Assembly (NCBI RefSeq): GCF_023278085.1
Contig: NZ_CP066265.1
Coordinates: 5,032,501-5,096,500 of the forward strand
DNA from: Pseudomonas syringae
Lineage (GTDB): Bacteria > Pseudomonadota > Gammaproteobacteria > Pseudomonadales > Pseudomonadaceae
Length of the DNA: 64,000 bases
Direction of reading: 5' to 3'
Positions 1 to 64,000 of this stretch are shown one piece after another; within the stretch, counting starts at the first letter, position 1; every line of letters starts with the position of its first letter. The position numbers and the translations under genes are program-made. The notes beneath the pieces are model-generated. The model saw nothing but the letters and a program-made list of their open reading frames with translations, did no database searches and was not told where the DNA came from.

Positions 1-82
1 GCGGTAACGTGAACCAGTACGCAAATAGTGGCGCAGGCCGACTGTCGGTTTGTCATACAACTTTTCGCCCTACGGCAAACTT

Positions 83-227
83 TAGGCTCTGTACGAAAAG
101 TCGGCGAGCGAAGGTCAGGCAAGGCAAAAACAGGCGAGGAAGCGGAGTCTACGTGTTGTAAATGAGCATTCTGAGCCTGTTTTTAACGCAGCATCACCGA
201 GCGCAGCCACTTTTCGTACAGAGCCTA
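83..227. mobile_element. MITE-like palindromic element
   Basis: A perfect 19-bp terminal inverted repeat lies at 83-101 and 209-227, starting TAGGCTCTGTACG on each strand. The outer TA is self-complementary, so a TA target duplication is possible. The 107-bp interior has a second inverted pair, AAAAACAGGC at 126-135 against its complement at 175-184, so the whole element can fold. It is too small to encode a transposase. This fits a non-autonomous miniature transposable element lying just upstream of the EVE gene. Bases 1-82 hold nothing I can assign: frame 1 reads three codons to a TGA at 10-12, possibly the tail of an upstream gene. Confidence 0.65.
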
Positions 228-246
228 CGTCTTTGGAGCAAGTGCA

Positions 247-696
247 ATGGCCTACTGGCTGATGAAGTCCGAGCCTGACGAATTCTCGATCAGCGACCTG
301 CAACGACTGGGCAAAGCCCGCTGGGACGGCGTGCGCAACTATCAGGCGCGTAACTTCCTGAGAGACATGGCGGTGGGGGATGAATTCTTTTTCTATCATT
401 CCAGTTGCCCTGAACCGGGCATCGCCGGGATTGGCAAAATCGCCAGGGCGGCTTATCCGGACCCGACGGCCCTGGACCCGGAAAGCCACTACCACGACGC
501 CAAGGCCAGTGCGGATAAAAACCCGTGGAGTGCCATCGACGTGGAGTTCGTGGCTATCTTCAAGAAGGTATTGGGGCTGGGTTATCTGAAACAGCAAAGC
601 ACGCTGGAACAACTGCCGCTGGTGCAGAAAGGCAGCCGGCTGTCCGTCATGCCAGTGACCGCCGAACAGTGGTCGGCAATCCTGGCACTGCGCTGA
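247..696 (+). CDS. EVE domain-containing protein
   Basis: This is a 149-residue single-domain EVE protein (PUA-like fold, related to eukaryotic THYN1). The N-terminus MAYWLMKSEPDEFS followed by WDGVRNYQARN is the family signature. EVE domains are thought to bind modified bases in DNA or RNA; the physiological role in Pseudomonas is not established. The start is set by GGAG at about 235-238, just before ATG 247. The length is normal for the stand-alone bacterial form. The gene ends 6 bp from the convergent fliL-like gene, so the two probably share a termination region. It is a cytoplasmic protein with no signal peptide or membrane segment. Confidence 0.93.
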   Translation: MAYWLMKSEPDEFSISDLQRLGKARWDGVRNYQARNFLRDMAVGDEFFFYHSSCPEPGIAGIGKIARAAYPDPTALDPESHYHDAKASADKNPWSAIDVEFVAIFKKVLGLGYLKQQSTLEQLPLVQKGSRLSVMPVTAEQWSAILALR

Positions 697-702
697 TCCG
701 CT

Positions 703-1113
703 TTACTGGACGATGAAGTTGTTGAACAGCAAGTCTTCGACCATCGGCTTGCCTTCTTCGTCGTTCATGACGCGCTGAACCTGCTTGAGCGCTTCCTGAC
801 GAATATTTTCTTTTGCTTCAGCACTGCTCATCGAATCGACCGTCTGCTGGGTAAACAGCGCGACCAGTTGATTGCGAATCAGTGCGTCATGGCGTTTGAC
901 CGCAGCTTCGGCATCGGCACCGGTTACGCGCAATGCAATATCCGCTTTGTAGACGCGGAGTTTCGGGCCGCCATCCAGTGCGTAATTGCCCACGAACGGA
1001 GGCGTCAGCGAAACATACGACGCCTTCGGAGGGCCACCTTCTTCCTTGGCTTCTTCCTGCGCCATGACGGGCAACGACAAGGCCAGCAATACCATCAGAA
1101 TCCACGCTTTCAC
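703..1113 (-). CDS. FliL-like flagellar basal body-associated protein
   Basis: This 136-residue protein resembles FliL, which sits at the flagellar motor and influences torque or stator function. An N-terminal hydrophobic segment (about residues 3-18, ending PVMA before QEEAKEE) looks like a cleavable signal or membrane anchor. A FliL-like C-terminal domain follows, with the LRVTGADAE and IRNQLVALF stretches. I chose the GTG start at 1113 because AAGGAG lies 6 nt upstream; an upstream in-frame ATG at 1140 lacks a ribosome site. It is not in a flagellar cluster here, so it is a FliL paralogue rather than the fli-operon copy. Its function in this position is inferred from family only. Confidence 0.85.
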   Translation of the reverse strand: MKAWILMVLLALSLPVMAQEEAKEEGGPPKASYVSLTPPFVGNYALDGGPKLRVYKADIALRVTGADAEAAVKRHDALIRNQLVALFTQQTVDSMSSAEAKENIRQEALKQVQRVMNDEEGKPMVEDLLFNNFIVQ

Positions 1114-1243
1114 AGTCCACTCCTTAATACGGTTTGCCACGTAGCTTACAGCTTATGTGTGCTTATCAGGCAGGGCCATGCTTGTTGACCCGATGACCCA
1201 CTTAACTGACTTTATCGGCCATAACCGGAAAAGGAATAGCCCG

Positions 1244-2227
1244 ATGAAAGCCCTGCTCTGCAAAGCCTTTGGTCCTGCCACTACGTTAGTGCTTGAAGAC
1301 GTCCCCGGCCCGAAGATCAAACACAACGAAATCCTGCTCGACGTCCGCGCAGCCGGGGTCAACTTTCCCGACACGCTCATCATCGAAGGCAAATACCAGT
1401 TCAAACCGCCCTTCCCGTTCTCACCGGGCGGCGAGGCGGCAGGCGTGATAGCGGCCGTAGGCGAAAAAGTCAGCCACTTAAAACCCGGCGACCGGGTCAT
1501 GGCCCTCACCGGCTGGGGCAGCTTCGCCGAACAGGTCGCCGTCCCCCACTACAACGTGCTGTCGATCCCGGAACGCATGGACTTCACCACCGCCGCTGCC
1601 TTCAGCATGACCTACGGCACCTCCATGCACGCGCTCAAACAGCGCGCCAACCTGCAACCCGGCGAAACCCTGCTGGTGCTCGGCGCATCCGGTGGCGTCG
1701 GCCTGGCCGCCGTCGAAATCGGCAAAGCCATGGGCGCCCGCGTCATCGCTGCGGCCAGCAGCGCCGAAAAACTTGAAGTGGCCAAAAATGCTGGCGCAGA
1801 CGAACTCATCAACTACAGCGAAACCAGCCTCAAGGACGAAATCAAGCGCCTCACCAACGGCAACGGCGCCGACGTGATCTACGACCCGGTCGGCGGCGAC
1901 CTCTTCGACCAGGCCATTCGCGCCATCGCCTGGAACGGCCGCCTGCTGGTCGTCGGCTTCGCCAGCGGCCGCATCCCCGACCTGCCCGTCAACCTCGCCC
2001 TGCTCAAAGGTGCCTCGGTGGTCGGCGTATTCTGGGGCTCGTTTGCCCAGAGACAACCACAGGACAATGCGGCGAACTTCAAGCAGTTGTTTGCGTGGTT
2101 TGAAGAGGGGAAGTTGAAGCCGCTGGTGTCGACGGTTTATCCGCTGGAGCGAGCTGGGGAGGCGATTGATTTGTTGGGTGGGCGCAGGGCTGTGGGGAAA
2201 GTGGTGGTCGTAGTGAGACAGACCTGA
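1244..2227 (+). CDS. NADPH:quinone oxidoreductase family protein (MDR superfamily)
   Basis: This 327-residue medium-chain dehydrogenase/reductase has an N-terminal GroES-like domain (MKALLCKAFGPAT...) and a Rossmann domain with the dinucleotide motif GASGGVGLAAVE near residue 147. No catalytic-zinc cysteine/histidine set is visible, which fits the zinc-free quinone oxidoreductase (Qor) branch. It should reduce quinones or enones with NADPH in the cytoplasm. ATG 1244 is chosen because AAAGGA lies about 8 nt upstream and the protein then begins with the conserved MKALL; the open frame runs back to 1157 without such support. Exact substrate is unknown. The last codons (2100-2220) are less GC-rich than the rest, grading into the low-GC bacteriocin island. 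Confidence 0.9.
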   Translation: MKALLCKAFGPATTLVLEDVPGPKIKHNEILLDVRAAGVNFPDTLIIEGKYQFKPPFPFSPGGEAAGVIAAVGEKVSHLKPGDRVMALTGWGSFAEQVAVPHYNVLSIPERMDFTTAAAFSMTYGTSMHALKQRANLQPGETLLVLGASGGVGLAAVEIGKAMGARVIAAASSAEKLEVAKNAGADELINYSETSLKDEIKRLTNGNGADVIYDPVGGDLFDQAIRAIAWNGRLLVVGFASGRIPDLPVNLALLKGASVVGVFWGSFAQRQPQDNAANFKQLFAWFEEGKLKPLVSTVYPLERAGEAIDLLGGRRAVGKVVVVVRQT

Positions 2228-2327
2228 AAAATTCCAATGATCCAAAAAATCTAGCATCTCAATACATATATATGTCATTAGCGCTTGAGGACTAAAACAA
2301 CATAGCCATACAGACAAGGAGAACTGT

Positions 2328-4274
2328 ATGGCCACATGAATAAAGCGGCAAACAAACATATTACATGACCGGACAAGCGGGACTGTAAACATAAGTCACG
2401 GAAGCTCGTCCAAACCTCAAAACACTGGCTTCTTTGGAAGTGGCTTTACTAATACCGGCGCGTCCAGTAGCAAACGGAGACGCAGGCGTCTACAGGCACG
2501 CGCACAACAGCAAGCAGCACAGGCACGAGCACGAGCACGAGCACGTTCCGAGGCTCAGGCACTTGCAGAACTTCAGGCTGCCGAGCAGGCTGCGGCACAA
2601 GCAAGAGCTCAGGCAGAATTAACTGAGCGAGCCCGTGTAGCATCACATGCACAAGCTCAAGCTCAAGCTCAAGCTCAAGCTCAAGCTGAGAAAGGTGAAG
2701 CGCATCGTCGTTCTATTGAAACACTGTCTGACAATTATCCGCTGGCACAGTCGGGATTAGCGTCACTCTACTCAAGCGCCTCTGAAGCGCTACAGAATAC
2801 TATTCAAAAAGAAGTCGAATCTGGTTTCGACCTGAACTTCGAGCATCCGAGTGAACAACAGCTTCTGGATTTAGTACTTCATGAAAAAGCACGCATCAAT
2901 TATCTGATTTCAGGTAAGAAAGAACAATTGGACAGGCAGGTCTCTGTTGAGCGGTCGGCCCAAAACAGCCCCGACTCTACACAGCAGGATTACCGGAACT
3001 ATCTTGAGCACCAAACTCAAGGTGATCCCGCACTCATACAGCATGCCCATCAAGCGTGGGTAGACTCGTTATCCAAGGCATACGATGCAAAGCTTCTCGC
3101 CGAATCTATTGCGTTGCTAAATGAAAAATCAGCAGCGCTGTCCATTCGTCATGCCGAGCTGTCGCTGGCCAGCAAGGCGGCGAGTCAAGATGCACAGCAG
3201 ACATCATCCCGGCAGGCCGCTGGCATCGAAAAGCTGTGGTCAATTATTGCCCCCGCAGCAACGACCACCGCAGCGCCGGGCATCAGAAGCGTTGCGACCA
3301 ACATCGCGAAAGATCAGCTCATCAGGATGGCGACCAGAACGCTGGGCAGCAATCTGGTCACGCTGTTAGCGATGTATCCACAACCGCTGGGCGATGCAGA
3401 ATTGCCTCCCGCCGTCATCGCCACTCCCCTGTCGCAGCTCAACCTGCCGCCGCATATCGACCTGGAATACGTTGCCAGTGTCAAAGGCACGCTCGACGTC
3501 CCTCATCGACTGGTGTCGAACGAAGCCGGAACGAGCGGCGCTGTGCGCTGGATGGCTGCGGATGGTGTGAACGTTGGCACCAAGGTGCGCGTAAGAACGT
3601 TCACCTACAACGCAGCGAACAATTCCTACGAATTTATCCGCGACGGTGAGTCCACACCGGCACTGATATGGACGCCAATAGCTCGACCGGCAGACGGTTC
3701 GACCAGCTCACCGGCGGGACCGCCAGCGCTGCCGGTAGATCCAGGCAACGCGGTAACCCCTTTTGTACCGGAGCTTGAAGCTTACCCAGCGATTGATCGA
3801 GATGATCCCGATGACTACATTCTCATCTCACCGATTGATTCCGGGCTGCCGAACACCTACCTGCTGTTCAAGGACCCAAGGTCCATTCCGGGGGTTGCGA
3901 GTGGGTATGGTGAGGCGGTAACAGCGACCTGGTTGAGAGGATCGACGGCAAGCCAACCAGCACCGATTCCTTCCAGTATTGCGGAAAAGCTGAGTGGGCG
4001 ACCATTCGCAAGTTTTGACAAGTTAAGGGAAGCGATCTGGCTGGAAGTATCCAAAGATCCGGAACTCAGCCGTCATATTGGAGAGCTGAACCTTGAAGAG
4101 CTATCAAACAAACGTGCACCTCGCGCACCGTTAGCAGATCACGTAGGCAAACGCGTGAAATATGAAATCCATCACAAACATTGGGTTAGTGACGGGGGAT
4201 CAGTTTATGATCTGGACAACCTTATAATCATGACACCTAAAGAACATATTCAAACTCACAGGAAAGACCAATGA
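2328..4274 (+). CDS. S-type pyocin / colicin E9-like HNH DNase bacteriocin, 5' end disrupted
   Basis: This is a secreted DNase bacteriocin that kills related strains. The frame is open from 2340 to the stop at 4272-4274. In order it encodes a Gly/Ser-rich segment (about 2385-2475), an Arg/Ala/Gln coiled-coil region with AQ repeats, a helical region, a pyocin-S domain (DDYILISPIDSGLP) and a colicin E9-type HNH nuclease with EIHHKHW, PKEHIQTH and the preceding LREAIWLEVSKDPELS. No ATG, GTG or TTG occurs in this frame between the stop at 2337 and TTG 2928. A good ribosome site (AAGGAG, 2316-2321) serves ATG 2328, but that start hits TGA after three codons. Annotation from 2928 would drop about 180 residues of plausible bacteriocin. 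It may be inactive, read through by frameshifting, or affected by sequence error. The immunity gene overlaps its stop. Confidence 0.8.
2652..2687 (+). repeat. six tandem copies of CAAGCT inside the bacteriocin gene
   Basis: The hexamer CAAGCT is repeated exactly six times and encodes alternating Gln-Ala within the coiled-coil part of the bacteriocin. A shorter run of GCACGA lies upstream at 2523-2540 (three copies plus a partial). Copy-number changes would add or remove two residues per unit without breaking the frame. Confidence 0.9.
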
Positions 4275-4552
4275 CACTAAAGTCTAAATTAAGCGATTAT
4301 ACCGAAGCTGAATTCATGGAAATCCTGAATGAGCTTTTTGCTGGCGTAAGCGAGACTAAAGAAAATGCTGAAGAATACGTTAATAGCCTTGTCGATCACA
4401 TCACAGATGTCACCGAACATCCAGAGAAGTCGGACCTATTATATTATCCACCCGAAGGCCGAGAAGATAGCGCCGCTGGGGTCATGAAAGAGATTAAAGA
4501 ATGGCGAGCTAAAAATGGCAAGCCCGGCTTCAAGACATCTGTTGCCTCATAG
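4271..4552 (+). CDS. colicin E9/pyocin-type DNase immunity protein
   Basis: This 93-residue acidic protein resembles the Im9/pyocin immunity family, which binds the HNH nuclease domain tightly and blocks it in the producer cell. It opens MTLKSKLSDYTEAEFM and contains the ELFAGVS, DLLYYPPEG and GVMKEIKEWRA segments; the Tyr-Tyr-Pro motif is the nuclease-contacting helix III signature in Im proteins. Its ATG at 4271 overlaps the toxin stop (ATGA), so translation is coupled. It looks intact although the toxin's own start is damaged, so the strain should still be protected against cognate bacteriocins. Confidence 0.93.
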   Translation: MTLKSKLSDYTEAEFMEILNELFAGVSETKENAEEYVNSLVDHITDVTEHPEKSDLLYYPPEGREDSAAGVMKEIKEWRAKNGKPGFKTSVAS

Positions 4553-4589
4553 TCGACTATAAACTTAAATAAAAGAAGGAAAACTGTCC

Positions 4590-5382
4590 ATGGACGAACT
4601 AAACCATCAGCTTAATCAACTTCCTAATTTTCTACATGCAGAAGTTTCTCATCATGTTGGAAATACTGACGGACAACCGCAGGCATATATAGTAGAACGC
4701 CATATAAACGCTGCCAACCATCTAATGGCTAGTAAGCGTGCCCCCCCTGCGCCAAGATCATATTGACAATATAACATTCATGTGGGGTGACACGAGATCG
4801 TCAAAGCATGACATGGAGAACAGGGCGTTGCTCCGCAGCATGCCGGGGAGCGTTCAAACTGATTTTTTCTCAATGACTATCGATGCTGATTTTCATATGC
4901 AGAGCATTCGATTTTTGAGTGAGTTCAAGATCAGCCTCGAATCACTGCATGCTCGATTAAAAGAACAAGAGCGTCAACACGCTGAGCGCCTTGCCCAGGA
5001 AGCCGCACAACGCCAAGCCGAAGAGGCAGCGCGCGCAAAAGCCGAAGCTGAAGAAACAGCGAGAAGAATTGCGCAAGAACAAGCTGCGCAGCAGCGAGCT
5101 CAGGAAGCCGCGCTGCAATTGGCTCAGCGTCAGATAGAAGAAGCAGAGCGTGCCTTGGCGCAGCGCTTGGCAGAAGAAGCCCGCGTGCGCGAAGCGGAGT
5201 CTCGCCAGGCAGTACACGTGACATTTGGGCCGGACGCCTTACGCGACGTTGAAGGCGCGATCAAGGTATTGAAAGACTCCATCGAAATCGCGATCACAGA
5301 CTTTTCGAATGCGATCACCGCTCACGGAGCGCTCGACATGAGTCAGCTTGAAGCAATTCAACATATGAGCGCCACTCACTGA
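4590..5382 (+). pseudogene. coiled-coil bacteriocin-associated gene, frameshifted at a C7 tract
   Basis: ATG 4590 follows AAGAAGG and opens a frame (MDELNHQLNQLPNFLHAEVS...) that stops at 4764-4766 after 58 residues. A second frame, open from GTG 4738, runs to 5382 without its own ribosome site. The two overlap across a run of seven C at 4741-4747. Removing one C would fuse them into a 263-residue protein with an N-terminal helical domain and a long charged coiled coil (roughly residues 145-215, rich in AEEAARAKAEAEE-type heptads). The helical region weakly resembles the segment just before TTG 2928 in the upstream toxin. I do not recognise the function; location 37 bp after the immunity gene suggests a bacteriocin-related product. 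It could be a decayed gene, a phase-variable gene or a sequencing error. Confidence 0.6.
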
Positions 5383-5397
5383 GTTCTCCCGACAAAG

Positions 5398-5429
5398 CCT
5401 GGACCAAGGCAATGATGCTTTGGTCCAGG
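5398..5429. terminator. possible bidirectional terminator hairpin
   Basis: CCTGGACCAA at 5398-5407 pairs perfectly with TTGGTCCAGG at 5420-5429 around a 12-nt loop. It lies 15 bp after the end of the coiled-coil gene and before the oppositely oriented fragment. No strong T run follows on either strand, so termination is inferred from position. Confidence 0.45.
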
Positions 5430-5479
5430 CGCTGTGCATCAAGTGATGCTGACGCGAGCGTTATAAACAGACCAGACCA

Positions 5480-5777
5480 CTACAGCGCCTTCCTGACATT
5501 CTCCGGCAAATAATCCACGTCCTGCGCATGGTTTTTTTTGGCATTGGGCGACGATGCCCGGCACCGCCTCCAGCAGTTCAATAACCAGAGCCTGACGTTC
5601 GTCCAGGCTGAGAAACTGCTCTATGAGCGGGCCGCTCGACAGGTACAGCTCTGTTCGCGTGAACACATCCGGCTTGGCGTTCTTCCGCCACCTGGCACCC
5701 ACAGTGGTTTTGCTTGCGAAAACTGAAGCTTGCTCAAAGCAGGGGGATTGCCTCAAATGAAAATGCTCAATGTTCAT
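5480..5777 (-). pseudogene. small gene of unknown function, frameshifted at a T8 tract
   Basis: The minus-strand frame from about 5777 reads ...TELYLSSGPLIEQFLSLDERQALVIELLEA..., a convincing helical protein, down to a run of eight T (5532-5539; A8 on the coding strand). After that run the reading becomes unlikely (Cys/Gly-rich). Shifting one base gives NHAQDVDYLPENVRKAL and a stop at 5480-5482, which looks like a natural C-terminus. I do not recognise the family and the true start is uncertain; the first 40 residues from 5777 may not be coding. It lies between the bacteriocin island and glpT and is probably a remnant or carries a homopolymer error. Confidence 0.4.
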
Positions 5778-5895
5778 AAAAGAACAACAATTCGTCCCGT
5801 TTTCCTACGAAAAATCAGCCGAGAGGCACTGCTTTTTTCTGTAATGAAAATGTAATATTCGCATTCGCAAAAAAATAATAATCAGGAGCATCTCC

Positions 5896-7269
5896 ATGTT
5901 TGGTTTTTTCCGTCCCGCCAGGCACCAGACACCCCTTCCCGAAGAAAAAGTCGACAGCACTTATCGTCGCCTGCGCTGGCAGATCTTCGCCGGTATCTTT
6001 ATCGGTTATGCCGGTTACTACCTGCTGCGCAAGAATTTCTCGCTGGCAATGCCTTACCTGATCGACGAGGGCTACACGCGGGGCCAGCTGGGCGTGGCGA
6101 TGTCGGCCATCGCGATTGCCTATGGTCTGTCGAAATTCCTCATGGGCATCGTTTCGGACCGCTCCAACCCGCGTTACTTCCTGCCGTTCGGCCTGCTGGT
6201 CTCTGCGGGGATCATGTTTGTCTTCGGTTTTGCGCACTGGGCAACCTCCAGCGTCACGATCATGTTTGTGCTGCTGTTCATCAACGGCTGGGCGCAGGGC
6301 ATGGGCTGGCCGCCGAGCGGGCGGACGATGGTCCACTGGTGGTCGCAGAAAGAGCGCGGCGGCGTGGTGTCGGTGTGGAACGTGGCGCACAACGTCGGCG
6401 GCGGCCTGATCGGTCCGCTGTTCCTGCTCGGCATGGGCTGGACCAACGACTGGCATGCGGCGTTCTACGTACCGGCTGCAGTAGCGCTGCTGGTGGCGGT
6501 ATTTGCGTTCGTCATGATGCGCGACACGCCGCAATCCGTGGGCCTGCCGCCTATCGAGCACTACAAGAACGATTACCCGGAAGGCTACGACGCAAGTCAC
6601 GAAGAAGAATTCAGCGCCAGGGAAATCTTCGTCAAGTATGTGCTGCGCAACAAGTTCCTCTGGTACATCGCCATGGCCAACGTGTTCGTCTACCTGCTGC
6701 GCTATGGCGTGCTGGACTGGGCGCCGACGTACCTGAAAGAGGCCAAGCACTTTTCGGTTGATAAAACCTCGTGGGCTTACTTTCTGTACGAGTGGGCGGG
6801 CATTCCGGGCACGCTGCTGTGCGGCTGGATGTCGGACAAGATCTTCAAGGGCAATCGCGGCCTGACCGGCATGGTGTTCATGTTTCTGGTGACCATCGCC
6901 ACGCTGGTGTACTGGCTGAACCCTGAAGGCAACCCGACCGTCGACATGATCGCACTGGTGTCCATCGGCTTCCTGATCTACGGCCCGGTGATGCTGATCG
7001 GCTTGCAGGCGCTGGAACTCGCGCCGAAGAAGGCTGCGGGTACGGCAGCAGGTTTCACCGGTCTGTTCGGTTATCTGGGCGGTTCGGTCGCAGCCAGTGC
7101 GGCGATGGGCTACACGGTTGACCACTTCGGCTGGGATGGCGGCTTCGTGCTGCTGATCGGCGCGTGCATTCTGGCGATGGCGTTTCTGGCGCCGACGCTA
7201 CGGCACAAACAGGTCGCCAGCAGTTCCAGAGACACCACTGGTGACGCCTCCCACCCTCCCAAGGCCTGA
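5896..7269 (+). CDS. glpT: glycerol-3-phosphate transporter GlpT (MFS)
   Basis: This 457-residue major facilitator protein has twelve predicted membrane segments. It carries the organophosphate:phosphate antiporter signatures [19 protein letters not shown] near the N-terminus and [19 protein letters not shown] in the mid region. It exchanges external sn-glycerol-3-phosphate for internal phosphate at the inner membrane and is also the usual entry route for fosfomycin. AGGAG at 5884-5888 supports ATG 5896. It stands alone here; other glp genes are not in the window. The upstream 100 bp is AT-rich and presumably holds its promoter. It converges on chaC with only 1 bp between the stops. Confidence 0.95.
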
Positions 7270-7270
7270 G

Positions 7271-7939
7271 TCAGGCGGTTGCTGACTTGCAGCGCTTGAG
7301 CCGCGCCTCCAGATTCAGGTCTGGCATGGCGTGGCTACGCAGGGCCTTGGCGGTTTGCTCCACGTACTCGCGGGTGGTGCCATAACGCCCGCTGGCGGTG
7401 GCCAGCACATGGCTGAGCACGCTGTCTGGCAGGTTGCCCGCATAGCTGGGCAGATGCCGCTCCAGGACAAAACCCAACGCCTGCACTTTTCTGCCGTCCT
7501 CAAGACGGCAGTTGAGCCAGTGCGGGCGATACGAGGGGTACGGCATTTCGCGCTCCCACAGCGCCAGCAGCGACTTTTCCAGGCATTCATCCGGCAGACG
7601 GTAGGCGAAACCGGTGCAGGAGCCGCCGCGATCCAGGCCAAATACCAGACCGGGGACTTCCGGCGTACCGCGATGTTCGTGGGACCACAGGTAAAGCCCG
7701 CGGTGATAACCGTGCACGCGCGCGCGCTGGCTCTCTACGGCGGTGCACTCGGGCCGCCAGATCAGTGAGCCGTAGGCGAACAGCCAGACCGGGCCGCCCT
7801 TGTGACGACGCATGGTGGCGCCCATGGATGCGAGCAGTTGCTCGCGGGTAAGCTGCGGGCCCATATCGATAACGGGCGGATACGTCAGGCCGAGGCCGTC
7901 GTGCACCGCCGCGGCCAACTCGTTGACTGGATTGTCCAT
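7271..7939 (-). CDS. glutathione-specific gamma-glutamylcyclotransferase (ChaC family)
   Basis: This 222-residue cytoplasmic enzyme should cleave glutathione to 5-oxoproline and Cys-Gly. The ChaC motif YGSLIW lies near residue 55, and the catalytic Glu is probably in ALWEREMPYPSY near residue 130. GGGAGG lies immediately before ATG 7939, confirming the start. A 7-bp perfect dyad (CTGACAG at 7948-7954 against 7960-7966) sits next to that ribosome site in the 5' leader. It is transcribed away from the ferredoxin-type reductase upstream and converges on glpT. Glutathione synthesis (gshA) is elsewhere in the window and not linked. Confidence 0.92.
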   Translation of the reverse strand: MDNPVNELAAAVHDGLGLTYPPVIDMGPQLTREQLLASMGATMRRHKGGPVWLFAYGSLIWRPECTAVESQRARVHGYHRGLYLWSHEHRGTPEVPGLVFGLDRGGSCTGFAYRLPDECLEKSLLALWEREMPYPSYRPHWLNCRLEDGRKVQALGFVLERHLPSYAGNLPDSVLSHVLATASGRYGTTREYVEQTAKALRSHAMPDLNLEARLKRCKSATA

Positions 7940-8146
7940 TTGCCTCCCTGACAGGTTGACTGTCAGTCTTTACCGAGCCCCGCTGACTCGCTCGTGGGTG
8001 AGCGGCATCAGGGTGTCGTGGTTCGGTTCTCTCTGCAGGCCACAGGCCTGTGTTGCCAAAAAACGTCCGGCGAGCCAATGACATCGCCGAAAACTCTAAG
8101 CAGTTGAAGCAATTTACACTCCATTTGCCTTGCCGTCAGTCCGGAG

Positions 8147-9115
8147 TCATGGACGCGGGGCGTAGGCGAACACATCCGCACGCATCTGATGAGCGTCCAT
8201 GCCGGCGCTGACAAGGGCGTCCAGCGTTCCGTAAATCATCGCCGGCGAGCCGCTGGCGTAGACGTGTACCGCCGACAAATCCTTGATGTCTTCGCAGACG
8301 GCTTCATGCAGCAGGCCGCAACGCCCTTCCCAGCCGCACACATCGCTGACCACCTTGTGCAGGAACAGGTTGGGCAGTTTCGCCCATTCATCCCAATGCC
8401 TGACCTGATAAAAATCGTCAGGCTTGCGCACGCCCCAATACAGATGCACCGGGTACTTGAAGCCCTTGGCGCGGCAATGCTCGATCAGGCTGTTCATCTG
8501 CGCCATGCCGGTGCCTGCGGCGATCAGCACCAGCGGGCCGTCCGGCAGGTCGGCCAGATGGGTATCGCCAAACGGCAACTCGACCCGCGCCATTTTGTTG
8601 CGCTGCAACTGTTCGATCAGGCTGCGTGCACTGTCTTCGCGAACCAGCACATGCAGTTCCAGCTCGCGGCCGGTGTGCGGAGCCGAAGCGATGGAAAATG
8701 CCGATTTCTCGCCATTCTCACGCTCGATCATCAGGTACTGTCCGGCGTGATAGCGCGGTGCCTTGCCGGCTGGCGCGCGCAGACCAACTCGCCAGACATC
8801 GCCCCCCACCTCGACGCACTCGCTCACCTGGCAGGCAAAACTGCGTACCGGCAACTCGCCTTTGGCCAGCACGCCGTCCCACAGCACGACGCACTCTTCG
8901 AGCGGCTCGGCCACGCAGGTGTGAATCTCGCCATGATCAAGCTCCTGCCCCGACTGCATCACCCGGCCCTCGACCAGCAACGCCGAGCAGACATGGCAAT
9001 TGCCGTTGCGACAGCTCTGCGGACAATCGTAGCCGAGGCGCTGTGCGGCATCGAGAATCCGCTCGCCCGGCAGGGTTTCCAGCACCGCACCTGACGGCTG
9101 CAAGGTTACGCGCAT
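8147..9115 (-). CDS. [2Fe-2S] ferredoxin / FAD / NAD(P)H reductase (CDP-6-deoxy-glucoseen reductase-like)
   Basis: This 322-residue flavoprotein has an N-terminal plant-type [2Fe-2S] domain (CPQSCRNGNCHVC near residues 36-48, with the fourth Cys near 75). An FAD-binding barrel (YLMIERENGEKSAFSIAS) and an NAD(P)-binding domain (LVLIAAGTGMAQMNSL) follow. It moves electrons from NAD(P)H through FAD to the iron-sulfur cluster. It is commonly named CDP-6-deoxy-delta-3,4-glucoseen reductase, but there is no deoxysugar cluster here. The ATG at 9115 overlaps the ubiD stop (TGATG), so it is translationally coupled to ubiD; a role in flavin or quinone metabolism is therefore a reasonable inference. Confidence 0.87.
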   Translation of the reverse strand: MRVTLQPSGAVLETLPGERILDAAQRLGYDCPQSCRNGNCHVCSALLVEGRVMQSGQELDHGEIHTCVAEPLEECVVLWDGVLAKGELPVRSFACQVSECVEVGGDVWRVGLRAPAGKAPRYHAGQYLMIERENGEKSAFSIASAPHTGRELELHVLVREDSARSLIEQLQRNKMARVELPFGDTHLADLPDGPLVLIAAGTGMAQMNSLIEHCRAKGFKYPVHLYWGVRKPDDFYQVRHWDEWAKLPNLFLHKVVSDVCGWEGRCGLLHEAVCEDIKDLSAVHVYASGSPAMIYGTLDALVSAGMDAHQMRADVFAYAPRP

Positions 9116-10581
9116 CAATCTATTCCCAACTGCGTCCAGATCTCGTCCACCCGGCGGGTAGTGGCTTCGTCCTTGACGATCGCCCTGCCCCATTCACGCG
9201 TGGTCTCGCCTGGCCATTTGTTAGTGGCATCCAGACCCATTTTTGATCCCAGCCCCGAGACCGGAGAAGCAAAGTCCAGGTAATCGATGGGCGTGTTGTC
9301 GATCATCACCGTGTCGCGCTTGGGGTCCATGCGCGTGGTGATGGCCCAGATCACGTCGTTCCAGTCACGCGCATTAATGTCGTCGTCGGTCACGATCACG
9401 AACTTGGTGTACATGAACTGGCGCAGGAACGACCAGACACCCAGCATCACGCGCTTGGCATGACCGGGGTACTGTTTCTTGATGGTCACCACCGCCATGC
9501 GGTACGAACATCCCTCGGGCGGCAAGTAGAAATCGACGATTTCCGGAAACTGCTTTTGCAGGATCGGCACAAACACTTCGTTGAGCGCGACGCCCAGAAT
9601 CGCCGGCTCATCCGGCGGCCGGCCGGTGTAGGTGCTGTGGTAGATGGGCTTGATGCGATGGGTGATCCGCTCGACGGTCAGCACCGGAAAGCTGTCGACT
9701 TCGTTGTAATAGCCGGTGTGGTCGCCGTAAGGCCCTTCATTGGCTATTTCGCCCGGATGGATCACACCCTCCAGCACGATCTCGGCGCTGGCAGGCACTT
9801 GCAGGTTGCTGCCACGGCATTTGATCAGCTCGGTGCGCGAACCGCGCAGCAGCCCGGCGAACGCGTATTCGGAGAGGCTGTCCGGCACCGGGGTCACTGC
9901 ACCCAGAATGGTTGCCGGGTCAGCACCCAGCGCCACAGCAACCGGATACGGCTCGCCGGGATGTTTGGCGCACCAGTCACGGAAGTCCAGCGCGCCGCCT
10001 CGATGGCTGAGCCAGCGCATGATGATCTTGTTGCGGCCGATCACCTGCTGGCGATAGATGCCGAGGTTCTGGCGCTCCTTGTTCGGGCCTTTGGTCACCG
10101 TCAGGCCCCAGGTGATCAGCGGCGCGACATCGCCCGGCCAGCAGGTCTGTACGGGCAGCATGCCGAGGTCTACGTCATCGCCTTCGATGACGATCTCCTG
10201 ACACGGCGCGTCCTTGACGACCTTGGGCGCCATGGCGATGACCTTGCGGAAGATCGGCAGTTTGGACCACGCGTCTTTCAGCCCCTTGGGTGGCTCGGGC
10301 TCTTTGAGGAACGCCAGCAACTTGCCGATTTCGCGCAGCTCACTGACCGCTTCGGCGCCCATGCCCATGGCCACGCGCTCGGGCGTGCCAAACAGGTTGC
10401 CGAGCACCGGAATATCAAAGCCGACCGGTTTTTCGAACAGCAGGGCCGGGCCTTTGGCGCGCAAGGTACGGTCACAGATTTCAGTCATTTCCAGCACAGG
10501 TGAGATCGGCATCTGGATGCGTTTCAACTCTCCGCGCTGCTCAAGCTGCTGCACGAAATCCCTTAGATCTTTGAATTTCAT
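9115..10581 (-). CDS. ubiD: 4-hydroxy-3-polyprenylbenzoate decarboxylase UbiD
   Basis: This 488-residue prenylated-FMN-dependent decarboxylase removes the carboxyl group of the polyprenyl-hydroxybenzoate intermediate in ubiquinone synthesis. The family opening [20 protein letters not shown] is clear. Conserved stretches [19 protein letters not shown] and [12 protein letters not shown] (the active-site Glu region) are present. I start at 10581, the usual UbiD N-terminus; an in-frame ATG four codons upstream (10593) is an alternative because neither has a strong ribosome site. It is separated from rho by a strong terminator, so it has its own promoter near 10600-10650, and it is coupled to the downstream reductase. 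Confidence 0.94.
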
Positions 10582-10660
10582 TAACCCGGCCATTTATCCA
10601 AATAGATGCACATCCTACCTGCTCCGGCCCTTCAAGGCAGCTAATCCGCGGCACGCAGGC

Positions 10661-10694
10661 AAAAAAAATGGTGCCCCGAAGGACACCATTTTTT
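10661..10694 (-). terminator. rho gene intrinsic terminator with UUCG loop
   Basis: Read on the minus strand, a 12-bp stem with one G-U pair closes a TTCG tetraloop (loop at 10678-10681) and is followed by eight T. It lies 16 bp after the rho stop and before ubiD, so the transcription terminator gene itself ends at a classic factor-independent terminator. Confidence 0.9.
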
Positions 10695-10709
10695 GAGCCA
10701 GCCTGCCTG

Positions 10710-11969
<1,260 letters not shown>

Positions 11970-12163
11970 ATGGGGAATGACGTAATCATGTATGGAGGGG
12001 GAAATTAAGCTTTTGGCTTAATGAGGCCGCGCCGCAAAGAAGGCGACAGGATCGCGTACAAATCGAAAGGAGAGCGTCGGCGACGGCTAGCAGGGGGCAA
12101 CGGAGAAGCCGTTGCGGGGCCGAATGTACCACCTGATTTTCCGGGCGTCTAGTATGACACTCG

Positions 12164-12187
12164 AAAAAAACCCCGCATTTTGCGGGG
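12164..12187 (-). terminator. trxA intrinsic terminator
   Basis: On the minus strand a 7-bp stem (CCCCGCA at 12171-12177 pairs with TGCGGGG at 12181-12187) with a 3-nt loop is followed by seven T. It lies 12 bp beyond the trxA stop and separates trxA from rho. Confidence 0.92.
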
Positions 12188-12199
12188 CTTTGAAACGCC

Positions 12200-12529
12200 T
12201 CAGATGTTGGCGTCGAGGAATGCAGCCAGCTGCGACTTCGACAGAGCGCCCACTTTGGTCGCCTCAACATTGCCGTTCTTGAACAGCATCAGCGTAGGAA
12301 TACCGCGCACGCCATGCTTGGCAGGGGTTTCCTGGTTTTCATCGATGTTCAGCTTGGCGATCGTCAGCTTGCCTTCGTAGGTAGTGGCGATTTCGTCCAG
12401 TACCGGGGCAATCATCTTGCACGGGCCACACCATTCAGCCCAGTAGTCAACAAGCACAGGACCCTGAGCCTTGAGTACTTCAGCTTCGAAGGTGGCGTCG
12501 GTGACGTGTTTGATCAGGTCGTTGCTCAT
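12200..12529 (-). CDS. trxA: thioredoxin 1
   Basis: This 109-residue protein is a canonical thioredoxin with active site WCGPCK (near residue 32) and the cis-Pro region [11 protein letters not shown]. It is the cytoplasmic disulfide reductant for ribonucleotide reductase, methionine sulfoxide reductases and others, recharged by thioredoxin reductase. The trxA-rho order is the usual proteobacterial arrangement. It has its own terminator, so rho is expressed from a separate promoter or by readthrough. GGAG-like bases lie at about 12537-12541 upstream of ATG 12529. Confidence 0.98.
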
Positions 12530-12650
12530 GGAAGTCTCCGAGGTCGTAGGCTAAAAACGACGCCCATCATAGCGGTCCTGCTGTGATTCAGGAAGCAAAG
12601 CTTCATTGAGTCTGGCTATCGTGCGGCATGACTGCGGTTATGGCCGACGC

Positions 12651-13355
12651 TCAGTTCGAGGGTGACACGAAGACGATGCCGGTACGCAGGGCTGCACCAC
12701 GTATGTGTTCCTGCATGGCCTTTTGCGCCGGGCCCGAGGCGTGCCGGGCCAGGGCACGGAGAATCTTGCGGTGCTCCTGCCAGGTTTCCATGACTCGAGC
12801 CGCGCGGATGAATGGCATTTTCTGGCTTTCGAGGAAAATATCCGCGCCTGCCGTGACAATCCCGAGCATCGCCTGATTGCCGCTGGCGACCAGGATATGC
12901 CGGTGAAATTCGAAATCCAGCCGGGCGGCCGCTTCAAAGTCTCCGGCGCGCAACTCCAGGCGCATCGCTTCGACGTTGTCTTCCAGCACGTCACGTTCGT
13001 CGGCCGTCAGCGTCACGGCGGCCAGCCCTGCAGCGAAGCCTTCCAGTGCGTAGCGCAACTGAAAAGTGTCAGCGGGTGAGACCCGGGCTTCGAAAGGCCA
13101 GGAAAATCCGCTCGTGCGCTGTTCTGGTTCAGAAACGGACTGAACGAACACGCCTTTGCCCGGCTGCACGCTGACCACGCCCAAGGCGCTGAGCGACGAC
13201 AAGGCTTCACGCAGCGAGGCGCGACTGACACCCAGCAAAACCGCCAGATCGCGTTGCGACGGCAGGCTTTCGCCGGGCTTGTACCCTTGTTCGGCAATCA
13301 ACTTGCGAATGGCCCGGAGGGCTGATTCGGGTACTGCGAGTGAAGTGTGCGGCAT
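12651..13355 (-). CDS. FadR/FCD-type GntR transcriptional regulator
   Basis: This 234-residue regulator has an N-terminal winged helix (ALRAIRKLIAEQGYKPGESLPSQ then RDLAVLLGVSRASLREALS) and a C-terminal all-helical FCD ligand domain containing FHRHILVASGN. These are typical of the FadR subfamily that senses organic acids or amino acids. ATG 13355 is used; a GTG one codon upstream is equally possible and no clear ribosome site distinguishes them. It is divergent from a polar amino-acid ABC importer, with a perfect TGGT-N3-ACCA dyad between, so it probably represses that operon and perhaps itself. The effector is unknown. Confidence 0.9.
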   Translation of the reverse strand: MPHTSLAVPESALRAIRKLIAEQGYKPGESLPSQRDLAVLLGVSRASLREALSSLSALGVVSVQPGKGVFVQSVSEPEQRTSGFSWPFEARVSPADTFQLRYALEGFAAGLAAVTLTADERDVLEDNVEAMRLELRAGDFEAAARLDFEFHRHILVASGNQAMLGIVTAGADIFLESQKMPFIRAARVMETWQEHRKILRALARHASGPAQKAMQEHIRGAALRTGIVFVSPSN

Positions 13356-13481
13356 CACTGTTCAGGCCAGTCAGTCCAGTAAAAAGCCCTTTTATCCCCA
13401 TCTCGAAAATTCGGCAAGCGACGCCCAGCACTGGGGCGGTCGGGCCTCAAGGCGCGCCAAAGAAGGGCGTGAGATACGCCA

Positions 13482-13496
13482 ACTGGTCAGACCAGT
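13482..13496. promoter_or_regulatory. FCD-regulator operator, ACTGGT-CAG-ACCAGT dyad
   Basis: This is a perfect 6-bp inverted repeat around a 3-bp spacer, containing TGGT-N3-ACCA, the half-site pattern bound by many FadR-type GntR regulators. It lies in the divergent region, 126 bp upstream of the regulator start and 119 bp upstream of the importer's first gene. Confidence 0.65.
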
Positions 13497-13615
13497 AAGA
13501 CCGTAATAGCACTGAAAACCTTGAGTTATGGCGCGTAACGAGCGAATGGCATGCGCTGTGCACTGCTGTGAACGGGATACACGCCAACATCTTTCGTTCC
13601 GCCCGGAGATTTCAT

Positions 13616-14401
13616 ATGACCAAGCGTTACAGCGCTCTGCTTACTGCCTTGTTTGCCAGCCTGATGCTGAGCCAGACGCCCGCGCACGCCAACGGCCTGG
13701 ACGACGTCATGACGCGCGGCACCTTGAAGGTTGCCGTACCCCAGGACTTCCCGCCGTTCGGCTCGGTCGGCCCGGACATGAAGCCGCGCGGTCTGGACAT
13801 CGATACTGCACAACTGCTGGCCGACAGGTTGAAGGTCAAACTGGAACTGACGCCGGTCAACAGCACCAACCGCATCCCGTTCCTGACCACCGGCAAGGTT
13901 GATCTGGTGATCTCCAGCCTGGGCAAAAACCCGGACCGCGAGAAAGTCATCGATTTCTCCCGCGCCTATGCTCCGTTTTACCTGGCGGTATTCGGCCCGC
14001 CTGATTCTCCGGTCAAGGACATCGCCGACCTGAAAGGCAAAACCATCAGCGTGACCCGTGGCGCTATCGAAGACATCGAGCTGTCGGCCGTTGCACCTGA
14101 AGGCACCACCATCAAGCGCTTTGAAGACAACAATTCGACCATCGCGGCTTATCTCGCCGGCCAGACCGATCTGATCGCCAGCGGCAACGTGGTGATGGTC
14201 GCCATCAGCGAGCGCAACCCTAAACGCATCCCTGCGCTGAAAGTGAAACTCAAGGACTCGCCGGTGTACGTCGGTGTGAACAAGGGTCAGCCGGAACTGC
14301 TGGGCAAGGTCAACGAGATTCTGAACGCTGCCAAGGCTGACGGCTCGCTGGAAAAAGCATCCCAGACCTGGCTGAAGCAACCGCTGCCCGCCGATCTCTG
14401 A
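13616..14401 (+). CDS. polar amino-acid ABC transporter, periplasmic binding protein
   Basis: This 261-residue solute-binding protein (family 3) opens with a signal peptide (MTKRYSALLTALFASLMLS, cleavage probably after THAHA-like AHA before NGLDDV). The mature domain has TLKVAVPQDFPPFGSVG and the DLVISSLGKNPDR hinge segment. It captures an amino acid or similar small ligand in the periplasm and delivers it to the two permeases downstream. GGAGA at about 13605-13609 supports ATG 13616; the open frame back to 13568 has no such signal. It is the first gene of a four-gene operon and divergent from its likely regulator. Ligand specificity cannot be read from sequence. Confidence 0.92.
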   Translation: MTKRYSALLTALFASLMLSQTPAHANGLDDVMTRGTLKVAVPQDFPPFGSVGPDMKPRGLDIDTAQLLADRLKVKLELTPVNSTNRIPFLTTGKVDLVISSLGKNPDREKVIDFSRAYAPFYLAVFGPPDSPVKDIADLKGKTISVTRGAIEDIELSAVAPEGTTIKRFEDNNSTIAAYLAGQTDLIASGNVVMVAISERNPKRIPALKVKLKDSPVYVGVNKGQPELLGKVNEILNAAKADGSLEKASQTWLKQPLPADL

Positions 14402-14430
14402 TTACTGCTTTTCGGTCACAGGATTCACCC

Positions 14431-15096
14431 ATGGCTTATCACTTCGACTTCACACCGGTCCTGCAGAACCTCGACGTGCTGTTGCGCGGGGCTTTGTTCA
14501 CGCTGGAACTGACCGCCATCGGCACCCTGCTCGGCGTCAGCCTCGGCATTGTCGGGGCTGTCGTGAGGGCCTGGAAGATCCAGCCCTTTGCGACGATCTT
14601 CGCCATTTACGTCGAGCTGATCCGCAACACGCCGTTTCTGGTCCAGCTGTTCTTTATCTTCTTCGGCCTGCCGTCGCTGGGCGTGCAGATCACAGAATGG
14701 CAGGCGGCGGTACTGGCGATGGTCGTCAACCTGGGGGCTTACTCGACCGAAATCGTGCGCGCGGGCATTCAGGCAATTCCCAAGGGTCAGCTTGAAGCGT
14801 CGGCCGCACTGGCGATGAATCGTTATGAAGCCTTTCGCTACGTGGTGCTGGTGCCGGCACTGGGCAAAGTCTGGCCGGCGCTGAGCAGCCAGATCATCAT
14901 CGTGATGCTGGGTTCGGCGGTCTGTTCGCAGATTGCCACCGAAGAGCTGAGTTTCTTTGCCAACTTCATTCAGTCGCGCAACTTCCGGTCGTTTGAAACC
15001 TACATCGTGACGACCCTGATCTACCTGGCCATGGCGCTGCTGATCCGTCAGTTGCTGGCCTGGATCGGGCGACGTTACATAGCGAGGAGCCGCTGA
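14431..15096 (+). CDS. polar amino-acid ABC transporter permease (first)
   Basis: This 221-residue inner-membrane protein is of the HisM/GlnP type with about five membrane segments. The EAA loop that docks the ATPase is visible as LEASAALAMNRYEAFRYVVLVPAL around residues 120-143. The N-terminus RGALFTLELTAIGTLLGVSL is typical of polar amino-acid permeases. It lies 29 bp after the binding protein gene and its stop overlaps the start of the second permease (TGATG), so the pair is co-translated and should form the heterodimeric channel. Confidence 0.92.
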   Translation: MAYHFDFTPVLQNLDVLLRGALFTLELTAIGTLLGVSLGIVGAVVRAWKIQPFATIFAIYVELIRNTPFLVQLFFIFFGLPSLGVQITEWQAAVLAMVVNLGAYSTEIVRAGIQAIPKGQLEASAALAMNRYEAFRYVVLVPALGKVWPALSSQIIIVMLGSAVCSQIATEELSFFANFIQSRNFRSFETYIVTTLIYLAMALLIRQLLAWIGRRYIARSR

Positions 15097-15743
15097 TGGA
15101 TTTCACCCTCTGGGACATCGTGCGCAACCTGCTCATCGGCCTGCAATGGACCGTTGCCCTGTCGCTGGTGGCGTTTATCGGCGGCGGGCTGATCGGCTTG
15201 CTGATCATGGGCATGCGCACCTCGGAAAAGTCCGGCCCGCGTGTGATCGCCAAGCTCTATATAGAGCTGTTTCAGGGCACGCCGCTGTTGATGCAGCTGT
15301 TTCTGGTGTTCTTCGGTGTAGCGCTGATGGGCATGAACATTTCGCCATGGGCCGCGGCGGCGCTGGCCTTGACCTTGTTCACCAGCGCTTACCTCGCGGA
15401 AATCTGGCGCGGCTGCGTGGAGTCGATTTCCAAGGGCCAATGGGAAGCGTCCGCCATCCTGGCGATGACGCCGCTTGAGCAGATGCGTTACGTGATCCTG
15501 CCTCAGGCGCTGCGCATCGCCATTGCACCGACCGTGGGCTTTTCCGTGCAGGTGGTCAAAGGCACCGCGGTGACCTCGATCATCGGCTTCACCGAACTGA
15601 CCAAGACCGGCAGCATGCTGGCCAACGCCACGTTCGAACCTTTCATGGTCTATGGCTTTGTTGCCCTGGGCTACTTCATCCTTTGCTATCCCTTGTCGCT
15701 GTGTGCGCGCCATCTGGAAAGGAGACTGCATGCCTCTGCTTAG
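15096..15743 (+). CDS. polar amino-acid ABC transporter permease (second)
   Basis: This 215-residue partner permease has five predicted membrane segments and an EAA loop at WEASAILAMTPLEQMRYVILPQ near residues 117-138. ATG 15096 overlaps the stop of the first permease by one base. Its 3' end overlaps the ATPase gene by 14 bp, giving tight stoichiometric coupling across the operon. Together the two permeases form the inner-membrane pore. Confidence 0.92.
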   Translation: MDFTLWDIVRNLLIGLQWTVALSLVAFIGGGLIGLLIMGMRTSEKSGPRVIAKLYIELFQGTPLLMQLFLVFFGVALMGMNISPWAAAALALTLFTSAYLAEIWRGCVESISKGQWEASAILAMTPLEQMRYVILPQALRIAIAPTVGFSVQVVKGTAVTSIIGFTELTKTGSMLANATFEPFMVYGFVALGYFILCYPLSLCARHLERRLHASA

Positions 15744-16464
15744 AATTTCCGCCCTGCATAAATACTATGGCGATCACCACGTACTGAAGGGCATCGATCT
15801 CTCGGTCGAAGAAGGCCAGGTGGTGGCGATCATCGGCCGCAGCGGTTCGGGCAAGAGCACCCTGCTGCGCACGCTCAACGGGCTGGAGTCGATCAACGAT
15901 GGCGTGATTGAAGTGGACGGCGAGTATCTGGACGCCGCACGCGCCGATCTGCGCACGCTGCGGCAGAAAGTCGGCATGGTGTTTCAGCAGTTCAACCTGT
16001 TCCCGCACCTGAGCGTGGGCGAGAACGTGATGCTCGCGCCGCAGGTCGTGCAGAAGGTACCGAAGGCAGAAGCGGCCAAACTGGCGAGGAAGATGCTGGA
16101 GCGTGTCGGGCTCGGCGAGAAATTCGATGCCTTCCCGGATCGCCTGTCTGGCGGCCAGCAGCAACGTGTGGCCATTGCCCGTGCGCTGGCCATGTCGCCC
16201 AGGGTCTTGCTGTGCGACGAAATCACCTCGGCGCTGGACCCTGAGCTGGTCAACGAAGTGCTCAGTGTCGTTCGGCAACTGGCGGCAGACGGCATGACCC
16301 TGATCATGGTGACCCACGAAATGCGCTTCGCCCGTGAAGTGGGCGACAAACTGGTGTTCATGCACCAGGGCAAAGTGCATGAAGTGGGCGACCCGAAAGA
16401 ACTTTTCGCCAACCCGAAAACCCCGGAACTCGCGAACTTCATCGGCACAGCAGAACAAGCCTGA
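15730..16464 (+). CDS. polar amino-acid ABC transporter ATP-binding protein
   Basis: This 244-residue ATPase of the GlnQ/HisP type has Walker A GRSGSGKSTLLR (near residue 37), the Q-loop VFQQFNLFPHLSV, signature LSGGQQQRVAIARAL and Walker B VLLCDEITSALDPE. It energises the importer encoded by the three preceding genes. ATG 15730 is preceded by AAAGGAG at about 15718-15724 and gives the standard family length; the frame upstream (15652) lies inside the permease and is not used. Repeats begin 4 bp after its stop, so the operon ends here. Confidence 0.93.
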   Translation: MPLLRISALHKYYGDHHVLKGIDLSVEEGQVVAIIGRSGSGKSTLLRTLNGLESINDGVIEVDGEYLDAARADLRTLRQKVGMVFQQFNLFPHLSVGENVMLAPQVVQKVPKAEAAKLARKMLERVGLGEKFDAFPDRLSGGQQQRVAIARALAMSPRVLLCDEITSALDPELVNEVLSVVRQLAADGMTLIMVTHEMRFAREVGDKLVFMHQGKVHEVGDPKELFANPKTPELANFIGTAEQA

Positions 16465-16468
16465 CGCT

Positions 16469-16675
16469 GGACGCAGAGCGTCCGGAACGGCATGCCCACG
16501 CGGAGCATGGGCACGATCAGGTTCGTCCAGACTGCGCAACGCCCTCAAGAGCGGACGCAGAGCGTCCGGAACGGCATGCCCACGCGGAGCATGGGCACGA
16601 TCGGGTTCGTCCAGACACCTATCGTTCCTCACGCTCCGCGTGGGAATGCATTTCGTGACGCTCCGCGTCACACTG
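16469..16675. repeat. palindromic intergenic repeat array (copy A)
   Basis: A roughly 64-bp unit at 16469-16532 recurs with one mismatch at 16553-16616 (period 84 bp). Each has the palindromes GGACGCAGAGCGTCC and TGCCCACGCGGAGCATGGGCA. An inverted copy follows at 16618-16675 (CGTTCCTCACGCTCCGCG, then GTGACGCTCCGCGTCAC). It fills most of the 336-bp space between the ABC operon and ppx; bases 16676-16800 hold the ppx promoter region with nothing else recognisable. The same family recurs at 28581, 33889, 37891 and 61436. Confidence 0.88.
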
Positions 16676-16800
16676 CCCAGATAGCCATACGCCACGTCTG
16701 AGAGTAATACCGGGTATTTCCAGCGCCTGAACAGCTTCGCGTTGGCGGCAGGCATGGATCGTGGCACGATGGTGCGGTTATCGAACTGGATTTTCTGATC

Positions 16801-18303
16801 ATGCCGCACACCACACCCAAGAATCTTTCACTGATCGCTGCTATCGACCTGGGCTCAAACAGCTTCCATATGGTTGTCGCGAAAGCCAATCAGGGCGAAA
16901 TCCGTATTCTTGAGCGCCTTGGCGAAAAGGTGCAGTTGGCCGCGGGCATCGACGAAGAGCGCCAGCTGTCTGAAGAATCCATGCAGCGCGGTCTCGACTG
17001 CCTGAAGCGCTTTGCCCAGTTGATCAATGGTCTGCCGCACGGTGCCGTGCGCATCGTCGGCACCAACGCGCTGCGCGAAGCACGTAATCGCAATGAATTC
17101 ATTCACCGCGCCGAAGAAATCCTCGGCCATCCGGTGGAGGTGATTTCCGGCCGCGAAGAGGCGCGTCTTATCTACCTGGGCGTCTCCCATACGCTGGCCG
17201 ATACGCCGGGCAAGCGTCTGGTCGCCGACATCGGCGGCGGCAGTACCGAGTTCATCATCGGCCAGCGCTTCGAGCCGCTGCTGCGTGAAAGCCTGCAGAT
17301 GGGCTGTGTGAGCTTCACCCAGCGCTACTTTCGCGACGGCAAGGTGACACCCGCCCGTTACGCCCAGGCCTACACGGCGGCGCGCCTCGAAATCATGAGC
17401 ATCGAACACGCGCTGCATCGTCTGAAGTGGGATGAGGCCATCGGCTCATCAGGCACCATTCGCGCCATCGGTGTGGCACTCAAGGCCAACGGCTATGGCG
17501 CAGGCGAGGTCAACGCCGAAGGGCTGGCCTGGCTCAAGCGCAAACTGTTCAAACTGGGTGACGTCGAAAAAATCGACTTCGACGGCATCAAACCTGACCG
17601 ACGCGCGATTTTCCCGGCAGGCCTGGCGATTCTCGAAGCCATCTTCGACGCCCTCGAACTCAAGCGCATGGACCACTGCGAAGGCGCATTGCGCGAAGGC
17701 GTGCTGTATGACCTGATGGGGCGCCATCACCACGAAGACGTGCGTGAACGCACCCTCAGCTCGCTGATGGAGCGTTATCACGTCGACCTGGAACAGGCCG
17801 CACGCGTCGAAGCCAAGGCGCTGCATGCGCTGGAGCAGGTTGCCGAGAGCTGGGAGTTGCAGCACGAGAGCTATGCCGAGCTGCTGAGCTGGGCTGCCAA
17901 GGTGCATGAGATCGGGCTGGACATCGCCCACTATCATTATCACAAGCACGGCGCCTACCTGATCGAACACTCGGACCTTGCCGGATTCTCACGCGAAGAC
18001 CAGCAAATGCTCGCCCTGCTGGTGCGCGGTCATCGCCGGAATATTCCCAAGGACAAGTTCGCCGACTTCGGCGCGGAAGGCATCAAGCTGATTCGCCTGT
18101 GCGTGCTGTTGCGCTTTGCGATTCTGTTTCACCACATCCGTGGCACCCAGGAGATGCCACGCGTGGTGCTGCGTGCCGACGGTCCGAGCCTCGATGCCGA
18201 GTTCCCGGAAGGCTGGCTGGAAAACAACCAGCTGACTCAGGCCGACTTCGCGCTGGAAGCGGAGTGGCTGGCCCGAGTCGGGATCATCTTCAGCGTACGC
18301 TGA
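16801..18303 (+). CDS. ppx: exopolyphosphatase
   Basis: This 500-residue enzyme removes terminal phosphates from polyphosphate (and hydrolyses pppGpp in some relatives). The N-terminal actin-like fold carries [15 protein letters not shown] (near residue 14) and the second phosphate loop [14 protein letters not shown] near residue 142. The C-terminal HD-like helical domain contains [21 protein letters not shown]. The length matches the Ppx/GppA family. It converges on ppk with a 14-bp overlap of the two coding 3' ends, the arrangement described for pseudomonads, so synthesis and degradation of polyphosphate are encoded on opposite strands. Confidence 0.96.
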
Positions 18304-20500
18304 GGACCGGGTTGCTCAGGCGCTCCAGCAGGGTCGCCTGAGCACTTCGAGCGTTCTGATTACCGGTCGGCGTACTGCGCACGTAACGCCCGTCTGACTG
18401 CAACAGCCAGCTGTGGGTGTTGTCGGTCAGGTAGCTTTCCAGTTCCTTCTTCACGCGCAGAATCAACTTCTTGCCTTCCACCGGGAAGCAGGTCTCGACA
18501 CGCTTGTCGAGGTTGCGCTCCATCCAGTCGGCACTCGACAGGAACATCTGCTCGTCGCCGCCGTTGAGGAAGTAGAACACCCGCGTGTGCTCCAGGAAAC
18601 GGCCGATGATCGAGCGCACATGAATGTTGTGCGAGACCCCGGCAATCCCCGGACGCAGGCAGCACATGCCGCGCACCACCAGATCGATACGCACACCGGA
18701 CTGGCTGGCCTTGTACAGCGCGCGAATGACTTTCGGGTCGGTCAGCGAGTTGAACTTGGCGATGATGTGCGCAGGCTTGCCATCGAGCGCAAATTGCGTC
18801 TCGCGGGCGATCATGTCGAGCATGCCCTTCTTCAGCGTGAACGGTGCATGCAGCAGTTTCTTCATGCGCAGCGTCTTGCCCATGCCGATCAACTGGCTAA
18901 ACAGTTTGCCGACGTCTTCGCACAAGGCGTCATCGGACGTCAGCAAGCTGTAGTCGGTGTACAACCGCGCATTGCCTGCGTGATAGTTACCGGTCCCGAG
19001 GTGCGCGTAACGCACGATCTCGCCCGCCTCGCGGCGCAGGATCAGCATCATCTTGGCGTGGGTCTTGAAGCCGACCACGCCGTAGATCACCACCGCGCCT
19101 GCAGCCTGCAGACGACTGGCCAGTTGCAGGTTCGACTCTTCGTCGAAACGCGCACGCAACTCGATCACCACCGTGACCTCCTTGCCGTTACGCGCAGCAT
19201 CCACTAATGCGTCGACAATTTCCGAGTTGGCACCGCTGCGATACAGCGTCTGGCGCACGGCCAGGACGTGCGGGTCTTTCGCCGCCTGACGCAGCAGATC
19301 CACCACCGGCGTAAAGGACTCGAATGGATGCAGCAGCAAAATGTCCTGCTTGCTGACCACGCTGAACACGTTTTCGCTGTTCTGCAGCAGCTTGGGGATG
19401 GCTGGCGTGAACGGCGGATATTGCAGTTCCGGATGGCTGTCCAGACCGGTAATGCTGAACAGACGCGTCAGGTTGACCGGGCCATTGACCTGATACAGCT
19501 CGGACTCGTTCAGGTTGAACTGCTTGAGCAGGTAATCCGACAAGTGTTTCGGGCAGGTATCAGCCACTTCCAGGCGTACCGCATCGCCGTAACGACGCGA
19601 AAACAGCTCGCCACGCAGCGCGCGCGCCAGGTCTTCCACGTCTTCCGAATCCAGCGCCAGGTCAGCGTTTCGGGTCAGGCGGAACTGATAGCAGCCCTTG
19701 ACCTTCATGCCCTGGAACAAGTCATCGGCGTGCGCGTGGATCATCGACGACAGGAACACGAAGTTATCGCCAGGCCCGCAGACGTCTTCCGGCACCTTGA
19801 TCACACGTGGCAGCAAGCGCGGCGCAGGAATGATCGCAAGACCGGAGTCGCGGCCAAAGGCATCGATACCTTCCAGCTCGACAATGAAGTTCAGGCTCTT
19901 GTTGACCAGCAACGGGAACGGGTGCGTCGGGTCCAGACCGATCGGGGTGATGATCGGCGCGATCTCGTCACGGAAATAGCGACGTACCCAGGCCTTGAGC
20001 TTGGCGGTCCAGTGGCGACGACGGATGAAGCGCACCTGATGCTTTTCCAGCTCAGGCAGCAGAATGTCGTTGAGGATCGCGTACTGGCGATCCACATGAC
20101 CGTGAACCAGCTCGCTGATCCTGGCCAGTGCCTGATGCGGTTGCAGGCCATCGGCACCGGCTTGCTCACGGGCAAAGGTGATCTGCTTCTTCAGACCTGC
20201 AACACGAATCTCGAAGAACTCATCGAGGTTGCTGGAGAAGATCAGCAGAAACTTCAGCCGCTCCAGCAACGGGTAGGACTCATCGAGCGCCTGTTCCAAT
20301 ACCCGGATATTGAACTGCAGCTGGGACAGTTCGCGGTGGATATACAGGCTGCTGTCGTCCAGGTTCGGAGCGACGATGGCGGGCACCACAGCGGCAGGCG
20401 CCTCGATGGCCGGGATTACTTCGATATCAGGCTCAACCACGGGCGTTGCCTCCTGAACATCGACTTCAACAGCGGCTTCGATGAGTGCTTCGGTATTCAT
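18290..20500 (-). CDS. ppk: polyphosphate kinase 1
   Basis: This 736-residue PPK1 polymerises polyphosphate from ATP. An unusual acidic, Val/Ala/Pro-rich tail covers the first 45 residues; the catalytic enzyme begins around [20 protein letters not shown]. The autophosphorylated His is in [15 protein letters not shown] and the second conserved His in [10 protein letters not shown]. The C-terminal phospholipase-D-like domain has [21 protein letters not shown] 6 nt before ATG 20500 supports the start. It lies 16 bp downstream of hemB on the same strand, so the two may be co-transcribed. Confidence 0.96.
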
Positions 20501-20516
20501 GAATGTTCCTGTGAGG

Positions 20517-21581
<1,065 letters not shown>

Positions 21582-21758
21582 TTATGACCAATGTGTGACA
21601 GTCATGGTTCGACCTGCGACTGCACGTCGCGGCCATGGCCCTTATGGGGATGCGACCATTGTGGTTGCAAGAATCTTTAACGTCGAGACACATATCGACA
21701 CTTTCATCCTTGCCGTCGGCGCGTTAGGCTGCGCGTTCACTTCGCCAGCATCCAGACA

Positions 21759-22421
21759 ATGCTCCAGAATTTCTTGAACGAATTCGGCTACTTTGCCCTC
21801 TTCCTCGGCACCTTTTTTGAAGGCGAGACCATTCTGGTTCTTGCCGGATTCCTGGCGTTTCGTGGGTACATGGACCTCAACATCGTCATCATCGTCGCCT
21901 TTTTCGGCAGCTATGCGGGTGACCAGTTGTGGTATTTCATGGGGCGCAAACACGGTCGCAAGCTCCTGGCGCGCAAGCCTCGCTGGCAACTCATGGGCGA
22001 CAAGGCCCTCAGGCTGGTGCGCAAGCATCCGGACATCTGGGTACTCGGCTTCCGCTTCGTCTATGGCTTGAGAACCGTCATGCCAGTGGCCATCGGCCTG
22101 TCCGGCTATCCACCCGGGCGCTACTTGCTGCTTAACGGCATCGGCGCTGCGGTCTGGGCCGCAGCACTGGGTTCGGCGGCCTACCATTTCGGCGCAATCC
22201 TTGAAGGCCTGCTGGGCAATATCAAGAAATACGAGCTGTGGGTGCTGGGCGCGCTCATTCTGCTTGGCCTGTGCCTGTGGATACGCAGGCGCTTCAAGAA
22301 TGCGCGTATCGCTCGTGAAGCACGCGAAGAAAAGGATCGCTACTGCGCCTCGGCAGCGGCTTCCGATCTGGATGAGCCGATTGCAGTGCCTGTCGACCCA
22401 GCCAAAAAGTCCGACGAATAA
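21759..22421 (+). CDS. DedA family inner-membrane protein
   Basis: This 220-residue protein has four to five membrane segments and the DedA signatures GTFFEGETILVLAGFLA near the N-terminus and GFRFVYGLRTVMPVAIGLSG in the middle, including the conserved acidic and arginine residues. DedA proteins act in lipid-carrier or phospholipid scrambling and in maintaining the proton motive force. The C-terminal 45 residues are basic and cytoplasmic. It is divergent from hemB and stands alone before the SOS-box gene. Precise substrate is unknown. Confidence 0.9.
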   Translation: MLQNFLNEFGYFALFLGTFFEGETILVLAGFLAFRGYMDLNIVIIVAFFGSYAGDQLWYFMGRKHGRKLLARKPRWQLMGDKALRLVRKHPDIWVLGFRFVYGLRTVMPVAIGLSGYPPGRYLLLNGIGAAVWAAALGSAAYHFGAILEGLLGNIKKYELWVLGALILLGLCLWIRRRFKNARIAREAREEKDRYCASAAASDLDEPIAVPVDPAKKSDE

Positions 22422-22551
22422 ACCTGCCCTGACAGGCATCCGGGTGAAGGCATCGCGCCTCACCCGGCAGCAGCATCCTCGCCGTCTCGTCTCCCCGTAC
22501 CGCCGGTCAGGCACCTGACAGTTTGCAGGCCGCATTGAGCGACGCATGGTG

Positions 22552-22571
22552 TACTGTACAAATAAACAGTA
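22552..22571. promoter_or_regulatory. LexA (SOS) box
   Basis: The 20-mer has perfect arms TACTGT and ACAGTA separated by 8 AT-rich bases, matching the gammaproteobacterial LexA consensus CTGT-N8-ACAG with both flanking pairs. It ends 15 bp before the radical SAM start, so LexA bound here should block transcription of that gene. Confidence 0.92.
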
Positions 22572-22586
22572 TACGAGTGCATCCAC

Positions 22587-23645
22587 ATGTCCAGCCCTTC
22601 CCAGATTCGCGGCCGCGGTACTGCCAGCAATCCGCACAATCGCTTCGCGCCCAGCCAGTCTGTCGCAGAAGATGACGGCTGGTATCAGGAAGCCCCGCTG
22701 ACGCAGGGCACTCAGGTCACCCATGAGACGGCCAAGAGCATCATTACCCGCAACAGCTCGCCGGACATCCCCTTTGATCGGTCGATCAACCCTTATCGCG
22801 GTTGTGAGCATGGCTGCATCTATTGTTTCGCCAGGCCCAGCCACGCCTACTGGGACATGTCGCCGGGACTGGATTTCGAGACAAAACTGATCGCCAAGAC
22901 CAACGCAGCGGCGCTGCTGGAGCAGCAGCTTTCGAAACCGGGCTACCGCTGCGCGCCGGTCACGCTGGGGGCCAACACCGATCCTTATCAGCCGATCGAA
23001 CGTGAATACCGGATCACCCGTGCCACGCTCGAGGTGCTGCTGCGCTATCGTCACCCGGTGAGCATCATTACCAAAGGCTCATTGATCCTGCGTGACCTGG
23101 ATCTGCTCGCGGAAATGGCGAAATTGCGCTTGGTATCGGTGTACATCAGCCTGACCACACTCGATGACGAACTCAAGTGCATCCTTGAGCCGAGGGCTGC
23201 AGCCCCCAAGGCTCGCTTGCGGGCGATTCGGGTATTGCGTAATGCGGGTGTGCCGGTCGGCGTGCTGTGCGCGCCAATGATCCCGATGATCAATGACCAC
23301 GAACTGGAAGCGCTGCTCAGCGAAGCAAAAGCCGCAGGGGCGTTGAGCGCCAGTTACGTGATGCTGCGTCTGCCGCTGGAGGTCGCGCCGCTGTTCGAAG
23401 AGTGGTTGAAGACGCATTACCCGCAACGCGCCGAGCATGTGCTGAGCCTGATTCGGCAGAGCCGTGGTGGTGCGCTTTATGACAGCCAGTTCGGTTCGCG
23501 TATGCGTGGCGAAGGCCCGTTTGCCGACCTGCTGGCACAACGCTACGCTATTGCGGTCAAACGACTGGGTTTGAATCGACGCGAGTCTTTCAAACTGGAT
23601 TGCGAGGCCTTTTGTCGCCCCGGAGGGCAAATGTCGTTGCTGTGA
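22587..23645 (+). CDS. SOS-box radical SAM protein (PA0069/Rv2578c family)
   Basis: This 352-residue radical SAM protein has the cluster motif CEHGCIYCFARPSH near residue 72, with the C-x3-C-x2-C spacing. NPYRGCEHGC and LGANTDPYQPIE are family hallmarks of the SplB-like branch, which also contains spore photoproduct lyase. The substrate of this branch is not established. A perfect LexA box lies 15 bp before the start, placing it in the SOS regulon; I recall the P. aeruginosa homologue PA0069 listed as LexA-controlled. A DNA-lesion or nucleotide repair role is therefore an inference. No signal peptide or membrane segment is seen. Confidence 0.9.
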   Translation: MSSPSQIRGRGTASNPHNRFAPSQSVAEDDGWYQEAPLTQGTQVTHETAKSIITRNSSPDIPFDRSINPYRGCEHGCIYCFARPSHAYWDMSPGLDFETKLIAKTNAAALLEQQLSKPGYRCAPVTLGANTDPYQPIEREYRITRATLEVLLRYRHPVSIITKGSLILRDLDLLAEMAKLRLVSVYISLTTLDDELKCILEPRAAAPKARLRAIRVLRNAGVPVGVLCAPMIPMINDHELEALLSEAKAAGALSASYVMLRLPLEVAPLFEEWLKTHYPQRAEHVLSLIRQSRGGALYDSQFGSRMRGEGPFADLLAQRYAIAVKRLGLNRRESFKLDCEAFCRPGGQMSLL

Positions 23646-23768
23646 CGAACTTGGTACTATCGTGCAAACCCGCATTCCAGAGCCATCGCATTCAGTTTCA
23701 CTTAAGCTTGGGCAATTAGTCTGTAACTCTGAGTGTCACCAGCGATATAGCGCTCAAGGGATTTGTTC

Positions 23769-23791
23769 GTGATTCCTGTTGCAGGAATCAC
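23769..23791. other. perfect hairpin in the carbonic anhydrase leader
   Basis: GTGATTCCTG (23769-23778) pairs perfectly with CAGGAATCAC (23782-23791) around a TTG loop. It lies 61 bp before the carbonic anhydrase start. No T run follows, so it is not an ordinary terminator; a leader structure or protein-binding dyad is possible. Confidence 0.5.
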
Positions 23792-23852
23792 ATCCGGCTC
23801 TGGTTAAACAGGCATGAGAAATCCACATCAATCCGTCAGAGAGGATGAACAG

Positions 23853-24593
23853 ATGAGAGACACGGACAACCAGCATTCGGCTAGGTCGGACAGCAATGAC
23901 AGCCATTTGAGTAGCGCCGACGTAGCGTTGAAGCAGATCGTCGATGGCTTTGTACATTTTCGTAATGAGGTCTTCCCGCAGCAGGAAGAGCTGTTCAAGA
24001 AACTGGCGAATGCCCAGTCGCCACGGGCCATGTTCATCACTTGTGCCGACTCGCGCATCGTGCCTGAACTGATCACCCAGAGCTCACCCGGCGACCTGTT
24101 CGTCACGCGTAACGTGGGCAACGTTGTTCCGCCGTATGGCCAGATGAACGGTGGCGTGTCCACCGCACTGGAATACGCAGTGGTTGCGCTGGGTGTACAG
24201 CACATTATCGTTTGCGGCCACTCCGATTGTGGCGCCATGCGAGCCGTGCTCAACCCGGACAGCCTGGACAAGATGCCGACGGTCAAAGCCTGGCTGCGTC
24301 ATGCCGAAGTCGCCCGCACCGTGGTCGAGCAAAACTGCAATTGCACCGGCGAGCTGGAAACCATGCAGGTCCTGACTCAGGAAAACGTGATTTCCCAGCT
24401 GCAACACTTGCGCACCCACCCTTCGGTTGCCGCGAAGATGGCCAGCGGTCAGCTGTTCATTCACGGCTGGGTCTACAGCATCGAGACCAGCGAAATTCTG
24501 GCCTATGACGCTGAACGTGACAGCTTCGTGCCGCTCGATGGCAAGGGTCCGACACCAATGGCTTCCCCGAAAGCACGCTTTTCAGTCGATTGA
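23853..24593 (+). CDS. beta-class carbonic anhydrase
   Basis: This 246-residue zinc enzyme interconverts CO2 and bicarbonate. Beta-class zinc ligands are visible as CADSR (Cys, with the Asp/Arg pair) near residue 64, and as H and C in VCGHSDCGAM near residue 125. FVTRNVGNVVPPYG is also conserved. The first 20 residues are polar and variable. GAGAGGA at about 23839-23845 supports ATG 23853 over the in-frame ATG at 23814. It is followed after 104 bp by a SulP transporter on the same strand, suggesting a bicarbonate uptake and hydration module. Confidence 0.93.
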   Translation: MRDTDNQHSARSDSNDSHLSSADVALKQIVDGFVHFRNEVFPQQEELFKKLANAQSPRAMFITCADSRIVPELITQSSPGDLFVTRNVGNVVPPYGQMNGGVSTALEYAVVALGVQHIIVCGHSDCGAMRAVLNPDSLDKMPTVKAWLRHAEVARTVVEQNCNCTGELETMQVLTQENVISQLQHLRTHPSVAAKMASGQLFIHGWVYSIETSEILAYDAERDSFVPLDGKGPTPMASPKARFSVD

Positions 24594-24697
24594 TAGTCGT
24601 CTCGACTGACGGCAAGCCCTTCCTAATCAGATGATGGCGGTTGCGCAGGATGCGCGCCGCCCGTCTTGCCTCGCCTGAAGAATTGCGGAGAAGCGCC

Positions 24698-26230
24698 ATG
24701 GGAATCACCCAATTGAAATCCGTTTTACCACGGGAGCTGCTGGCTTCCGTGGTCGTGTTCCTGGTCGCCCTGCCCCTCTGCATGGGTATTGCGATTGCGT
24801 CTGGCATGCCTCCGGCCAAAGGTCTGATCACCGGCATCATCGGCGGCCTGGTGGTCGGCTGGATAGCCGGTTCGCCATTGCAGGTCAGCGGCCCGGCCGC
24901 AGGTCTGGCAGTGCTGGTGTTTGAAGTCGTTCGCGAGCATGGCATGGCGATGCTCGGCCCGATCCTGCTGCTGGCAGGGCTGCTTCAGCTGCTGGCCGGT
25001 CGCTTCAAGCTCGGCTGCTGGTTCCGGGTAACGGCGCCGGCGGTGGTCTACGGCATGCTGGCGGGTATTGGCGTGCTGATTGTGCTTTCCCAGGCGCATG
25101 TGATGTTCGACAGCGGGCCCAAACCCTCCGGGCTGGACAACCTGATCGGCTTCCCCTCCACACTGATTCAGGCGATCGGGCCAGGCACCGGCATGCAAGC
25201 CGGTATGCTCGGTCTGGGCACCATGCTGATCATGTGGGGGTGGGAGAAACTTCGCCCTCAATCGCTGCGTTTCGTACCTGGCGCGCTGCTGGGTGTAGGT
25301 ATTGCTACCGGTATCAGCCTGTTTCTGGCCTTGCAGGTCAAACGCGTGCAAGTGCCGGACAATCTGGCCGACGCCATCGACTGGCTGCGTCCGGCAGACC
25401 TGATGAACCTGGCTGACCCGGCGATTCTGGTGGCTGCCATCGTTGTGGCGTTTATTGCCAGCGCTGAAACGCTGCTTTCCGCGTCGGCGGTAGACCGTAT
25501 GCACAGCGGCGAACGTTCGGACTTCGACAAGGAGCTGAGTGCTCAAGGCGTGGGCAACATGCTCTGCGGCCTGCTCGGTGCGTTGCCGATGACTGGCGTT
25601 ATCGTGCGCAGCTCGGCCAATGTTCAGGCCGGTGCCAAAACCCGCTTCTCGACGATCTTCCACGGCCTGTGGCTGCTGGCTTTTGTCTTGCTGCTGTCGA
25701 GCGTGCTGCAAAGCATTCCGGTCGCAAGCCTGGCGGGCGTGCTGGTCTATACCGGTCTGAAACTGGTCGATCTCAAGGCGTTTCGTGGTCTGGGCCGTTA
25801 TGGCCGGATGCCGATGTTCACCTACGCGGCCACCGCCGTGGCGATCATCTTCACCGACCTGCTGACCGGTGTACTGGTGGGCTTCGGCATGACGCTGGTC
25901 AAGCTGGCGTTCAAGGCTTCGCGTCTCAAGATCAATGTGGTCGAGCTGGCGGGCGAGAAAGAGTACGAACTGCGCCTGGTCGGTGCTGCGACTTTCCTCA
26001 AGGTGCCGGCGCTGACTCAGGCACTGGGCACCATTCCACAAGGCAGCACGGTGCATGTGCCGTTGGGCAACCTGTCCTACATCGACCATTCCTGTCTGGA
26101 GCTGCTGGAAGAGTGGGGGCGCTCCAACGCTGCCCACGGAACCCGGCTGATCATCGAGCCGCGCGGTTTGAAGCGTCGTCTCGAAGGGCGGGTCTACACG
26201 ACAACGGGCATAGGTTCAGGCGCAACCTGA
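24698..26230 (+). CDS. SulP family anion transporter with STAS domain
   Basis: This 510-residue inner-membrane transporter opens with the SulP signature LPRELLASVVVFLVALPLCMGIAIASG, including its first helix. It has about eleven membrane segments, the family loop TGVIVRSSANVQAGAKTR, and a C-terminal STAS domain (LGNLSYIDHSCLELLEEWG, residues about 430-500). Linkage to a beta carbonic anhydrase points to bicarbonate as substrate, as in BicA-type SulP proteins, but sulfate or another anion cannot be excluded from sequence. GGAGA at about 24687-24691 sets the start at ATG 24698. Confidence 0.9.
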   Translation: MGITQLKSVLPRELLASVVVFLVALPLCMGIAIASGMPPAKGLITGIIGGLVVGWIAGSPLQVSGPAAGLAVLVFEVVREHGMAMLGPILLLAGLLQLLAGRFKLGCWFRVTAPAVVYGMLAGIGVLIVLSQAHVMFDSGPKPSGLDNLIGFPSTLIQAIGPGTGMQAGMLGLGTMLIMWGWEKLRPQSLRFVPGALLGVGIATGISLFLALQVKRVQVPDNLADAIDWLRPADLMNLADPAILVAAIVVAFIASAETLLSASAVDRMHSGERSDFDKELSAQGVGNMLCGLLGALPMTGVIVRSSANVQAGAKTRFSTIFHGLWLLAFVLLLSSVLQSIPVASLAGVLVYTGLKLVDLKAFRGLGRYGRMPMFTYAATAVAIIFTDLLTGVLVGFGMTLVKLAFKASRLKINVVELAGEKEYELRLVGAATFLKVPALTQALGTIPQGSTVHVPLGNLSYIDHSCLELLEEWGRSNAAHGTRLIIEPRGLKRRLEGRVYTTTGIGSGAT

Positions 26231-26335
26231 CAGTTGCAGCCTCGCAGTGGTGGGGTCGGATGGGTCTTCGCGAAGCAGCGGAGTGTCATCCGGCTCCTTC
26301 CCTTGCTGGCGAAGACATTGAATCGGGCAGTCGGG

Positions 26336-26986
26336 TCAGACAGCGGAACGTTCCAGTTCCAGACCCACGCCCAGTTGACGTGACAGACATGGCCAGCGCT
26401 TCCAGGCCGCCCCCGTGTCAGGACTGCTCAGCTTCTCTCGGTAAACCTCGACCGAATCCAGCGCAAAGCTCTCGTCATCCAGCAGTTGATCGACCGCATG
26501 ATGCACCGCTGCGTCCAGCTCATTGGCAAATTGCTCACCGATCAACTGATGGGCGATCACGCTGGCAACGGTGGTATTTGACGGAATCAGCGGCTGACCA
26601 AAATGCTTGATGTACAGGTCATTCACTTCCTCGACCAGCCTGTGCGCCAGATAAGCCTCGTCCAGCAAGCTCTCCAGCCCTTCGTGGCCGTCCATGATTG
26701 CAGGTGGAACGGCGAAAAAGTGCTCGGCAATCTTTAACACCGGTTTTATCTGCCCCTCAATCCCTGCCTCGACGGCCACCTCATGGGCAGCATCCAGCAG
26801 GTCAGGCACCAGATCGATATAAGCGGTAACGAAACGCGTCAGTACGTCTTTTGCATCGACATCCGGCAAGTGGATGGCGGGGTGCAGGTGCGGCAGCTTC
26901 TGTTCCAGTTGTTGCAGCAGGTGGCCGGTTTCGGCCTCATGTTGATGGGCTCGTTGTATCTGCTCGCGCAACGCGGCGGTGTTCAT
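26336..26986 (-). CDS. conserved Pseudomonas protein of unknown function
   Basis: This 216-residue soluble protein has no signal peptide. It is predicted all-helical, rich in Ala, Glu and His, with a Gln/His-rich first 30 residues and segments TAYIDLVPDLLDAAHEVAVEAG and IAHQLIGEQFANELDAAVHHAV. I do not recognise a domain. ATG 26986 is chosen with AGGAG 11 nt upstream; a GTG four codons earlier overlaps that site and is unlikely. Upstream in the same neighbourhood are carbonic anhydrase and SulP (convergent), the same neighbours as in P. aeruginosa as far as I recall, so it is a conserved core gene. Confidence 0.75.
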   Translation of the reverse strand: MNTAALREQIQRAHQHEAETGHLLQQLEQKLPHLHPAIHLPDVDAKDVLTRFVTAYIDLVPDLLDAAHEVAVEAGIEGQIKPVLKIAEHFFAVPPAIMDGHEGLESLLDEAYLAHRLVEEVNDLYIKHFGQPLIPSNTTVASVIAHQLIGEQFANELDAAVHHAVDQLLDDESFALDSVEVYREKLSSPDTGAAWKRWPCLSRQLGVGLELERSAV

Positions 26987-27274
26987 GGCGGTGAGCACTC
27001 CTGAGGGCAGTAAACCCCGTGGTTTGTTTAGGGAAATTCATACGTTAGCTGGCTTAACTAAATAGCTAAGACGCTTTTGTCATAACCGATTCATATTTAT
27101 ATGCATTGGCTATATCAGGTATCTGTTTGCTCATTTTCTGACCTTGTCGCGGTGATTGGCAGGCAATAACGGCTGACAGGAACGTGCGAAGGACCTCGCC
27201 TTTGCATAAGCAGACTACTCTGATGCCGAACAGACCCTTCACGGCACGCTGCCAGACGTAAAAGTGAGCCATCC

Positions 27275-27799
27275 ATGACCCACCAGCCCGCTCCGCCCAG
27301 GCGGCCCGTTATCCGTTTACTGCTCCTGCTTGCCTTTATGTTCGCCTGCGGATTCGCGCTGGCACCGATCAAGGAACTGCTGAGCTGGGCGGTGAATGGA
27401 CACAGCACTCCCGGCGATGCTTACGAGCAGGCGCAACAGGTTGATACGTCGCGTGAGATCGAGGTGCAGTTCACATCCAGCAATGCAGCGGGCATGGTCT
27501 GGGCGTTCTACCCCCGCGCCGGCCAGATGAACGTGCATCCCGGTGCGATCAACGAGATGATCTTCATCGCGCAGAATCCGACCGACAAGCCGATGAAAGC
27601 CCAGGCCGTACCGGGGATTTCACCGGGGAAGGCCGCGTCCTGGTTTCACAAGACCGAATGTTTCTGCTTCACCCAGCAGACGCTGCAGCCGGGTGAACGT
27701 ATCGAGATGCCGGTGCGCTTCATCGTGGATCGCGACCTTCCCGAAGACGTCACCCACCTGACACTGGCGTACACCCTGTTTGATGTTACGCAGCGCTAG
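27275..27799 (+). CDS. ctaG: cytochrome c oxidase assembly protein CtaG/Cox11
   Basis: This 174-residue protein delivers copper to the CuB site of aa3-type oxidases. An N-terminal membrane anchor (about residues 13-32) is followed by a periplasmic beta domain with the copper-binding CFCFTQQTLQPGE near residue 129 and MPVRFIVDRDLP. The length is normal. In P. aeruginosa this gene sits inside the aa3 oxidase cluster between coxA and coxC, from memory. Here no cox subunit gene lies on either side: only a 288-bp gap upstream and a Sco gene downstream. It is thus an orphan chaperone; its target may be elsewhere or lost. Confidence 0.93.
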   Translation: MTHQPAPPRRPVIRLLLLLAFMFACGFALAPIKELLSWAVNGHSTPGDAYEQAQQVDTSREIEVQFTSSNAAGMVWAFYPRAGQMNVHPGAINEMIFIAQNPTDKPMKAQAVPGISPGKAASWFHKTECFCFTQQTLQPGERIEMPVRFIVDRDLPEDVTHLTLAYTLFDVTQR

Positions 27800-27853
27800 G
27801 CCTCGTCGTTGATATGGGACATCATTGCCAAACCCTACCCTCGCATTGAAACC

Positions 27854-28486
27854 ATGACCCGAATCCAGAAAACCGTTTTCATCGCCGCCGGCATTGTGGC
27901 GCTCTTGCTTGGCCTGATCACCAGCCAGTTGCTGTTCAAACACGGGACGCAAGATCAGGCTGCGCTCAATGACGCGGGCATCATCCTGTTGCCGCAAAGC
28001 CGCGCCCTGCCTGCATTGAGCATGATTGACCAGAACGGCGAGGCGCTGGCCCTCGACGGACTCAAGCACCAATGGACGTTGATGTTCTTTGGTTACACCT
28101 TCTGCCCGGACATCTGCCCTACGACGCTGGCGCAGATAAAGCAGATCAGAAGCGAGCTGCCCAAAGACGCAGCCGAGCGGATGCGCGTGGTGCTGGTCAG
28201 CGTTGACCCCAACCGCGACACGCCGCAGCAGCTCAAACAGTACCTGGGGTATTTCGACAAAACCTTCATCGGCCTGACCGCCCCCGTGCCTGAACTGCAG
28301 AAACTGGCCAGCGCAGTCAGCATCCCGTTCATTCCGGCCGACACCAGCAAACCGAACTACTTCGTCGACCACAGCGGCAACCTGGCCCTGATCGGCCCGG
28401 ACGGCACCCAGCGAGGCTTCATCCGCGCCCCGCTGAACAACCAGAAACTGGTCAGGCAGCTACCGGGATTGCTGGAGAGGGATTAG
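27854..28486 (+). CDS. SCO1/SenC family copper chaperone
   Basis: This 210-residue thioredoxin-fold protein matures the CuA site of oxidases or acts in periplasmic redox. After a membrane anchor (residues about 5-23), the copper/thiol motif FCPDICPTTL and the third ligand His in YFVDHSGNLALIG are present. ATG 27854 begins MTRIQKTVF; the open frame from 27809 has no better signal. It lies 54 bp after ctaG on the same strand, so the two assembly factors remain paired although the oxidase genes are absent. Repeats occupy the DNA after its stop. Confidence 0.9.
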   Translation: MTRIQKTVFIAAGIVALLLGLITSQLLFKHGTQDQAALNDAGIILLPQSRALPALSMIDQNGEALALDGLKHQWTLMFFGYTFCPDICPTTLAQIKQIRSELPKDAAERMRVVLVSVDPNRDTPQQLKQYLGYFDKTFIGLTAPVPELQKLASAVSIPFIPADTSKPNYFVDHSGNLALIGPDGTQRGFIRAPLNNQKLVRQLPGLLERD

Positions 28487-28522
28487 GGCCCATCAGATTC
28501 CTGTGACCACCAACCACGAAAT

Positions 28523-28547
28523 GCAGGAGCGAACTTGTTCGCGAAGG
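28523..28547. repeat. REP-like element
   Basis: The sequence has GGAGCGAACTTGTTCGCGAAGG, a close match to the REP palindrome of fluorescent pseudomonads (GGAGCGAGCTTGCTCGCGAA type). It is a single copy downstream of the Sco gene, next to the different palindromic array that follows. Confidence 0.75.
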
Positions 28548-28580
28548 CGGTAGTCCAGGCGCAGCAGATGCACCGAGTAT

Positions 28581-28893
28581 TGGGCTATCGTTCCGCACGC
28601 TCCAGCGTGGGAATGCAGCTCTCGACGCTCTGCGTCGCCTGAGGACGCAGAGCGTCCTGAAGGGCGCTACCACGCAGAGCGTGGGAGCGATAGGGGGCAT
28701 GTCCACACACTTATCGTTCCGCACGCTCCTGCGTGGGAACGCATTTCTCGACGCTCCGCGTCGCCTGAGGACGCAGAGCGTCCTGAAGGGCGCTACCACG
28801 CAGAGCGTGGGAGCGATAGGGGGTATGTCCACACACTTATCGTTCCGCACGCTCCTGCGTGGGAACGCATTTCTCGACGCTCCGCGTCGCAAA
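28581..28893. repeat. palindromic repeat array with 126-bp period (copy B)
   Basis: ATCGTTCCGCACGCTC occurs at 28587, 28713 and 28839, an exact 126-bp period giving about 2.4 tandem units. Each unit contains three palindromes built on the same core: GCACGCTCCNGCGTGGGA, CGACGCTCCGCGTCG and GGACGCAGAGCGTCC. The array with the REP fills the 422 bp between the convergent Sco and metQ genes. Long open frames across it on both strands are an effect of the period being divisible by three and are not genes. Confidence 0.92.
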
Positions 28894-28908
28894 AGCAGCG
28901 TGATCAGG

Positions 28909-29682
28909 TCAGAACGCAGGCACCACAGCGCCTTTGTATTTCTCGGCCAGGAAGGTTTTCACTTCCGGGCTTTGCAGCGCTGCGACCAGCTTTTTCATGG
29001 CGTCCGAATCCTTGTTGTCCGGGCGGGCAACCAGGATGTTCGCATAGGGCGAATCAGGACCTTCGATGATCAGCGCGTCTTTGGTTGGATCAAGCTTGGC
29101 GCTAAGGGCATAGTTGGTGTTGATCAATGCCAGGTCGACCTGAGTCAGCACGCGTGGCAGCGTGGCGGCTTCCAGCTCGCGGAACTTCAGGTTTTTCGGG
29201 TTGTTGATCACGTCCGAAGGCTTCGACAGGATGTTGGTCGGGTCAGCCAGCGTAATCAGACCCGCCTTCTGCAGCAGCAACAGGGCACGGCCTTCGTTGG
29301 TCGCGTCATTCGGCAACGCGACGTTGGCGCCATACGGCAGCTCTGCCAGGGTCTTGGTTTTGTCCGAGTATGCGCCGAACGGCTCTACGTGGACCTTGGC
29401 CACGGCCACCAGATCAGTGCCCTTGCCCTTGTTGTACTCATCCAGGTACGGCTGATGCTGGAAGAAATTTGCGTCCATTCGCTTCTGGGCGACCTGGGCG
29501 TTCGGCTGAATATAGTCATTGAACACCTTGATGTTCAGGTCTACGCCTTCTTTGGCCAGGGTCGGTTTGACGAACTCGAGGATCTCGGCGTGCGGTACGG
29601 CAGAGGCCGCGACGGTCAGGGTTTCGTTGGCCTGCGCGGACAGCGCGGTCACAGCGGCAAATATGGCCAATAGCTTTTTCAT
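28909..29682 (-). CDS. metQ: methionine ABC transporter substrate-binding protein MetQ-like
   Basis: This 257-residue NlpA/MetQ-family protein binds D/L-methionine in the periplasm. The signal sequence MKKLLAIFAAVTALSAQA precedes NETLTVAASAVPHAEILEFVKP; no lipobox Cys is present, so it may be soluble and not a lipoprotein. The family segment RMDANFFQHQPYLDEYN is clear. AAGGAG 8 nt upstream supports ATG 29682. It is the last gene of metN-metI-metQ, 51 bp after metI. Repeats begin just beyond its stop. Confidence 0.92.
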   Translation of the reverse strand: MKKLLAIFAAVTALSAQANETLTVAASAVPHAEILEFVKPTLAKEGVDLNIKVFNDYIQPNAQVAQKRMDANFFQHQPYLDEYNKGKGTDLVAVAKVHVEPFGAYSDKTKTLAELPYGANVALPNDATNEGRALLLLQKAGLITLADPTNILSKPSDVINNPKNLKFRELEAATLPRVLTQVDLALINTNYALSAKLDPTKDALIIEGPDSPYANILVARPDNKDSDAMKKLVAALQSPEVKTFLAEKYKGAVVPAF

Positions 29683-29733
29683 GCAACAACTCCTTATGGC
29701 CCGCCAGTGGCGGGCCGATGCCTGCTGATTCAA

Positions 29734-30408
29734 TCAACGATGAGTGAAATGCGCGACCAGTCTGTCGCCGATGGTCTGGAGTATCTGCACCAGCACCAGC
29801 AACAATACGACCGTCACAAACATCACATCGTTCTGGAAACGCTGATAACCATAACGAATCGCCAGATCGCCCAGCCCGCCAGCACCTACCGCACCGGCCA
29901 TGGCCGTGAACGACACCAGCGCAATCGCCGTCACGGTGATCGCCGCCAGAATGCCAGGGCGTGCTTCCGGCAGCAGCGCCTTGATGATGATCTGCCGGGT
30001 AGTGGCACCCATGGCCTGTGTGGCTTCGATGATGCCGCGATCTACCTCACGCAGAGCAGTCTCTACCAGACGGGCAAAGAACGGCGTGGCGCCGGCGATC
30101 AGTGGCGGCAAGGTGCCAAGAATCCCCAGCGACGTGCCGGTGATGATTTCGGTCAGCGGCATCATCACGATCAGCAAAATGATGAACGGCAGCGCGCGCA
30201 GCATGTTCACAATCAGCCCGACCGTGGCATATACCTGCTTGTGCTCCAGCAATTGACGCGGCGAGGTCAGAAACATCAGCACGCCCAGCGGCAGGCCGAA
30301 CAGGATGGTAAAGCCCAGCGAAACACTGAGCATGATCAGCGTGTCGCCTGTGGCCACCCAGATTTCGTACCAGTCGACGTTGGCGAACAGGTTCAGAAAA
30401 GCGTCCAT
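29734..30408 (-). CDS. metI: methionine ABC transporter permease MetI
   Basis: This 224-residue inner-membrane permease has five membrane segments. It carries the EAA-type loop EATQAMGATTRQIIIKALLPEA near residues 130-151 and the MetI-typical AGAVGAGGLGDLAIRYGYQRF near the C-terminus. Its ATG overlaps the metN stop by one base (TGATG). It forms the methionine channel with MetN and MetQ. Confidence 0.94.
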   Translation of the reverse strand: MDAFLNLFANVDWYEIWVATGDTLIMLSVSLGFTILFGLPLGVLMFLTSPRQLLEHKQVYATVGLIVNMLRALPFIILLIVMMPLTEIITGTSLGILGTLPPLIAGATPFFARLVETALREVDRGIIEATQAMGATTRQIIIKALLPEARPGILAAITVTAIALVSFTAMAGAVGAGGLGDLAIRYGYQRFQNDVMFVTVVLLLVLVQILQTIGDRLVAHFTHR

Positions 30409-31415
30409 CAGCGCAGCACCTCCATATGAACATCGGCGGCGGTGAAATGAGCAAAGGCCGCTTCCATGTCACCGCCGGTGATCGCCAGCGTCAGTTGCCC
30501 GTATGGCGTGTCCTTGATGCGGTCAATGCGACCCGCAAGGATGCTGTAGTCGACACCGGTTTCCCGGGCCACGGTGCCCAGCAGCGGCGCGTAGGTTGCC
30601 TCGCCCTGAAAGGTCAGACGCACGATACGGCCCTGCACATGGGAAAAATCATCACGCTGCTCGTTTTCATCGATCTGGTCGTCTTCCTGCACAAAGCGCT
30701 TGGTGGTGGCGTGCTTCGGATGCAGGAACACGTCGGCGACATTGCCCTGCTCGACGATCACACCGGCATCCATGACCGCCACCCGATCACACACGCGACG
30801 GATCACGTCCATCTCGTGAGTGATGAGGACGATGGTCAGGTTCAGCTCGCGGTTGATCTCGGCCAGCAATTGCAGGACCGACGCAGTGGTCTGCGGGTCC
30901 AGCGCGCTGGTGGCTTCATCGCACAGCAGGATTTTCGGTTTGGTCGCAAGGGCGCGGGCAATGCCGACGCGCTGCTTTTGCCCGCCAGACAATTGCGACG
31001 GGTACTTTCTGGCGTGATCGGAAAGCCCGACCCGTGCCAGCAACTCGGCAACGCGCTGATCGATCTGCTGGCGCGACATGTCGCCCGCCAGAGTCAGCGG
31101 CATGGCCACGTTGTCGGCAACGGTTTTGGAAGCGAGCAGATTGAAATGCTGGAAGATCATCCCGACCTGCTGGCGAAAGCGCCGCAAGCCAGTAGCGTCA
31201 AGCGCCGTGACATCTTCACCGTCGACCACGATCTGTCCGCCGCTAGGGGTTTCGAGACGGTTGATCAGCCGCAGCAGCGTGCTTTTGCCAGCACCGGAAT
31301 GGCCGATGATGCCGAACACCTGGCCATCGTCGACGCGCAGGCTTGTAGGGTGCAATGCCGGTATTTCCCGGCCTGCCACCCGATAGGTTTTGTGGACGTT
31401 ATGGAACTCGATCAC
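30408..31415 (-). CDS. metN: methionine ABC transporter ATP-binding protein MetN
   Basis: This 335-residue ATPase has Walker [15 protein letters not shown], signature [15 protein letters not shown], Walker [15 protein letters not shown] and a C-terminal NIL (ACT-like) domain (about residues 255-330) that senses internal methionine for transinhibition. The GTG start at 31415 gives the standard [11 protein letters not shown] beginning; AAGG about 10 nt upstream is a modest ribosome site. It is the first gene of metNIQ. Pseudomonads usually carry a second copy elsewhere, so the exact methionine-analogue preference is uncertain. Confidence 0.94.
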
Positions 31416-31726
31416 GGAGCGAACCTTGTGGGGGCGCGTTAAAGAATCAGCGCAGTGGACCATGCTCCACTTGCTTCGTTACCTCGGCCAGATTGAACCG
31501 GGCGCGCATTTTAGCCTGTCCGGCCCGCAGTGCTTAGCATTTATTTGCAGGCAGGCCTGTGTAATGGGCATAACGCGACCGTTGGGGCGAAACCCGTTGA
31601 ATCGGACTGAACGGCTGATTCTGTCACCGGTCACTTTCTGGATACCGTGATTTCCCGCTTGCATCAGGGAAGTCGAATTCAGCGAACCCAACTCAACGAT
31701 TGGGTCGAGATAAGGAGTTGTTTCTG
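31416..31726. other. divergent promoter region of metNIQ and katE
   Basis: This 311-bp region has no gene I can support. It must hold both promoters. The katE ribosome site AAGGAG is at about 31712-31717. No clear SAM-riboswitch fold, MetR dyad or OxyR pattern was recognised by eye. Confidence 0.5.
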
Positions 31727-33877
31727 ATGGCTAGCGAGAAAAAACCACCGATTGCCAACACACCGAAAAGCGAAATGGCAGGCACTGACACGCTTGATCG
31801 GGGCAATACCAACGCCAAGCTGGACAGCCTTGAGCAGTTCCGCTCGGATGCCACCAGCCAGGCACTGCGCACCAACCACGGCGTCAAGATTTCCGACAAC
31901 CAGAACACCCTGAAAGTCGGTAGCCGCGGCCCGTCGTTGCTCGAAGACTTCATCATGCGTGAAAAGATCACGCACTTTGACCATGAGCGCATTCCAGAGC
32001 GTATCGTCCACGCTCGCGGCACCGCAGCACACGGTTATTTCCAGACTTATGAAGACCAGGGCGCGCTGAGTAAAGCAGGCTTCCTGCGTGATCCAGGCAA
32101 GAAAACCCCGGTTTTCGTGCGTTTTTCGACCGTTCAGGGCCCACGCGGCTCGGGCGACACCGTGCGTGACGTGCGTGGTTTTGCGGTCAAGTTCTACACC
32201 GACGAAGGCAACTTCGACCTGGTGGGCAACAACATGCCGATCTTCTTCATTCAGGATGCCATCAAGTTTCCTGACTTCGTGCACGCAGTGAAGCCTGAAC
32301 CGCACAACGAAATCCCTACCGGCGGCTCGGCTCACGACACGTTCTGGGACTTCGTCTCGCTGGTACCTGAATCCGCGCACATGGTGCTGTGGACCATGTC
32401 CGACCGTGCAATCCCGAAAAGCCTGCGCACCATGCAGGGCTTCGGTATCCACACGTTCCGCCTGATCAACACCGAAGGCAAATCCACGTTCGTCAAATTC
32501 CACTGGAAGCCCAAGTTCGGCGTGTGCTCGCTGGTCTGGGACGAAGCGCAGAAGCTGGCCGGCAAGGACACCGATTTCCACCGCCGTGACCTGTGGGAGT
32601 CCATCGAGATGGGCGACTACCCGGAATGGGAACTGGGCGTGCAGATCGTCGCCGAGGAAGACGAGCACAAGTTCGACTTCGACCTGCTCGATCCGACCAA
32701 GATCATCCCGGAAGAGCTGGTGCCGGTTACGCCATTGGGCAAGATGGTGCTGAACCGCAACCCGGACAATTACTTCGCCGAGACTGAGCAGGTTGCTTTC
32801 TGCCCTGGCCATATCGTGCCGGGTATCGACTTCTCCAACGATCCGCTGCTGCAAGGTCGTCTGTTTTCCTACACCGACACGCAGATCAGCCGCCTCGGTG
32901 GTCCGAACTTCCACGAGATCCCGATCAACCGTCCGATTGCGCCGAACCACAATGGTCAGCGCGACGCACAGCATCGCACCACCATCGACAAGGGCCGCGC
33001 TTCCTACGAGCCGAACTCGATTGATGGCGGCTGGCCGAAAGAAACGCCGGCCGCTGCGGTAGACGGCGGTTTCGAGACTTACCCTGAGCGCGTCGAAGCG
33101 CACAAGGTTCGTGAGCGCAGCGAGTCGTTCGGCGATCACTTCTCCCAGGCGACTCTGTTCTTCCAGAGCATGAGCCATCACGAGAAAGAGCACATCATCG
33201 CGGCTTACAGCTTCGAGTTGGGCAAGGTCGAGCGCGAGTACATCCGTGCCCGTCAGGTCAACGAGATTCTGGCCAACATCGATCTGGAACTGGCCAGCCG
33301 TGTGGCTGCCAATCTGGGTCTGCCGGCACCGACCGCAGGCACCGTGCCGGTGCGTGAGACGTCGGTAAAAGAATCGCCGGCGCTGAGCCAGGTCAACCTG
33401 CTGTCGGGTGACATCGTTTCGCGCAAAGTCGCCATTCTTGTGGCCAATGGCGTTGACGGCAAAGCGGTCGAAGCCATGAAAGCTGCTCTGACGGCCAAAG
33501 GCGCACACGCTAAAGTGCTCGGCCCGACGTCTGCACCGGTCAAAACGGCCGATGGCAAAAGCCTGCCGGTAGATGCTTCAGCTGAAGGCTTGCCTTCGGT
33601 GGCGTTCGACGCGGTATTCGTGCCGGGCGGCGCGGATTCGGTGAAAGCGTTGAGCACTGATGGCGTGGCGTTGCACTTCATCTTGGAAGCCTACAAGCAC
33701 CTCAAGGCCATCTCCGTTGCCGGGGAAGCCAAAGACTTGCTGAGCTTGCTGCGCCTTGAAGAAGACGCCGGGCTGCTGGTGGTGTCCGACAGCAAATCGT
33801 TCGAAGCCTTCTTCGACGCGATGGCACAACACCGTGTCTGGGACCGCGAAGTGAAAGCCAAAGCTATTCCGGCTTGA
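31727..33877 (+). CDS. katE: large-subunit catalase HPII
   Basis: This 716-residue haem catalase decomposes hydrogen peroxide. The core shows the distal His segment [14 protein letters not shown] (near residue 90), [20 protein letters not shown] and the proximal haem Tyr in [16 protein letters not shown]-terminal class-I-glutamine-amidotransferase-like domain (about residues 560-716, [12 protein letters not shown]) makes it the large clade-2 form. AAGGAG 9 nt upstream sets ATG 31727 (MASEKKPP); the frame from 31700 lacks support. KatE-type enzymes are usually stationary-phase induced in pseudomonads. It is followed by repeats. Confidence 0.96.
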
Positions 33878-33888
33878 TCTAACGTTCG

Positions 33889-34022
33889 ACCTATCGTTCC
33901 CACGCTCCCGCGTGGGAACGCCTTCCTGGATGCTCTGCGTCCGCTCTTGAGCGTGCGGCGCCACACAGATGTGTGACGCGGAGCGTCACGGGAGGCATTC
34001 CCACGCGAGCGCAAGGAACGAT
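33889..34022. repeat. palindromic intergenic repeat (copy C)
   Basis: The region contains CGTTCCCACGCTCCCGCGTGGGAACG, GTGACGCGGAGCGTCAC and a closing inverted copy ending CGAGCGCAAGGAACGAT. It is the same palindrome family as copies A, B, D and E. It sits between the convergent katE and lipoprotein genes. Confidence 0.87.
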
Positions 34023-34055
34023 AAGTGTCCGGAAGTCCGCCTGTAAAAAGGTGGC

Positions 34056-34772
34056 TCAGGACTTGGCGGGCGTCAGGATGATGTGGGCTTTTTCATTGCG
34101 CTCGATTTCGCGACGCAATTGCAATTCAAAATCCGGATTGGCCTTGATTACCCGCTTGGTCAGCAAGGTAGCCAGCCATGGGTAATCTTCGGTGCGTGGC
34201 ACCACCAGCAGCACGTCACAGTTGAACGCTACGGTATCCGCTGCAATGTCATCCAGTTGACGACGCAGTGCAGGCATATCACCGATTTTCAGGTCGATAG
34301 TGGTACTCGGTGCTGACGGATCAACCAGTCTGGCCACCCTTCTCGCTTCAGCCTCTCTCAACTCCGCTTCGGCTTTTTCCAGTTCTGCCTTGCGCGCATG
34401 GGCAATCGCACCATTGACGCCGCTGGTCAGCGCAGGCGCCTTGGGCATCAGTGCGCGAGCGCGACTCAATGCGCTGGCAGCGGCGTTCATGTCGCCCTTC
34501 TGCAGGCTGATCTGGCTGCGGCTCAGGTAGGCTTCTGCCAGACGACGCTGGAGAGGCTCAAGCCGGGCGTCGTCGGCATTCGCCGCCTGCAGCGTCGCCA
34601 ATTGATCCTCGGCGGTTGCCAGTTCATTGCCAGCGATGTTCTGTTCGAGCTGCGCGAAGGCATCAGGCTTAGCCTCGGACGCAGGCGTCTCGACCGTTGG
34701 CGCACTCTGACAGGCACCCAACAGGATGGAAAATGCGACAAGCAGCAGATAGCGTGGGGCGAACGGCTTCAT
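34056..34772 (-). CDS. TPR-like lipoprotein of unknown function
   Basis: This 238-residue probable outer-membrane lipoprotein has a signal ending at a lipobox, LLGACQSAP, with Cys near residue 21. Helical repeats resembling TPRs cover residues about 40-130 (QLEQNIAGNELATAEDQLAT and RSQISLQKGDMNAAASALSRA). A C-terminal domain has CDVLLVVPRTEDYPWLATLL. It lies beside znuB on the same strand with a 38-bp gap, a neighbour relation that I recall as conserved in pseudomonads (PA5502 region). No enzymatic motif was recognised; a periplasmic scaffolding role is a guess. Confidence 0.78.
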   Translation of the reverse strand: MKPFAPRYLLLVAFSILLGACQSAPTVETPASEAKPDAFAQLEQNIAGNELATAEDQLATLQAANADDARLEPLQRRLAEAYLSRSQISLQKGDMNAAASALSRARALMPKAPALTSGVNGAIAHARKAELEKAEAELREAEARRVARLVDPSAPSTTIDLKIGDMPALRRQLDDIAADTVAFNCDVLLVVPRTEDYPWLATLLTKRVIKANPDFELQLRREIERNEKAHIILTPAKS

Positions 34773-34810
34773 TCCTGCGATTCTCTAGTTTGCGCAAAAA
34801 ACGAGCAAGT

Positions 34811-35599
34811 CTACACCGCTCGCCTGGGTAGAACAAAGCTGAGCAAGAACAACGCCGCAGCGGATACCACTATAGACGGTCCGGCCGGTGTGTCCTTGAA
34901 CCATGACAATGATAGCCCGATACACACTGCAGTCACGCCCAGCAGGCTTGCGCCGACCGCCATCTGCTCCGGCGAACGGGCGTGACGCTGTGCCGCAGCA
35001 GCCGGAATGATCAACAGCGATGTAATCAGCAAAACACCAACGATTTTCATCGCCACCGCGATCACGACCGCGATCAGCAGCATCAGCGCCATGCGCAGTG
35101 CAGCAACCGGCAGGCCTTCAACGCGGGCCAGCTCCTCATGCACGGTCATGGCCAGCAGCGGCCGCCACAGCGCAACGATGGTCACCAGCACCAGCGCGCT
35201 GCCGCCAAGAATCCACGCCAGATCGGCCGGGCTGATCGCCAGCAGATCACCGAACAGGTAAGCCATCAGGTCGATTCGCACTTCGTGCATGAAGCTGAGC
35301 ACGACCAGCCCGAGCGACAGTGTGCTCGGTGCCAGAATCCCCAGCAGCGTGTCCGAAGCCAGTGGCTGACGCTGTTGCAGAGTAACCAGCAGCACCGCCA
35401 GCAGCAGGCAGCCGCAGGTCACGGCAATGGTCGGGCTGACATCCAGCAAAAAGCCCAGTGCCACGCCGAGCAGCGCGGCATGGGACAGTGTGTCGCCGAA
35501 ATACGCCATGCGGCGCCAGACCACAAAGGACCCAAGCGGACCGGCCACCAAGGCCAGCGCAACGCCTGCCAGCAAGGCATACAGTAGAAAATCAGCCAT
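34811..35599 (-). CDS. znuB: zinc ABC transporter permease ZnuB
   Basis: This 262-residue inner-membrane permease of the ABC-3 family has about eight membrane segments, with family segments [22 protein letters not shown] near residue 30 and [18 protein letters not shown] near residue 200. It imports zinc with ZnuA and ZnuC. ATG 35599 ([12 protein letters not shown]) overlaps the znuC 3' end by 8 bp; the frame upstream of it lies inside znuC and is not used. Confidence 0.94.
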
Positions 35600-36380
35600 G
35601 CTTGCAGCTGTCTCCGTGAACGTGAGTGTGAGGGGCAGCCGGCGCATCATTCACCACGGCGCCGTGCAGATCGTGGGCATGGTCATGATTATGGTGATAG
35701 ATCGCCAGACTCTGCGCATTCTTGCCGAACAGTTCGACGAATGCCGGATCGTGGCTGACCTGCTCGGGGTGGCCGGAGCAGCAGACATGGCGATTCAGGC
35801 ACACCACCTGATCGGTGGTGCTCATCACCAGATGCAGATCATGGGAGACCATCAATACGCCGCACTGATGACGGTCGCGCAAACGCGTGATCAGGCTATA
35901 CAACTCAGCCTGCCCGGCCACGTCGACGCCCTGCACCGGCTCGTCGAGCACCAGCAGCTCAGGCTTGCGCAACAAGGCGCGGGCCAGCAGAACGCGCTGC
36001 ATTTCGCCACCGGAAATACCCTGCAAAGGGCTGTCGATGACTTTTTCAGCACCGACTTCTTCAAGCGCGGATTGCGCAGCGGCACGGTCTACGCCCGGCA
36101 CCAGACGCAGAAAGCGCAGCACCGACAACGGCAAGGTCTGGTCTACATGCAGTTTTTGCGGCATGTAGCCGACGCGCAACCTGGGTTTGCGCCACACCGT
36201 GCCTGAATCAGGTTTGAGCAGCCCCAGCACCGCACGCACCAGGGTGGTCTTGCCTGCGCCATTGGGGCCGATCAGCGTGACGATCTCGCCGGGACGGACG
36301 CTGAGCTGGATGTTGTCGAGCACACTTTGCCCGGACAGCGTGACGGCAACCTGCTCCAGACGTATCAATGCATCCGTCAT
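35592..36380 (-). CDS. znuC: zinc ABC transporter ATP-binding protein ZnuC
   Basis: This 262-residue ATPase has Walker [15 protein letters not shown], signature [16 protein letters not shown], Walker [13 protein letters not shown] and the H-loop His in VSHDLHLV. The C-terminal tail is strongly His-rich ([13 protein letters not shown] and [12 protein letters not shown]), which could bind zinc and sense or buffer it near the transporter. ATG 36380 overlaps the zur stop by one base, so zur-znuC-znuB are co-translated. Confidence 0.94.
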
Positions 36381-36862
36381 CAGGCGGCCTTGCAGCCAGC
36401 GCACACGCCGACGATCTCGACGGTCTGGCCTTCAACCGCAAAACCGACTCCGGCGGCAGCATTGACCACAGACGTGCTGATGGCCGGATGTTGCAACTCG
36501 ATAGCGGCGTGACACACACGGCAGATCAGAAACTGGCCCTGGTGCGCGTGGGTCGGGTGATTGCAGCCAGTGAAGGCGTTAAGCGAGGCGATCCGGTGGA
36601 CCAGGCCGTTTTCCAGCAGGAAATCCAGCGCACGGTAGACGGTTGGCGGCGCAGCGCGGCGGCCGTCCTCTTCACTGAGCACCGCCAGAATGTCGTAGGC
36701 GCCCAGCGGTTTGTGGCTTTGCCAGACCAGTTCCAGCACACGGCGGCGCAATGTGGTCAGGCGCAGCCCCTGTTTTGTGCACAGCGCATCAGCTTCGGCG
36801 AGGGCCGAATGCACGCAGTGAGAGTGATCATGGGGGCGACTGGCCAGGGGAGTATTGGGCAT
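36380..36862 (-). CDS. zur: zinc uptake regulator Zur (Fur family)
   Basis: This 160-residue repressor binds DNA when zinc is plentiful. The winged helix includes [18 protein letters not shown] and [19 protein letters not shown]. The structural zinc site has CRVCHAA and CAGCKAA, and the regulatory region [11 protein letters not shown]. It heads zur-znuCB and is divergent from znuA across a 58-bp region that carries a probable Zur box, so both transcripts should be controlled together and Zur autoregulated. Confidence 0.95.
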
Positions 36863-36888
36863 GAGCAGCGACGATATTGGCTAGAGAC

Positions 36889-36901
36889 GTTATTATGTTA
36901 C
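36889..36901. promoter_or_regulatory. probable Zur box
   Basis: GTTATTATGTTAC resembles the AT-rich Zur/Fur-type dyad GTTATANTATAAC with two to three mismatches. It lies in the 58-bp gap between zur and znuA, covering both promoters. Confidence 0.65.
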
Positions 36902-36920
36902 CTGTTCCTGGCTTATATGA

Positions 36921-37865
36921 GTGATTCGAGTGCGCCGTCTTTTCAATCTTGTTGCTGTTCTGTGGATCAGTCTGTTGTTCATCGCCCCGGCTCAGGCCGA
37001 GGTCAATGTGTTGACCAGTATCAAGCCATTGCAGCTGATTGCGGCGGCTGTACAGGATGGCGTGGGTAAGCCCGAAGTGCTTTTGCCGCCCGGCGCATCA
37101 CCGCATAACTATGCCCTGCGCCCATCCGACGTGCGGCGTGTGCGGGAAGTAGAACTGCTCTACTGGATCGGCCCGGACATGGAAACGTTCCTGCCGCGTG
37201 TCCTGCAAGGCCGCACGCTGCCGGCGGTTGCCGTGCAATCCCTGCCCGGCATGCACTTGCGCCACTTCGGTGAAGACAACGCCTCCCATGATGACCACGG
37301 TCATGACGACGATGCAGACGAACATGATCACAATCATCAGCCTGGCAGCCTGGACTCGCATCTGTGGCTGTCGACCGTCAACGCGCGCGTAATTGCAGCG
37401 AAAATGGCGGCGGACCTGAGCGCTGCGGACCCGGCCAATGCGACTCGCTACGCCAGTAACGCCGACGCGTTCAGCAAGCGTCTGGATGCTCTGGACGCCC
37501 GAATCAAGGGTCGTGTCAGCGCTGTTGCAGGCAAGCCTTTCTTCGTGTTCCACGAGGCGTTTGATTATTTCGAAGAGGCTTACGGGCTCAAGCACGCGGG
37601 TGTATTCGCCATCGCCGCCGAGATCCAGCCCGGCGCGCAGCACGTGGCCGCCATGCGCGAGCGCCTGAAAGCGGCGGGCAAAACCTGCGTATTCAGCGAG
37701 CCACCTTTGCGCCCGCGCCTGGCAGACACCCTGAGCGCCGGGCTGCCGGTCAAACTGGCCGAACTGGACGCGCTGGGTGGTTACATTCCGCCAACCGCGC
37801 AAGGTTACGAGCAGGTGTTACAGAAACTGGCTGATGATTTGACGGGTTGCCTGAGCAGTATTTGA
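36921..37865 (+). CDS. znuA: zinc ABC transporter substrate-binding protein ZnuA
   Basis: This 314-residue cluster-A-I periplasmic zinc binder has a signal peptide (hydrophobic residues about 8-24, cleavage after AQA) before EVNVLTSIKPLQLIAAAVQDGV. The zinc ligand His is in PPGASPHNYALRPSD. A flexible acidic His loop (HDDHGHDDDADEHDHNH) precedes DSHLWLS, and FFVFHEAFDYFEEAYGL follows. It starts at GTG 36921 or GTG 36930; neither has a good ribosome site. It is divergent from zur-znuCB under a shared Zur box. Confidence 0.94.
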   Translation: MIRVRRLFNLVAVLWISLLFIAPAQAEVNVLTSIKPLQLIAAAVQDGVGKPEVLLPPGASPHNYALRPSDVRRVREVELLYWIGPDMETFLPRVLQGRTLPAVAVQSLPGMHLRHFGEDNASHDDHGHDDDADEHDHNHQPGSLDSHLWLSTVNARVIAAKMAADLSAADPANATRYASNADAFSKRLDALDARIKGRVSAVAGKPFFVFHEAFDYFEEAYGLKHAGVFAIAAEIQPGAQHVAAMRERLKAAGKTCVFSEPPLRPRLADTLSAGLPVKLAELDALGGYIPPTAQGYEQVLQKLADDLTGCLSSI

Positions 37866-37890
37866 TTGCACAGGCACTTTTCGTCCTGAG

Positions 37891-38032
37891 TATTGTGCCG
37901 ACGCTCCGCGTCGGTATGCCGTTCTGGACGCTCTGCGTCCGATCGGGAGCGTGCGGTGCGCCACGGATTTATGACGCAGAGCGTCACGAACTGCATGCCA
38001 ACGCGGAGCATTGGCACGATAGTCAAAAGCGG
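37891..38032. repeat. palindromic intergenic repeat (copy D)
   Basis: The region shows CCGACGCTCCGCGTCGG, GGACGCTCTGCGTCC, TGACGCAGAGCGTCA and GCCAACGCGGAGCATTGGC, the same palindrome family as copies A-C and E. It fills the space between the convergent znuA and thrB genes. Confidence 0.87.
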
Positions 38033-38040
38033 GGCGTCAG

Positions 38041-38991
38041 TCAGAGCGCAAACGGCAGTGCGATGTGCGCTTCCTGGCGCTCGGCCAGGCGCTGTTCGAA
38101 CTCCACAGGATCGTGAATCAGCACGTCTTGCCCGGCAAAGGTTTCGGCGGCGATCAGGCGTGACAGCCAGAAACGTACGCAGGCAATGCGCAGCATAGTG
38201 TCCCAGAGTTTCGATTCCGCAGCCGTGAACGGGCGCAGGCCTGCATAAGCGCCCAGCAAGGCGCGGGCGCGGACGGCGTCGAGCCGGCCGTCTTCGCGAG
38301 AGCACCAGTCGTTGAGGGCAATCGCCAGGTCGTACAGCATCGGGCCGGAGCAGGCATTGTAAAAGTCGATCAACCCGGTCAGGTGCGTGCCTTCAAACAG
38401 CACGTTGTCGCGAAACAGGTCGGCGTGCAGGTTGGCACGCGGCAACGCCATGATCTGCGGCTTGAGGTCTTCGATTTCCTGAAGGCTTTTTGCAAGCAAT
38501 GCCCGCTGAGTCTCGCCCAGGTGCGACAGAAAACTCCGCCCCTCGCTCAACATCCAGTCCAGCCCGCGATCGGTCTTGCGCTCCACTATCTGCTCGCGCG
38601 TTGCCAGGTGCAGATTGGCCAGCAACTCACCGATCTGTACGCAATGTTGGGTATTCGGCTCACTGATGTGCTTGCCCGGCAGACGTGGCTGCAGAAGCGC
38701 CGGCTTGCCCGCCAGCTCGCGCAGCGCCTGACCGTCGGTAGTGCGCAGTGCGTAAGGCACCGGAAGATCGGCCTCGTGCAGCACATCAAGCAGCTCGATG
38801 AAGAACGGCATTTCCTGAACCGGACCGCGCTCTACCAGAGTCAGGACGAACTCGCCCCGCTCCAGGCTGATGAAGTAATTGGTGTTTTCACTGCCAGCGG
38901 CAATGCCCTGAAAGTCAAGCAGACGGCCGAGCCCGTAAGGGGCGAGAAATGTTTCCAGCTCGGGCCGAGCCAGCGGGGTAAAAACGGACAT
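38041..38991 (-). CDS. thrB: homoserine kinase (aminoglycoside phosphotransferase fold)
   Basis: This 316-residue kinase phosphorylates homoserine on the way to threonine. It is the Pseudomonas-type ThrB, not the GHMP-fold enzyme: the start MSVFTPLARPELETFLAPYG, the nucleotide region GIAAGSENTNYFISL and the catalytic loop LPRANLHADLFRDNVLFEG with GLIDFYNACSG are diagnostic of the APH-like fold. ATG 38991 gives the family length; an in-frame ATG six codons earlier is less likely. It lies upstream of, and same strand as, nothing else in threonine synthesis here. Confidence 0.94.
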   Translation of the reverse strand: MSVFTPLARPELETFLAPYGLGRLLDFQGIAAGSENTNYFISLERGEFVLTLVERGPVQEMPFFIELLDVLHEADLPVPYALRTTDGQALRELAGKPALLQPRLPGKHISEPNTQHCVQIGELLANLHLATREQIVERKTDRGLDWMLSEGRSFLSHLGETQRALLAKSLQEIEDLKPQIMALPRANLHADLFRDNVLFEGTHLTGLIDFYNACSGPMLYDLAIALNDWCSREDGRLDAVRARALLGAYAGLRPFTAAESKLWDTMLRIACVRFWLSRLIAAETFAGQDVLIHDPVEFEQRLAERQEAHIALPFAL

Positions 38992-39041
38992 ATCAGGACT
39001 GCCAACCATTAAAGTGAATGTAGGGTGCTACCGGATAACAA

Positions 39042-39329
39042 CTACCAGCTGAATATTTCCCACTGCGGGATCAGCATGTCCGGTTGATCCGAACGGATGA
39101 AGTTGGGGCTTGTACCATCGGCGCGCACCAGAAAATAGGGCTTGCCGTGTTTCGGGGTGATTTTTACCGCATACAGAAAACCGTTCTGACGGTATTCCTG
39201 AATGGTTCTGTCGCCATCGGTGCGAATAGTAACGTCCGGCGCCGCCGAAGGTGAGTCCTCTGCTGCAACCGCGAGCAAAGGGCAAAGCGCCAACAGGCCG
39301 GTCAATAAGAGTCGATTTACCTTGCGCAT
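39042..39329 (-). CDS. DUF2782 domain-containing periplasmic protein
   Basis: This 95-residue exported protein has a signal peptide (hydrophobic residues about 6-22, cleavage after AVA). The small conserved domain contains IRTDGDRTIQEYRQNGFLYAVKITP and GKPYFLVRADG. Function is unknown. It lies between thrB and the divergent polA, the position I recall for its P. aeruginosa homologue. 50 bp separates it from thrB downstream, so the two may be one transcript. Confidence 0.88.
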   Translation of the reverse strand: MRKVNRLLLTGLLALCPLLAVAAEDSPSAAPDVTIRTDGDRTIQEYRQNGFLYAVKITPKHGKPYFLVRADGTSPNFIRSDQPDMLIPQWEIFSW

Positions 39330-39403
39330 GATAACCTTGTCCCTTTGTCGTCAATGGTCCGCGCATTCTAGCGCCGCACCCGCCGAAAAGGTTGATTCTG
39401 CTC

Positions 39404-42169
39404 ATGACCCAAGCGCCGCTCGTCCTGGTGGACGGTTCTTCTTACCTCTACCGCGCCTTCCACGCACTGCCACCCCTGACCACGTCCAAAGGGCTGCCGA
39501 CCGGCGCCGTCAAAGGCGTGCTGAACATGCTCAAAAGCCTGCGCCGCCAGTATCCGGACAGCCCGCTCGCGGTGGTTTTCGACGCCAAGGGCGGGACGTT
39601 CCGTGACGCGCTGTACACCGACTATAAAGCCAACCGGCCCAGCATGCCGGACGATCTGCGCGTGCAGGTCGATCTGCTGCATGCCTGCGTCAAAGGCATG
39701 GGCTATCCATTCCTGTGCGTGGAAGGCGTCGAAGCGGATGACGTGATCGGCACCCTGGCGCGCAGCAGCGCGGCGGCGGATCGGCCGGTGGTCATCTCCA
39801 CCGGCGACAAGGACATGGCGCAACTGGTCGACGGGCATATCACCCTGGTCAATACCATGACCGGCAGCGTGCTCGACGTCGCGGGCGTGAAAGAGAAATT
39901 CGGCGTCGGCCCGGAGCACATCATCGATTACCTCGCGCTGATGGGCGACAAGGTCGACAACATTCCCGGCGTGCCGGGCGTCGGTGAGAAAACTGCCGTC
40001 GGCCTGCTGGTTGGCGTCGGCGGCGGGATCAAGGAGCTCTACGACAACCTCGACAAGGTCGCGACCCTGCCGATTCGGGGCGCCAAGACCCTGGCTGCCA
40101 AGCTCGAAGAACACCGCGAGATGGCTTTCCTGTCCTACGAACTGGCGACCATCAAGATCGACGTGCCGCTGGACATCGAGCTGGATCAGTTGCACTGCGG
40201 CGAGCCGGACCGCGATACGCTGATGGAGCTGTACGCCGAACTGGAATTCAAAAGCTGGATCGAAGACCTGCAACGCGACGCCAAGCGTGCCGGACAGGAG
40301 CTGGCGGTTGAAGAACCCACAGTCGAAGCCAAAGAAACGGCCTATGAGGTCATCCTCGAACAAGCCCAGTTCGATGCCTGGCTGAAAAAGCTTCAGGCCG
40401 CGCCGCTTTTCGCCTTCGTCACCCAGAGCAACGGCACCGACGCCCAGCGTGCGCAACTGGTCGGTCTGTCTTTCGCCATCCAGACCCACGAAGCGGCTTA
40501 TATCCCGCTGACTCACTCGTACATGGGCGTGCCGCAGCAACTGGACCGCGACACGGTGCTCAAGACGCTCAAGCCGTTGCTGGAAGACCCGGGCAAGATC
40601 AAGGTCGGCCAGCACGCCAAATTCGCCATCAACCTGCTTGCCAACTGCGCGATCGATGGCGATCAGGCGCAGGGCATCGATTTGCAGGGTGTCAGGTTCG
40701 ACACCATTCTGGAGTCCTACGTCCTCGACTCCACGGCGACCCGCCACGACCGCGACAGCCTGGTGGCCAAGTACCTGACGCACACGCCGATAAACTTTCA
40801 GGACATCGCTGGCAAGGGTGCCAAACAGCTGACCTTCGACCAGATTGCACTGGAGCAGGCGGGCAACTATGCCGCTGAAGAAGCCGATCTGACCCTGCGC
40901 CTGCATGAAGTCTTCGACGCCCGCCTGGCGGCAATCCCGACCTTGCAGCCGGTGCTCAACGATATCGAAATGCCGCTGGTGCCGGTGCTGGCCCGTATCG
41001 AGCGCCAGGGCGCGCTGGTCGATGCCAACCTGCTGGGCATCCAGAGCGTCGAGCTGGGCGACAAGATGACCGCCCTGGAGCGCGAAGCCTTCGCCATTGC
41101 CGGTGAAGAGTTCAACCTCGGCTCGCCCAAGCAGCTCGGGGTGATTCTCTATGAAAAACTCGGCATGCCGATCCTCAGCAAAACCGCCACCGGCCAGCCT
41201 TCGACTGCCGAAGCGGTGCTGGCTGAACTGGCCGAGCAGGACTTCCCGCTGCCCAAAGTGCTGATGCAGTACCGCTCGATGAGCAAGCTGAAGAGCACCT
41301 ACACCGATCGTCTGCCCGAGCAGATCAACCCGCGCACCGGGCGCATTCATACCTCTTACCATCAGGCGGTAGCGGTGACAGGCCGCCTGTCCTCCAGTGA
41401 TCCGAACCTGCAGAACATCCCGATTCGTACCGCTGAAGGCCGACGCATCCGTCAGGCGTTCGTGGCACCAAAAGGTTACAAACTGCTGGCCGCGGACTAT
41501 TCGCAGATCGAACTGCGGATCATGGCGCATCTGGCGAAGGACGAAGGCTTGCTGCACGCGTTCCGCAACGACCTGGACGTGCACCGGGCAACGGCGGCGG
41601 AAGTATTCGGCGTCGAACTGGACGGCGTCACCAATGACATGCGACGCAGCGCGAAGGCGATCAACTTTGGGCTGATCTACGGCATGAGCGCGTTCGGTCT
41701 GGCCAAGCAGATCGGCGTCGACCGCAAGCAATCACAGGCCTACGTAGACCGTTACTTCGCCCGCTACCCCGGCGTACTCGACTACATGGAGCGCACCCGC
41801 GCCCAGGCCGCCGAGCAGGGTTTCGTCGAAACCATCTTCGGTCGCCGCCTGTACCTGCCCGACATCAATGCCAAGAACCCGTCCCTGCGCAAGGGCGCGG
41901 AGCGCATGGCGATCAACGCGCCAATGCAAGGCACCGCCGCCGACATCATCAAAAAAGCGATGGTGGCGGTGAACGGCTGGCTGGATGCGTCAGGGCTGGA
42001 TGCGCGCGTCATCCTGCAGGTACACGATGAACTGGTGCTGGAAGTGCGCGAAGACCTGGTGGATCAGATCAGCGAACAGATCCGTCCGCACATGAGCGGG
42101 GCAGCAGAATTGGCCGTGCCACTGCTGGTGGAAGTGGGCGTGGGCAACAATTGGGACGAGGCACATTGA
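39404..42169 (+). CDS. polA: DNA polymerase I with degenerate proofreading site
   Basis: This 921-residue enzyme acts in Okazaki-fragment processing and repair. The N-terminal 5'-3' exonuclease domain is intact (LVLVDGSSYLYRAFHAL, VVFDAKGGTFRDALYTDYK, GDKVDNIPGVPGVG). The polymerase domain is intact, with ADYSQIELRIMAHL, RRSAKAINFGLIYGMSAFGL and the catalytic QVHDELVLEV. The 3'-5' exonuclease domain (about residues 325-510) keeps its fold signature but lacks its four metal ligands: by alignment to E. coli, D355 is V339, E357 is Q341, D424 is A408 and D501 is E493. Proofreading is therefore probably absent, as in Taq polymerase. The start is ATG 39404 (MTQAPLVLVDGSS). It is divergent from the DUF2782 gene. 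Confidence 0.97.
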   Translation: MTQAPLVLVDGSSYLYRAFHALPPLTTSKGLPTGAVKGVLNMLKSLRRQYPDSPLAVVFDAKGGTFRDALYTDYKANRPSMPDDLRVQVDLLHACVKGMGYPFLCVEGVEADDVIGTLARSSAAADRPVVISTGDKDMAQLVDGHITLVNTMTGSVLDVAGVKEKFGVGPEHIIDYLALMGDKVDNIPGVPGVGEKTAVGLLVGVGGGIKELYDNLDKVATLPIRGAKTLAAKLEEHREMAFLSYELATIKIDVPLDIELDQLHCGEPDRDTLMELYAELEFKSWIEDLQRDAKRAGQELAVEEPTVEAKETAYEVILEQAQFDAWLKKLQAAPLFAFVTQSNGTDAQRAQLVGLSFAIQTHEAAYIPLTHSYMGVPQQLDRDTVLKTLKPLLEDPGKIKVGQHAKFAINLLANCAIDGDQAQGIDLQGVRFDTILESYVLDSTATRHDRDSLVAKYLTHTPINFQDIAGKGAKQLTFDQIALEQAGNYAAEEADLTLRLHEVFDARLAAIPTLQPVLNDIEMPLVPVLARIERQGALVDANLLGIQSVELGDKMTALEREAFAIAGEEFNLGSPKQLGVILYEKLGMPILSKTATGQPSTAEAVLAELAEQDFPLPKVLMQYRSMSKLKSTYTDRLPEQINPRTGRIHTSYHQAVAVTGRLSSSDPNLQNIPIRTAEGRRIRQAFVAPKGYKLLAADYSQIELRIMAHLAKDEGLLHAFRNDLDVHRATAAEVFGVELDGVTNDMRRSAKAINFGLIYGMSAFGLAKQIGVDRKQSQAYVDRYFARYPGVLDYMERTRAQAAEQGFVETIFGRRLYLPDINAKNPSLRKGAERMAINAPMQGTAADIIKKAMVAVNGWLDASGLDARVILQVHDELVLEVREDLVDQISEQIRPHMSGAAELAVPLLVEVGVGNNWDEAH

Positions 42170-42239
42170 GTGAAACAGGGCGAACTTGTAAGCAGGTTCG
42201 TCAAACACTGTAGGAAAGGTGAACTTTTCTACATTGCTG

Positions 42240-42267
42240 GAACTTAACCATTTAGACAGGAGTCAGA
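42240..42267 (+). promoter_or_regulatory. AlgU (sigma-22/RpoE-type) promoter of ErsA
   Basis: GAACTT at 42240-42245 and TCAGA at 42263-42267 are separated by 17 bp, matching the AlgU consensus (GAACTT, 16-17 bp, TCTGA/TCaGA). Transcription should start near 42273. This agrees with ErsA of P. aeruginosa being AlgU-dependent. Confidence 0.82.
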
Positions 42268-42272
42268 GTTTC

Positions 42273-42403
42273 CGATTGATTGAAAAATCCATCATGCTCC
42301 TATGTTGTGTTAAGTGTTGGCATATATCCGGACCCCACCCTAAGGTCTGGACCTTAAGCCCCGGAACTTCCTTCTCCCCATGCGAAGTCCGGGGTCTTTT
42401 TTT
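42273..42403 (+). ncRNA. ersA: ErsA small regulatory RNA (Spot 42 position)
   Basis: The roughly 131-nt transcript lies between polA and engB, the position of ErsA in P. aeruginosa and of Spot 42 in enterics. An AlgU-type promoter precedes it. It ends in an intrinsic terminator: CCCCGGA plus CTTC (42359-42370) pairs with GAAGTCCGGGG (42384-42394), followed by seven T. The terminator loop has TCTCCCCAT, an anti-Shine-Dalgarno-like seed suitable for pairing with mRNAs through Hfq. ErsA is known to repress algC and other envelope genes in P. aeruginosa. Identification rests on synteny, length and promoter type; ends are predicted. Confidence 0.82.
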
Positions 42404-42412
42404 GCCTGCGAT

Positions 42413-43048
42413 TTACTCGGCAGGCGCCTTGTCTTCCAGCTCCATCCAGTCAGCCAGTACGGTATAGGCCTCTTCCAGCCCCATGCGCTTGGGGGCCGAG
42501 AACAATTGAATGCTGACAGCGTCGCCCCAGCCCTTGCGGATATCGGCCTGAACCTTGAGCAGCGTGTTCTTGGCTGCGCCGTAAGTCAGCTTGTCGGCCT
42601 TGGTCAGCAGAATGTGCATCGGCATATTGCTGGCGATCGCCCAATCCAGCATCAACAGGTCGAAGTCGGTCATTGGATGACGGATGTCCATCATCAGAAT
42701 CAGCCCTTTCAGGCTTTCACGACTGCCCAGATAGGCTTCCAGGTGACGCTGCCAGTGCAGCTTCAGCGGGATGGGGACTTTCGCGTAGCCGTAGCCAGGC
42801 AGGTCGACCAGACGACGATCCTCGTCCAGGCCGAAGAAGTTCAGCAACTGGGTACGCCCCGGCGTCTTGGAGGTACGTGCCAGACTGGCGTGGGTCAGGG
42901 TGTTCAGCGCGCTCGACTTGCCCGCGTTGGAGCGACCGGCAAATGCGACTTCAAAACCTTCGTCATCGGGGCATTGGTCGACCTTGGCGGCGCTGAGCAT
43001 AAACGTGGCCTGTTGGCACAGACCGAGAATAGGGTTTTTGAGTTGCAT
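42413..43048 (-). CDS. engB: ribosome biogenesis GTP-binding protein EngB (YihA/YsxC)
   Basis: This 211-residue GTPase helps assemble the large ribosomal subunit. G1 is [12 protein letters not shown] near residue 34, G3 is [11 protein letters not shown]4 is TKADKL and G5 is FSAPK. ATG 43048 ([18 protein letters not shown]) gives the usual length; the open frame to 43192 is not supported. It faces the ErsA gene, with only 9 bp between ErsA's terminator and its stop, so the ErsA terminator may serve both strands. Confidence 0.95.
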
Positions 43049-43342
43049 GTGATTTCCGGTGAAGGCCTTGCCTGCAAAGGGTGCGGCAAGAGGTTTCGGT
43101 TTCGTGTGAATGCGTGAGCCTATGATGACACACCTGTCACCCGGCCCACACTCACACCGTGTCGGGCCGCTCTGACCGGTGTGCTGGAACATTCAGACAT
43201 GACCTGCTTCACTCCTTCAGCAAAAAGGCCTTCCAGGGCCACCCATTTTTATAACCTCAGCGTTACACTAACGAACTCAGGCTTTCGCGTTCGGTCGAAA
43301 CACCGTCGCTTGAAGGCGATTCAATCTGCTCAGGAGTAAAGC

Positions 43343-43987
43343 ATGCGTAATCTGATCATCAGCGCCGCTCTGGTTGCCGCCAGTCTGTTCGGTATGTCCG
43401 CCCAGGCCGCCGCGCCCATCGAGGCTGGCAAACAATACGTCGAGCTGAAAAGCGCTGTGCCTGTCGCCGAGCCAGGCAAGATCGAAGTAATCGAGCTGTT
43501 CTGGTATGGCTGCCCGCATTGCTACGCGTTCGAGCCAACCATCAATCCGTGGGTTGAAAAACTTCCGTCCGATGTGCACTTCGTACGTATCCCGGCCATG
43601 TTCGGCGGCCCTTGGGATGCCCACGGCCAACTGTTCATCACCCTGGACACCATGGGTGTCGAGCACAAGGTTCACGCGGCAGTATTCGAAGCCATCCAGA
43701 AAGGCGGCAAGCGCCTGACCGACAAGAACGACATGGCCGATTTCGTCGCCACCCAAGGCGTGAACAAGGATGACTTCCTCAAGACATTCGATTCCTTCGC
43801 CGTGAAGGGCAAGATCGCGCAGTACAAGGAACTGGCCAAGAAGTACGAAGTGACCGGCGTTCCAACCATGATCGTCAACGGCAAATACCGCTTTGACCTC
43901 GGTTCTGCCGGTGGTCCGGAAGCTACCTTGCAGGTGGCTGACCAGTTGATCGCCAAAGAGCGAGCGGCTGCTGCAGCCGCCAAGTAA
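43343..43987 (+). CDS. dsbA: periplasmic thiol:disulfide oxidoreductase DsbA
   Basis: This 214-residue periplasmic oxidase introduces disulfides into exported proteins. The signal peptide (MRNLIISAALVAASLFGMSAQA) precedes APIEAGKQYVEL. The active site CPHC is in FWYGCPHCYAFEP near residue 54, and the cis-Pro loop is TGVPTMIVNGKYRFD. AGGAG about 7 nt upstream supports ATG 43343. It is followed 9 bp later by the EEP-family gene. The 294-bp gap upstream has no gene; in P. aeruginosa I recall cytochrome c genes between engB and dsbA. Confidence 0.95.
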   Translation: MRNLIISAALVAASLFGMSAQAAAPIEAGKQYVELKSAVPVAEPGKIEVIELFWYGCPHCYAFEPTINPWVEKLPSDVHFVRIPAMFGGPWDAHGQLFITLDTMGVEHKVHAAVFEAIQKGGKRLTDKNDMADFVATQGVNKDDFLKTFDSFAVKGKIAQYKELAKKYEVTGVPTMIVNGKYRFDLGSAGGPEATLQVADQLIAKERAAAAAAK

Positions 43988-43996
43988 GCGCCTGTC

Positions 43997-44872
43997 ATGC
44001 GCCGCTGGGGCAAAGGTAGCCCGCGTATCGTTGGCCTGCATGATCCGCAGGTCAACGAACATCACCTGACGCAAAGCGGCTTGCCGGAAGACGGCAGGCT
44101 GCGTTTGCTCAGTTTCAATATTCAGGTCGGTATCAGTACCCAGCGCTACCATCACTACGTGACGCGCAGCTGGCAGCATTTGCTGCCGCACGGCGGGCGT
44201 GCAGGCAACCTGCAGAAAATCGGCGAGCTGATCAACGATTTCGACCTGGTGGCGCTTCAGGAAGTCGACGGCGGTAGCATGCGCTCCGGCTTCGTCAATC
44301 AGGTCGAGCATCTTGCCCAGCTGGGTGGTTTTCCGTACTGGTATCAACAGCTCAACCGCAACCTCGGGCGCCTGGCCCAGCACAGCAATGGCGTGCTGAG
44401 CCGTTTGCGGCCGACCAAGATCGAGGACCACCCACTGCCTGGCCCGGCCGGGCGTGGTGCAATTCTCGTTCGCTTCGGCGAAGGAGAGGATGCGCTGGTG
44501 GTGGTCATGATGCACCTGGCCCTCGGCACCCGTACCCGGACCCGACAGCTGGCCTACATCCGTGAACTGATCGGCGGCTACCGCCATCAGGTGCTCATGG
44601 GCGACATGAACACGCATGCCAACGACTTGCTGGAGCATTCCCCACTTCGAGATCTGGGCCTTCTGGCCCCGCAGATCGAAGCGACCTTCCCCAGCTGGCG
44701 GCCACAGCGCTGTCTTGATCACATTCTGCTCAGCCCGACCCTGACACTGGAACGTGTGCAGGTGCTGGCTCACCCTATTTCCGATCACCTGCCGGTTGCC
44801 GTCGAGATTCGCCTGCCTGCTTCACTGTGTGGGGACTCACTGCCTGTGCCCTCTGGTGGAAGCCTTGCATGA
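43997..44872 (+). CDS. endonuclease/exonuclease/phosphatase family protein
   Basis: This 291-residue EEP-fold hydrolase has LLSFNIQVG near residue 37 (metal-site Asn), DLVALQEVDGGS (catalytic Glu), HLALGTRTRTRQ, LMGDMNTH and the final SDHLPVAVEI (catalytic Asp-His). All metal and catalytic residues of the superfamily are visible, so it should be an active phosphodiesterase, but the substrate (nucleic acid, lipid or phosphoinositide-like) is unknown. It is cytoplasmic with no signal. Its stop overlaps the start of the GGDEF gene (ATGA), suggesting a functional link with cyclic-di-GMP signalling or co-regulation with dsbA. Confidence 0.88.
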   Translation: MRRWGKGSPRIVGLHDPQVNEHHLTQSGLPEDGRLRLLSFNIQVGISTQRYHHYVTRSWQHLLPHGGRAGNLQKIGELINDFDLVALQEVDGGSMRSGFVNQVEHLAQLGGFPYWYQQLNRNLGRLAQHSNGVLSRLRPTKIEDHPLPGPAGRGAILVRFGEGEDALVVVMMHLALGTRTRTRQLAYIRELIGGYRHQVLMGDMNTHANDLLEHSPLRDLGLLAPQIEATFPSWRPQRCLDHILLSPTLTLERVQVLAHPISDHLPVAVEIRLPASLCGDSLPVPSGGSLA

Positions 44873-46980
44873 GCGACGACGCGGAGCGTTGGAAAGAGAA
44901 ATACCTCAAAGGGATCGAGCAACAGGACAAGCTCGAAAAGCGCTGGGATGCGCGGCTCGACTTGCTGCGTCGCGGCCTGGTGCGCAGCAGCCTGGCGGCG
45001 GAGGGCTCTGACCGGGCTGTCGACGAATGCATGAAGGAAATGCGCGAAATCGTCCGCACGGACGACATGGACGCGGGCCTCGCAGCCCTGATCCCGCGCC
45101 TTGAGAAAGCGGTGCTGGATTCCGAGCATCGCCGCGAAGTACGCGCCGGGCAGATCAGCTCGGCACTGACCGCACTGGTCACCCAGCTACAGGCATTGCC
45201 GCTGCCACGCGAAGTGCGCAAACCACTCAAGCGCTTTGCCAAAGACCTTGAAGAGCGCGCTTCCCAGGCACGCGAGCTGCCCGTGCTGCTCAGTGAGCTG
45301 AGCGGTTTGCAGGGCCAGGCCCTGACCCAGATTGAAAAACCCGAAGAAGGGCCCCGCCAAGGCCTGCTGCAACGCCTGTTCGGCTCGCGGGAGCCGCACA
45401 GCAATGAGCATCCTCCTGAAACGGCTTCGCCCGACGACGCTCCAGCCGAGACACCTCCGCCGGTGCAGGAGCAGCGCGACAACACGTACGAACCACCTGA
45501 ACCCACTGCCGAAGCAGACGCACCGCCAGCGCCCGTAGCACCAACGCCAACGCCAACGCTGGCGCCAGTACTGGCACCGGAAGAGAAGACTGATCCGGTT
45601 ATCGAACCTGCCCCCGCGCCACAGCCGGCTCCCGACGTCGACACAGTAACTGTCACCGCGCCTGTGGAAGCTGCTCCTTCTGTGGCTGCCACGCCTGCGG
45701 CCGTGATAACCCCGGAAATGGCTCCCGAGCCAATCCCCGAACACGCTTACACCTATGTCGAGCCTGTCGACATCACCGATATGCTGGCGCCCATACCGAG
45801 CGTGCCTTATCAGCAAAGACCGGCACCGGTCGTCGTCGCAGCAGAACAACCGGAAGAAGAGCCCGAGCCTGATACCGAACCCGAAGCCGCAGAAGGTGAT
45901 GACGGTTATGCGCTGCCCTCCTCGCCGGAGCCGAGTTACAGTTCGGTCGCTGCACACATTGAAGAAACCCTGCTGGGCCTGCTCAACGACCTGACGTTGT
46001 CCGAGCATTTTCGTCCGCAGGTCGAGGACATGCAGTTACGCCTGAAACACGGGCTTAACTGGTACGAACTGCTGCCGATCCTCGACGACCTGGCGGTTCT
46101 GATGCTGGCGATCAACAACGGCGGTCAGCAGGAATTCGGCAGCTACCTCAAGCAGCTCAATGAGCGACTCGAATCCTTCCAGAGTCATTTGCAGGCTGCC
46201 AGCGAAGATCGCGCCGAAGATCAGTCTGCAGTGCGCGATTTGAACGAGCAATTGCGCGAGCAGGTGGGCGGGTTGCAAAGCAGCGTTCAGGATGCGTCCG
46301 ACCTGACCAGCCTCAAACAGGTGCTGGATAACCGGCTCGAAGGGCTGCTCAGCACCATGGACACCTACCAGCGCAAGCGCGACGACCGCGAGCAGGAAGT
46401 GGCATCGCGCCTGCAAAGTCTGTCGGCCCGTGTCGCCAGCATGGAGCAGGAGGCACTGGGTTTCAGGACCCACCTGGAAGAGCAGCGACAGAAGGCACTG
46501 GTTGATCCGCTCACCGAACTGCCCAACCGGGCTGCGTGGGGCGAACGCCTTGAACACGAAATGGCTCAGTGGCAGCAGGAAAAAAACAGCCTGCTGGTGT
46601 GCATTCTCGATCTGGACCACTTCAAGCGCATCAACGACGGCTACGGGCATCTGGCGGGTGACAAAGTGCTGAAAATTGTCGCCAACGTCTTCAAAAAACG
46701 CCTGCGGCCCGGTGACTTTCTCGCCCGCTTTGGTGGCGAAGAATTTGTCATGTTGCTGCCCGCAACACGCCCTGATTCCGGCTTGATACTGATCGACGAA
46801 CTGCGCGCCGCCGTCGAGCTGTGCCCGTTTCACTTCAAGGGCGAGCGGGTAACCATCACCGTCTCCATAGGCATGACGGCTTTCCGGGTTGGCGAACGGC
46901 CGGATACCGCCATAAAGCGTGCCGATCAGGCCCTTTACAAAGCCAAGGAAAACGGCAGAAACCGAGTAGAGCAGGGCTGA
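44869..46980 (+). CDS. GGDEF diguanylate cyclase with long coiled-coil/Pro-rich N-terminus
   Basis: This 703-residue cytoplasmic protein makes cyclic-di-GMP. Residues about 1-155 are a conserved helical domain (WKEKYLKGIEQQDKLEKRWD). Residues about 160-360 form a Pro/Ala/Glu-rich linker, followed by helices (360-540) and the C-terminal GGDEF domain from DPLTELPNRAAWGERLEHE. The active site is GGEEF at 622-626, and the product-inhibition I-site RPGD lies at 613-616, exactly five residues upstream, so feedback control is expected. ATG 44869 overlaps the EEP stop. It corresponds in position to the cyclase before ampDh2 and kinB in P. aeruginosa (PA5487, recalled). Confidence 0.93.
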   Translation: MSDDAERWKEKYLKGIEQQDKLEKRWDARLDLLRRGLVRSSLAAEGSDRAVDECMKEMREIVRTDDMDAGLAALIPRLEKAVLDSEHRREVRAGQISSALTALVTQLQALPLPREVRKPLKRFAKDLEERASQARELPVLLSELSGLQGQALTQIEKPEEGPRQGLLQRLFGSREPHSNEHPPETASPDDAPAETPPPVQEQRDNTYEPPEPTAEADAPPAPVAPTPTPTLAPVLAPEEKTDPVIEPAPAPQPAPDVDTVTVTAPVEAAPSVAATPAAVITPEMAPEPIPEHAYTYVEPVDITDMLAPIPSVPYQQRPAPVVVAAEQPEEEPEPDTEPEAAEGDDGYALPSSPEPSYSSVAAHIEETLLGLLNDLTLSEHFRPQVEDMQLRLKHGLNWYELLPILDDLAVLMLAINNGGQQEFGSYLKQLNERLESFQSHLQAASEDRAEDQSAVRDLNEQLREQVGGLQSSVQDASDLTSLKQVLDNRLEGLLSTMDTYQRKRDDREQEVASRLQSLSARVASMEQEALGFRTHLEEQRQKALVDPLTELPNRAAWGERLEHEMAQWQQEKNSLLVCILDLDHFKRINDGYGHLAGDKVLKIVANVFKKRLRPGDFLARFGGEEFVMLLPATRPDSGLILIDELRAAVELCPFHFKGERVTITVSIGMTAFRVGERPDTAIKRADQALYKAKENGRNRVEQG

Positions 46981-47074
46981 CTGATACATTTTAATCTGAA
47001 CAAATGTTTCAGCCTGAAGCTATTCGCCACCGTTTTGTTATGATGTTGCATTTCCTGCCGACGCTGCCAATCCA

Positions 47075-47854
47075 ATGAAGCTGTATTTCTCTGCCTTTCT
47101 GTTACTCGTCCTCACGGCCTGCTCCAGCGGTCCGAAGCTGGACACCAGCCATCCATCCGTGAATTTCGACGGTCGGGTTCAGTACGTCGTCATGCATTAC
47201 ACCTCGGCCTCACTGGAGCGCTCTCTCCAGCTACTGACCCATGGCGAGGTCAGCAGCCATTACCTGATCGGGGATGACCGCCAGGCCACGATCTACAAAC
47301 TCGTCGATGAGAACGCACGGGCCTGGCACGCAGGCGAAAGCGAGTGGGAAGGCCGCACATGGCTCAACTCCAGCTCCATCGGCATCGAAATCGTCAATCC
47401 GGGCTTCAAGGAAACGCCGACCGGCCGCCTGTGGTATCCGTACACCGAGGCGCAGATCCAGTCGATCACCGTTCTGCTCAAGGACATCGTCAAACGCAAT
47501 CGGATCGACCCGAAACACGTCATCGGCCACAGCGACATCGCCCCGCTGCGCAAGCAAGACCCAGGTCCGCTATTCCCGTGGAAACGTCTCGCAGCCGAAG
47601 GACTCGGCATCTGGCCCGACGAACGCCAGGTTGCCCAGCGCCAGGCATTGCTGGCCACCAACCTGCCAAGCATCAGCTGGTTCCAGCAGCAACTGGCGCG
47701 TCTGGGCTACGCAACGCCGCAGACCGGCGAACTGGACATCGCAACACGCCAGGTACTGGCAGCCTTCCAGATGCACTACCGCCCTGCCCGTTTCGACGGC
47801 GAACCCGACACCCAAAGCGCGGCCATTTTGCAGGTGCTTAATCACTCGAATTGA
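47075..47854 (+). CDS. ampDh2: N-acetylmuramoyl-L-alanine amidase, AmpDh2/AmiD-like lipoprotein
   Basis: This 259-residue zinc amidase cleaves the MurNAc-L-Ala bond in peptidoglycan or its fragments. A lipoprotein signal ends LLVLTACSSGP (lipid Cys near residue 16), placing it in a periplasm-facing membrane, probably the outer membrane. The amidase_2 domain has zinc ligands in VVMHYTSASLE, HAGESEWEGR and VIGHSDIAPLRKQDPG. A C-terminal peptidoglycan-binding domain (FQQQLARLGYATPQTGELD) follows. AmpD homologues limit AmpC induction by turning over muropeptides. It is located as ampDh2 is in P. aeruginosa, before kinB. Confidence 0.9.
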   Translation: MKLYFSAFLLLVLTACSSGPKLDTSHPSVNFDGRVQYVVMHYTSASLERSLQLLTHGEVSSHYLIGDDRQATIYKLVDENARAWHAGESEWEGRTWLNSSSIGIEIVNPGFKETPTGRLWYPYTEAQIQSITVLLKDIVKRNRIDPKHVIGHSDIAPLRKQDPGPLFPWKRLAAEGLGIWPDERQVAQRQALLATNLPSISWFQQQLARLGYATPQTGELDIATRQVLAAFQMHYRPARFDGEPDTQSAAILQVLNHSN

Positions 47855-47950
47855 TCGGGCGTAAAGCGGCGAAGAAGAGTCCTACGGCCGCTGTGGCGAA
47901 CAACCTGACTGAATACCAGCACCCTATATGGCACGCCAAGGTTGAATACA

Positions 47951-47968
47951 TGTACAAGATCCTGTACA
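47951..47968. promoter_or_regulatory. YefM-YoeB operator, paired TGTACA motifs
   Basis: TGTACA occurs at 47951-47956 and 47963-47968, 12 bp centre to centre. The E. coli YefM-YoeB operator is built on TGTACA cores with similar spacing. It lies 110 bp before the antitoxin start, farther than usual, so the transcript may have a long leader. Confidence 0.65.
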
Positions 47969-48077
47969 AAACAACCATGCCCAAGCTCTTTGCTTGAAGA
48001 AGCGCTCGATATCTGAAGGGTAGTCGAGCAGTTCCAATCCCATACAGGGTCTGGCGAAGCCAGGAAGGAATATTTAT

Positions 48078-48356
48078 ATGCAGGTTTTATCATTCAGCCA
48101 GGCTCGCGCCGGCTTAAAGCAAGCTATGGACGATGTGTGCCGGGACCATGAGCCCGCGCTCATCACTCGCTTGCGCGGTGACCATGTAGTCATGCTCTCC
48201 CTTGATGACTTCAACTCAATGTCAGAGACCATGTATCTACTGGGTACAGAGGCCAATGCGACGCGCCTGCGACAATCCGTTGCACAGCATAAAGCCGGGA
48301 AAGCTTTCATAAAGGAGATTTCCCTAGATGTCACAGGGCCAGAAACAGAAGAATAA
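48078..48356 (+). CDS. yefM: YefM/Phd-family antitoxin
   Basis: This 92-residue antitoxin neutralises the downstream YoeB. The N-terminal dimerising DNA-binding domain reads MQVLSFSQARAGLKQAMDDVC, then HVVMLSLDDFNSMSETMYLL; the C-terminal tail is acidic and presumably disordered until it wraps the toxin. AAGGAA about 8 nt upstream gives the start. Its last 29 bp overlap the toxin start, typical of co-translated pairs. It is inserted between ampDh2 and kinB, genes adjacent in P. aeruginosa as I recall, so the pair is probably acquired. Confidence 0.9.
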   Translation: MQVLSFSQARAGLKQAMDDVCRDHEPALITRLRGDHVVMLSLDDFNSMSETMYLLGTEANATRLRQSVAQHKAGKAFIKEISLDVTGPETEE

Positions 48357-48630
48357 AGAAGCGGCAAGAACCTCTGTAGGCGTACATTTCACGGCGTTAG
48401 GATGGGACGATTACTCTCACTGGAAGAACTCTGACCAGACAATTTCCAAATCCATCGACAGCCTTATCAACCAATGTCTACGCACCCCCTTCAAGGGCAC
48501 TGGAAAGCCAGAACCATTGACCGGTGATTTGACAGGTTATTGGTCCCGCCGCATCACCAAAGAGCATCGTTTGGTCTACTTTTACGAAGGTGGCGTTCTT
48601 ACGGTCATCGCATGTCGCCATCACTACTGA
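48328..48630 (+). CDS. yoeB: YoeB-family ribosome-dependent mRNA interferase
   Basis: This 100-residue toxin cleaves mRNA on the ribosome. Conserved catalytic features are GKPEPLTGDLTGYWSRRIT (general base Glu), EHRLVYF (Arg) and the terminal ACRHHY (catalytic His and Tyr). The N-terminus has about 16 extra polar residues (MSQGQKQKNKEAARTSVG) compared with the usual 84-residue YoeB, but AAGGAG at 48312-48317 supports ATG 48328 and no other start codon follows before the conserved FTALGWDDYSHW. It overlaps yefM by 29 bp. It looks intact and active. Confidence 0.91.
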   Translation: MSQGQKQKNKEAARTSVGVHFTALGWDDYSHWKNSDQTISKSIDSLINQCLRTPFKGTGKPEPLTGDLTGYWSRRITKEHRLVYFYEGGVLTVIACRHHY

Positions 48631-48727
48631 TGGCTGGAATGTCTTCACCCTATCGCCTTTTAACGCAGAATTCTGCACAGGACGCACAACAACGGCCAAG
48701 GGTTTTTATTGTGTCTGAACCCGCGCC

Positions 48728-50515
48728 TCAAAGCGGCAACGCCATATAAAACTGCGTGCCCTGCCCTGGCCTTGAGTAGACCCCCATGCGCCCGCCGTGC
48801 AACTGGACAATCTCCTTGCACAGCGCCAGCCCGAGCCCGGCGCCGCCTTTTTTGCGGCCGACCTGGACGAAAGGTTCGAAGATGCGACCTTGCTGGCCGT
48901 AGGCGATGCCCTCGCCGTTGTCCTCGACGCTGATAATCGCCCGCTCGCCGTGGCGCCGCGCCTGCAAGCGGATCAACCCCTTCGGCGGTGTATGACGCAA
49001 GGCGTTGTCCAGCAGGTTGTCGAGCACCCGTTCCAGTTGCGACTGGTCGGCGTGCAGACGCGGCATGGGCTCCTGCACATCCAGCATCAGCACAATGTCT
49101 TGTTCCAGCGCTTGGTCTTCGAATCGGGCCTTGGCCTCTTCCAGCAGAGTCTCGATGGAGCACGGAGCCAGTTTGAGTTTTTGCAGACCGTTCTGGTAGC
49201 GCGAGAAGTTCAGCAAGTCATTGATGAGCTGCATCAAGCGCTGCATCTCTTCGGTGACAGTATTCAGCAGATCGGCTTCGCGGGATTCTGGCGCGAAATG
49301 CAGCCGCTCCTGCAACAGGCCGAACGCCATGTGCATGCCGGTGACCGGCGTGCGCAGTTCGTGTGAGGCGCGCAGCACGAACTCACTGCGCACACGCTCG
49401 AACGCTCGCTGCTCGGTCACGTCATGCAGCACCATGACCGCACCCAGAATATGCCCTTTGGTATGGCTGACCGGCGTCATGCTGTAGGTCAGCAAGCGAG
49501 ACTCGCCGTCTATTTCGATGGCCAGGTCTTCCGGCGCACGCTCCAGAGTCCCGCCGCGCAGCACCAGATGCAGTTGCTCATCCAGCTCGGGACGTCCCAG
49601 CGCTTCGCCCAGGCTATGACCCAGACGACTTTCATCCCAACCGAGTTGCCGCTGAGCCACAGGATTCAAATGTTCCAGATGACCCTGGCGGTCAATCATC
49701 AACAGGCCGTCGTCGATGCTGTCGAGGACCGCCTGCAGACGCTGCTGCCCCGCCAGCAGCTCGTCGACATTGGTCGCCTGATGCTGGCGCAAGGCCTCGG
49801 CCATGATGCCGAAGCGCCGGGTCAGCAGGTTCATCTCGGCAGCCGAAGAAATAGGCAGCGTCACTTCGTAATCACCCTCGCCTATTCGATCGGCCGCCTT
49901 GGCCAGCGCCTCGATCGGTGCGCCGAAACGCCGGGCGATGCCGTGCGCTGTCACAAAGCCGATGCACAGCACCGCCAGCCCGACGAGCCCCAGCAGGCCG
50001 GCGATCCACAGCGCACGATCCCGAGAATTGATCTCGGCATTGCTGATGTTTTCGAGGGCGGTGCGATGCACACTCAGCAACCCGTTACGCAACGTATCGA
50101 AGCTCTCGCTCAACTGTGGCGTGCCGCGTATGCCGCGCGGATCATTACCGTAAAGCTTCCAGACCTTGATGAAGTTCTGGTAATCGCCCTTGGTCTTCTC
50201 GAAACCGCTGCGCACTTCCTGCTGCGTATCCTGCACAGAGCCCTGCTCCAGCAGCTCTTCAAACTGACTCTGGGTTTTTTCCAGCTCAGGCTCATTGCGT
50301 TGCGAGCCCGTCATCAGCACCAGTTGATCGCCGAGGTTCTGGCGCAGCTTCAAACCTAGATCCAGAATGGCGAAGTTGTGCTGAATCAGCGATTCCTGAG
50401 TCCGAGCCATCTGCATGACACTGACGAGCCCCAGCAGCAAGCCGAGCAAAGCGACCGTGATCAGGGCCGAAATACTCAGAAAAAGGCGGGTGCGCAACTT
50501 CATGGCCAGTTTCAT
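48728..50515 (-). CDS. kinB: alginate-associated sensor histidine kinase KinB
   Basis: This 595-residue inner-membrane kinase has two membrane segments (about residues 10-32 and 165-190) enclosing a periplasmic helical sensor. A HAMP domain, a PAS domain (LQAVLDSIDDGLLMIDRQG) and the His-kinase core follow, with the phospho-acceptor in RASHELRTPVTGMH and the ATP lid VEDNGEGIAYG and GAGLGLALCKEIV. It controls AlgB by phosphorylation and dephosphorylation, affecting alginate and virulence. ATG 50515 is 10 bp after the algB stop; a second ATG four codons later (MKLRTRLF) is an alternative because neither ribosome site is strong. Confidence 0.94.
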   Translation of the reverse strand: MKLAMKLRTRLFLSISALITVALLGLLLGLVSVMQMARTQESLIQHNFAILDLGLKLRQNLGDQLVLMTGSQRNEPELEKTQSQFEELLEQGSVQDTQQEVRSGFEKTKGDYQNFIKVWKLYGNDPRGIRGTPQLSESFDTLRNGLLSVHRTALENISNAEINSRDRALWIAGLLGLVGLAVLCIGFVTAHGIARRFGAPIEALAKAADRIGEGDYEVTLPISSAAEMNLLTRRFGIMAEALRQHQATNVDELLAGQQRLQAVLDSIDDGLLMIDRQGHLEHLNPVAQRQLGWDESRLGHSLGEALGRPELDEQLHLVLRGGTLERAPEDLAIEIDGESRLLTYSMTPVSHTKGHILGAVMVLHDVTEQRAFERVRSEFVLRASHELRTPVTGMHMAFGLLQERLHFAPESREADLLNTVTEEMQRLMQLINDLLNFSRYQNGLQKLKLAPCSIETLLEEAKARFEDQALEQDIVLMLDVQEPMPRLHADQSQLERVLDNLLDNALRHTPPKGLIRLQARRHGERAIISVEDNGEGIAYGQQGRIFEPFVQVGRKKGGAGLGLALCKEIVQLHGGRMGVYSRPGQGTQFYMALPL

Positions 50516-50525
50516 TGGAGGTCAT

Positions 50526-51872
<1,347 letters not shown>

Positions 51873-52068
51873 TTTTCCTACGCTCCTTAATGAATTGTCT
51901 CAGTTAGTCTCGGAATCATCGGGCAAGTTGCATGGTCAATTCTGATTGATTCTGCCGCATTCGTGGTAGCTATCTGTTCGTTTAATGGCGAATAGCCTGA
52001 TTGGCCCGTGTTTACGCCGCTTAAACCGTCTGCCCGGAGACGAAATTCATTACAAAAGGAACGCCCAC

Positions 52069-52908
52069 ATGTTTTCACTGAAAAAGATTGCTCTGATCAC
52101 TGCCGCCACAGCGATGCTTGGCAGCGGTCCCGTGCTCGCCCAGCCTGACCTGCCTACGCAACTTGCCGAAGCGCGTCAGGAAGGGTCTATCTGGACCGCC
52201 TTTGCACTGAACAAGCATCTGAGCCCTTTCAAGATCGATGTGGATGTCGAGCAAGGCACGGCCATTCTTAAGGGCAAGGTCGAAAGCGAAGTTGATCGTG
52301 AACTGGCGGAACGCATTGCGCTGGACGTCCAAGGCATTGAAAAAGTCGATAACCAGTTACAGGTCGATGCTTCGGTGGCCAGCGACGCCGGTACTCGAAC
52401 CGATATGGCTCAGCGCTTCGACGATGCAACATTGGTCGCAACGGTGAAATCCAAACTGCTGTGGAGCAGCGTCACCGAAGGCCTGAATATCGATGTCGAC
52501 AGCAAGGACGGCGTCATCACCCTCAAGGGCCGCGCGCAAAGCCCTGAAGCCAAAGAGCTGGCGGGAAGCCTGGCGAGCAATACCGATGGCGTGGTCAGCG
52601 TCAACAACCTGATCAGTCTGAGCGCGGCCGACTCGATAGCCTCCAAGGCTCAGCCGCAGTCGCTGACCCCCACTGAAGAGATGAGTGACGCGTGGATCAC
52701 CAGCAAGGTCAAAGCCAGCCTGATCTATAGCCGGACTCTGGACGGTTTGAATATCAAGGTGGACACCAAGGCCGGAGTAGTCAGTCTGAATGGTGTGGTC
52801 GCCAACTTCGCCGAGAAGGAACTGGCGGTTGAAATTGCGAAAAACATTCGCGGTGTCAAAGGCGTGAATGGCGATGCGCTGAAGGTCATGGCGCGTAGCG
52901 CGGGCTGA
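52069..52908 (+). CDS. periplasmic protein with three BON domains
   Basis: This 279-residue exported protein has a signal peptide (MFSLKKIALITAATAMLGSG, cleavage after VLA) and three BON domains at about residues 45-105, 115-185 and 200-275. Each carries the glycine-containing pattern seen in TAILKGKVES, GVITLKGRAQS and GVVSLNGVVAN. BON proteins such as OsmY bind membranes and appear under osmotic or envelope stress. AAAGGA about 8 nt upstream sets ATG 52069; the frame back to 51985 lacks support. It is divergent from algB. Precise role is unknown. Confidence 0.88.
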   Translation: MFSLKKIALITAATAMLGSGPVLAQPDLPTQLAEARQEGSIWTAFALNKHLSPFKIDVDVEQGTAILKGKVESEVDRELAERIALDVQGIEKVDNQLQVDASVASDAGTRTDMAQRFDDATLVATVKSKLLWSSVTEGLNIDVDSKDGVITLKGRAQSPEAKELAGSLASNTDGVVSVNNLISLSAADSIASKAQPQSLTPTEEMSDAWITSKVKASLIYSRTLDGLNIKVDTKAGVVSLNGVVANFAEKELAVEIAKNIRGVKGVNGDALKVMARSAG

Positions 52909-52946
52909 TGCTTAAAGCGTCGAGCGCATCGAGCCTCGTGCAGAAC

Positions 52947-52972
52947 GCACGATTACAAATGTGTAATCGTGC
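52947..52972. terminator. perfect hairpin after the BON gene
   Basis: GCACGATTACA (52947-52957) pairs perfectly with TGTAATCGTGC (52962-52972) around AATG, 39 bp after the BON stop. It is probably a transcript end or mRNA-stabilising structure; no T run follows. Confidence 0.55.
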
Positions 52973-53046
52973 AGCTTGCTGGTAGGACCCGCCTGTAAAA
53001 CTTTATAACCTGTTGATTTTATTGATTTTAATATCGTGTAAAAACT

Positions 53047-53062
53047 TGGCATGCAGTCTGCA
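53047..53062 (+). promoter_or_regulatory. sigma-54 (RpoN) promoter
   Basis: TGGCATGCAGTCTGCA matches the -24/-12 consensus TGGCACG-N4-TTGCW with only two differences and the exact GG-to-GC spacing. An AT-rich stretch with an IHF-like pattern lies at about 53005-53040. It would transcribe the small-protein, DUF1328 and ivy genes. Confidence 0.72.
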
Positions 53063-53134
53063 ATGTCTCCTGCAACGAGGTCGGTATATGGCGACCCATA
53101 CGATCGTACGACTACGGGTCAGGGGAGTTTGCAG

Positions 53135-53422
53135 ATGAACATCCAGCGAGTTGCACAATTGCGCATTTCTCCCCTGCACATCCAGCAAGGTCTTTTCCTG
53201 ATGCTGGCCCTGTTGGTCACCCTGATCGCCATTCAACAGTACCAGCGCTGGGATCAAACCAGCCAGGCAGCTCAAGCCAGTCAGCAATTCCTTCACAGCA
53301 GCACTGTTTCTTACCGCAGCGTCAGCTCGCCCGTGGTCAAAGAAGCATCATCGAGCCTTCGACCTGTCGATGGCATCGTCTCTGTGGATGAAGTCGCACC
53401 GCAGCAAAAATGGGTTTTCTGA
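53135..53422 (+). CDS. small single-pass membrane protein of unknown function
   Basis: This 95-residue protein has one hydrophobic segment (GLFLMLALLVTLIAIQQY, about residues 19-36) preceded by a short cytoplasmic N-terminus. It is followed by a Ser/Gln-rich, probably periplasmic tail (QTSQAAQASQQFLHSSTVS). GGGGAG upstream supports ATG 53135 (MNIQRVAQLRIS); the frame from 53051 overlaps the sigma-54-like promoter and is rejected. I do not recognise a family. It is the first gene after that promoter, 66 bp before the DUF1328 gene. Confidence 0.68.
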   Translation: MNIQRVAQLRISPLHIQQGLFLMLALLVTLIAIQQYQRWDQTSQAAQASQQFLHSSTVSYRSVSSPVVKEASSSLRPVDGIVSVDEVAPQQKWVF

Positions 53423-53431
53423 CCCGACTAG

Positions 53432-53653
<222 letters not shown>

Positions 53654-53655
53654 AG

Positions 53656-54123
53656 ATGCACACGTCATTTCGCACACTGGCCGCCGCCCTGCTATTGGGC
53701 GGCAGTGCCATGGCCATGGCTGCCAACGATGGGCAGTCCAGGGTCAATGAGCTTTTGAGTTCGGCCCCTGAGTACCGCACTACCTGGACGAAAGTCGTCA
53801 AGAAGGAAGAGCGGTTGCCGGACTGGGTTATCAACCTTTCCGGTGCCTCCGAGCAGCAAATGACGGCCGTCACCGAGGACGGTGACAAGTATCTGGTGGG
53901 GCCGCTTTGCGAAACCGCCGATACGTGCAAGAGCAAACGCCTGATCGTGGCTGTCAGCCTCGACAAGGAAGATGCCTACGCCATGCTGGTTGAAGTACCT
54001 GCAGGTCTTCCTGCAGATAAGTCACCTACCCGTCACGCGACTTACCGCTATCTGGGTGAGCCTGACGAGGGCATGAAGGGTCTGCTGCAAGAGCAATTGC
54101 GCAAAGACCCGAACTGGTATTGA
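53656..54123 (+). CDS. ivy: Ivy-type inhibitor of vertebrate (C-type) lysozyme
   Basis: This 155-residue periplasmic protein has a signal peptide (MHTSFRTLAAALLLGGSAMAMA) and an Ivy-like domain with RLPDWVINLSGASEQQMTAV and a Cys-x5-Cys loop in PLCETADTCKSKRLIVAVS. E. coli Ivy inserts the loop CKPHDC into the lysozyme active site. Here the loop is one residue longer and lacks the central His, so inhibitory strength is uncertain. ATG 53656 lies 2 bp after the DUF1328 stop; the longer frame back to 53497 is that gene in another frame. The KEERLPDWV region is typical of Pseudomonas Ivy. Confidence 0.85.
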   Translation: MHTSFRTLAAALLLGGSAMAMAANDGQSRVNELLSSAPEYRTTWTKVVKKEERLPDWVINLSGASEQQMTAVTEDGDKYLVGPLCETADTCKSKRLIVAVSLDKEDAYAMLVEVPAGLPADKSPTRHATYRYLGEPDEGMKGLLQEQLRKDPNWY

Positions 54124-54374
54124 TCCAGCAGGGAAGGTGCAGGTTCTACGAGCCGCCACCTTCCTGATCTGTGCAACCTGAGGAAGGTTCGCACATGACC
54201 ATGGGGCCGGGATGCGTTGATCGACAAGATCGGCGTGACCTAGGGGTACAGGGAGTACCTCCGTAAAGGGCCGGGTCAGGCAAGCTGCCGTGCAAGTCCA
54301 TGAGTATTTTCCGACCTGTCGGAGGCTATCAACGGCTTATGCACGGCGCTTTATATTCCTGTCAGACCTTCCGT

Positions 54375-55685
54375 TTAAATCGCATCCCTCGGCAGCATCA
54401 GTCCCAACGGCAGGCGTACCCGCGCCTCTAGCCCGCCCCCTGATCGGTTTCTCAGCTCGACATTCCCGCCATGCATGGCAGCAATACGCTTGACGATGGC
54501 CAACCCGAGCCCGGTGCCCTTGCCGCTACGCGCGCGATCGCCACGTATGAACGGGTTGAAGATCGTGTCCAGCTCAGAAGGGTCAATGCCTGCACCTCTG
54601 TCCAGAACGCTGAGTACGACATAAGGCGCATTTCTGTCGCCCGACACGTAAGCCGCCACTTCGATACCGTTACCTGCATGATGCCGCGCGTTACCTATCA
54701 GATTGGTCAACAGGCGCTTCATCGACACTCTGCGCAGCGGGAAAGGCGGAATCGGCTCAAGACACAACCGGATGCTGTCTTCATCATTGTTGAACGGTGC
54801 AACCACGTCGCGCACCAGATCGCCCAGATCCACCTCTTCAATCTGCTCATCACGGCCATCGCGAATGAACGCCAGGAACTGATCGAGAATCGCGTCCATG
54901 TCCTCGATGTCGCGCACCATGCCTTCGGAAAATTCGTTGTCGTTCATCAGTTCCAGCGACAGGCGCAAACGAGTCAATGGCGTTCGCAGATCATGCGAGA
55001 CACCGGCCAGCATCAGCTCGCGCTCCTGCCCGGCCTGCTCGACATCCTCGGCCATCTGATTGAAGGCTCGATAGACCTCGGTCATTTCGCTGGGGGTGTC
55101 ACTGACCGGCAAACGCACGCTGCGCCCCTGACCCAATTGCCGAGCGGCGAAGACCAGGCGTTTGAGTGGCTGATTCAACTGACGGACGAAAATCCAGGCA
55201 GACGCGGTGGACAGCAAACCAATCGCCAGGAACCAGCCCAGCACGCTCCAGATCTTCTGCCCGCGCAGGGGGTGCGGATAAAGCGGGACTTTCAGCCAGC
55301 CATCCCCAAGGCTGGGCGCGCGCACCCACAACGCAGGCGGCGCATGTACGCGCAGGCGAACCTCGGTGTCGGCACCCAGTTCGGCCTGCATCTGGCGCTG
55401 ATAAATCTCGCTGTACGGCCAGTGCTGCTCCCCTTCCGGGACGCCACCGCCCACAACACGAATCAGACCGGCCGCCTCGGCAATCGCGTCGCGATCGTTT
55501 TCATCGGCTGCCCAGTAAGCACGCAGGGTGAGCGCGACGCCATGGCTGTACTGCCTGTCGACCAGCACGTCTTCGTTCATCAGCAGGTAGACCAGGGTCA
55601 GGGCCTTGGAAAACAGCACGACGATGAGCACCAGCCACAGCGTGCGAGAGAAAAAGCTTTGCGGAAACCAGAGCGGAGTCTTCAT
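54375..55685 (-). CDS. envZ: EnvZ/AmgS-type sensor histidine kinase
   Basis: This 436-residue inner-membrane kinase has two membrane segments (about residues 15-35 and 155-178) around a roughly 120-residue periplasmic domain. HAMP, the phospho-acceptor AGVSHDLRTPLTRLRL near residue 230 and the ATPase motifs LIGNARHH, VLDRGAGID and GTGLGLAIVKRI follow. It is the partner of the OmpR gene upstream; the pair corresponds to AmgRS of P. aeruginosa, which responds to membrane stress from misfolded proteins and aminoglycosides. ATG 55685 (MKTPLWFPQSFF) is preferred over an ATG four codons upstream. Confidence 0.93.
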   Translation of the reverse strand: MKTPLWFPQSFFSRTLWLVLIVVLFSKALTLVYLLMNEDVLVDRQYSHGVALTLRAYWAADENDRDAIAEAAGLIRVVGGGVPEGEQHWPYSEIYQRQMQAELGADTEVRLRVHAPPALWVRAPSLGDGWLKVPLYPHPLRGQKIWSVLGWFLAIGLLSTASAWIFVRQLNQPLKRLVFAARQLGQGRSVRLPVSDTPSEMTEVYRAFNQMAEDVEQAGQERELMLAGVSHDLRTPLTRLRLSLELMNDNEFSEGMVRDIEDMDAILDQFLAFIRDGRDEQIEEVDLGDLVRDVVAPFNNDEDSIRLCLEPIPPFPLRRVSMKRLLTNLIGNARHHAGNGIEVAAYVSGDRNAPYVVLSVLDRGAGIDPSELDTIFNPFIRGDRARSGKGTGLGLAIVKRIAAMHGGNVELRNRSGGGLEARVRLPLGLMLPRDAI

Positions 55686-55832
55686 AACAGCAGCCATACA
55701 CTTTGCAAGGCGAGCCAGGCTCGCGGGTTTGCCGAACGCGGGCGAGACCCGATGGACGAACGCAAAAAACCAGAACGTCGATAGCCTGTTGAAAGGTTAT
55801 CGACGTAACTGGCAGGAATGACGGATTTCAGT

Positions 55833-55853
55833 GCTGATAACCGTGTTATCAGC
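55833..55853 (-). other. perfect hairpin spanning the ompR stop codon
   Basis: GCTGATAAC (55833-55841) pairs perfectly with GTTATCAGC (55845-55853) around CGT, and the ompR TGA (55849-55851) lies inside the stem. A longer imperfect hairpin follows in the 163-bp gap before envZ. It may tune readthrough into envZ. Confidence 0.55.
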
Positions 55854-56589
55854 GATTTCCGACACCATCTGGAACGAATACATAGCCCACGCCCCAGACG
55901 GTCTGGATGTAGCGAGGCTTGGATGGATCCGTCTCGATCAGACGACGCAGACGGGAAATCTGCACGTCGATGGACCGCTCCAGCGCATCCCACTCACGGC
56001 CACGGGCCAGATTCATCAGTTTGTCTCGGGTCAACGGCTCGCGAGCGTGCATCACCAGGGCCTTGAGCACTGCAAACTCGCCGGTGGTGAGCATGTGGAC
56101 TTCTTCGCCACGTTTAAGCTCGCGGGTCGCCAGGGACAGTACGTAGTCGCCAAAGCTCACCGACTCGTCTTCACTGCCGGGCGCACCGGGTACAGGTGCA
56201 GCCTGACGACGCAATACAGCCTTGACCCGAGCCATCAACTCGTCCGGGTTGAACGGTTTTGCCAGGTAGTCGTCGGCACCCAGCTCAAGCCCCTTGATAC
56301 GACTCAGCTCATCGCCCTTGGCGGTCAGCATGATGATGGGTACCTGATTGTTCGCGGCACGCAGCCGACGGCAAGCGGAAAGACCGTCTTCCCCAGGCAG
56401 CATCAAGTCCAGCACCACGAGGTTGAACACCTCACGGGCCAGCAATCGGTCCATTTGCTCCACGTTCGCCACTGCGCGGGCACGGTAGCCCTTGCTGGTG
56501 AAAAAACGTTCAAGGAGACTGCTTAACCCCGGATCATCATCGACAATCAGGATTTTTTCGCCTTCAGCATTTTGTGCGGTGCTGCTCAT
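55849..56589 (-). CDS. ompR: OmpR/AmgR-type response regulator
   Basis: This 246-residue regulator has a receiver (ILIVDDDPGLSSLLERF, phospho-acceptor in NLVVLDLMLPGEDG near residue 62, and the conserved Lys in DDYLAKPFNPDELMAR). The C-terminal winged helix has LTTGEFAVLKALV and SIDVQISRLRRLIETDP. It controls envelope-stress genes with EnvZ. GGAG upstream supports ATG 56589. A 163-bp gap separates it from envZ. Confidence 0.95.
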   Translation of the reverse strand: MSSTAQNAEGEKILIVDDDPGLSSLLERFFTSKGYRARAVANVEQMDRLLAREVFNLVVLDLMLPGEDGLSACRRLRAANNQVPIIMLTAKGDELSRIKGLELGADDYLAKPFNPDELMARVKAVLRRQAAPVPGAPGSEDESVSFGDYVLSLATRELKRGEEVHMLTTGEFAVLKALVMHAREPLTRDKLMNLARGREWDALERSIDVQISRLRRLIETDPSKPRYIQTVWGVGYVFVPDGVGNR

Positions 56590-56888
56590 CGGATGCTCCT
56601 CTGATCTCGGGGCGCATTATGGCTTAGCTGCGGTGATGCGCACCGTGTGCATTGTTAGCAGATTTTACTGGGGGCGACACTTGCGCATGCAATTGCACTG
56701 AAAAAAGACCACGTTTGTCGGCCAATCCCCTAATCCGCCTTCGCCGGGTATAATGCGCCGCCTTCAAAGTCAGGCAACGCCGGACCTGTAGCAGTTCGCC
56801 AGTATTCAAGATAAACACTGCCGGACGGAAGTCAGGCATGGCAATTCGTACACAGCCCAGTTTTTTGCTCACAACTCCAGGTGGTCTT

Positions 56889-59210
56889 ATGGACAGCATC
56901 AACAGCCGCATCGCCGAAGAACTCGGTGTACGCCCACAGCAGGTCGCCGCGGCCGTAGCACTACTGGATGAAGGCTCGACCGTGCCCTTCATTTCCCGTT
57001 ATCGCAAGGAAGTGACCGGCAGCCTCGATGACACGCAACTGCGCCATCTGGAAGAACGCCTGCGCTATCTGCGCGAACTGGACGACCGGCGCGTCAGCAT
57101 CCTTGCCAGCATCGAAGAGCAAGGCAAGCTGACCCCGGAACTCGCTCGCGACATCAAGCTGGCCGACACCAAGACCCGTCTTGAAGACTTGTACCTGCCT
57201 TATAAGCAGAAACGCCGCACCAAAGGCCAGATCGCCCTTGAAGCAGGCCTCGGCGAGCTGGCCGACGGCCTGTTCAACGACCCGGGCCTGAACCCGGACA
57301 CCGAAGCGGCGCGCTTTGTCGACGCCGAAAAAGGCGTGGCCGACGTGAAAGCCGCACTGGAAGGTGCCAAGTACATTCTGATGGAGCGCTTCGCCGAAGA
57401 CGCTGCCCTGCTCGACAAGCTGCGCAGCTTCCTCAAGCAGGAAGCCGTGATCAGCGCACGCGTGGTGCCGGGCAAGGAAGAAGAAGGCGCCAAGTTCCGC
57501 GACTATTTCGAACACGACGAGCCACTCAAGAGCATGCCGTCGCACCGCGCCCTGGCGATTTTCCGCGGTCGCAATGAAGGCTTTCTCAGCAGCGCGCTGA
57601 AAGTCGGCGAAGAACTGCCAGGCGCCATGCACCCGTGCGAGCTGATGATCGGCGAGCGCTTCGGTATCCAGAACCAGAGCCGCCCGGCTGACAAGTGGCT
57701 GGCCGAAGTGGTGCGCTGGACCTGGAAGGTCAAGCTGTACAGCCATCTGGAAACCGATCTGCTGGGTGAACTGCGTGAAGGCGCGGAAACCGAAGCGATC
57801 AACGTGTTTGCCCATAACCTGCACGACCTGCTGCTCGCCGCCCCTGCCGGCCAGCGCGCCACGCTGGGCCTCGACCCTGGCCTGCGCACGGGCTGCAAGG
57901 TCGCCGTGGTGGATGCCACCGGCAAGCTGCTCGACTACGCCACGGTCTATCCGCATGTGCCGAAGAATCAGTGGGATCAGACCATCGCCGTGCTGGCGGC
58001 CCTGTGCGCCAAACACGCGGTCGACCTGATCGCCATCGGCAACGGCACCGCCAGCCGTGAAACCGATAAGCTGGCCGCTGACCTGATCAAAAAATACCCG
58101 GGCCTGAAAATGACCAAGGTCATGGTGTCCGAAGCCGGTGCATCGGTTTACTCGGCGTCGGAACTGGCTGCCAAGGAGTTTCCCGAGCTGGACGTGTCGA
58201 TCCGTGGCGCGGTATCGATTGCCCGTCGCTTGCAGGACCCACTGGCCGAGCTGGTAAAAATCGATCCGAAATCCATTGGTGTCGGTCAGTACCAGCATGA
58301 CGTTTCGCAACTGAAACTGGCTCGCGGTCTGGACGCTGTGGTGGAAGACTGTGTGAACGCCGTGGGCGTGGACGTGAATACCGCGTCGGTTGCCCTGCTG
58401 GCACGGATTTCCGGTCTTAACACCACGCTGGCGCAGAACATCGTGGCGCATCGTGATGAAAACGGTGCGTTCAAGACCCGCGCTTCACTGAAAAAAGTCA
58501 GCCGTCTGGGCGAAAAAACCTTCGAGCAGGCCGCAGGTTTTCTGCGCGTCATGAATGGCGACAACCCGCTGGACTCCTCGGCGGTTCACCCGGAAGCCTA
58601 CCCGCTGGTGCAGCGCATTGCGGCTGAAACCGACCGGGATATCCGCTCGCTGATCGGCGATGCCAGCTTTCTCAAGCGTCTGGACCCGAAGAAATTCACC
58701 GACGAGACCTTTGGTCTGCCGACCGTGACCGACATTCTGCAAGAACTGGAAAAACCGGGCCGCGACCCGCGTCCGGAGTTCAAGACCGCCGAGTTCCAGG
58801 ACGGCGTCGAAGACCTCAAGGATCTGCAACTGGGCATGATCCTCGAAGGTGTCGTCACCAACGTCACCAACTTCGGTGCGTTCGTCGATATCGGCGTGCA
58901 CCAGGACGGTCTGGTGCACATCTCGGCGCTGTCCGAGAAGTTCATCAAGGACCCGCGCGAAGCGGTCAAGGCCGGTGACGTGGTGAAAGTGAAGGTCATG
59001 GAAGTCGACATCCCGCGCAAACGCGTCGGCCTGTCGATGCGCATGAGCGATACGCCCGGCGAGAAGATCGACGGGGCTCGCGGCGCACGCCCAGGCTCTT
59101 CGCAACGCCAGCAGAGCAGCGCACCGCGCAAGGAAACCACTGCCCCCGCCCCGGCCAACAACGCCATGGCCTCGCTGTTCGCCAACGCCAAGCAGTTGAA
59201 GAAGCGCTGA
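56889..59210 (+). CDS. tex: Tex-type transcription accessory protein
   Basis: This 773-residue nucleic-acid-binding protein acts in transcription and stress tolerance. The N-terminal Tex helical domain ([20 protein letters not shown]) is followed by a YqgF/RNase H-like domain ([21 protein letters not shown]). Next come helix-hairpin-helix motifs ([20 protein letters not shown]) and a C-terminal S1 RNA-binding domain ([21 protein letters not shown], about residues 650-720). The last 50 residues are Ala/Pro/Lys-rich. ATG 56889 is preferred; the open frame from 56838 lacks family sequence. The 56590-56888 gap holds the ompR and tex promoters, including a TATAAT at 56749. It overlaps the thioesterase start (TGATG). 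Confidence 0.95.
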
Positions 59211-59593
59211 TGGACATCCCGGAAGATCTGACCCATAGCGCCTATTTCAAGATGCTCGGCTGCGAGCTGCGGCGTCTGGACGAAGGCGTGGCCGAAGTCG
59301 CGCTGCCGCTGGAGGCGCACCTGCGCAATCGCGGCAATGTGATGCACGGCGGGGCGATCTTCAGCCTGGTCGATATCGCTATGGGGCTGGCCTGTTCCAG
59401 CTCCCACGGTTTCGACCAGCGCAGCGTGACCATCGAGTGCAAGATCAACTATGTGCGTGGCGTGTCCGAGGGCGAGGTTGTGTGTATCGCCAAGGTGCTG
59501 CATGCGGGCCGCAGGACGCTGGTCGTCGAGGCGGAAGTCGTCCAGGGCGATAAACTTGTTGCAAAGGCTCAGGGCACATTTGCTGTTCTCTAG
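59210..59593 (+). CDS. PaaI-family hotdog thioesterase
   Basis: This 127-residue hotdog-fold enzyme probably hydrolyses acyl-CoA. The family motif NRGNVMHGGAIFSLVDIAMGLA (residues about 39-60) has the catalytic His-Gly-Gly and Asp. The rest is one hotdog domain (VTIECKINYVRGVSEGEV). ATG 59210 overlaps the tex stop by one base, so it is co-expressed with tex, an association with no obvious functional reason. Substrate is unknown. Confidence 0.88.
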   Translation: MDIPEDLTHSAYFKMLGCELRRLDEGVAEVALPLEAHLRNRGNVMHGGAIFSLVDIAMGLACSSSHGFDQRSVTIECKINYVRGVSEGEVVCIAKVLHAGRRTLVVEAEVVQGDKLVAKAQGTFAVL

Positions 59594-59651
59594 ACGTCTA
59601 TAAAGGCTGATAAACGCAATCGCTGTGAACAGAACCTAGCCGTATCGACAT

Positions 59652-59701
59652 CATTTGGGTTAATTTCGGCACCATTAGCGTGGTGCCGAGTCCATTTGGG
59701 T
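59652..59701. other. hairpin flanked by 9-bp direct repeats upstream of gshA
   Basis: TCGGCACCA (59666-59674) pairs perfectly with TGGTGCCGA (59681-59689). The direct repeat CATTTGGGT flanks it at 59652-59660 and 59693-59701. It may be a thioesterase transcript end, a gshA leader structure or a tiny insertion scar with duplicated target. Confidence 0.5.
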
Positions 59702-59836
59702 GGTACGACGAAGAGCAGTGATTGTGAACAGGCGTTACAGATCCAACCAGGCGACCACGCCAGTTCCTTTCTTCACCCTTGTAGACCGTCAAGTCCACCC
59801 CCATATCGGGGCGACCGATGCGTGAAGGATTACACC

Positions 59837-61429
59837 TTGAGCGAACTTTTGAACCGTCGTCTTGCCCTGCTCGGCGAGCGCAACAACCTCTCTTTGCTGG
59901 AGCAATGCCTGCACGGTATAGAGCGTGAGTGTCTGCGCGTCACTGCAGCGGCAGAACTGGCCCGCACGCCTCATCCACAAGCTCTGGGTGCCGCACTGAC
60001 CAATGGCCAGGTCACCACCGATTATTCCGAATCGCTGCTGGAGTTCATCACACCAGCGCTGAAGAACCCGGCTGAAACCCTCGACAGCCTCGACAAGATC
60101 CATCGCTTCGCCTACAGCAAGCTGGACAACGAGCTGCTGTGGAGCCCGTCGATGCCCTGCCCGCTGCCCGACGAAGAGCACATCCCGATCGCGTATTACG
60201 GCACGTCGAACATCGGCAAGCTCAAGTACGTCTATCGCAAGGGCCTGGCATTGCGTTACGGCAAGACCATGCAGTGCATTGCCGGCATTCACTACAATTT
60301 CTCGTTGCCGGAAGACGCCTGGGCGCTGCTCAAGCAGACCGAAGACTTTGCTGGCGACGCACGGGACTATCAGTCGCATTCCTACATCGCGCTGATCCGT
60401 AATTTCCGTCGTTACAGCTGGCTGCTGATGTACCTGTTCGGTGCTTCACCGGCGCTGGACGCGGGTTTTCTGCGCGGCCGCGAGCATCAGCTGGAGCAAC
60501 ATTTCGACGCCGATACGTTGTATCTGCCCTACGCCACCAGCCTGCGCATGAGCGATCTGGGTTATCAGAGCGATGCCCAGGCTGACCTGACGCCGTGCTA
60601 CAACGATCTGGTCAGTTACACCGACAGCCTGCGCAAGGCCGTGGCCACGCCGTACCAGCCTTACGTCGATGTCGGCACTCATGACCAGAACGGCGAATGG
60701 ATTCAGCTCAACACCAATGTGTTGCAGATCGAAAACGAGTACTACTCCAACATCCGTCCGAAGCGCGTGACCTATAGCGGCGAACGTCCTATTCAGGCGC
60801 TGGTGGCGCGTGGCGTGCAGTACGTCGAAGTACGCTGCCTGGACATCAATCCGTTCCTGCCTACCGGTATCAGCCTGGAGCAGTCGCGCTTCATCGACGC
60901 GTTCGTGCTGTACTGCGCGCTCGAAGAAAGCCCGCAGCTGGCTGGCCACGAGTGTTCGAATGCCAGTTCGAACTTCCTGGCGGTGGTCAAGGAAGGCCGC
61001 CGTCCGGGTCTGAACCTGATGCGCGATAACAGCCCGGTCGAGCTCAAGGCCTGGGCCACCGAGCTGCTGGAGAAAATCACCCCGATTGCCAGGCTGCTCG
61101 ATCAGGCGCAGGGCATCGACGAGCACATCAAGTCGATTGCTGTGCAACAGGCCAAGATCGACGACACCGCCCTGACACCGTCAGCCCAGGTACTGGCGAG
61201 CATGAAAGCGCATGGCGAAGGCTTTACAGCGTTCTCCCTGCGCCAGAGCCAGGTCCACGCCGAATACTTCCGCACCCACCCGCTGAGCGCCGAAGAACAG
61301 GCACACTTCGAAGCCCTGGCCAAAACCTCCATCGAGGAACAGGTCGAGCTGGAAGCAACGGAAGAAGTGGTGGATTTCGACACGTTTGTCGGGTCGTATC
61401 AGGCGAGCATTCTGTCGATCAGTAACTGA
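59837..61429 (+). CDS. gshA: glutamate-cysteine ligase (gamma-glutamylcysteine synthetase)
   Basis: This 530-residue cytoplasmic enzyme performs the first step of glutathione synthesis, joining glutamate and cysteine with ATP. The proteobacterial GshA family is clear from [19 protein letters not shown] near the start, [28 protein letters not shown] and [20 protein letters not shown] choose the TTG start at 59837 because GAAGGA ends 7 nt upstream and the protein then begins [16 protein letters not shown], the known Pseudomonas N-terminus. The frame is open back to 59696 (GTG 59822 possible) but those extra residues are not conserved. Repeats follow the stop. Confidence 0.93.
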
Positions 61430-61435
61430 TCAGGG

Positions 61436-61625
61436 TGTGACGCAGAGCGTCACGAACTGCATTCCCACGCTGGAGCGTGAGGAACGATCGGTGTATGAAC
61501 TGGAGCGCGAGGAACGATGAGTGTCTGAGCTGGAGCGTGAGGTACGATAGGTGGTCTGGAAAACACCTATCGTACCCACGCTCCGCGTGGGCACGCCGTT
61601 CTGGACGCTCCGCGTCCGCACTTGA
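61436..61625. repeat. palindromic intergenic repeat array (copy E)
   Basis: GTGACGCAGAGCGTCAC, three degenerate CTGGAGCGNGAGGNACGAT units (about 61476, 61500 and 61530), and a closing CGTACCCACGCTCCGCGTGG with GGACGCTCCGCGTCC belong to the same family as copies A-D. A long hairpin GGTACGATAGGTG/CACCTATCGTACC (61541-61553 with 61564-61576) is present. It lies between the convergent gshA and argA and may terminate both. Confidence 0.88.
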
Positions 61626-61627
61626 GC

Positions 61628-62926
61628 TTAAATCGCCTTCTCGAAGATCTTCGAATTTCTCTGGAAGTTGTACAACGACGCACGCGCACTTGGCAGGCGG
61701 TCGACGCTGCTCGGCTCGAAACCGCGCTCACGGAACCAGTGTGCGGTGCGGGTGGTGAGGACGAACAGGGTTTTGAGACCCAGCGCGCGGGCACGGTTTT
61801 CGATGCGCTCCAGCAACTCGTCACCACGCCCGCCGTGACGGTACTCGGGATTTACCGCCAGACACGCCAGCTCGCCCGCCTCTGAATCGGCAATCGGATA
61901 CAGCGCCGCACAGGCAATGATCAAGCCTTCGCGCTCGACCACGCTGAACTGGGTAATCTCGCGCTCCAGCACTTCGCGGGAGCGGCGTACCAGGATGCCC
62001 TGCTCTTCCAGCGGCGTGATCAGGTCCATTAAGCCGCCGACGTCCTCGATGGCCGCTTCACGGACCAGTTCGAATTGCTCCTGCGCCACCAGCGTACCGC
62101 CACCGTCGCGGGTAAACAATTCGGTCAGCAGAGCGCCGTTCTCGGCATAACTGACGATATGGCTGCGCGCCACGCCACCGCGACAGGCTTCGGCCGCCGC
62201 ATCCAGCAATTCCGCCTGATAGTTGCCACCCAGACGCTGCAAGTGTGCAGGCACCTGCTGCGGACGCAGCTCGCGCACCAGTCGGCCCTGTTCGTCCAGC
62301 AACCCGGTTTCGGCACCGAACAGCAACAATTTATCGGCGGCCAGATCAATGGCCGCACGGGTAGCGACGTCTTCGCAGGCCAGATTGAAAATCTCGCCGG
62401 TCGGCGAATAGCCCAGCGGCGACAGCAGCACGATATGGCGTTCATCCAGCAAGCGGTTGATGCCCTTGCGGTCGACCCGACGGACTTCGCCGGTGTGCTG
62501 ATAATCGACGCCTTCCAGTACGCCGATAGGCCGTGCAGTCACCACATTGCCACTGGTCACCCGCAGGCGTGAGCCCTGCATCGGCGAAGCGGCCATATCC
62601 ATCGACAGGCGCGCTTCAATAGAGATGCGCAACTGGCCGACGGCATCGATCACGCATTCCAGGGTTTCGGTGTCGGTGATCCGCAGATCACGGTGGTAAC
62701 GCGGGGTGATCCCGCGCTGGGCCAGGCGGCTTTCGATCTGTGGACGCGAGCCGTGTACCAGCACCAGGCGCACGCCCAGGCTGTGCAGCAGCACCAGGTC
62801 GTGGACGATGTTGCCGAAGTTGGGATGCTCTACGCCATCGCCGGGCAGCATGACGACGAAGGTGCAATCGCGGTGGGCATTGATGTAAGGGGACGCGTGG
62901 CGAAGCCAGTTGACGTATTCGGGCAT
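61628..62926 (-). CDS. argA: amino-acid N-acetyltransferase (N-acetylglutamate synthase)
   Basis: This 432-residue enzyme makes N-acetylglutamate, the first step of arginine synthesis, and is usually feedback-inhibited by arginine. The N-terminal amino-acid-kinase-like domain (HRDCTFVVMLPGDGVEHPNF, LVLVHGSRPQIESRL) binds the regulator. The C-terminal GNAT domain has ACLAVNPEYRHGGRGDELLERIE and LFVLTTRTAHWFRERGF. ATG 62926 (MPEYVNWLRHASPYINAHR) is the family start; the upstream frame to 62974 is not used. It lies just downstream of argE on the same strand with a 126-bp gap. Confidence 0.95.
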   Translation of the reverse strand: MPEYVNWLRHASPYINAHRDCTFVVMLPGDGVEHPNFGNIVHDLVLLHSLGVRLVLVHGSRPQIESRLAQRGITPRYHRDLRITDTETLECVIDAVGQLRISIEARLSMDMAASPMQGSRLRVTSGNVVTARPIGVLEGVDYQHTGEVRRVDRKGINRLLDERHIVLLSPLGYSPTGEIFNLACEDVATRAAIDLAADKLLLFGAETGLLDEQGRLVRELRPQQVPAHLQRLGGNYQAELLDAAAEACRGGVARSHIVSYAENGALLTELFTRDGGGTLVAQEQFELVREAAIEDVGGLMDLITPLEEQGILVRRSREVLEREITQFSVVEREGLIIACAALYPIADSEAGELACLAVNPEYRHGGRGDELLERIENRARALGLKTLFVLTTRTAHWFRERGFEPSSVDRLPSARASLYNFQRNSKIFEKAI

Positions 62927-63052
62927 GACAACAAGAGCCTGTAGATAAAATGGACGAAAAGAAAAAGCACGCACAACGGTGTGGTGGTTATCGTCGGAAC
63001 AGGCTTGGCAACACGCGCACTCTCCTTTTCTTCAACCTGTGTGGGACCTGAC

Positions 63053-64000
63053 TCACTGAGGCGTCAGGCAGTAATGCTCGATCAACTGACGTAACAGACG
63101 CACTGTAGGGTTCAGACGTGACATTTCGAGGTATTCCCCCGGCTGATGCGCGCAGGCGATATCACCCGGGCCGAGCACCAGTGTTTCACAACCAAGGCGC
63201 TGAAGATAAGGCGCTTCGGTGCCGAACGCTACTGCTGCGGCGGTATGACCGGTCAGTCGTTCAGCTACACGCACCAGTTCTGCATCGGCCACCTGTTCGA
63301 ACGGCGCGCACTCGGGAAACAGTGGAGCGTAGTCGATCTGCACCTGATGCAACTCGGCGAGCGGTTGCAGCTTCTGCCGGATCGCGGCACGCAGCACGTC
63401 CGGGTCCATGCCTGGCAGCGGACGCAGGTCGAACTCCAGCGAGCACTGGCCGCAGATGCGGTTCGGGTTGTCGCCGCCATGAATGCAGCCCAGGTTGAGG
63501 GTCGGTTGCGGGACGCTGAATTGTGGATTGCGGTACTCAAGCTGCCACTGTTTGCGCAGGCCCTTGAGCTCGCTGATCGCGTCGTGCATGGCTTCCAGAG
63601 CGCTGTGCCCCAGGCTTGGATCTGAAGAGTGGCCGCTGCGCCCGAGAATATGGATGCGCTCCATCATCACGCCCTTGTGCATGCGGATCGGCTTGAGCCC
63701 GGTCGGCTCGCCGATCACCGCCGCACGGCCCAGCGGGCGGCCAGCCTCTGCCAGCGCACGGGCTCCGGCCATCGAACTTTCTTCATCGCAGGTCGCAAGG
63801 ATCAGCAGCGGCTGCTTGAACGGCTGGTCGAGCAGACCGCGCACCGCCTCGATGATCAGCGCAAAGAAGCCTTTCATGTCGCAGCTGCCCAGCCCGACCC
63901 AACGGCCATCGACTTCGGTCAGCTTCAGCGGGTCGGTTTTCCACAGCGCTTCGTCGAACGGTACGGTGTCGCTGTGCCCCGCCAGCACCAGGCCGCCGGG
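63053..64000 (-). CDS. argE: acetylornithine deacetylase, truncated by window end
   Basis: The visible 315 C-terminal residues belong to the M20 metallopeptidase family, ArgE, which deacetylates N-acetylornithine. The frame runs to base 64000 without a start, so about 70 N-terminal residues lie outside. Metal-site motifs LAGHSDTVPF (His, Asp), GSCDMKGF (Asp), TCDEESSMAGA (Glu) and the C-terminal ACAHQPGEYL are present. Proximity to argA gives two arginine-synthesis genes in the same orientation. A GTG inside the frame (63988) is not the true start because the conserved core begins before it. Confidence 0.94.
   Translation of the reverse strand, partial: PGGLVLAGHSDTVPFDEALWKTDPLKLTEVDGRWVGLGSCDMKGFFALIIEAVRGLLDQPFKQPLLILATCDEESSMAGARALAEAGRPLGRAAVIGEPTGLKPIRMHKGVMMERIHILGRSGHSSDPSLGHSALEAMHDAISELKGLRKQWQLEYRNPQFSVPQPTLNLGCIHGGDNPNRICGQCSLEFDLRPLPGMDPDVLRAAIRQKLQPLAELHQVQIDYAPLFPECAPFEQVADAELVRVAERLTGHTAAAVAFGTEAPYLQRLGCETLVLGPGDIACAHQPGEYLEMSRLNPTVRLLRQLIEHYCLTPQ

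Follow-up and report, generated by a model that had tools for sequence, protein, structure and literature searches.

The polA gene of the window and its proofreading site

The DNA analyzed here (the window) is a 64,000-nucleotide stretch of the genome of a plant-associated Pseudomonas syringae that carries polA, the gene for its principal DNA repair polymerase, DNA polymerase I (Pol I). This is the only PF00476 (DNA_pol_A) gene in the whole genome and so its sole family-A polymerase gene, which excludes a second polymerase of this family. Among proteins that carry a species name, those closest to its product belong to Pseudomonas cannabina and to further P. syringae-complex members. The features of the gene, in window coordinates, are as follows.

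39404..42169, + strand: polA, DNA polymerase I; intact open reading frame, 921 amino acids plus stop
39419..40213, + strand: 5'-3' exonuclease (FEN) domains, residues 6-270; PF02739 and PF01367 above cut-off
40310..41804, + strand: homologue of the block (about codons 302-800) in which the intact and the inactive alleles of close relatives diverge; we propose no swap for the window itself
40343..40918, + strand: DnaQ-like 3'-5' exonuclease domain with metal ligands lost, residues 314-505; PF01612 above cut-off, predicted model matches Klenow
40418..40420, + strand: V339 codon (E. coli D355), by alignment to E. coli Klenow chains
40424..40426, + strand: Q341 codon (E. coli E357), same alignment
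40430..40432, + strand: N343 codon (equivalent to E. coli 359; intact Pseudomonas proteins have T), which accompanies V339 in both inactive clades
40625..40627, + strand: A408 codon (E. coli D424), same alignment
40880..40882, + strand: E493 codon (E. coli D501), same alignment
41039..42160, + strand: polymerase domain, residues 546-919, catalytic acids intact; PF00476

The translated protein was aligned to E. coli Klenow chains with HMMER (E value of 2.3e-230 against 1kln). V339, Q341, A408 and E493 fell opposite E. coli D355, E357, D424 and D501, the four carboxylates that bind the catalytic metals for proofreading in E. coli Pol I. Excerpts of a study of Helicobacter pylori Pol I also name D355, D424 and D501 (PMC3121766). 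An earlier note, made from the letters alone, had quoted motifs that begin at residues 336, 402 and 489, and both its residue letters and its coordinates were right. Its statement that all four ligands are lost holds for three of them, which are replaced outright by non-carboxylates (V, Q and A), but the fourth is a carboxylate altered conservatively, because D501 becomes E. The DEDDy metal site of the window PolA thus reads V, Q, A, E with the tyrosine (Y489) kept, in place of the D, E, D, D, Y of an active proofreading site.

The remainder of the protein has the make-up of a DNA polymerase I (PolA1), with 5'-nuclease domains, a DnaQ-like exonuclease fold and a family-A polymerase domain with its catalytic acids. 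The polymerase acids D698, D875 and E876 were present in 339 of 339 sequences, and the FEN residues D10, D60, E110, D112, D113, D135, D137, D182 and D185 were invariant among 28 aligned PolA proteins, confirming the earlier note's view that both sets of motifs are intact. The protein therefore resembles the H. pylori type, in which ligands are substituted and the fold, here by prediction, is kept. Judged from these residues, proofreading is almost certainly gone from the window PolA, with polymerase and 5'-nuclease functions retained.

It is very improbable that proofreading persists through the altered ligands (E493, and E408 in the second clade described below) or through nearby acids. D501E and D424E are conservative changes; D501E could leave residual metal binding, and D424E might leave residual activity in the second clade. 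In the window, however, non-acids occupy three of the four ligand positions, and we saw no new acid beside the lost ligands, where the earlier note had asked whether replacements might lie. D346 is not new, being D in 160 of 166 unique intact proteins as well. Moreover, the excerpts of PMC3121766 describe an H. pylori Pol I that is inactive in proofreading with three ligands missing.

Ligand loss in the genus Pseudomonas

Of the 397 genus genomes that had a match (398 were searched), we examined polA in 260, which were picked by likeness to two queries and are a nonrandom sample. Written in the order D355, E357, D424, D501, the ligand states were DEDD in 193 genomes, VEED in 34, VQAE in 21, VQDE in 5, VKDD in 2, VQDD in 2, and VEDD, DRDV and DEAD in 1 each, so that at least one ligand was substituted in 67 of 260. 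Named records, 79 of 80 fetched, gave 67 DEDD and 12 substituted proteins in a set that overlaps with the 260; the substituted ones include P. californiensis, P. viridiflava, P. brassicacearum, P. mandelii, P. lini and P. violetae. The window's own state, VQAE, occurs in the 21 genus genomes and in 2 of the 79 named records (the sets partly overlap). The earlier note had argued against sequencing error, and we likewise reject sequencing or assembly error, since ligand states recur across many independent assemblies.

At least two ligands were lost in every P. syringae-complex genome read, save those of P. cichorii and P. capsici. A second ligand-loss clade, mostly VEED, lies in the P. fluorescens complex. 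The DRDV state was found in a lone genome (L244, G156), which has E357R and D501V and retains D355 and D424, and DEAD in another (L278, G375) with D424A only. D424A, a term also met in the literature, is a classic laboratory exonuclease-minus change.

Two loci were dropped from the counts, L106 (no long polA frame) and L001 (window gene cut short). A copy at a contig edge (L217) was omitted from trees, dN/dS and per-site counts, and duplicates were removed wherever proteins are called unique. L106, from Pseudomonas sp. KNUC1026, lacks a long frame though its protein matches span residues 1-920, and a frameshift or assembly error is possible. Two records (L078/L059) are perhaps misnamed: one titled P. 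viridiflava (p13.H9) falls well outside the syringae complex, and the polA of the other, titled Pantoea sp. Cy-639, shares 80% identity with that of the window.

A shared change in two inactive clades

The earlier note had proposed mapping the substitutions on trees of Pseudomonas PolA. Doing so revealed what the note had missed: nearly all syringae-complex genomes read share the loss, it recurs elsewhere in the genus, and the block around it is exchanged by recombination. Per-site counts used 31 unique proteins of the syringae complex, 42 of the fluorescens clade and 166 with DEDD. D355V is present in every inactive protein of both clades, nearly always with N at position 359, while the additional ligand changes differ between and within the clades. 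Residue 343 (E. coli 359) is N in 72 of 73 unique V339 proteins and T in 166 of 166 unique DEDD proteins. In the syringae complex, all inactive proteins have V339; E357 became Q or K, D501 became E in VQDE and VQAE, and D424 became A in VQAE only. In the fluorescens-complex clade, V339 occurs with E341 kept (one protein has Q), and D424 is mostly E. Elsewhere in the 73 V339 proteins, position 345 (L361) is variable, some proteins have lost F473, all 73 retain R455, and Y497 is Y or F. L361 and F473 are wedge residues.

A simple ladder from VxDD through VQDE to VQAE in the syringae complex fits the tree of flanking genes, but the rpoB and gyrB tree, in which some VQAE rows branch first, does not bear it out. 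This order of the steps is therefore only a possibility.

We favor two origins of the V339 loss over one. A tree of the 5'-nuclease and polymerase parts (54 rows) rejected the V339 proteins as one clade (AU test, P = 6e-6), and the later ligand changes took different courses (D424E in one clade; E357Q/K, D501E and D424A in the other). A single origin of an inactive exonuclease block, followed by recombination between the syringae and fluorescens complexes, strikes us as unlikely, although several observations are in its favor. The exonuclease protein tree (240 rows, trait columns included) places the V339 rows in one group with one V/D change; a single V339 clade is not rejected once the trait columns are removed (56 rows, P = 0.60); the block is mobile inside the genus; and over residues 313-360 the synonymous divergence of VEED from near intact rows, at 0.55, is somewhat raised over the 0.31-0.51 of other segments. 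Against this, synonymous divergence from the syringae complex in the exonuclease segments is about the same for the fluorescens V clade as for its intact neighbors, and synonymous sites lend no support to a syringae-complex source for the VEED block. Transfer of the exonuclease block alone between the two complexes is possible.

Probable exchange of an exonuclease-polymerase block

In order to place ligand state in its genomic surroundings, we counted the V/D changes that different trees need, using 223 rows (14 of 237 rows without both flank genes were excluded, and L108, L110 and L111 also were left out). The tree of the flanking genes thrB and engB needs 9 changes, compared with a lowest value of 53 in 100 shuffles. 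Within polA, the count is 7 for the 5'-nuclease part, falls to 2 for the exonuclease part (trait columns removed) and 3 for residues 506-699, and is 9 again for residues 800-920. The ligand state thus tracks an exonuclease-polymerase block and not its surroundings.

Individual alleles illustrate this. L131 (G183), which is DEDD, and P. lini L051, which is VEED, are 94.5% identical in the flanks and 94.9% in the rest of polA, compared with 81.2% in the block (P = 2.9e-27). The nearest alleles to L131 have V for residues 2-150 and 801-920 and DEDD for the segments from 313 to 800, with a tie at 151-300. Since the L131 block shows no greater similarity to other intact alleles than the L131 flanks do, this swap could have run in either direction. 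The converse case is L229 (VQDD), which matches the intact alleles L170 and L187 at 81-82% in the block and 90-91% in the rest.

We also built an rpoB and gyrB tree of 30 genomes, which were chosen to include mixed neighbors; the groups tested on it had been defined once the polA trees were known. The inactive GM18 comes out as the sister of L131 (support 100/99). A 12-row clade (97/96) unites P. cichorii and P. capsici with 10 inactive rows, and within it the two group with core syringae, represented by two rows (100/100). A grouping of the 10 inactive rows together without P. cichorii and P. capsici was rejected (P = 6.8e-6). The fluorescens V set as one clade also was rejected (P = 5e-102). 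Ligand state needs 7 changes on this tree (200 shuffles gave a lowest value of 5 and a mean of 9.4). Stretches of rpoB were open on both strands in 25 of the 30 genomes.

P. cichorii is 72-74% identical to three syringae rows in the block, compared with about 82% in the rest of polA, and its fingers segment is unlike that of the syringae rows. The simplest reading is import of a working block into P. cichorii and P. capsici, which would most likely have regained proofreading in this way; in this and the other exchanges we infer the direction. The genus has two main forms of the fingers segment at PolA residues 759-768, YGMSAFGLAK and YGMGAQKLGK. The former occurs in all 77 V339 loci of the 339, while the other 262 loci are split 122 and 128 plus rarer forms, and this segment may be another exchanged block.

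Taking these results with those on the window, we assign a probability of roughly 0.8 to the following reading: the window Pol I has an exonuclease domain that is dead for proofreading but kept as a fold, it belongs to a set of alleles in which an exonuclease-polymerase block is exchangeable, and the working block of P. cichorii and P. capsici is most likely a regain.

Constraint on the inactive exonuclease domain

The earlier note had attributed the loss to relaxed selection. This was borne out for the catalytic pocket, which drifts, but constraint on the rest of the exonuclease domain is similar to that in intact relatives. Pairwise dN/dS values in the exonuclease domain were 0.084 for VQAE, 0.078 for VQDE, 0.055 for syringae VxDD (3 pairs) and 0.079 for VEED; four intact sets gave 0.076, 0.051, 0.086 and 0.163 (the last being putida-like), and the single cichorii-capsici pair gave 0.117. 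Maximum-likelihood omega values, with 14 rows each, were 0.032 (VQAE) and 0.046 (VEED) against 0.037, 0.053 and 0.054 for intact sets. In the same rows, the ratio of exonuclease to polymerase omega was 2.1 and 2.4 for the inactive sets versus 1.5, 1.6 and 1.8 for the intact ones, a slight relaxation of inactive exonuclease domains relative to their own polymerase domains. Entropy at 15 chosen pocket positions and in the rest of the domain was 0.40 and 0.41 in inactive syringae proteins and 0.28 and 0.21 in the fluorescens clade, versus 0.21 and 0.54 in 163 intact rows (L108, L110 and L111 left out). The domain is 193 residues long in 73 of 73 unique inactive proteins and in 127 of 163 intact ones. 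Together, the constraint, length and entropy figures indicate that the pocket is relaxed and that the domain is not decaying.

Structure prediction is consistent with this. An AlphaFold2 model of the window PolA had a mean pLDDT of 87 and a pTM of 0.66, with 18 of 19 ten-residue blocks of residues 311-500 at a pLDDT of at least 80, and its best PDB matches were Klenow fragments (about 608 columns, about 60% identity). The catalytically dead exonuclease domain thus appears, from the model, to be retained as a folded part of the enzyme.

These figures bear on why the domain is kept. Simple neglect, in which Pol I proofreading matters so little that the domain decays under relaxed selection, would explain the drift of pocket residues in both clades, the slightly higher omega ratio, and the substituted motifs that excerpts of a survey report in about half of bacterial Pol I proteins (PMC12926913). 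We nevertheless lean against it, as omega across the domain stays at 0.03-0.05, the length is fixed, and an identical pair of changes (D355V and N at 359) marks both clades.

Comparisons between states gave higher dN/dS values: 0.179 for VEED to near intact proteins (0.243 in the N-terminal half), 0.160 for VQAE to VQDE and 0.151 for VQAE to VxDD. A burst of change at the loss is suggested but not proven by these values, because one intact set also reaches 0.163. Such a burst would suit repurposing, in which the noncatalytic domain would hold single-stranded 3' ends or a partner and favor extension past mismatches and lesions, with loss itself selected. The retained constraint and predicted fold, the recurrence of D355V with N at 359, and the translesion synthesis performed by H. 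pylori Pol I, according to the same excerpts of PMC3121766, also agree with this idea. We nonetheless doubt it. A scaffold role for the polymerase domain accounts equally well for the constraint, the putida-like intact set comes close to the raised values, and L361 and, in part, F473 are themselves replaced. In addition, a PolA2-like clamp motif, QxxLF (searched as Q..[LM][FL] in residues 290-515), was found in 0 of 31 unique inactive syringae-complex proteins.

Predicted consequences for DNA synthesis

As three carboxylates are replaced by V, Q and A, the two catalytic metals would not be held, and a mispaired primer end would therefore not be excised. Removal of 5' flaps and gap filling would continue, as the intact motifs suggest, and by analogy with H. 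pylori the window PolA would fill gaps and mature Okazaki fragments without editing. In our reading, the exonuclease-polymerase block is exchanged by homologous recombination, so that strains could switch between proofreading and nonproofreading alleles. A broader proposal is that Pol I proofreading in Pseudomonas is a switchable module, in which dead and working blocks circulate, loss repeatedly follows one route (D355V plus N359), the dead domain is kept for a noncatalytic task, and regain of the P. cichorii type occurs by import. We offer this only tentatively, as a possibility short of even odds.

The window's genome has a DnaQ above the family cut-off, a Pol II and three Y-family matches; one Y-family polymerase domain lies on the second contig (G000 C2:1904-2332). 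With DnaQ present, replication by Pol III should still be proofread. A raised mutation rate from the loss of Pol I proofreading is possible by analogy, and the earlier note's suggestion that the window PolA itself raises it is plausible given the H. pylori precedent. Compensation by gain or loss of Pol II was rejected. Among 80 chosen genomes, half with substituted and half with DEDD PolA (40 each), 78 had PF00136, and the two others, G299 and G126, both VKDD, are too few to carry any weight. These two had no family-B (Pol II) match and may be without Pol II as well as without Pol I proofreading.

Relation to known DNA polymerases

Loss of Pol I proofreading is already known elsewhere, by assay in H. 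pylori and by survey in about half of bacterial Pol I proteins. In the excerpts of PMC3121766, purified H. pylori Pol I, which is without D355, D424 and D501, shows no proofreading activity; it extends mismatched primers, and its translesion synthesis is mutagenic. Work cited there found that loss of proofreading in E. coli Pol I gives a mutator biased to the lagging strand. The survey, covering more than 3,000 species, found DEDDy substitutions in about half of Pol I orthologues, largely by phylum (PMC12926913, excerpts). The word "Pseudomonas" is absent from the main text of that survey, and among the best literature matches (titles and abstract starts of open-license papers) we found no report of Pol I proofreading loss, or of its parallel loss or exchange, in Pseudomonas.

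The window PolA shares its fold and domain order with E. coli Pol I and Klenow fragment but has V, Q, A and E where E. coli has D355, E357, D424 and D501. It is orthologous to H. pylori Pol I (HP1470), whose fold was judged likely to be preserved and which has lost D355, D424 and D501, as excerpted from PMC3121766. The same text gives H. pylori only Pol I and Pol III, whereas the window's genome adds Pol II, DnaQ and Y-family polymerases; also unlike the H. pylori case, close relatives of the window PolA are intact. As in Firmicutes, Tenericutes and Actinobacteria, the substituted site lies in a canonical three-domain Pol I, but inactivation in those phyla is largely phylum specific (PMC12926913, excerpts), whereas here it varies inside one genus. 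PolA2/APEX of Actinobacteria, described in the same excerpts, also is a family-A polymerase with an inactivated exonuclease domain; it differs from the window PolA in lacking the 5'-nuclease domain and in carrying, within its dead domain, a clamp motif that we did not find in the window protein.

What seems new is the recency, recurrence and exchange of the loss within one genus. The loss looks recent and appears to have arisen more than once, with working and dead versions swapped between strains by recombination. The value of Pol I proofreading to bacteria is unsettled, as about half seem to be without it, and in the published phylum-wide pattern, history and function are hard to separate. 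Homology by itself is no ground for labeling these proteins proofreading polymerases. Pseudomonas offers close relatives with and without proofreading, intermediates and natural swaps, so that the effects on mutation rate, strand bias and lesion bypass could be set side by side in strains whose backgrounds nearly match.
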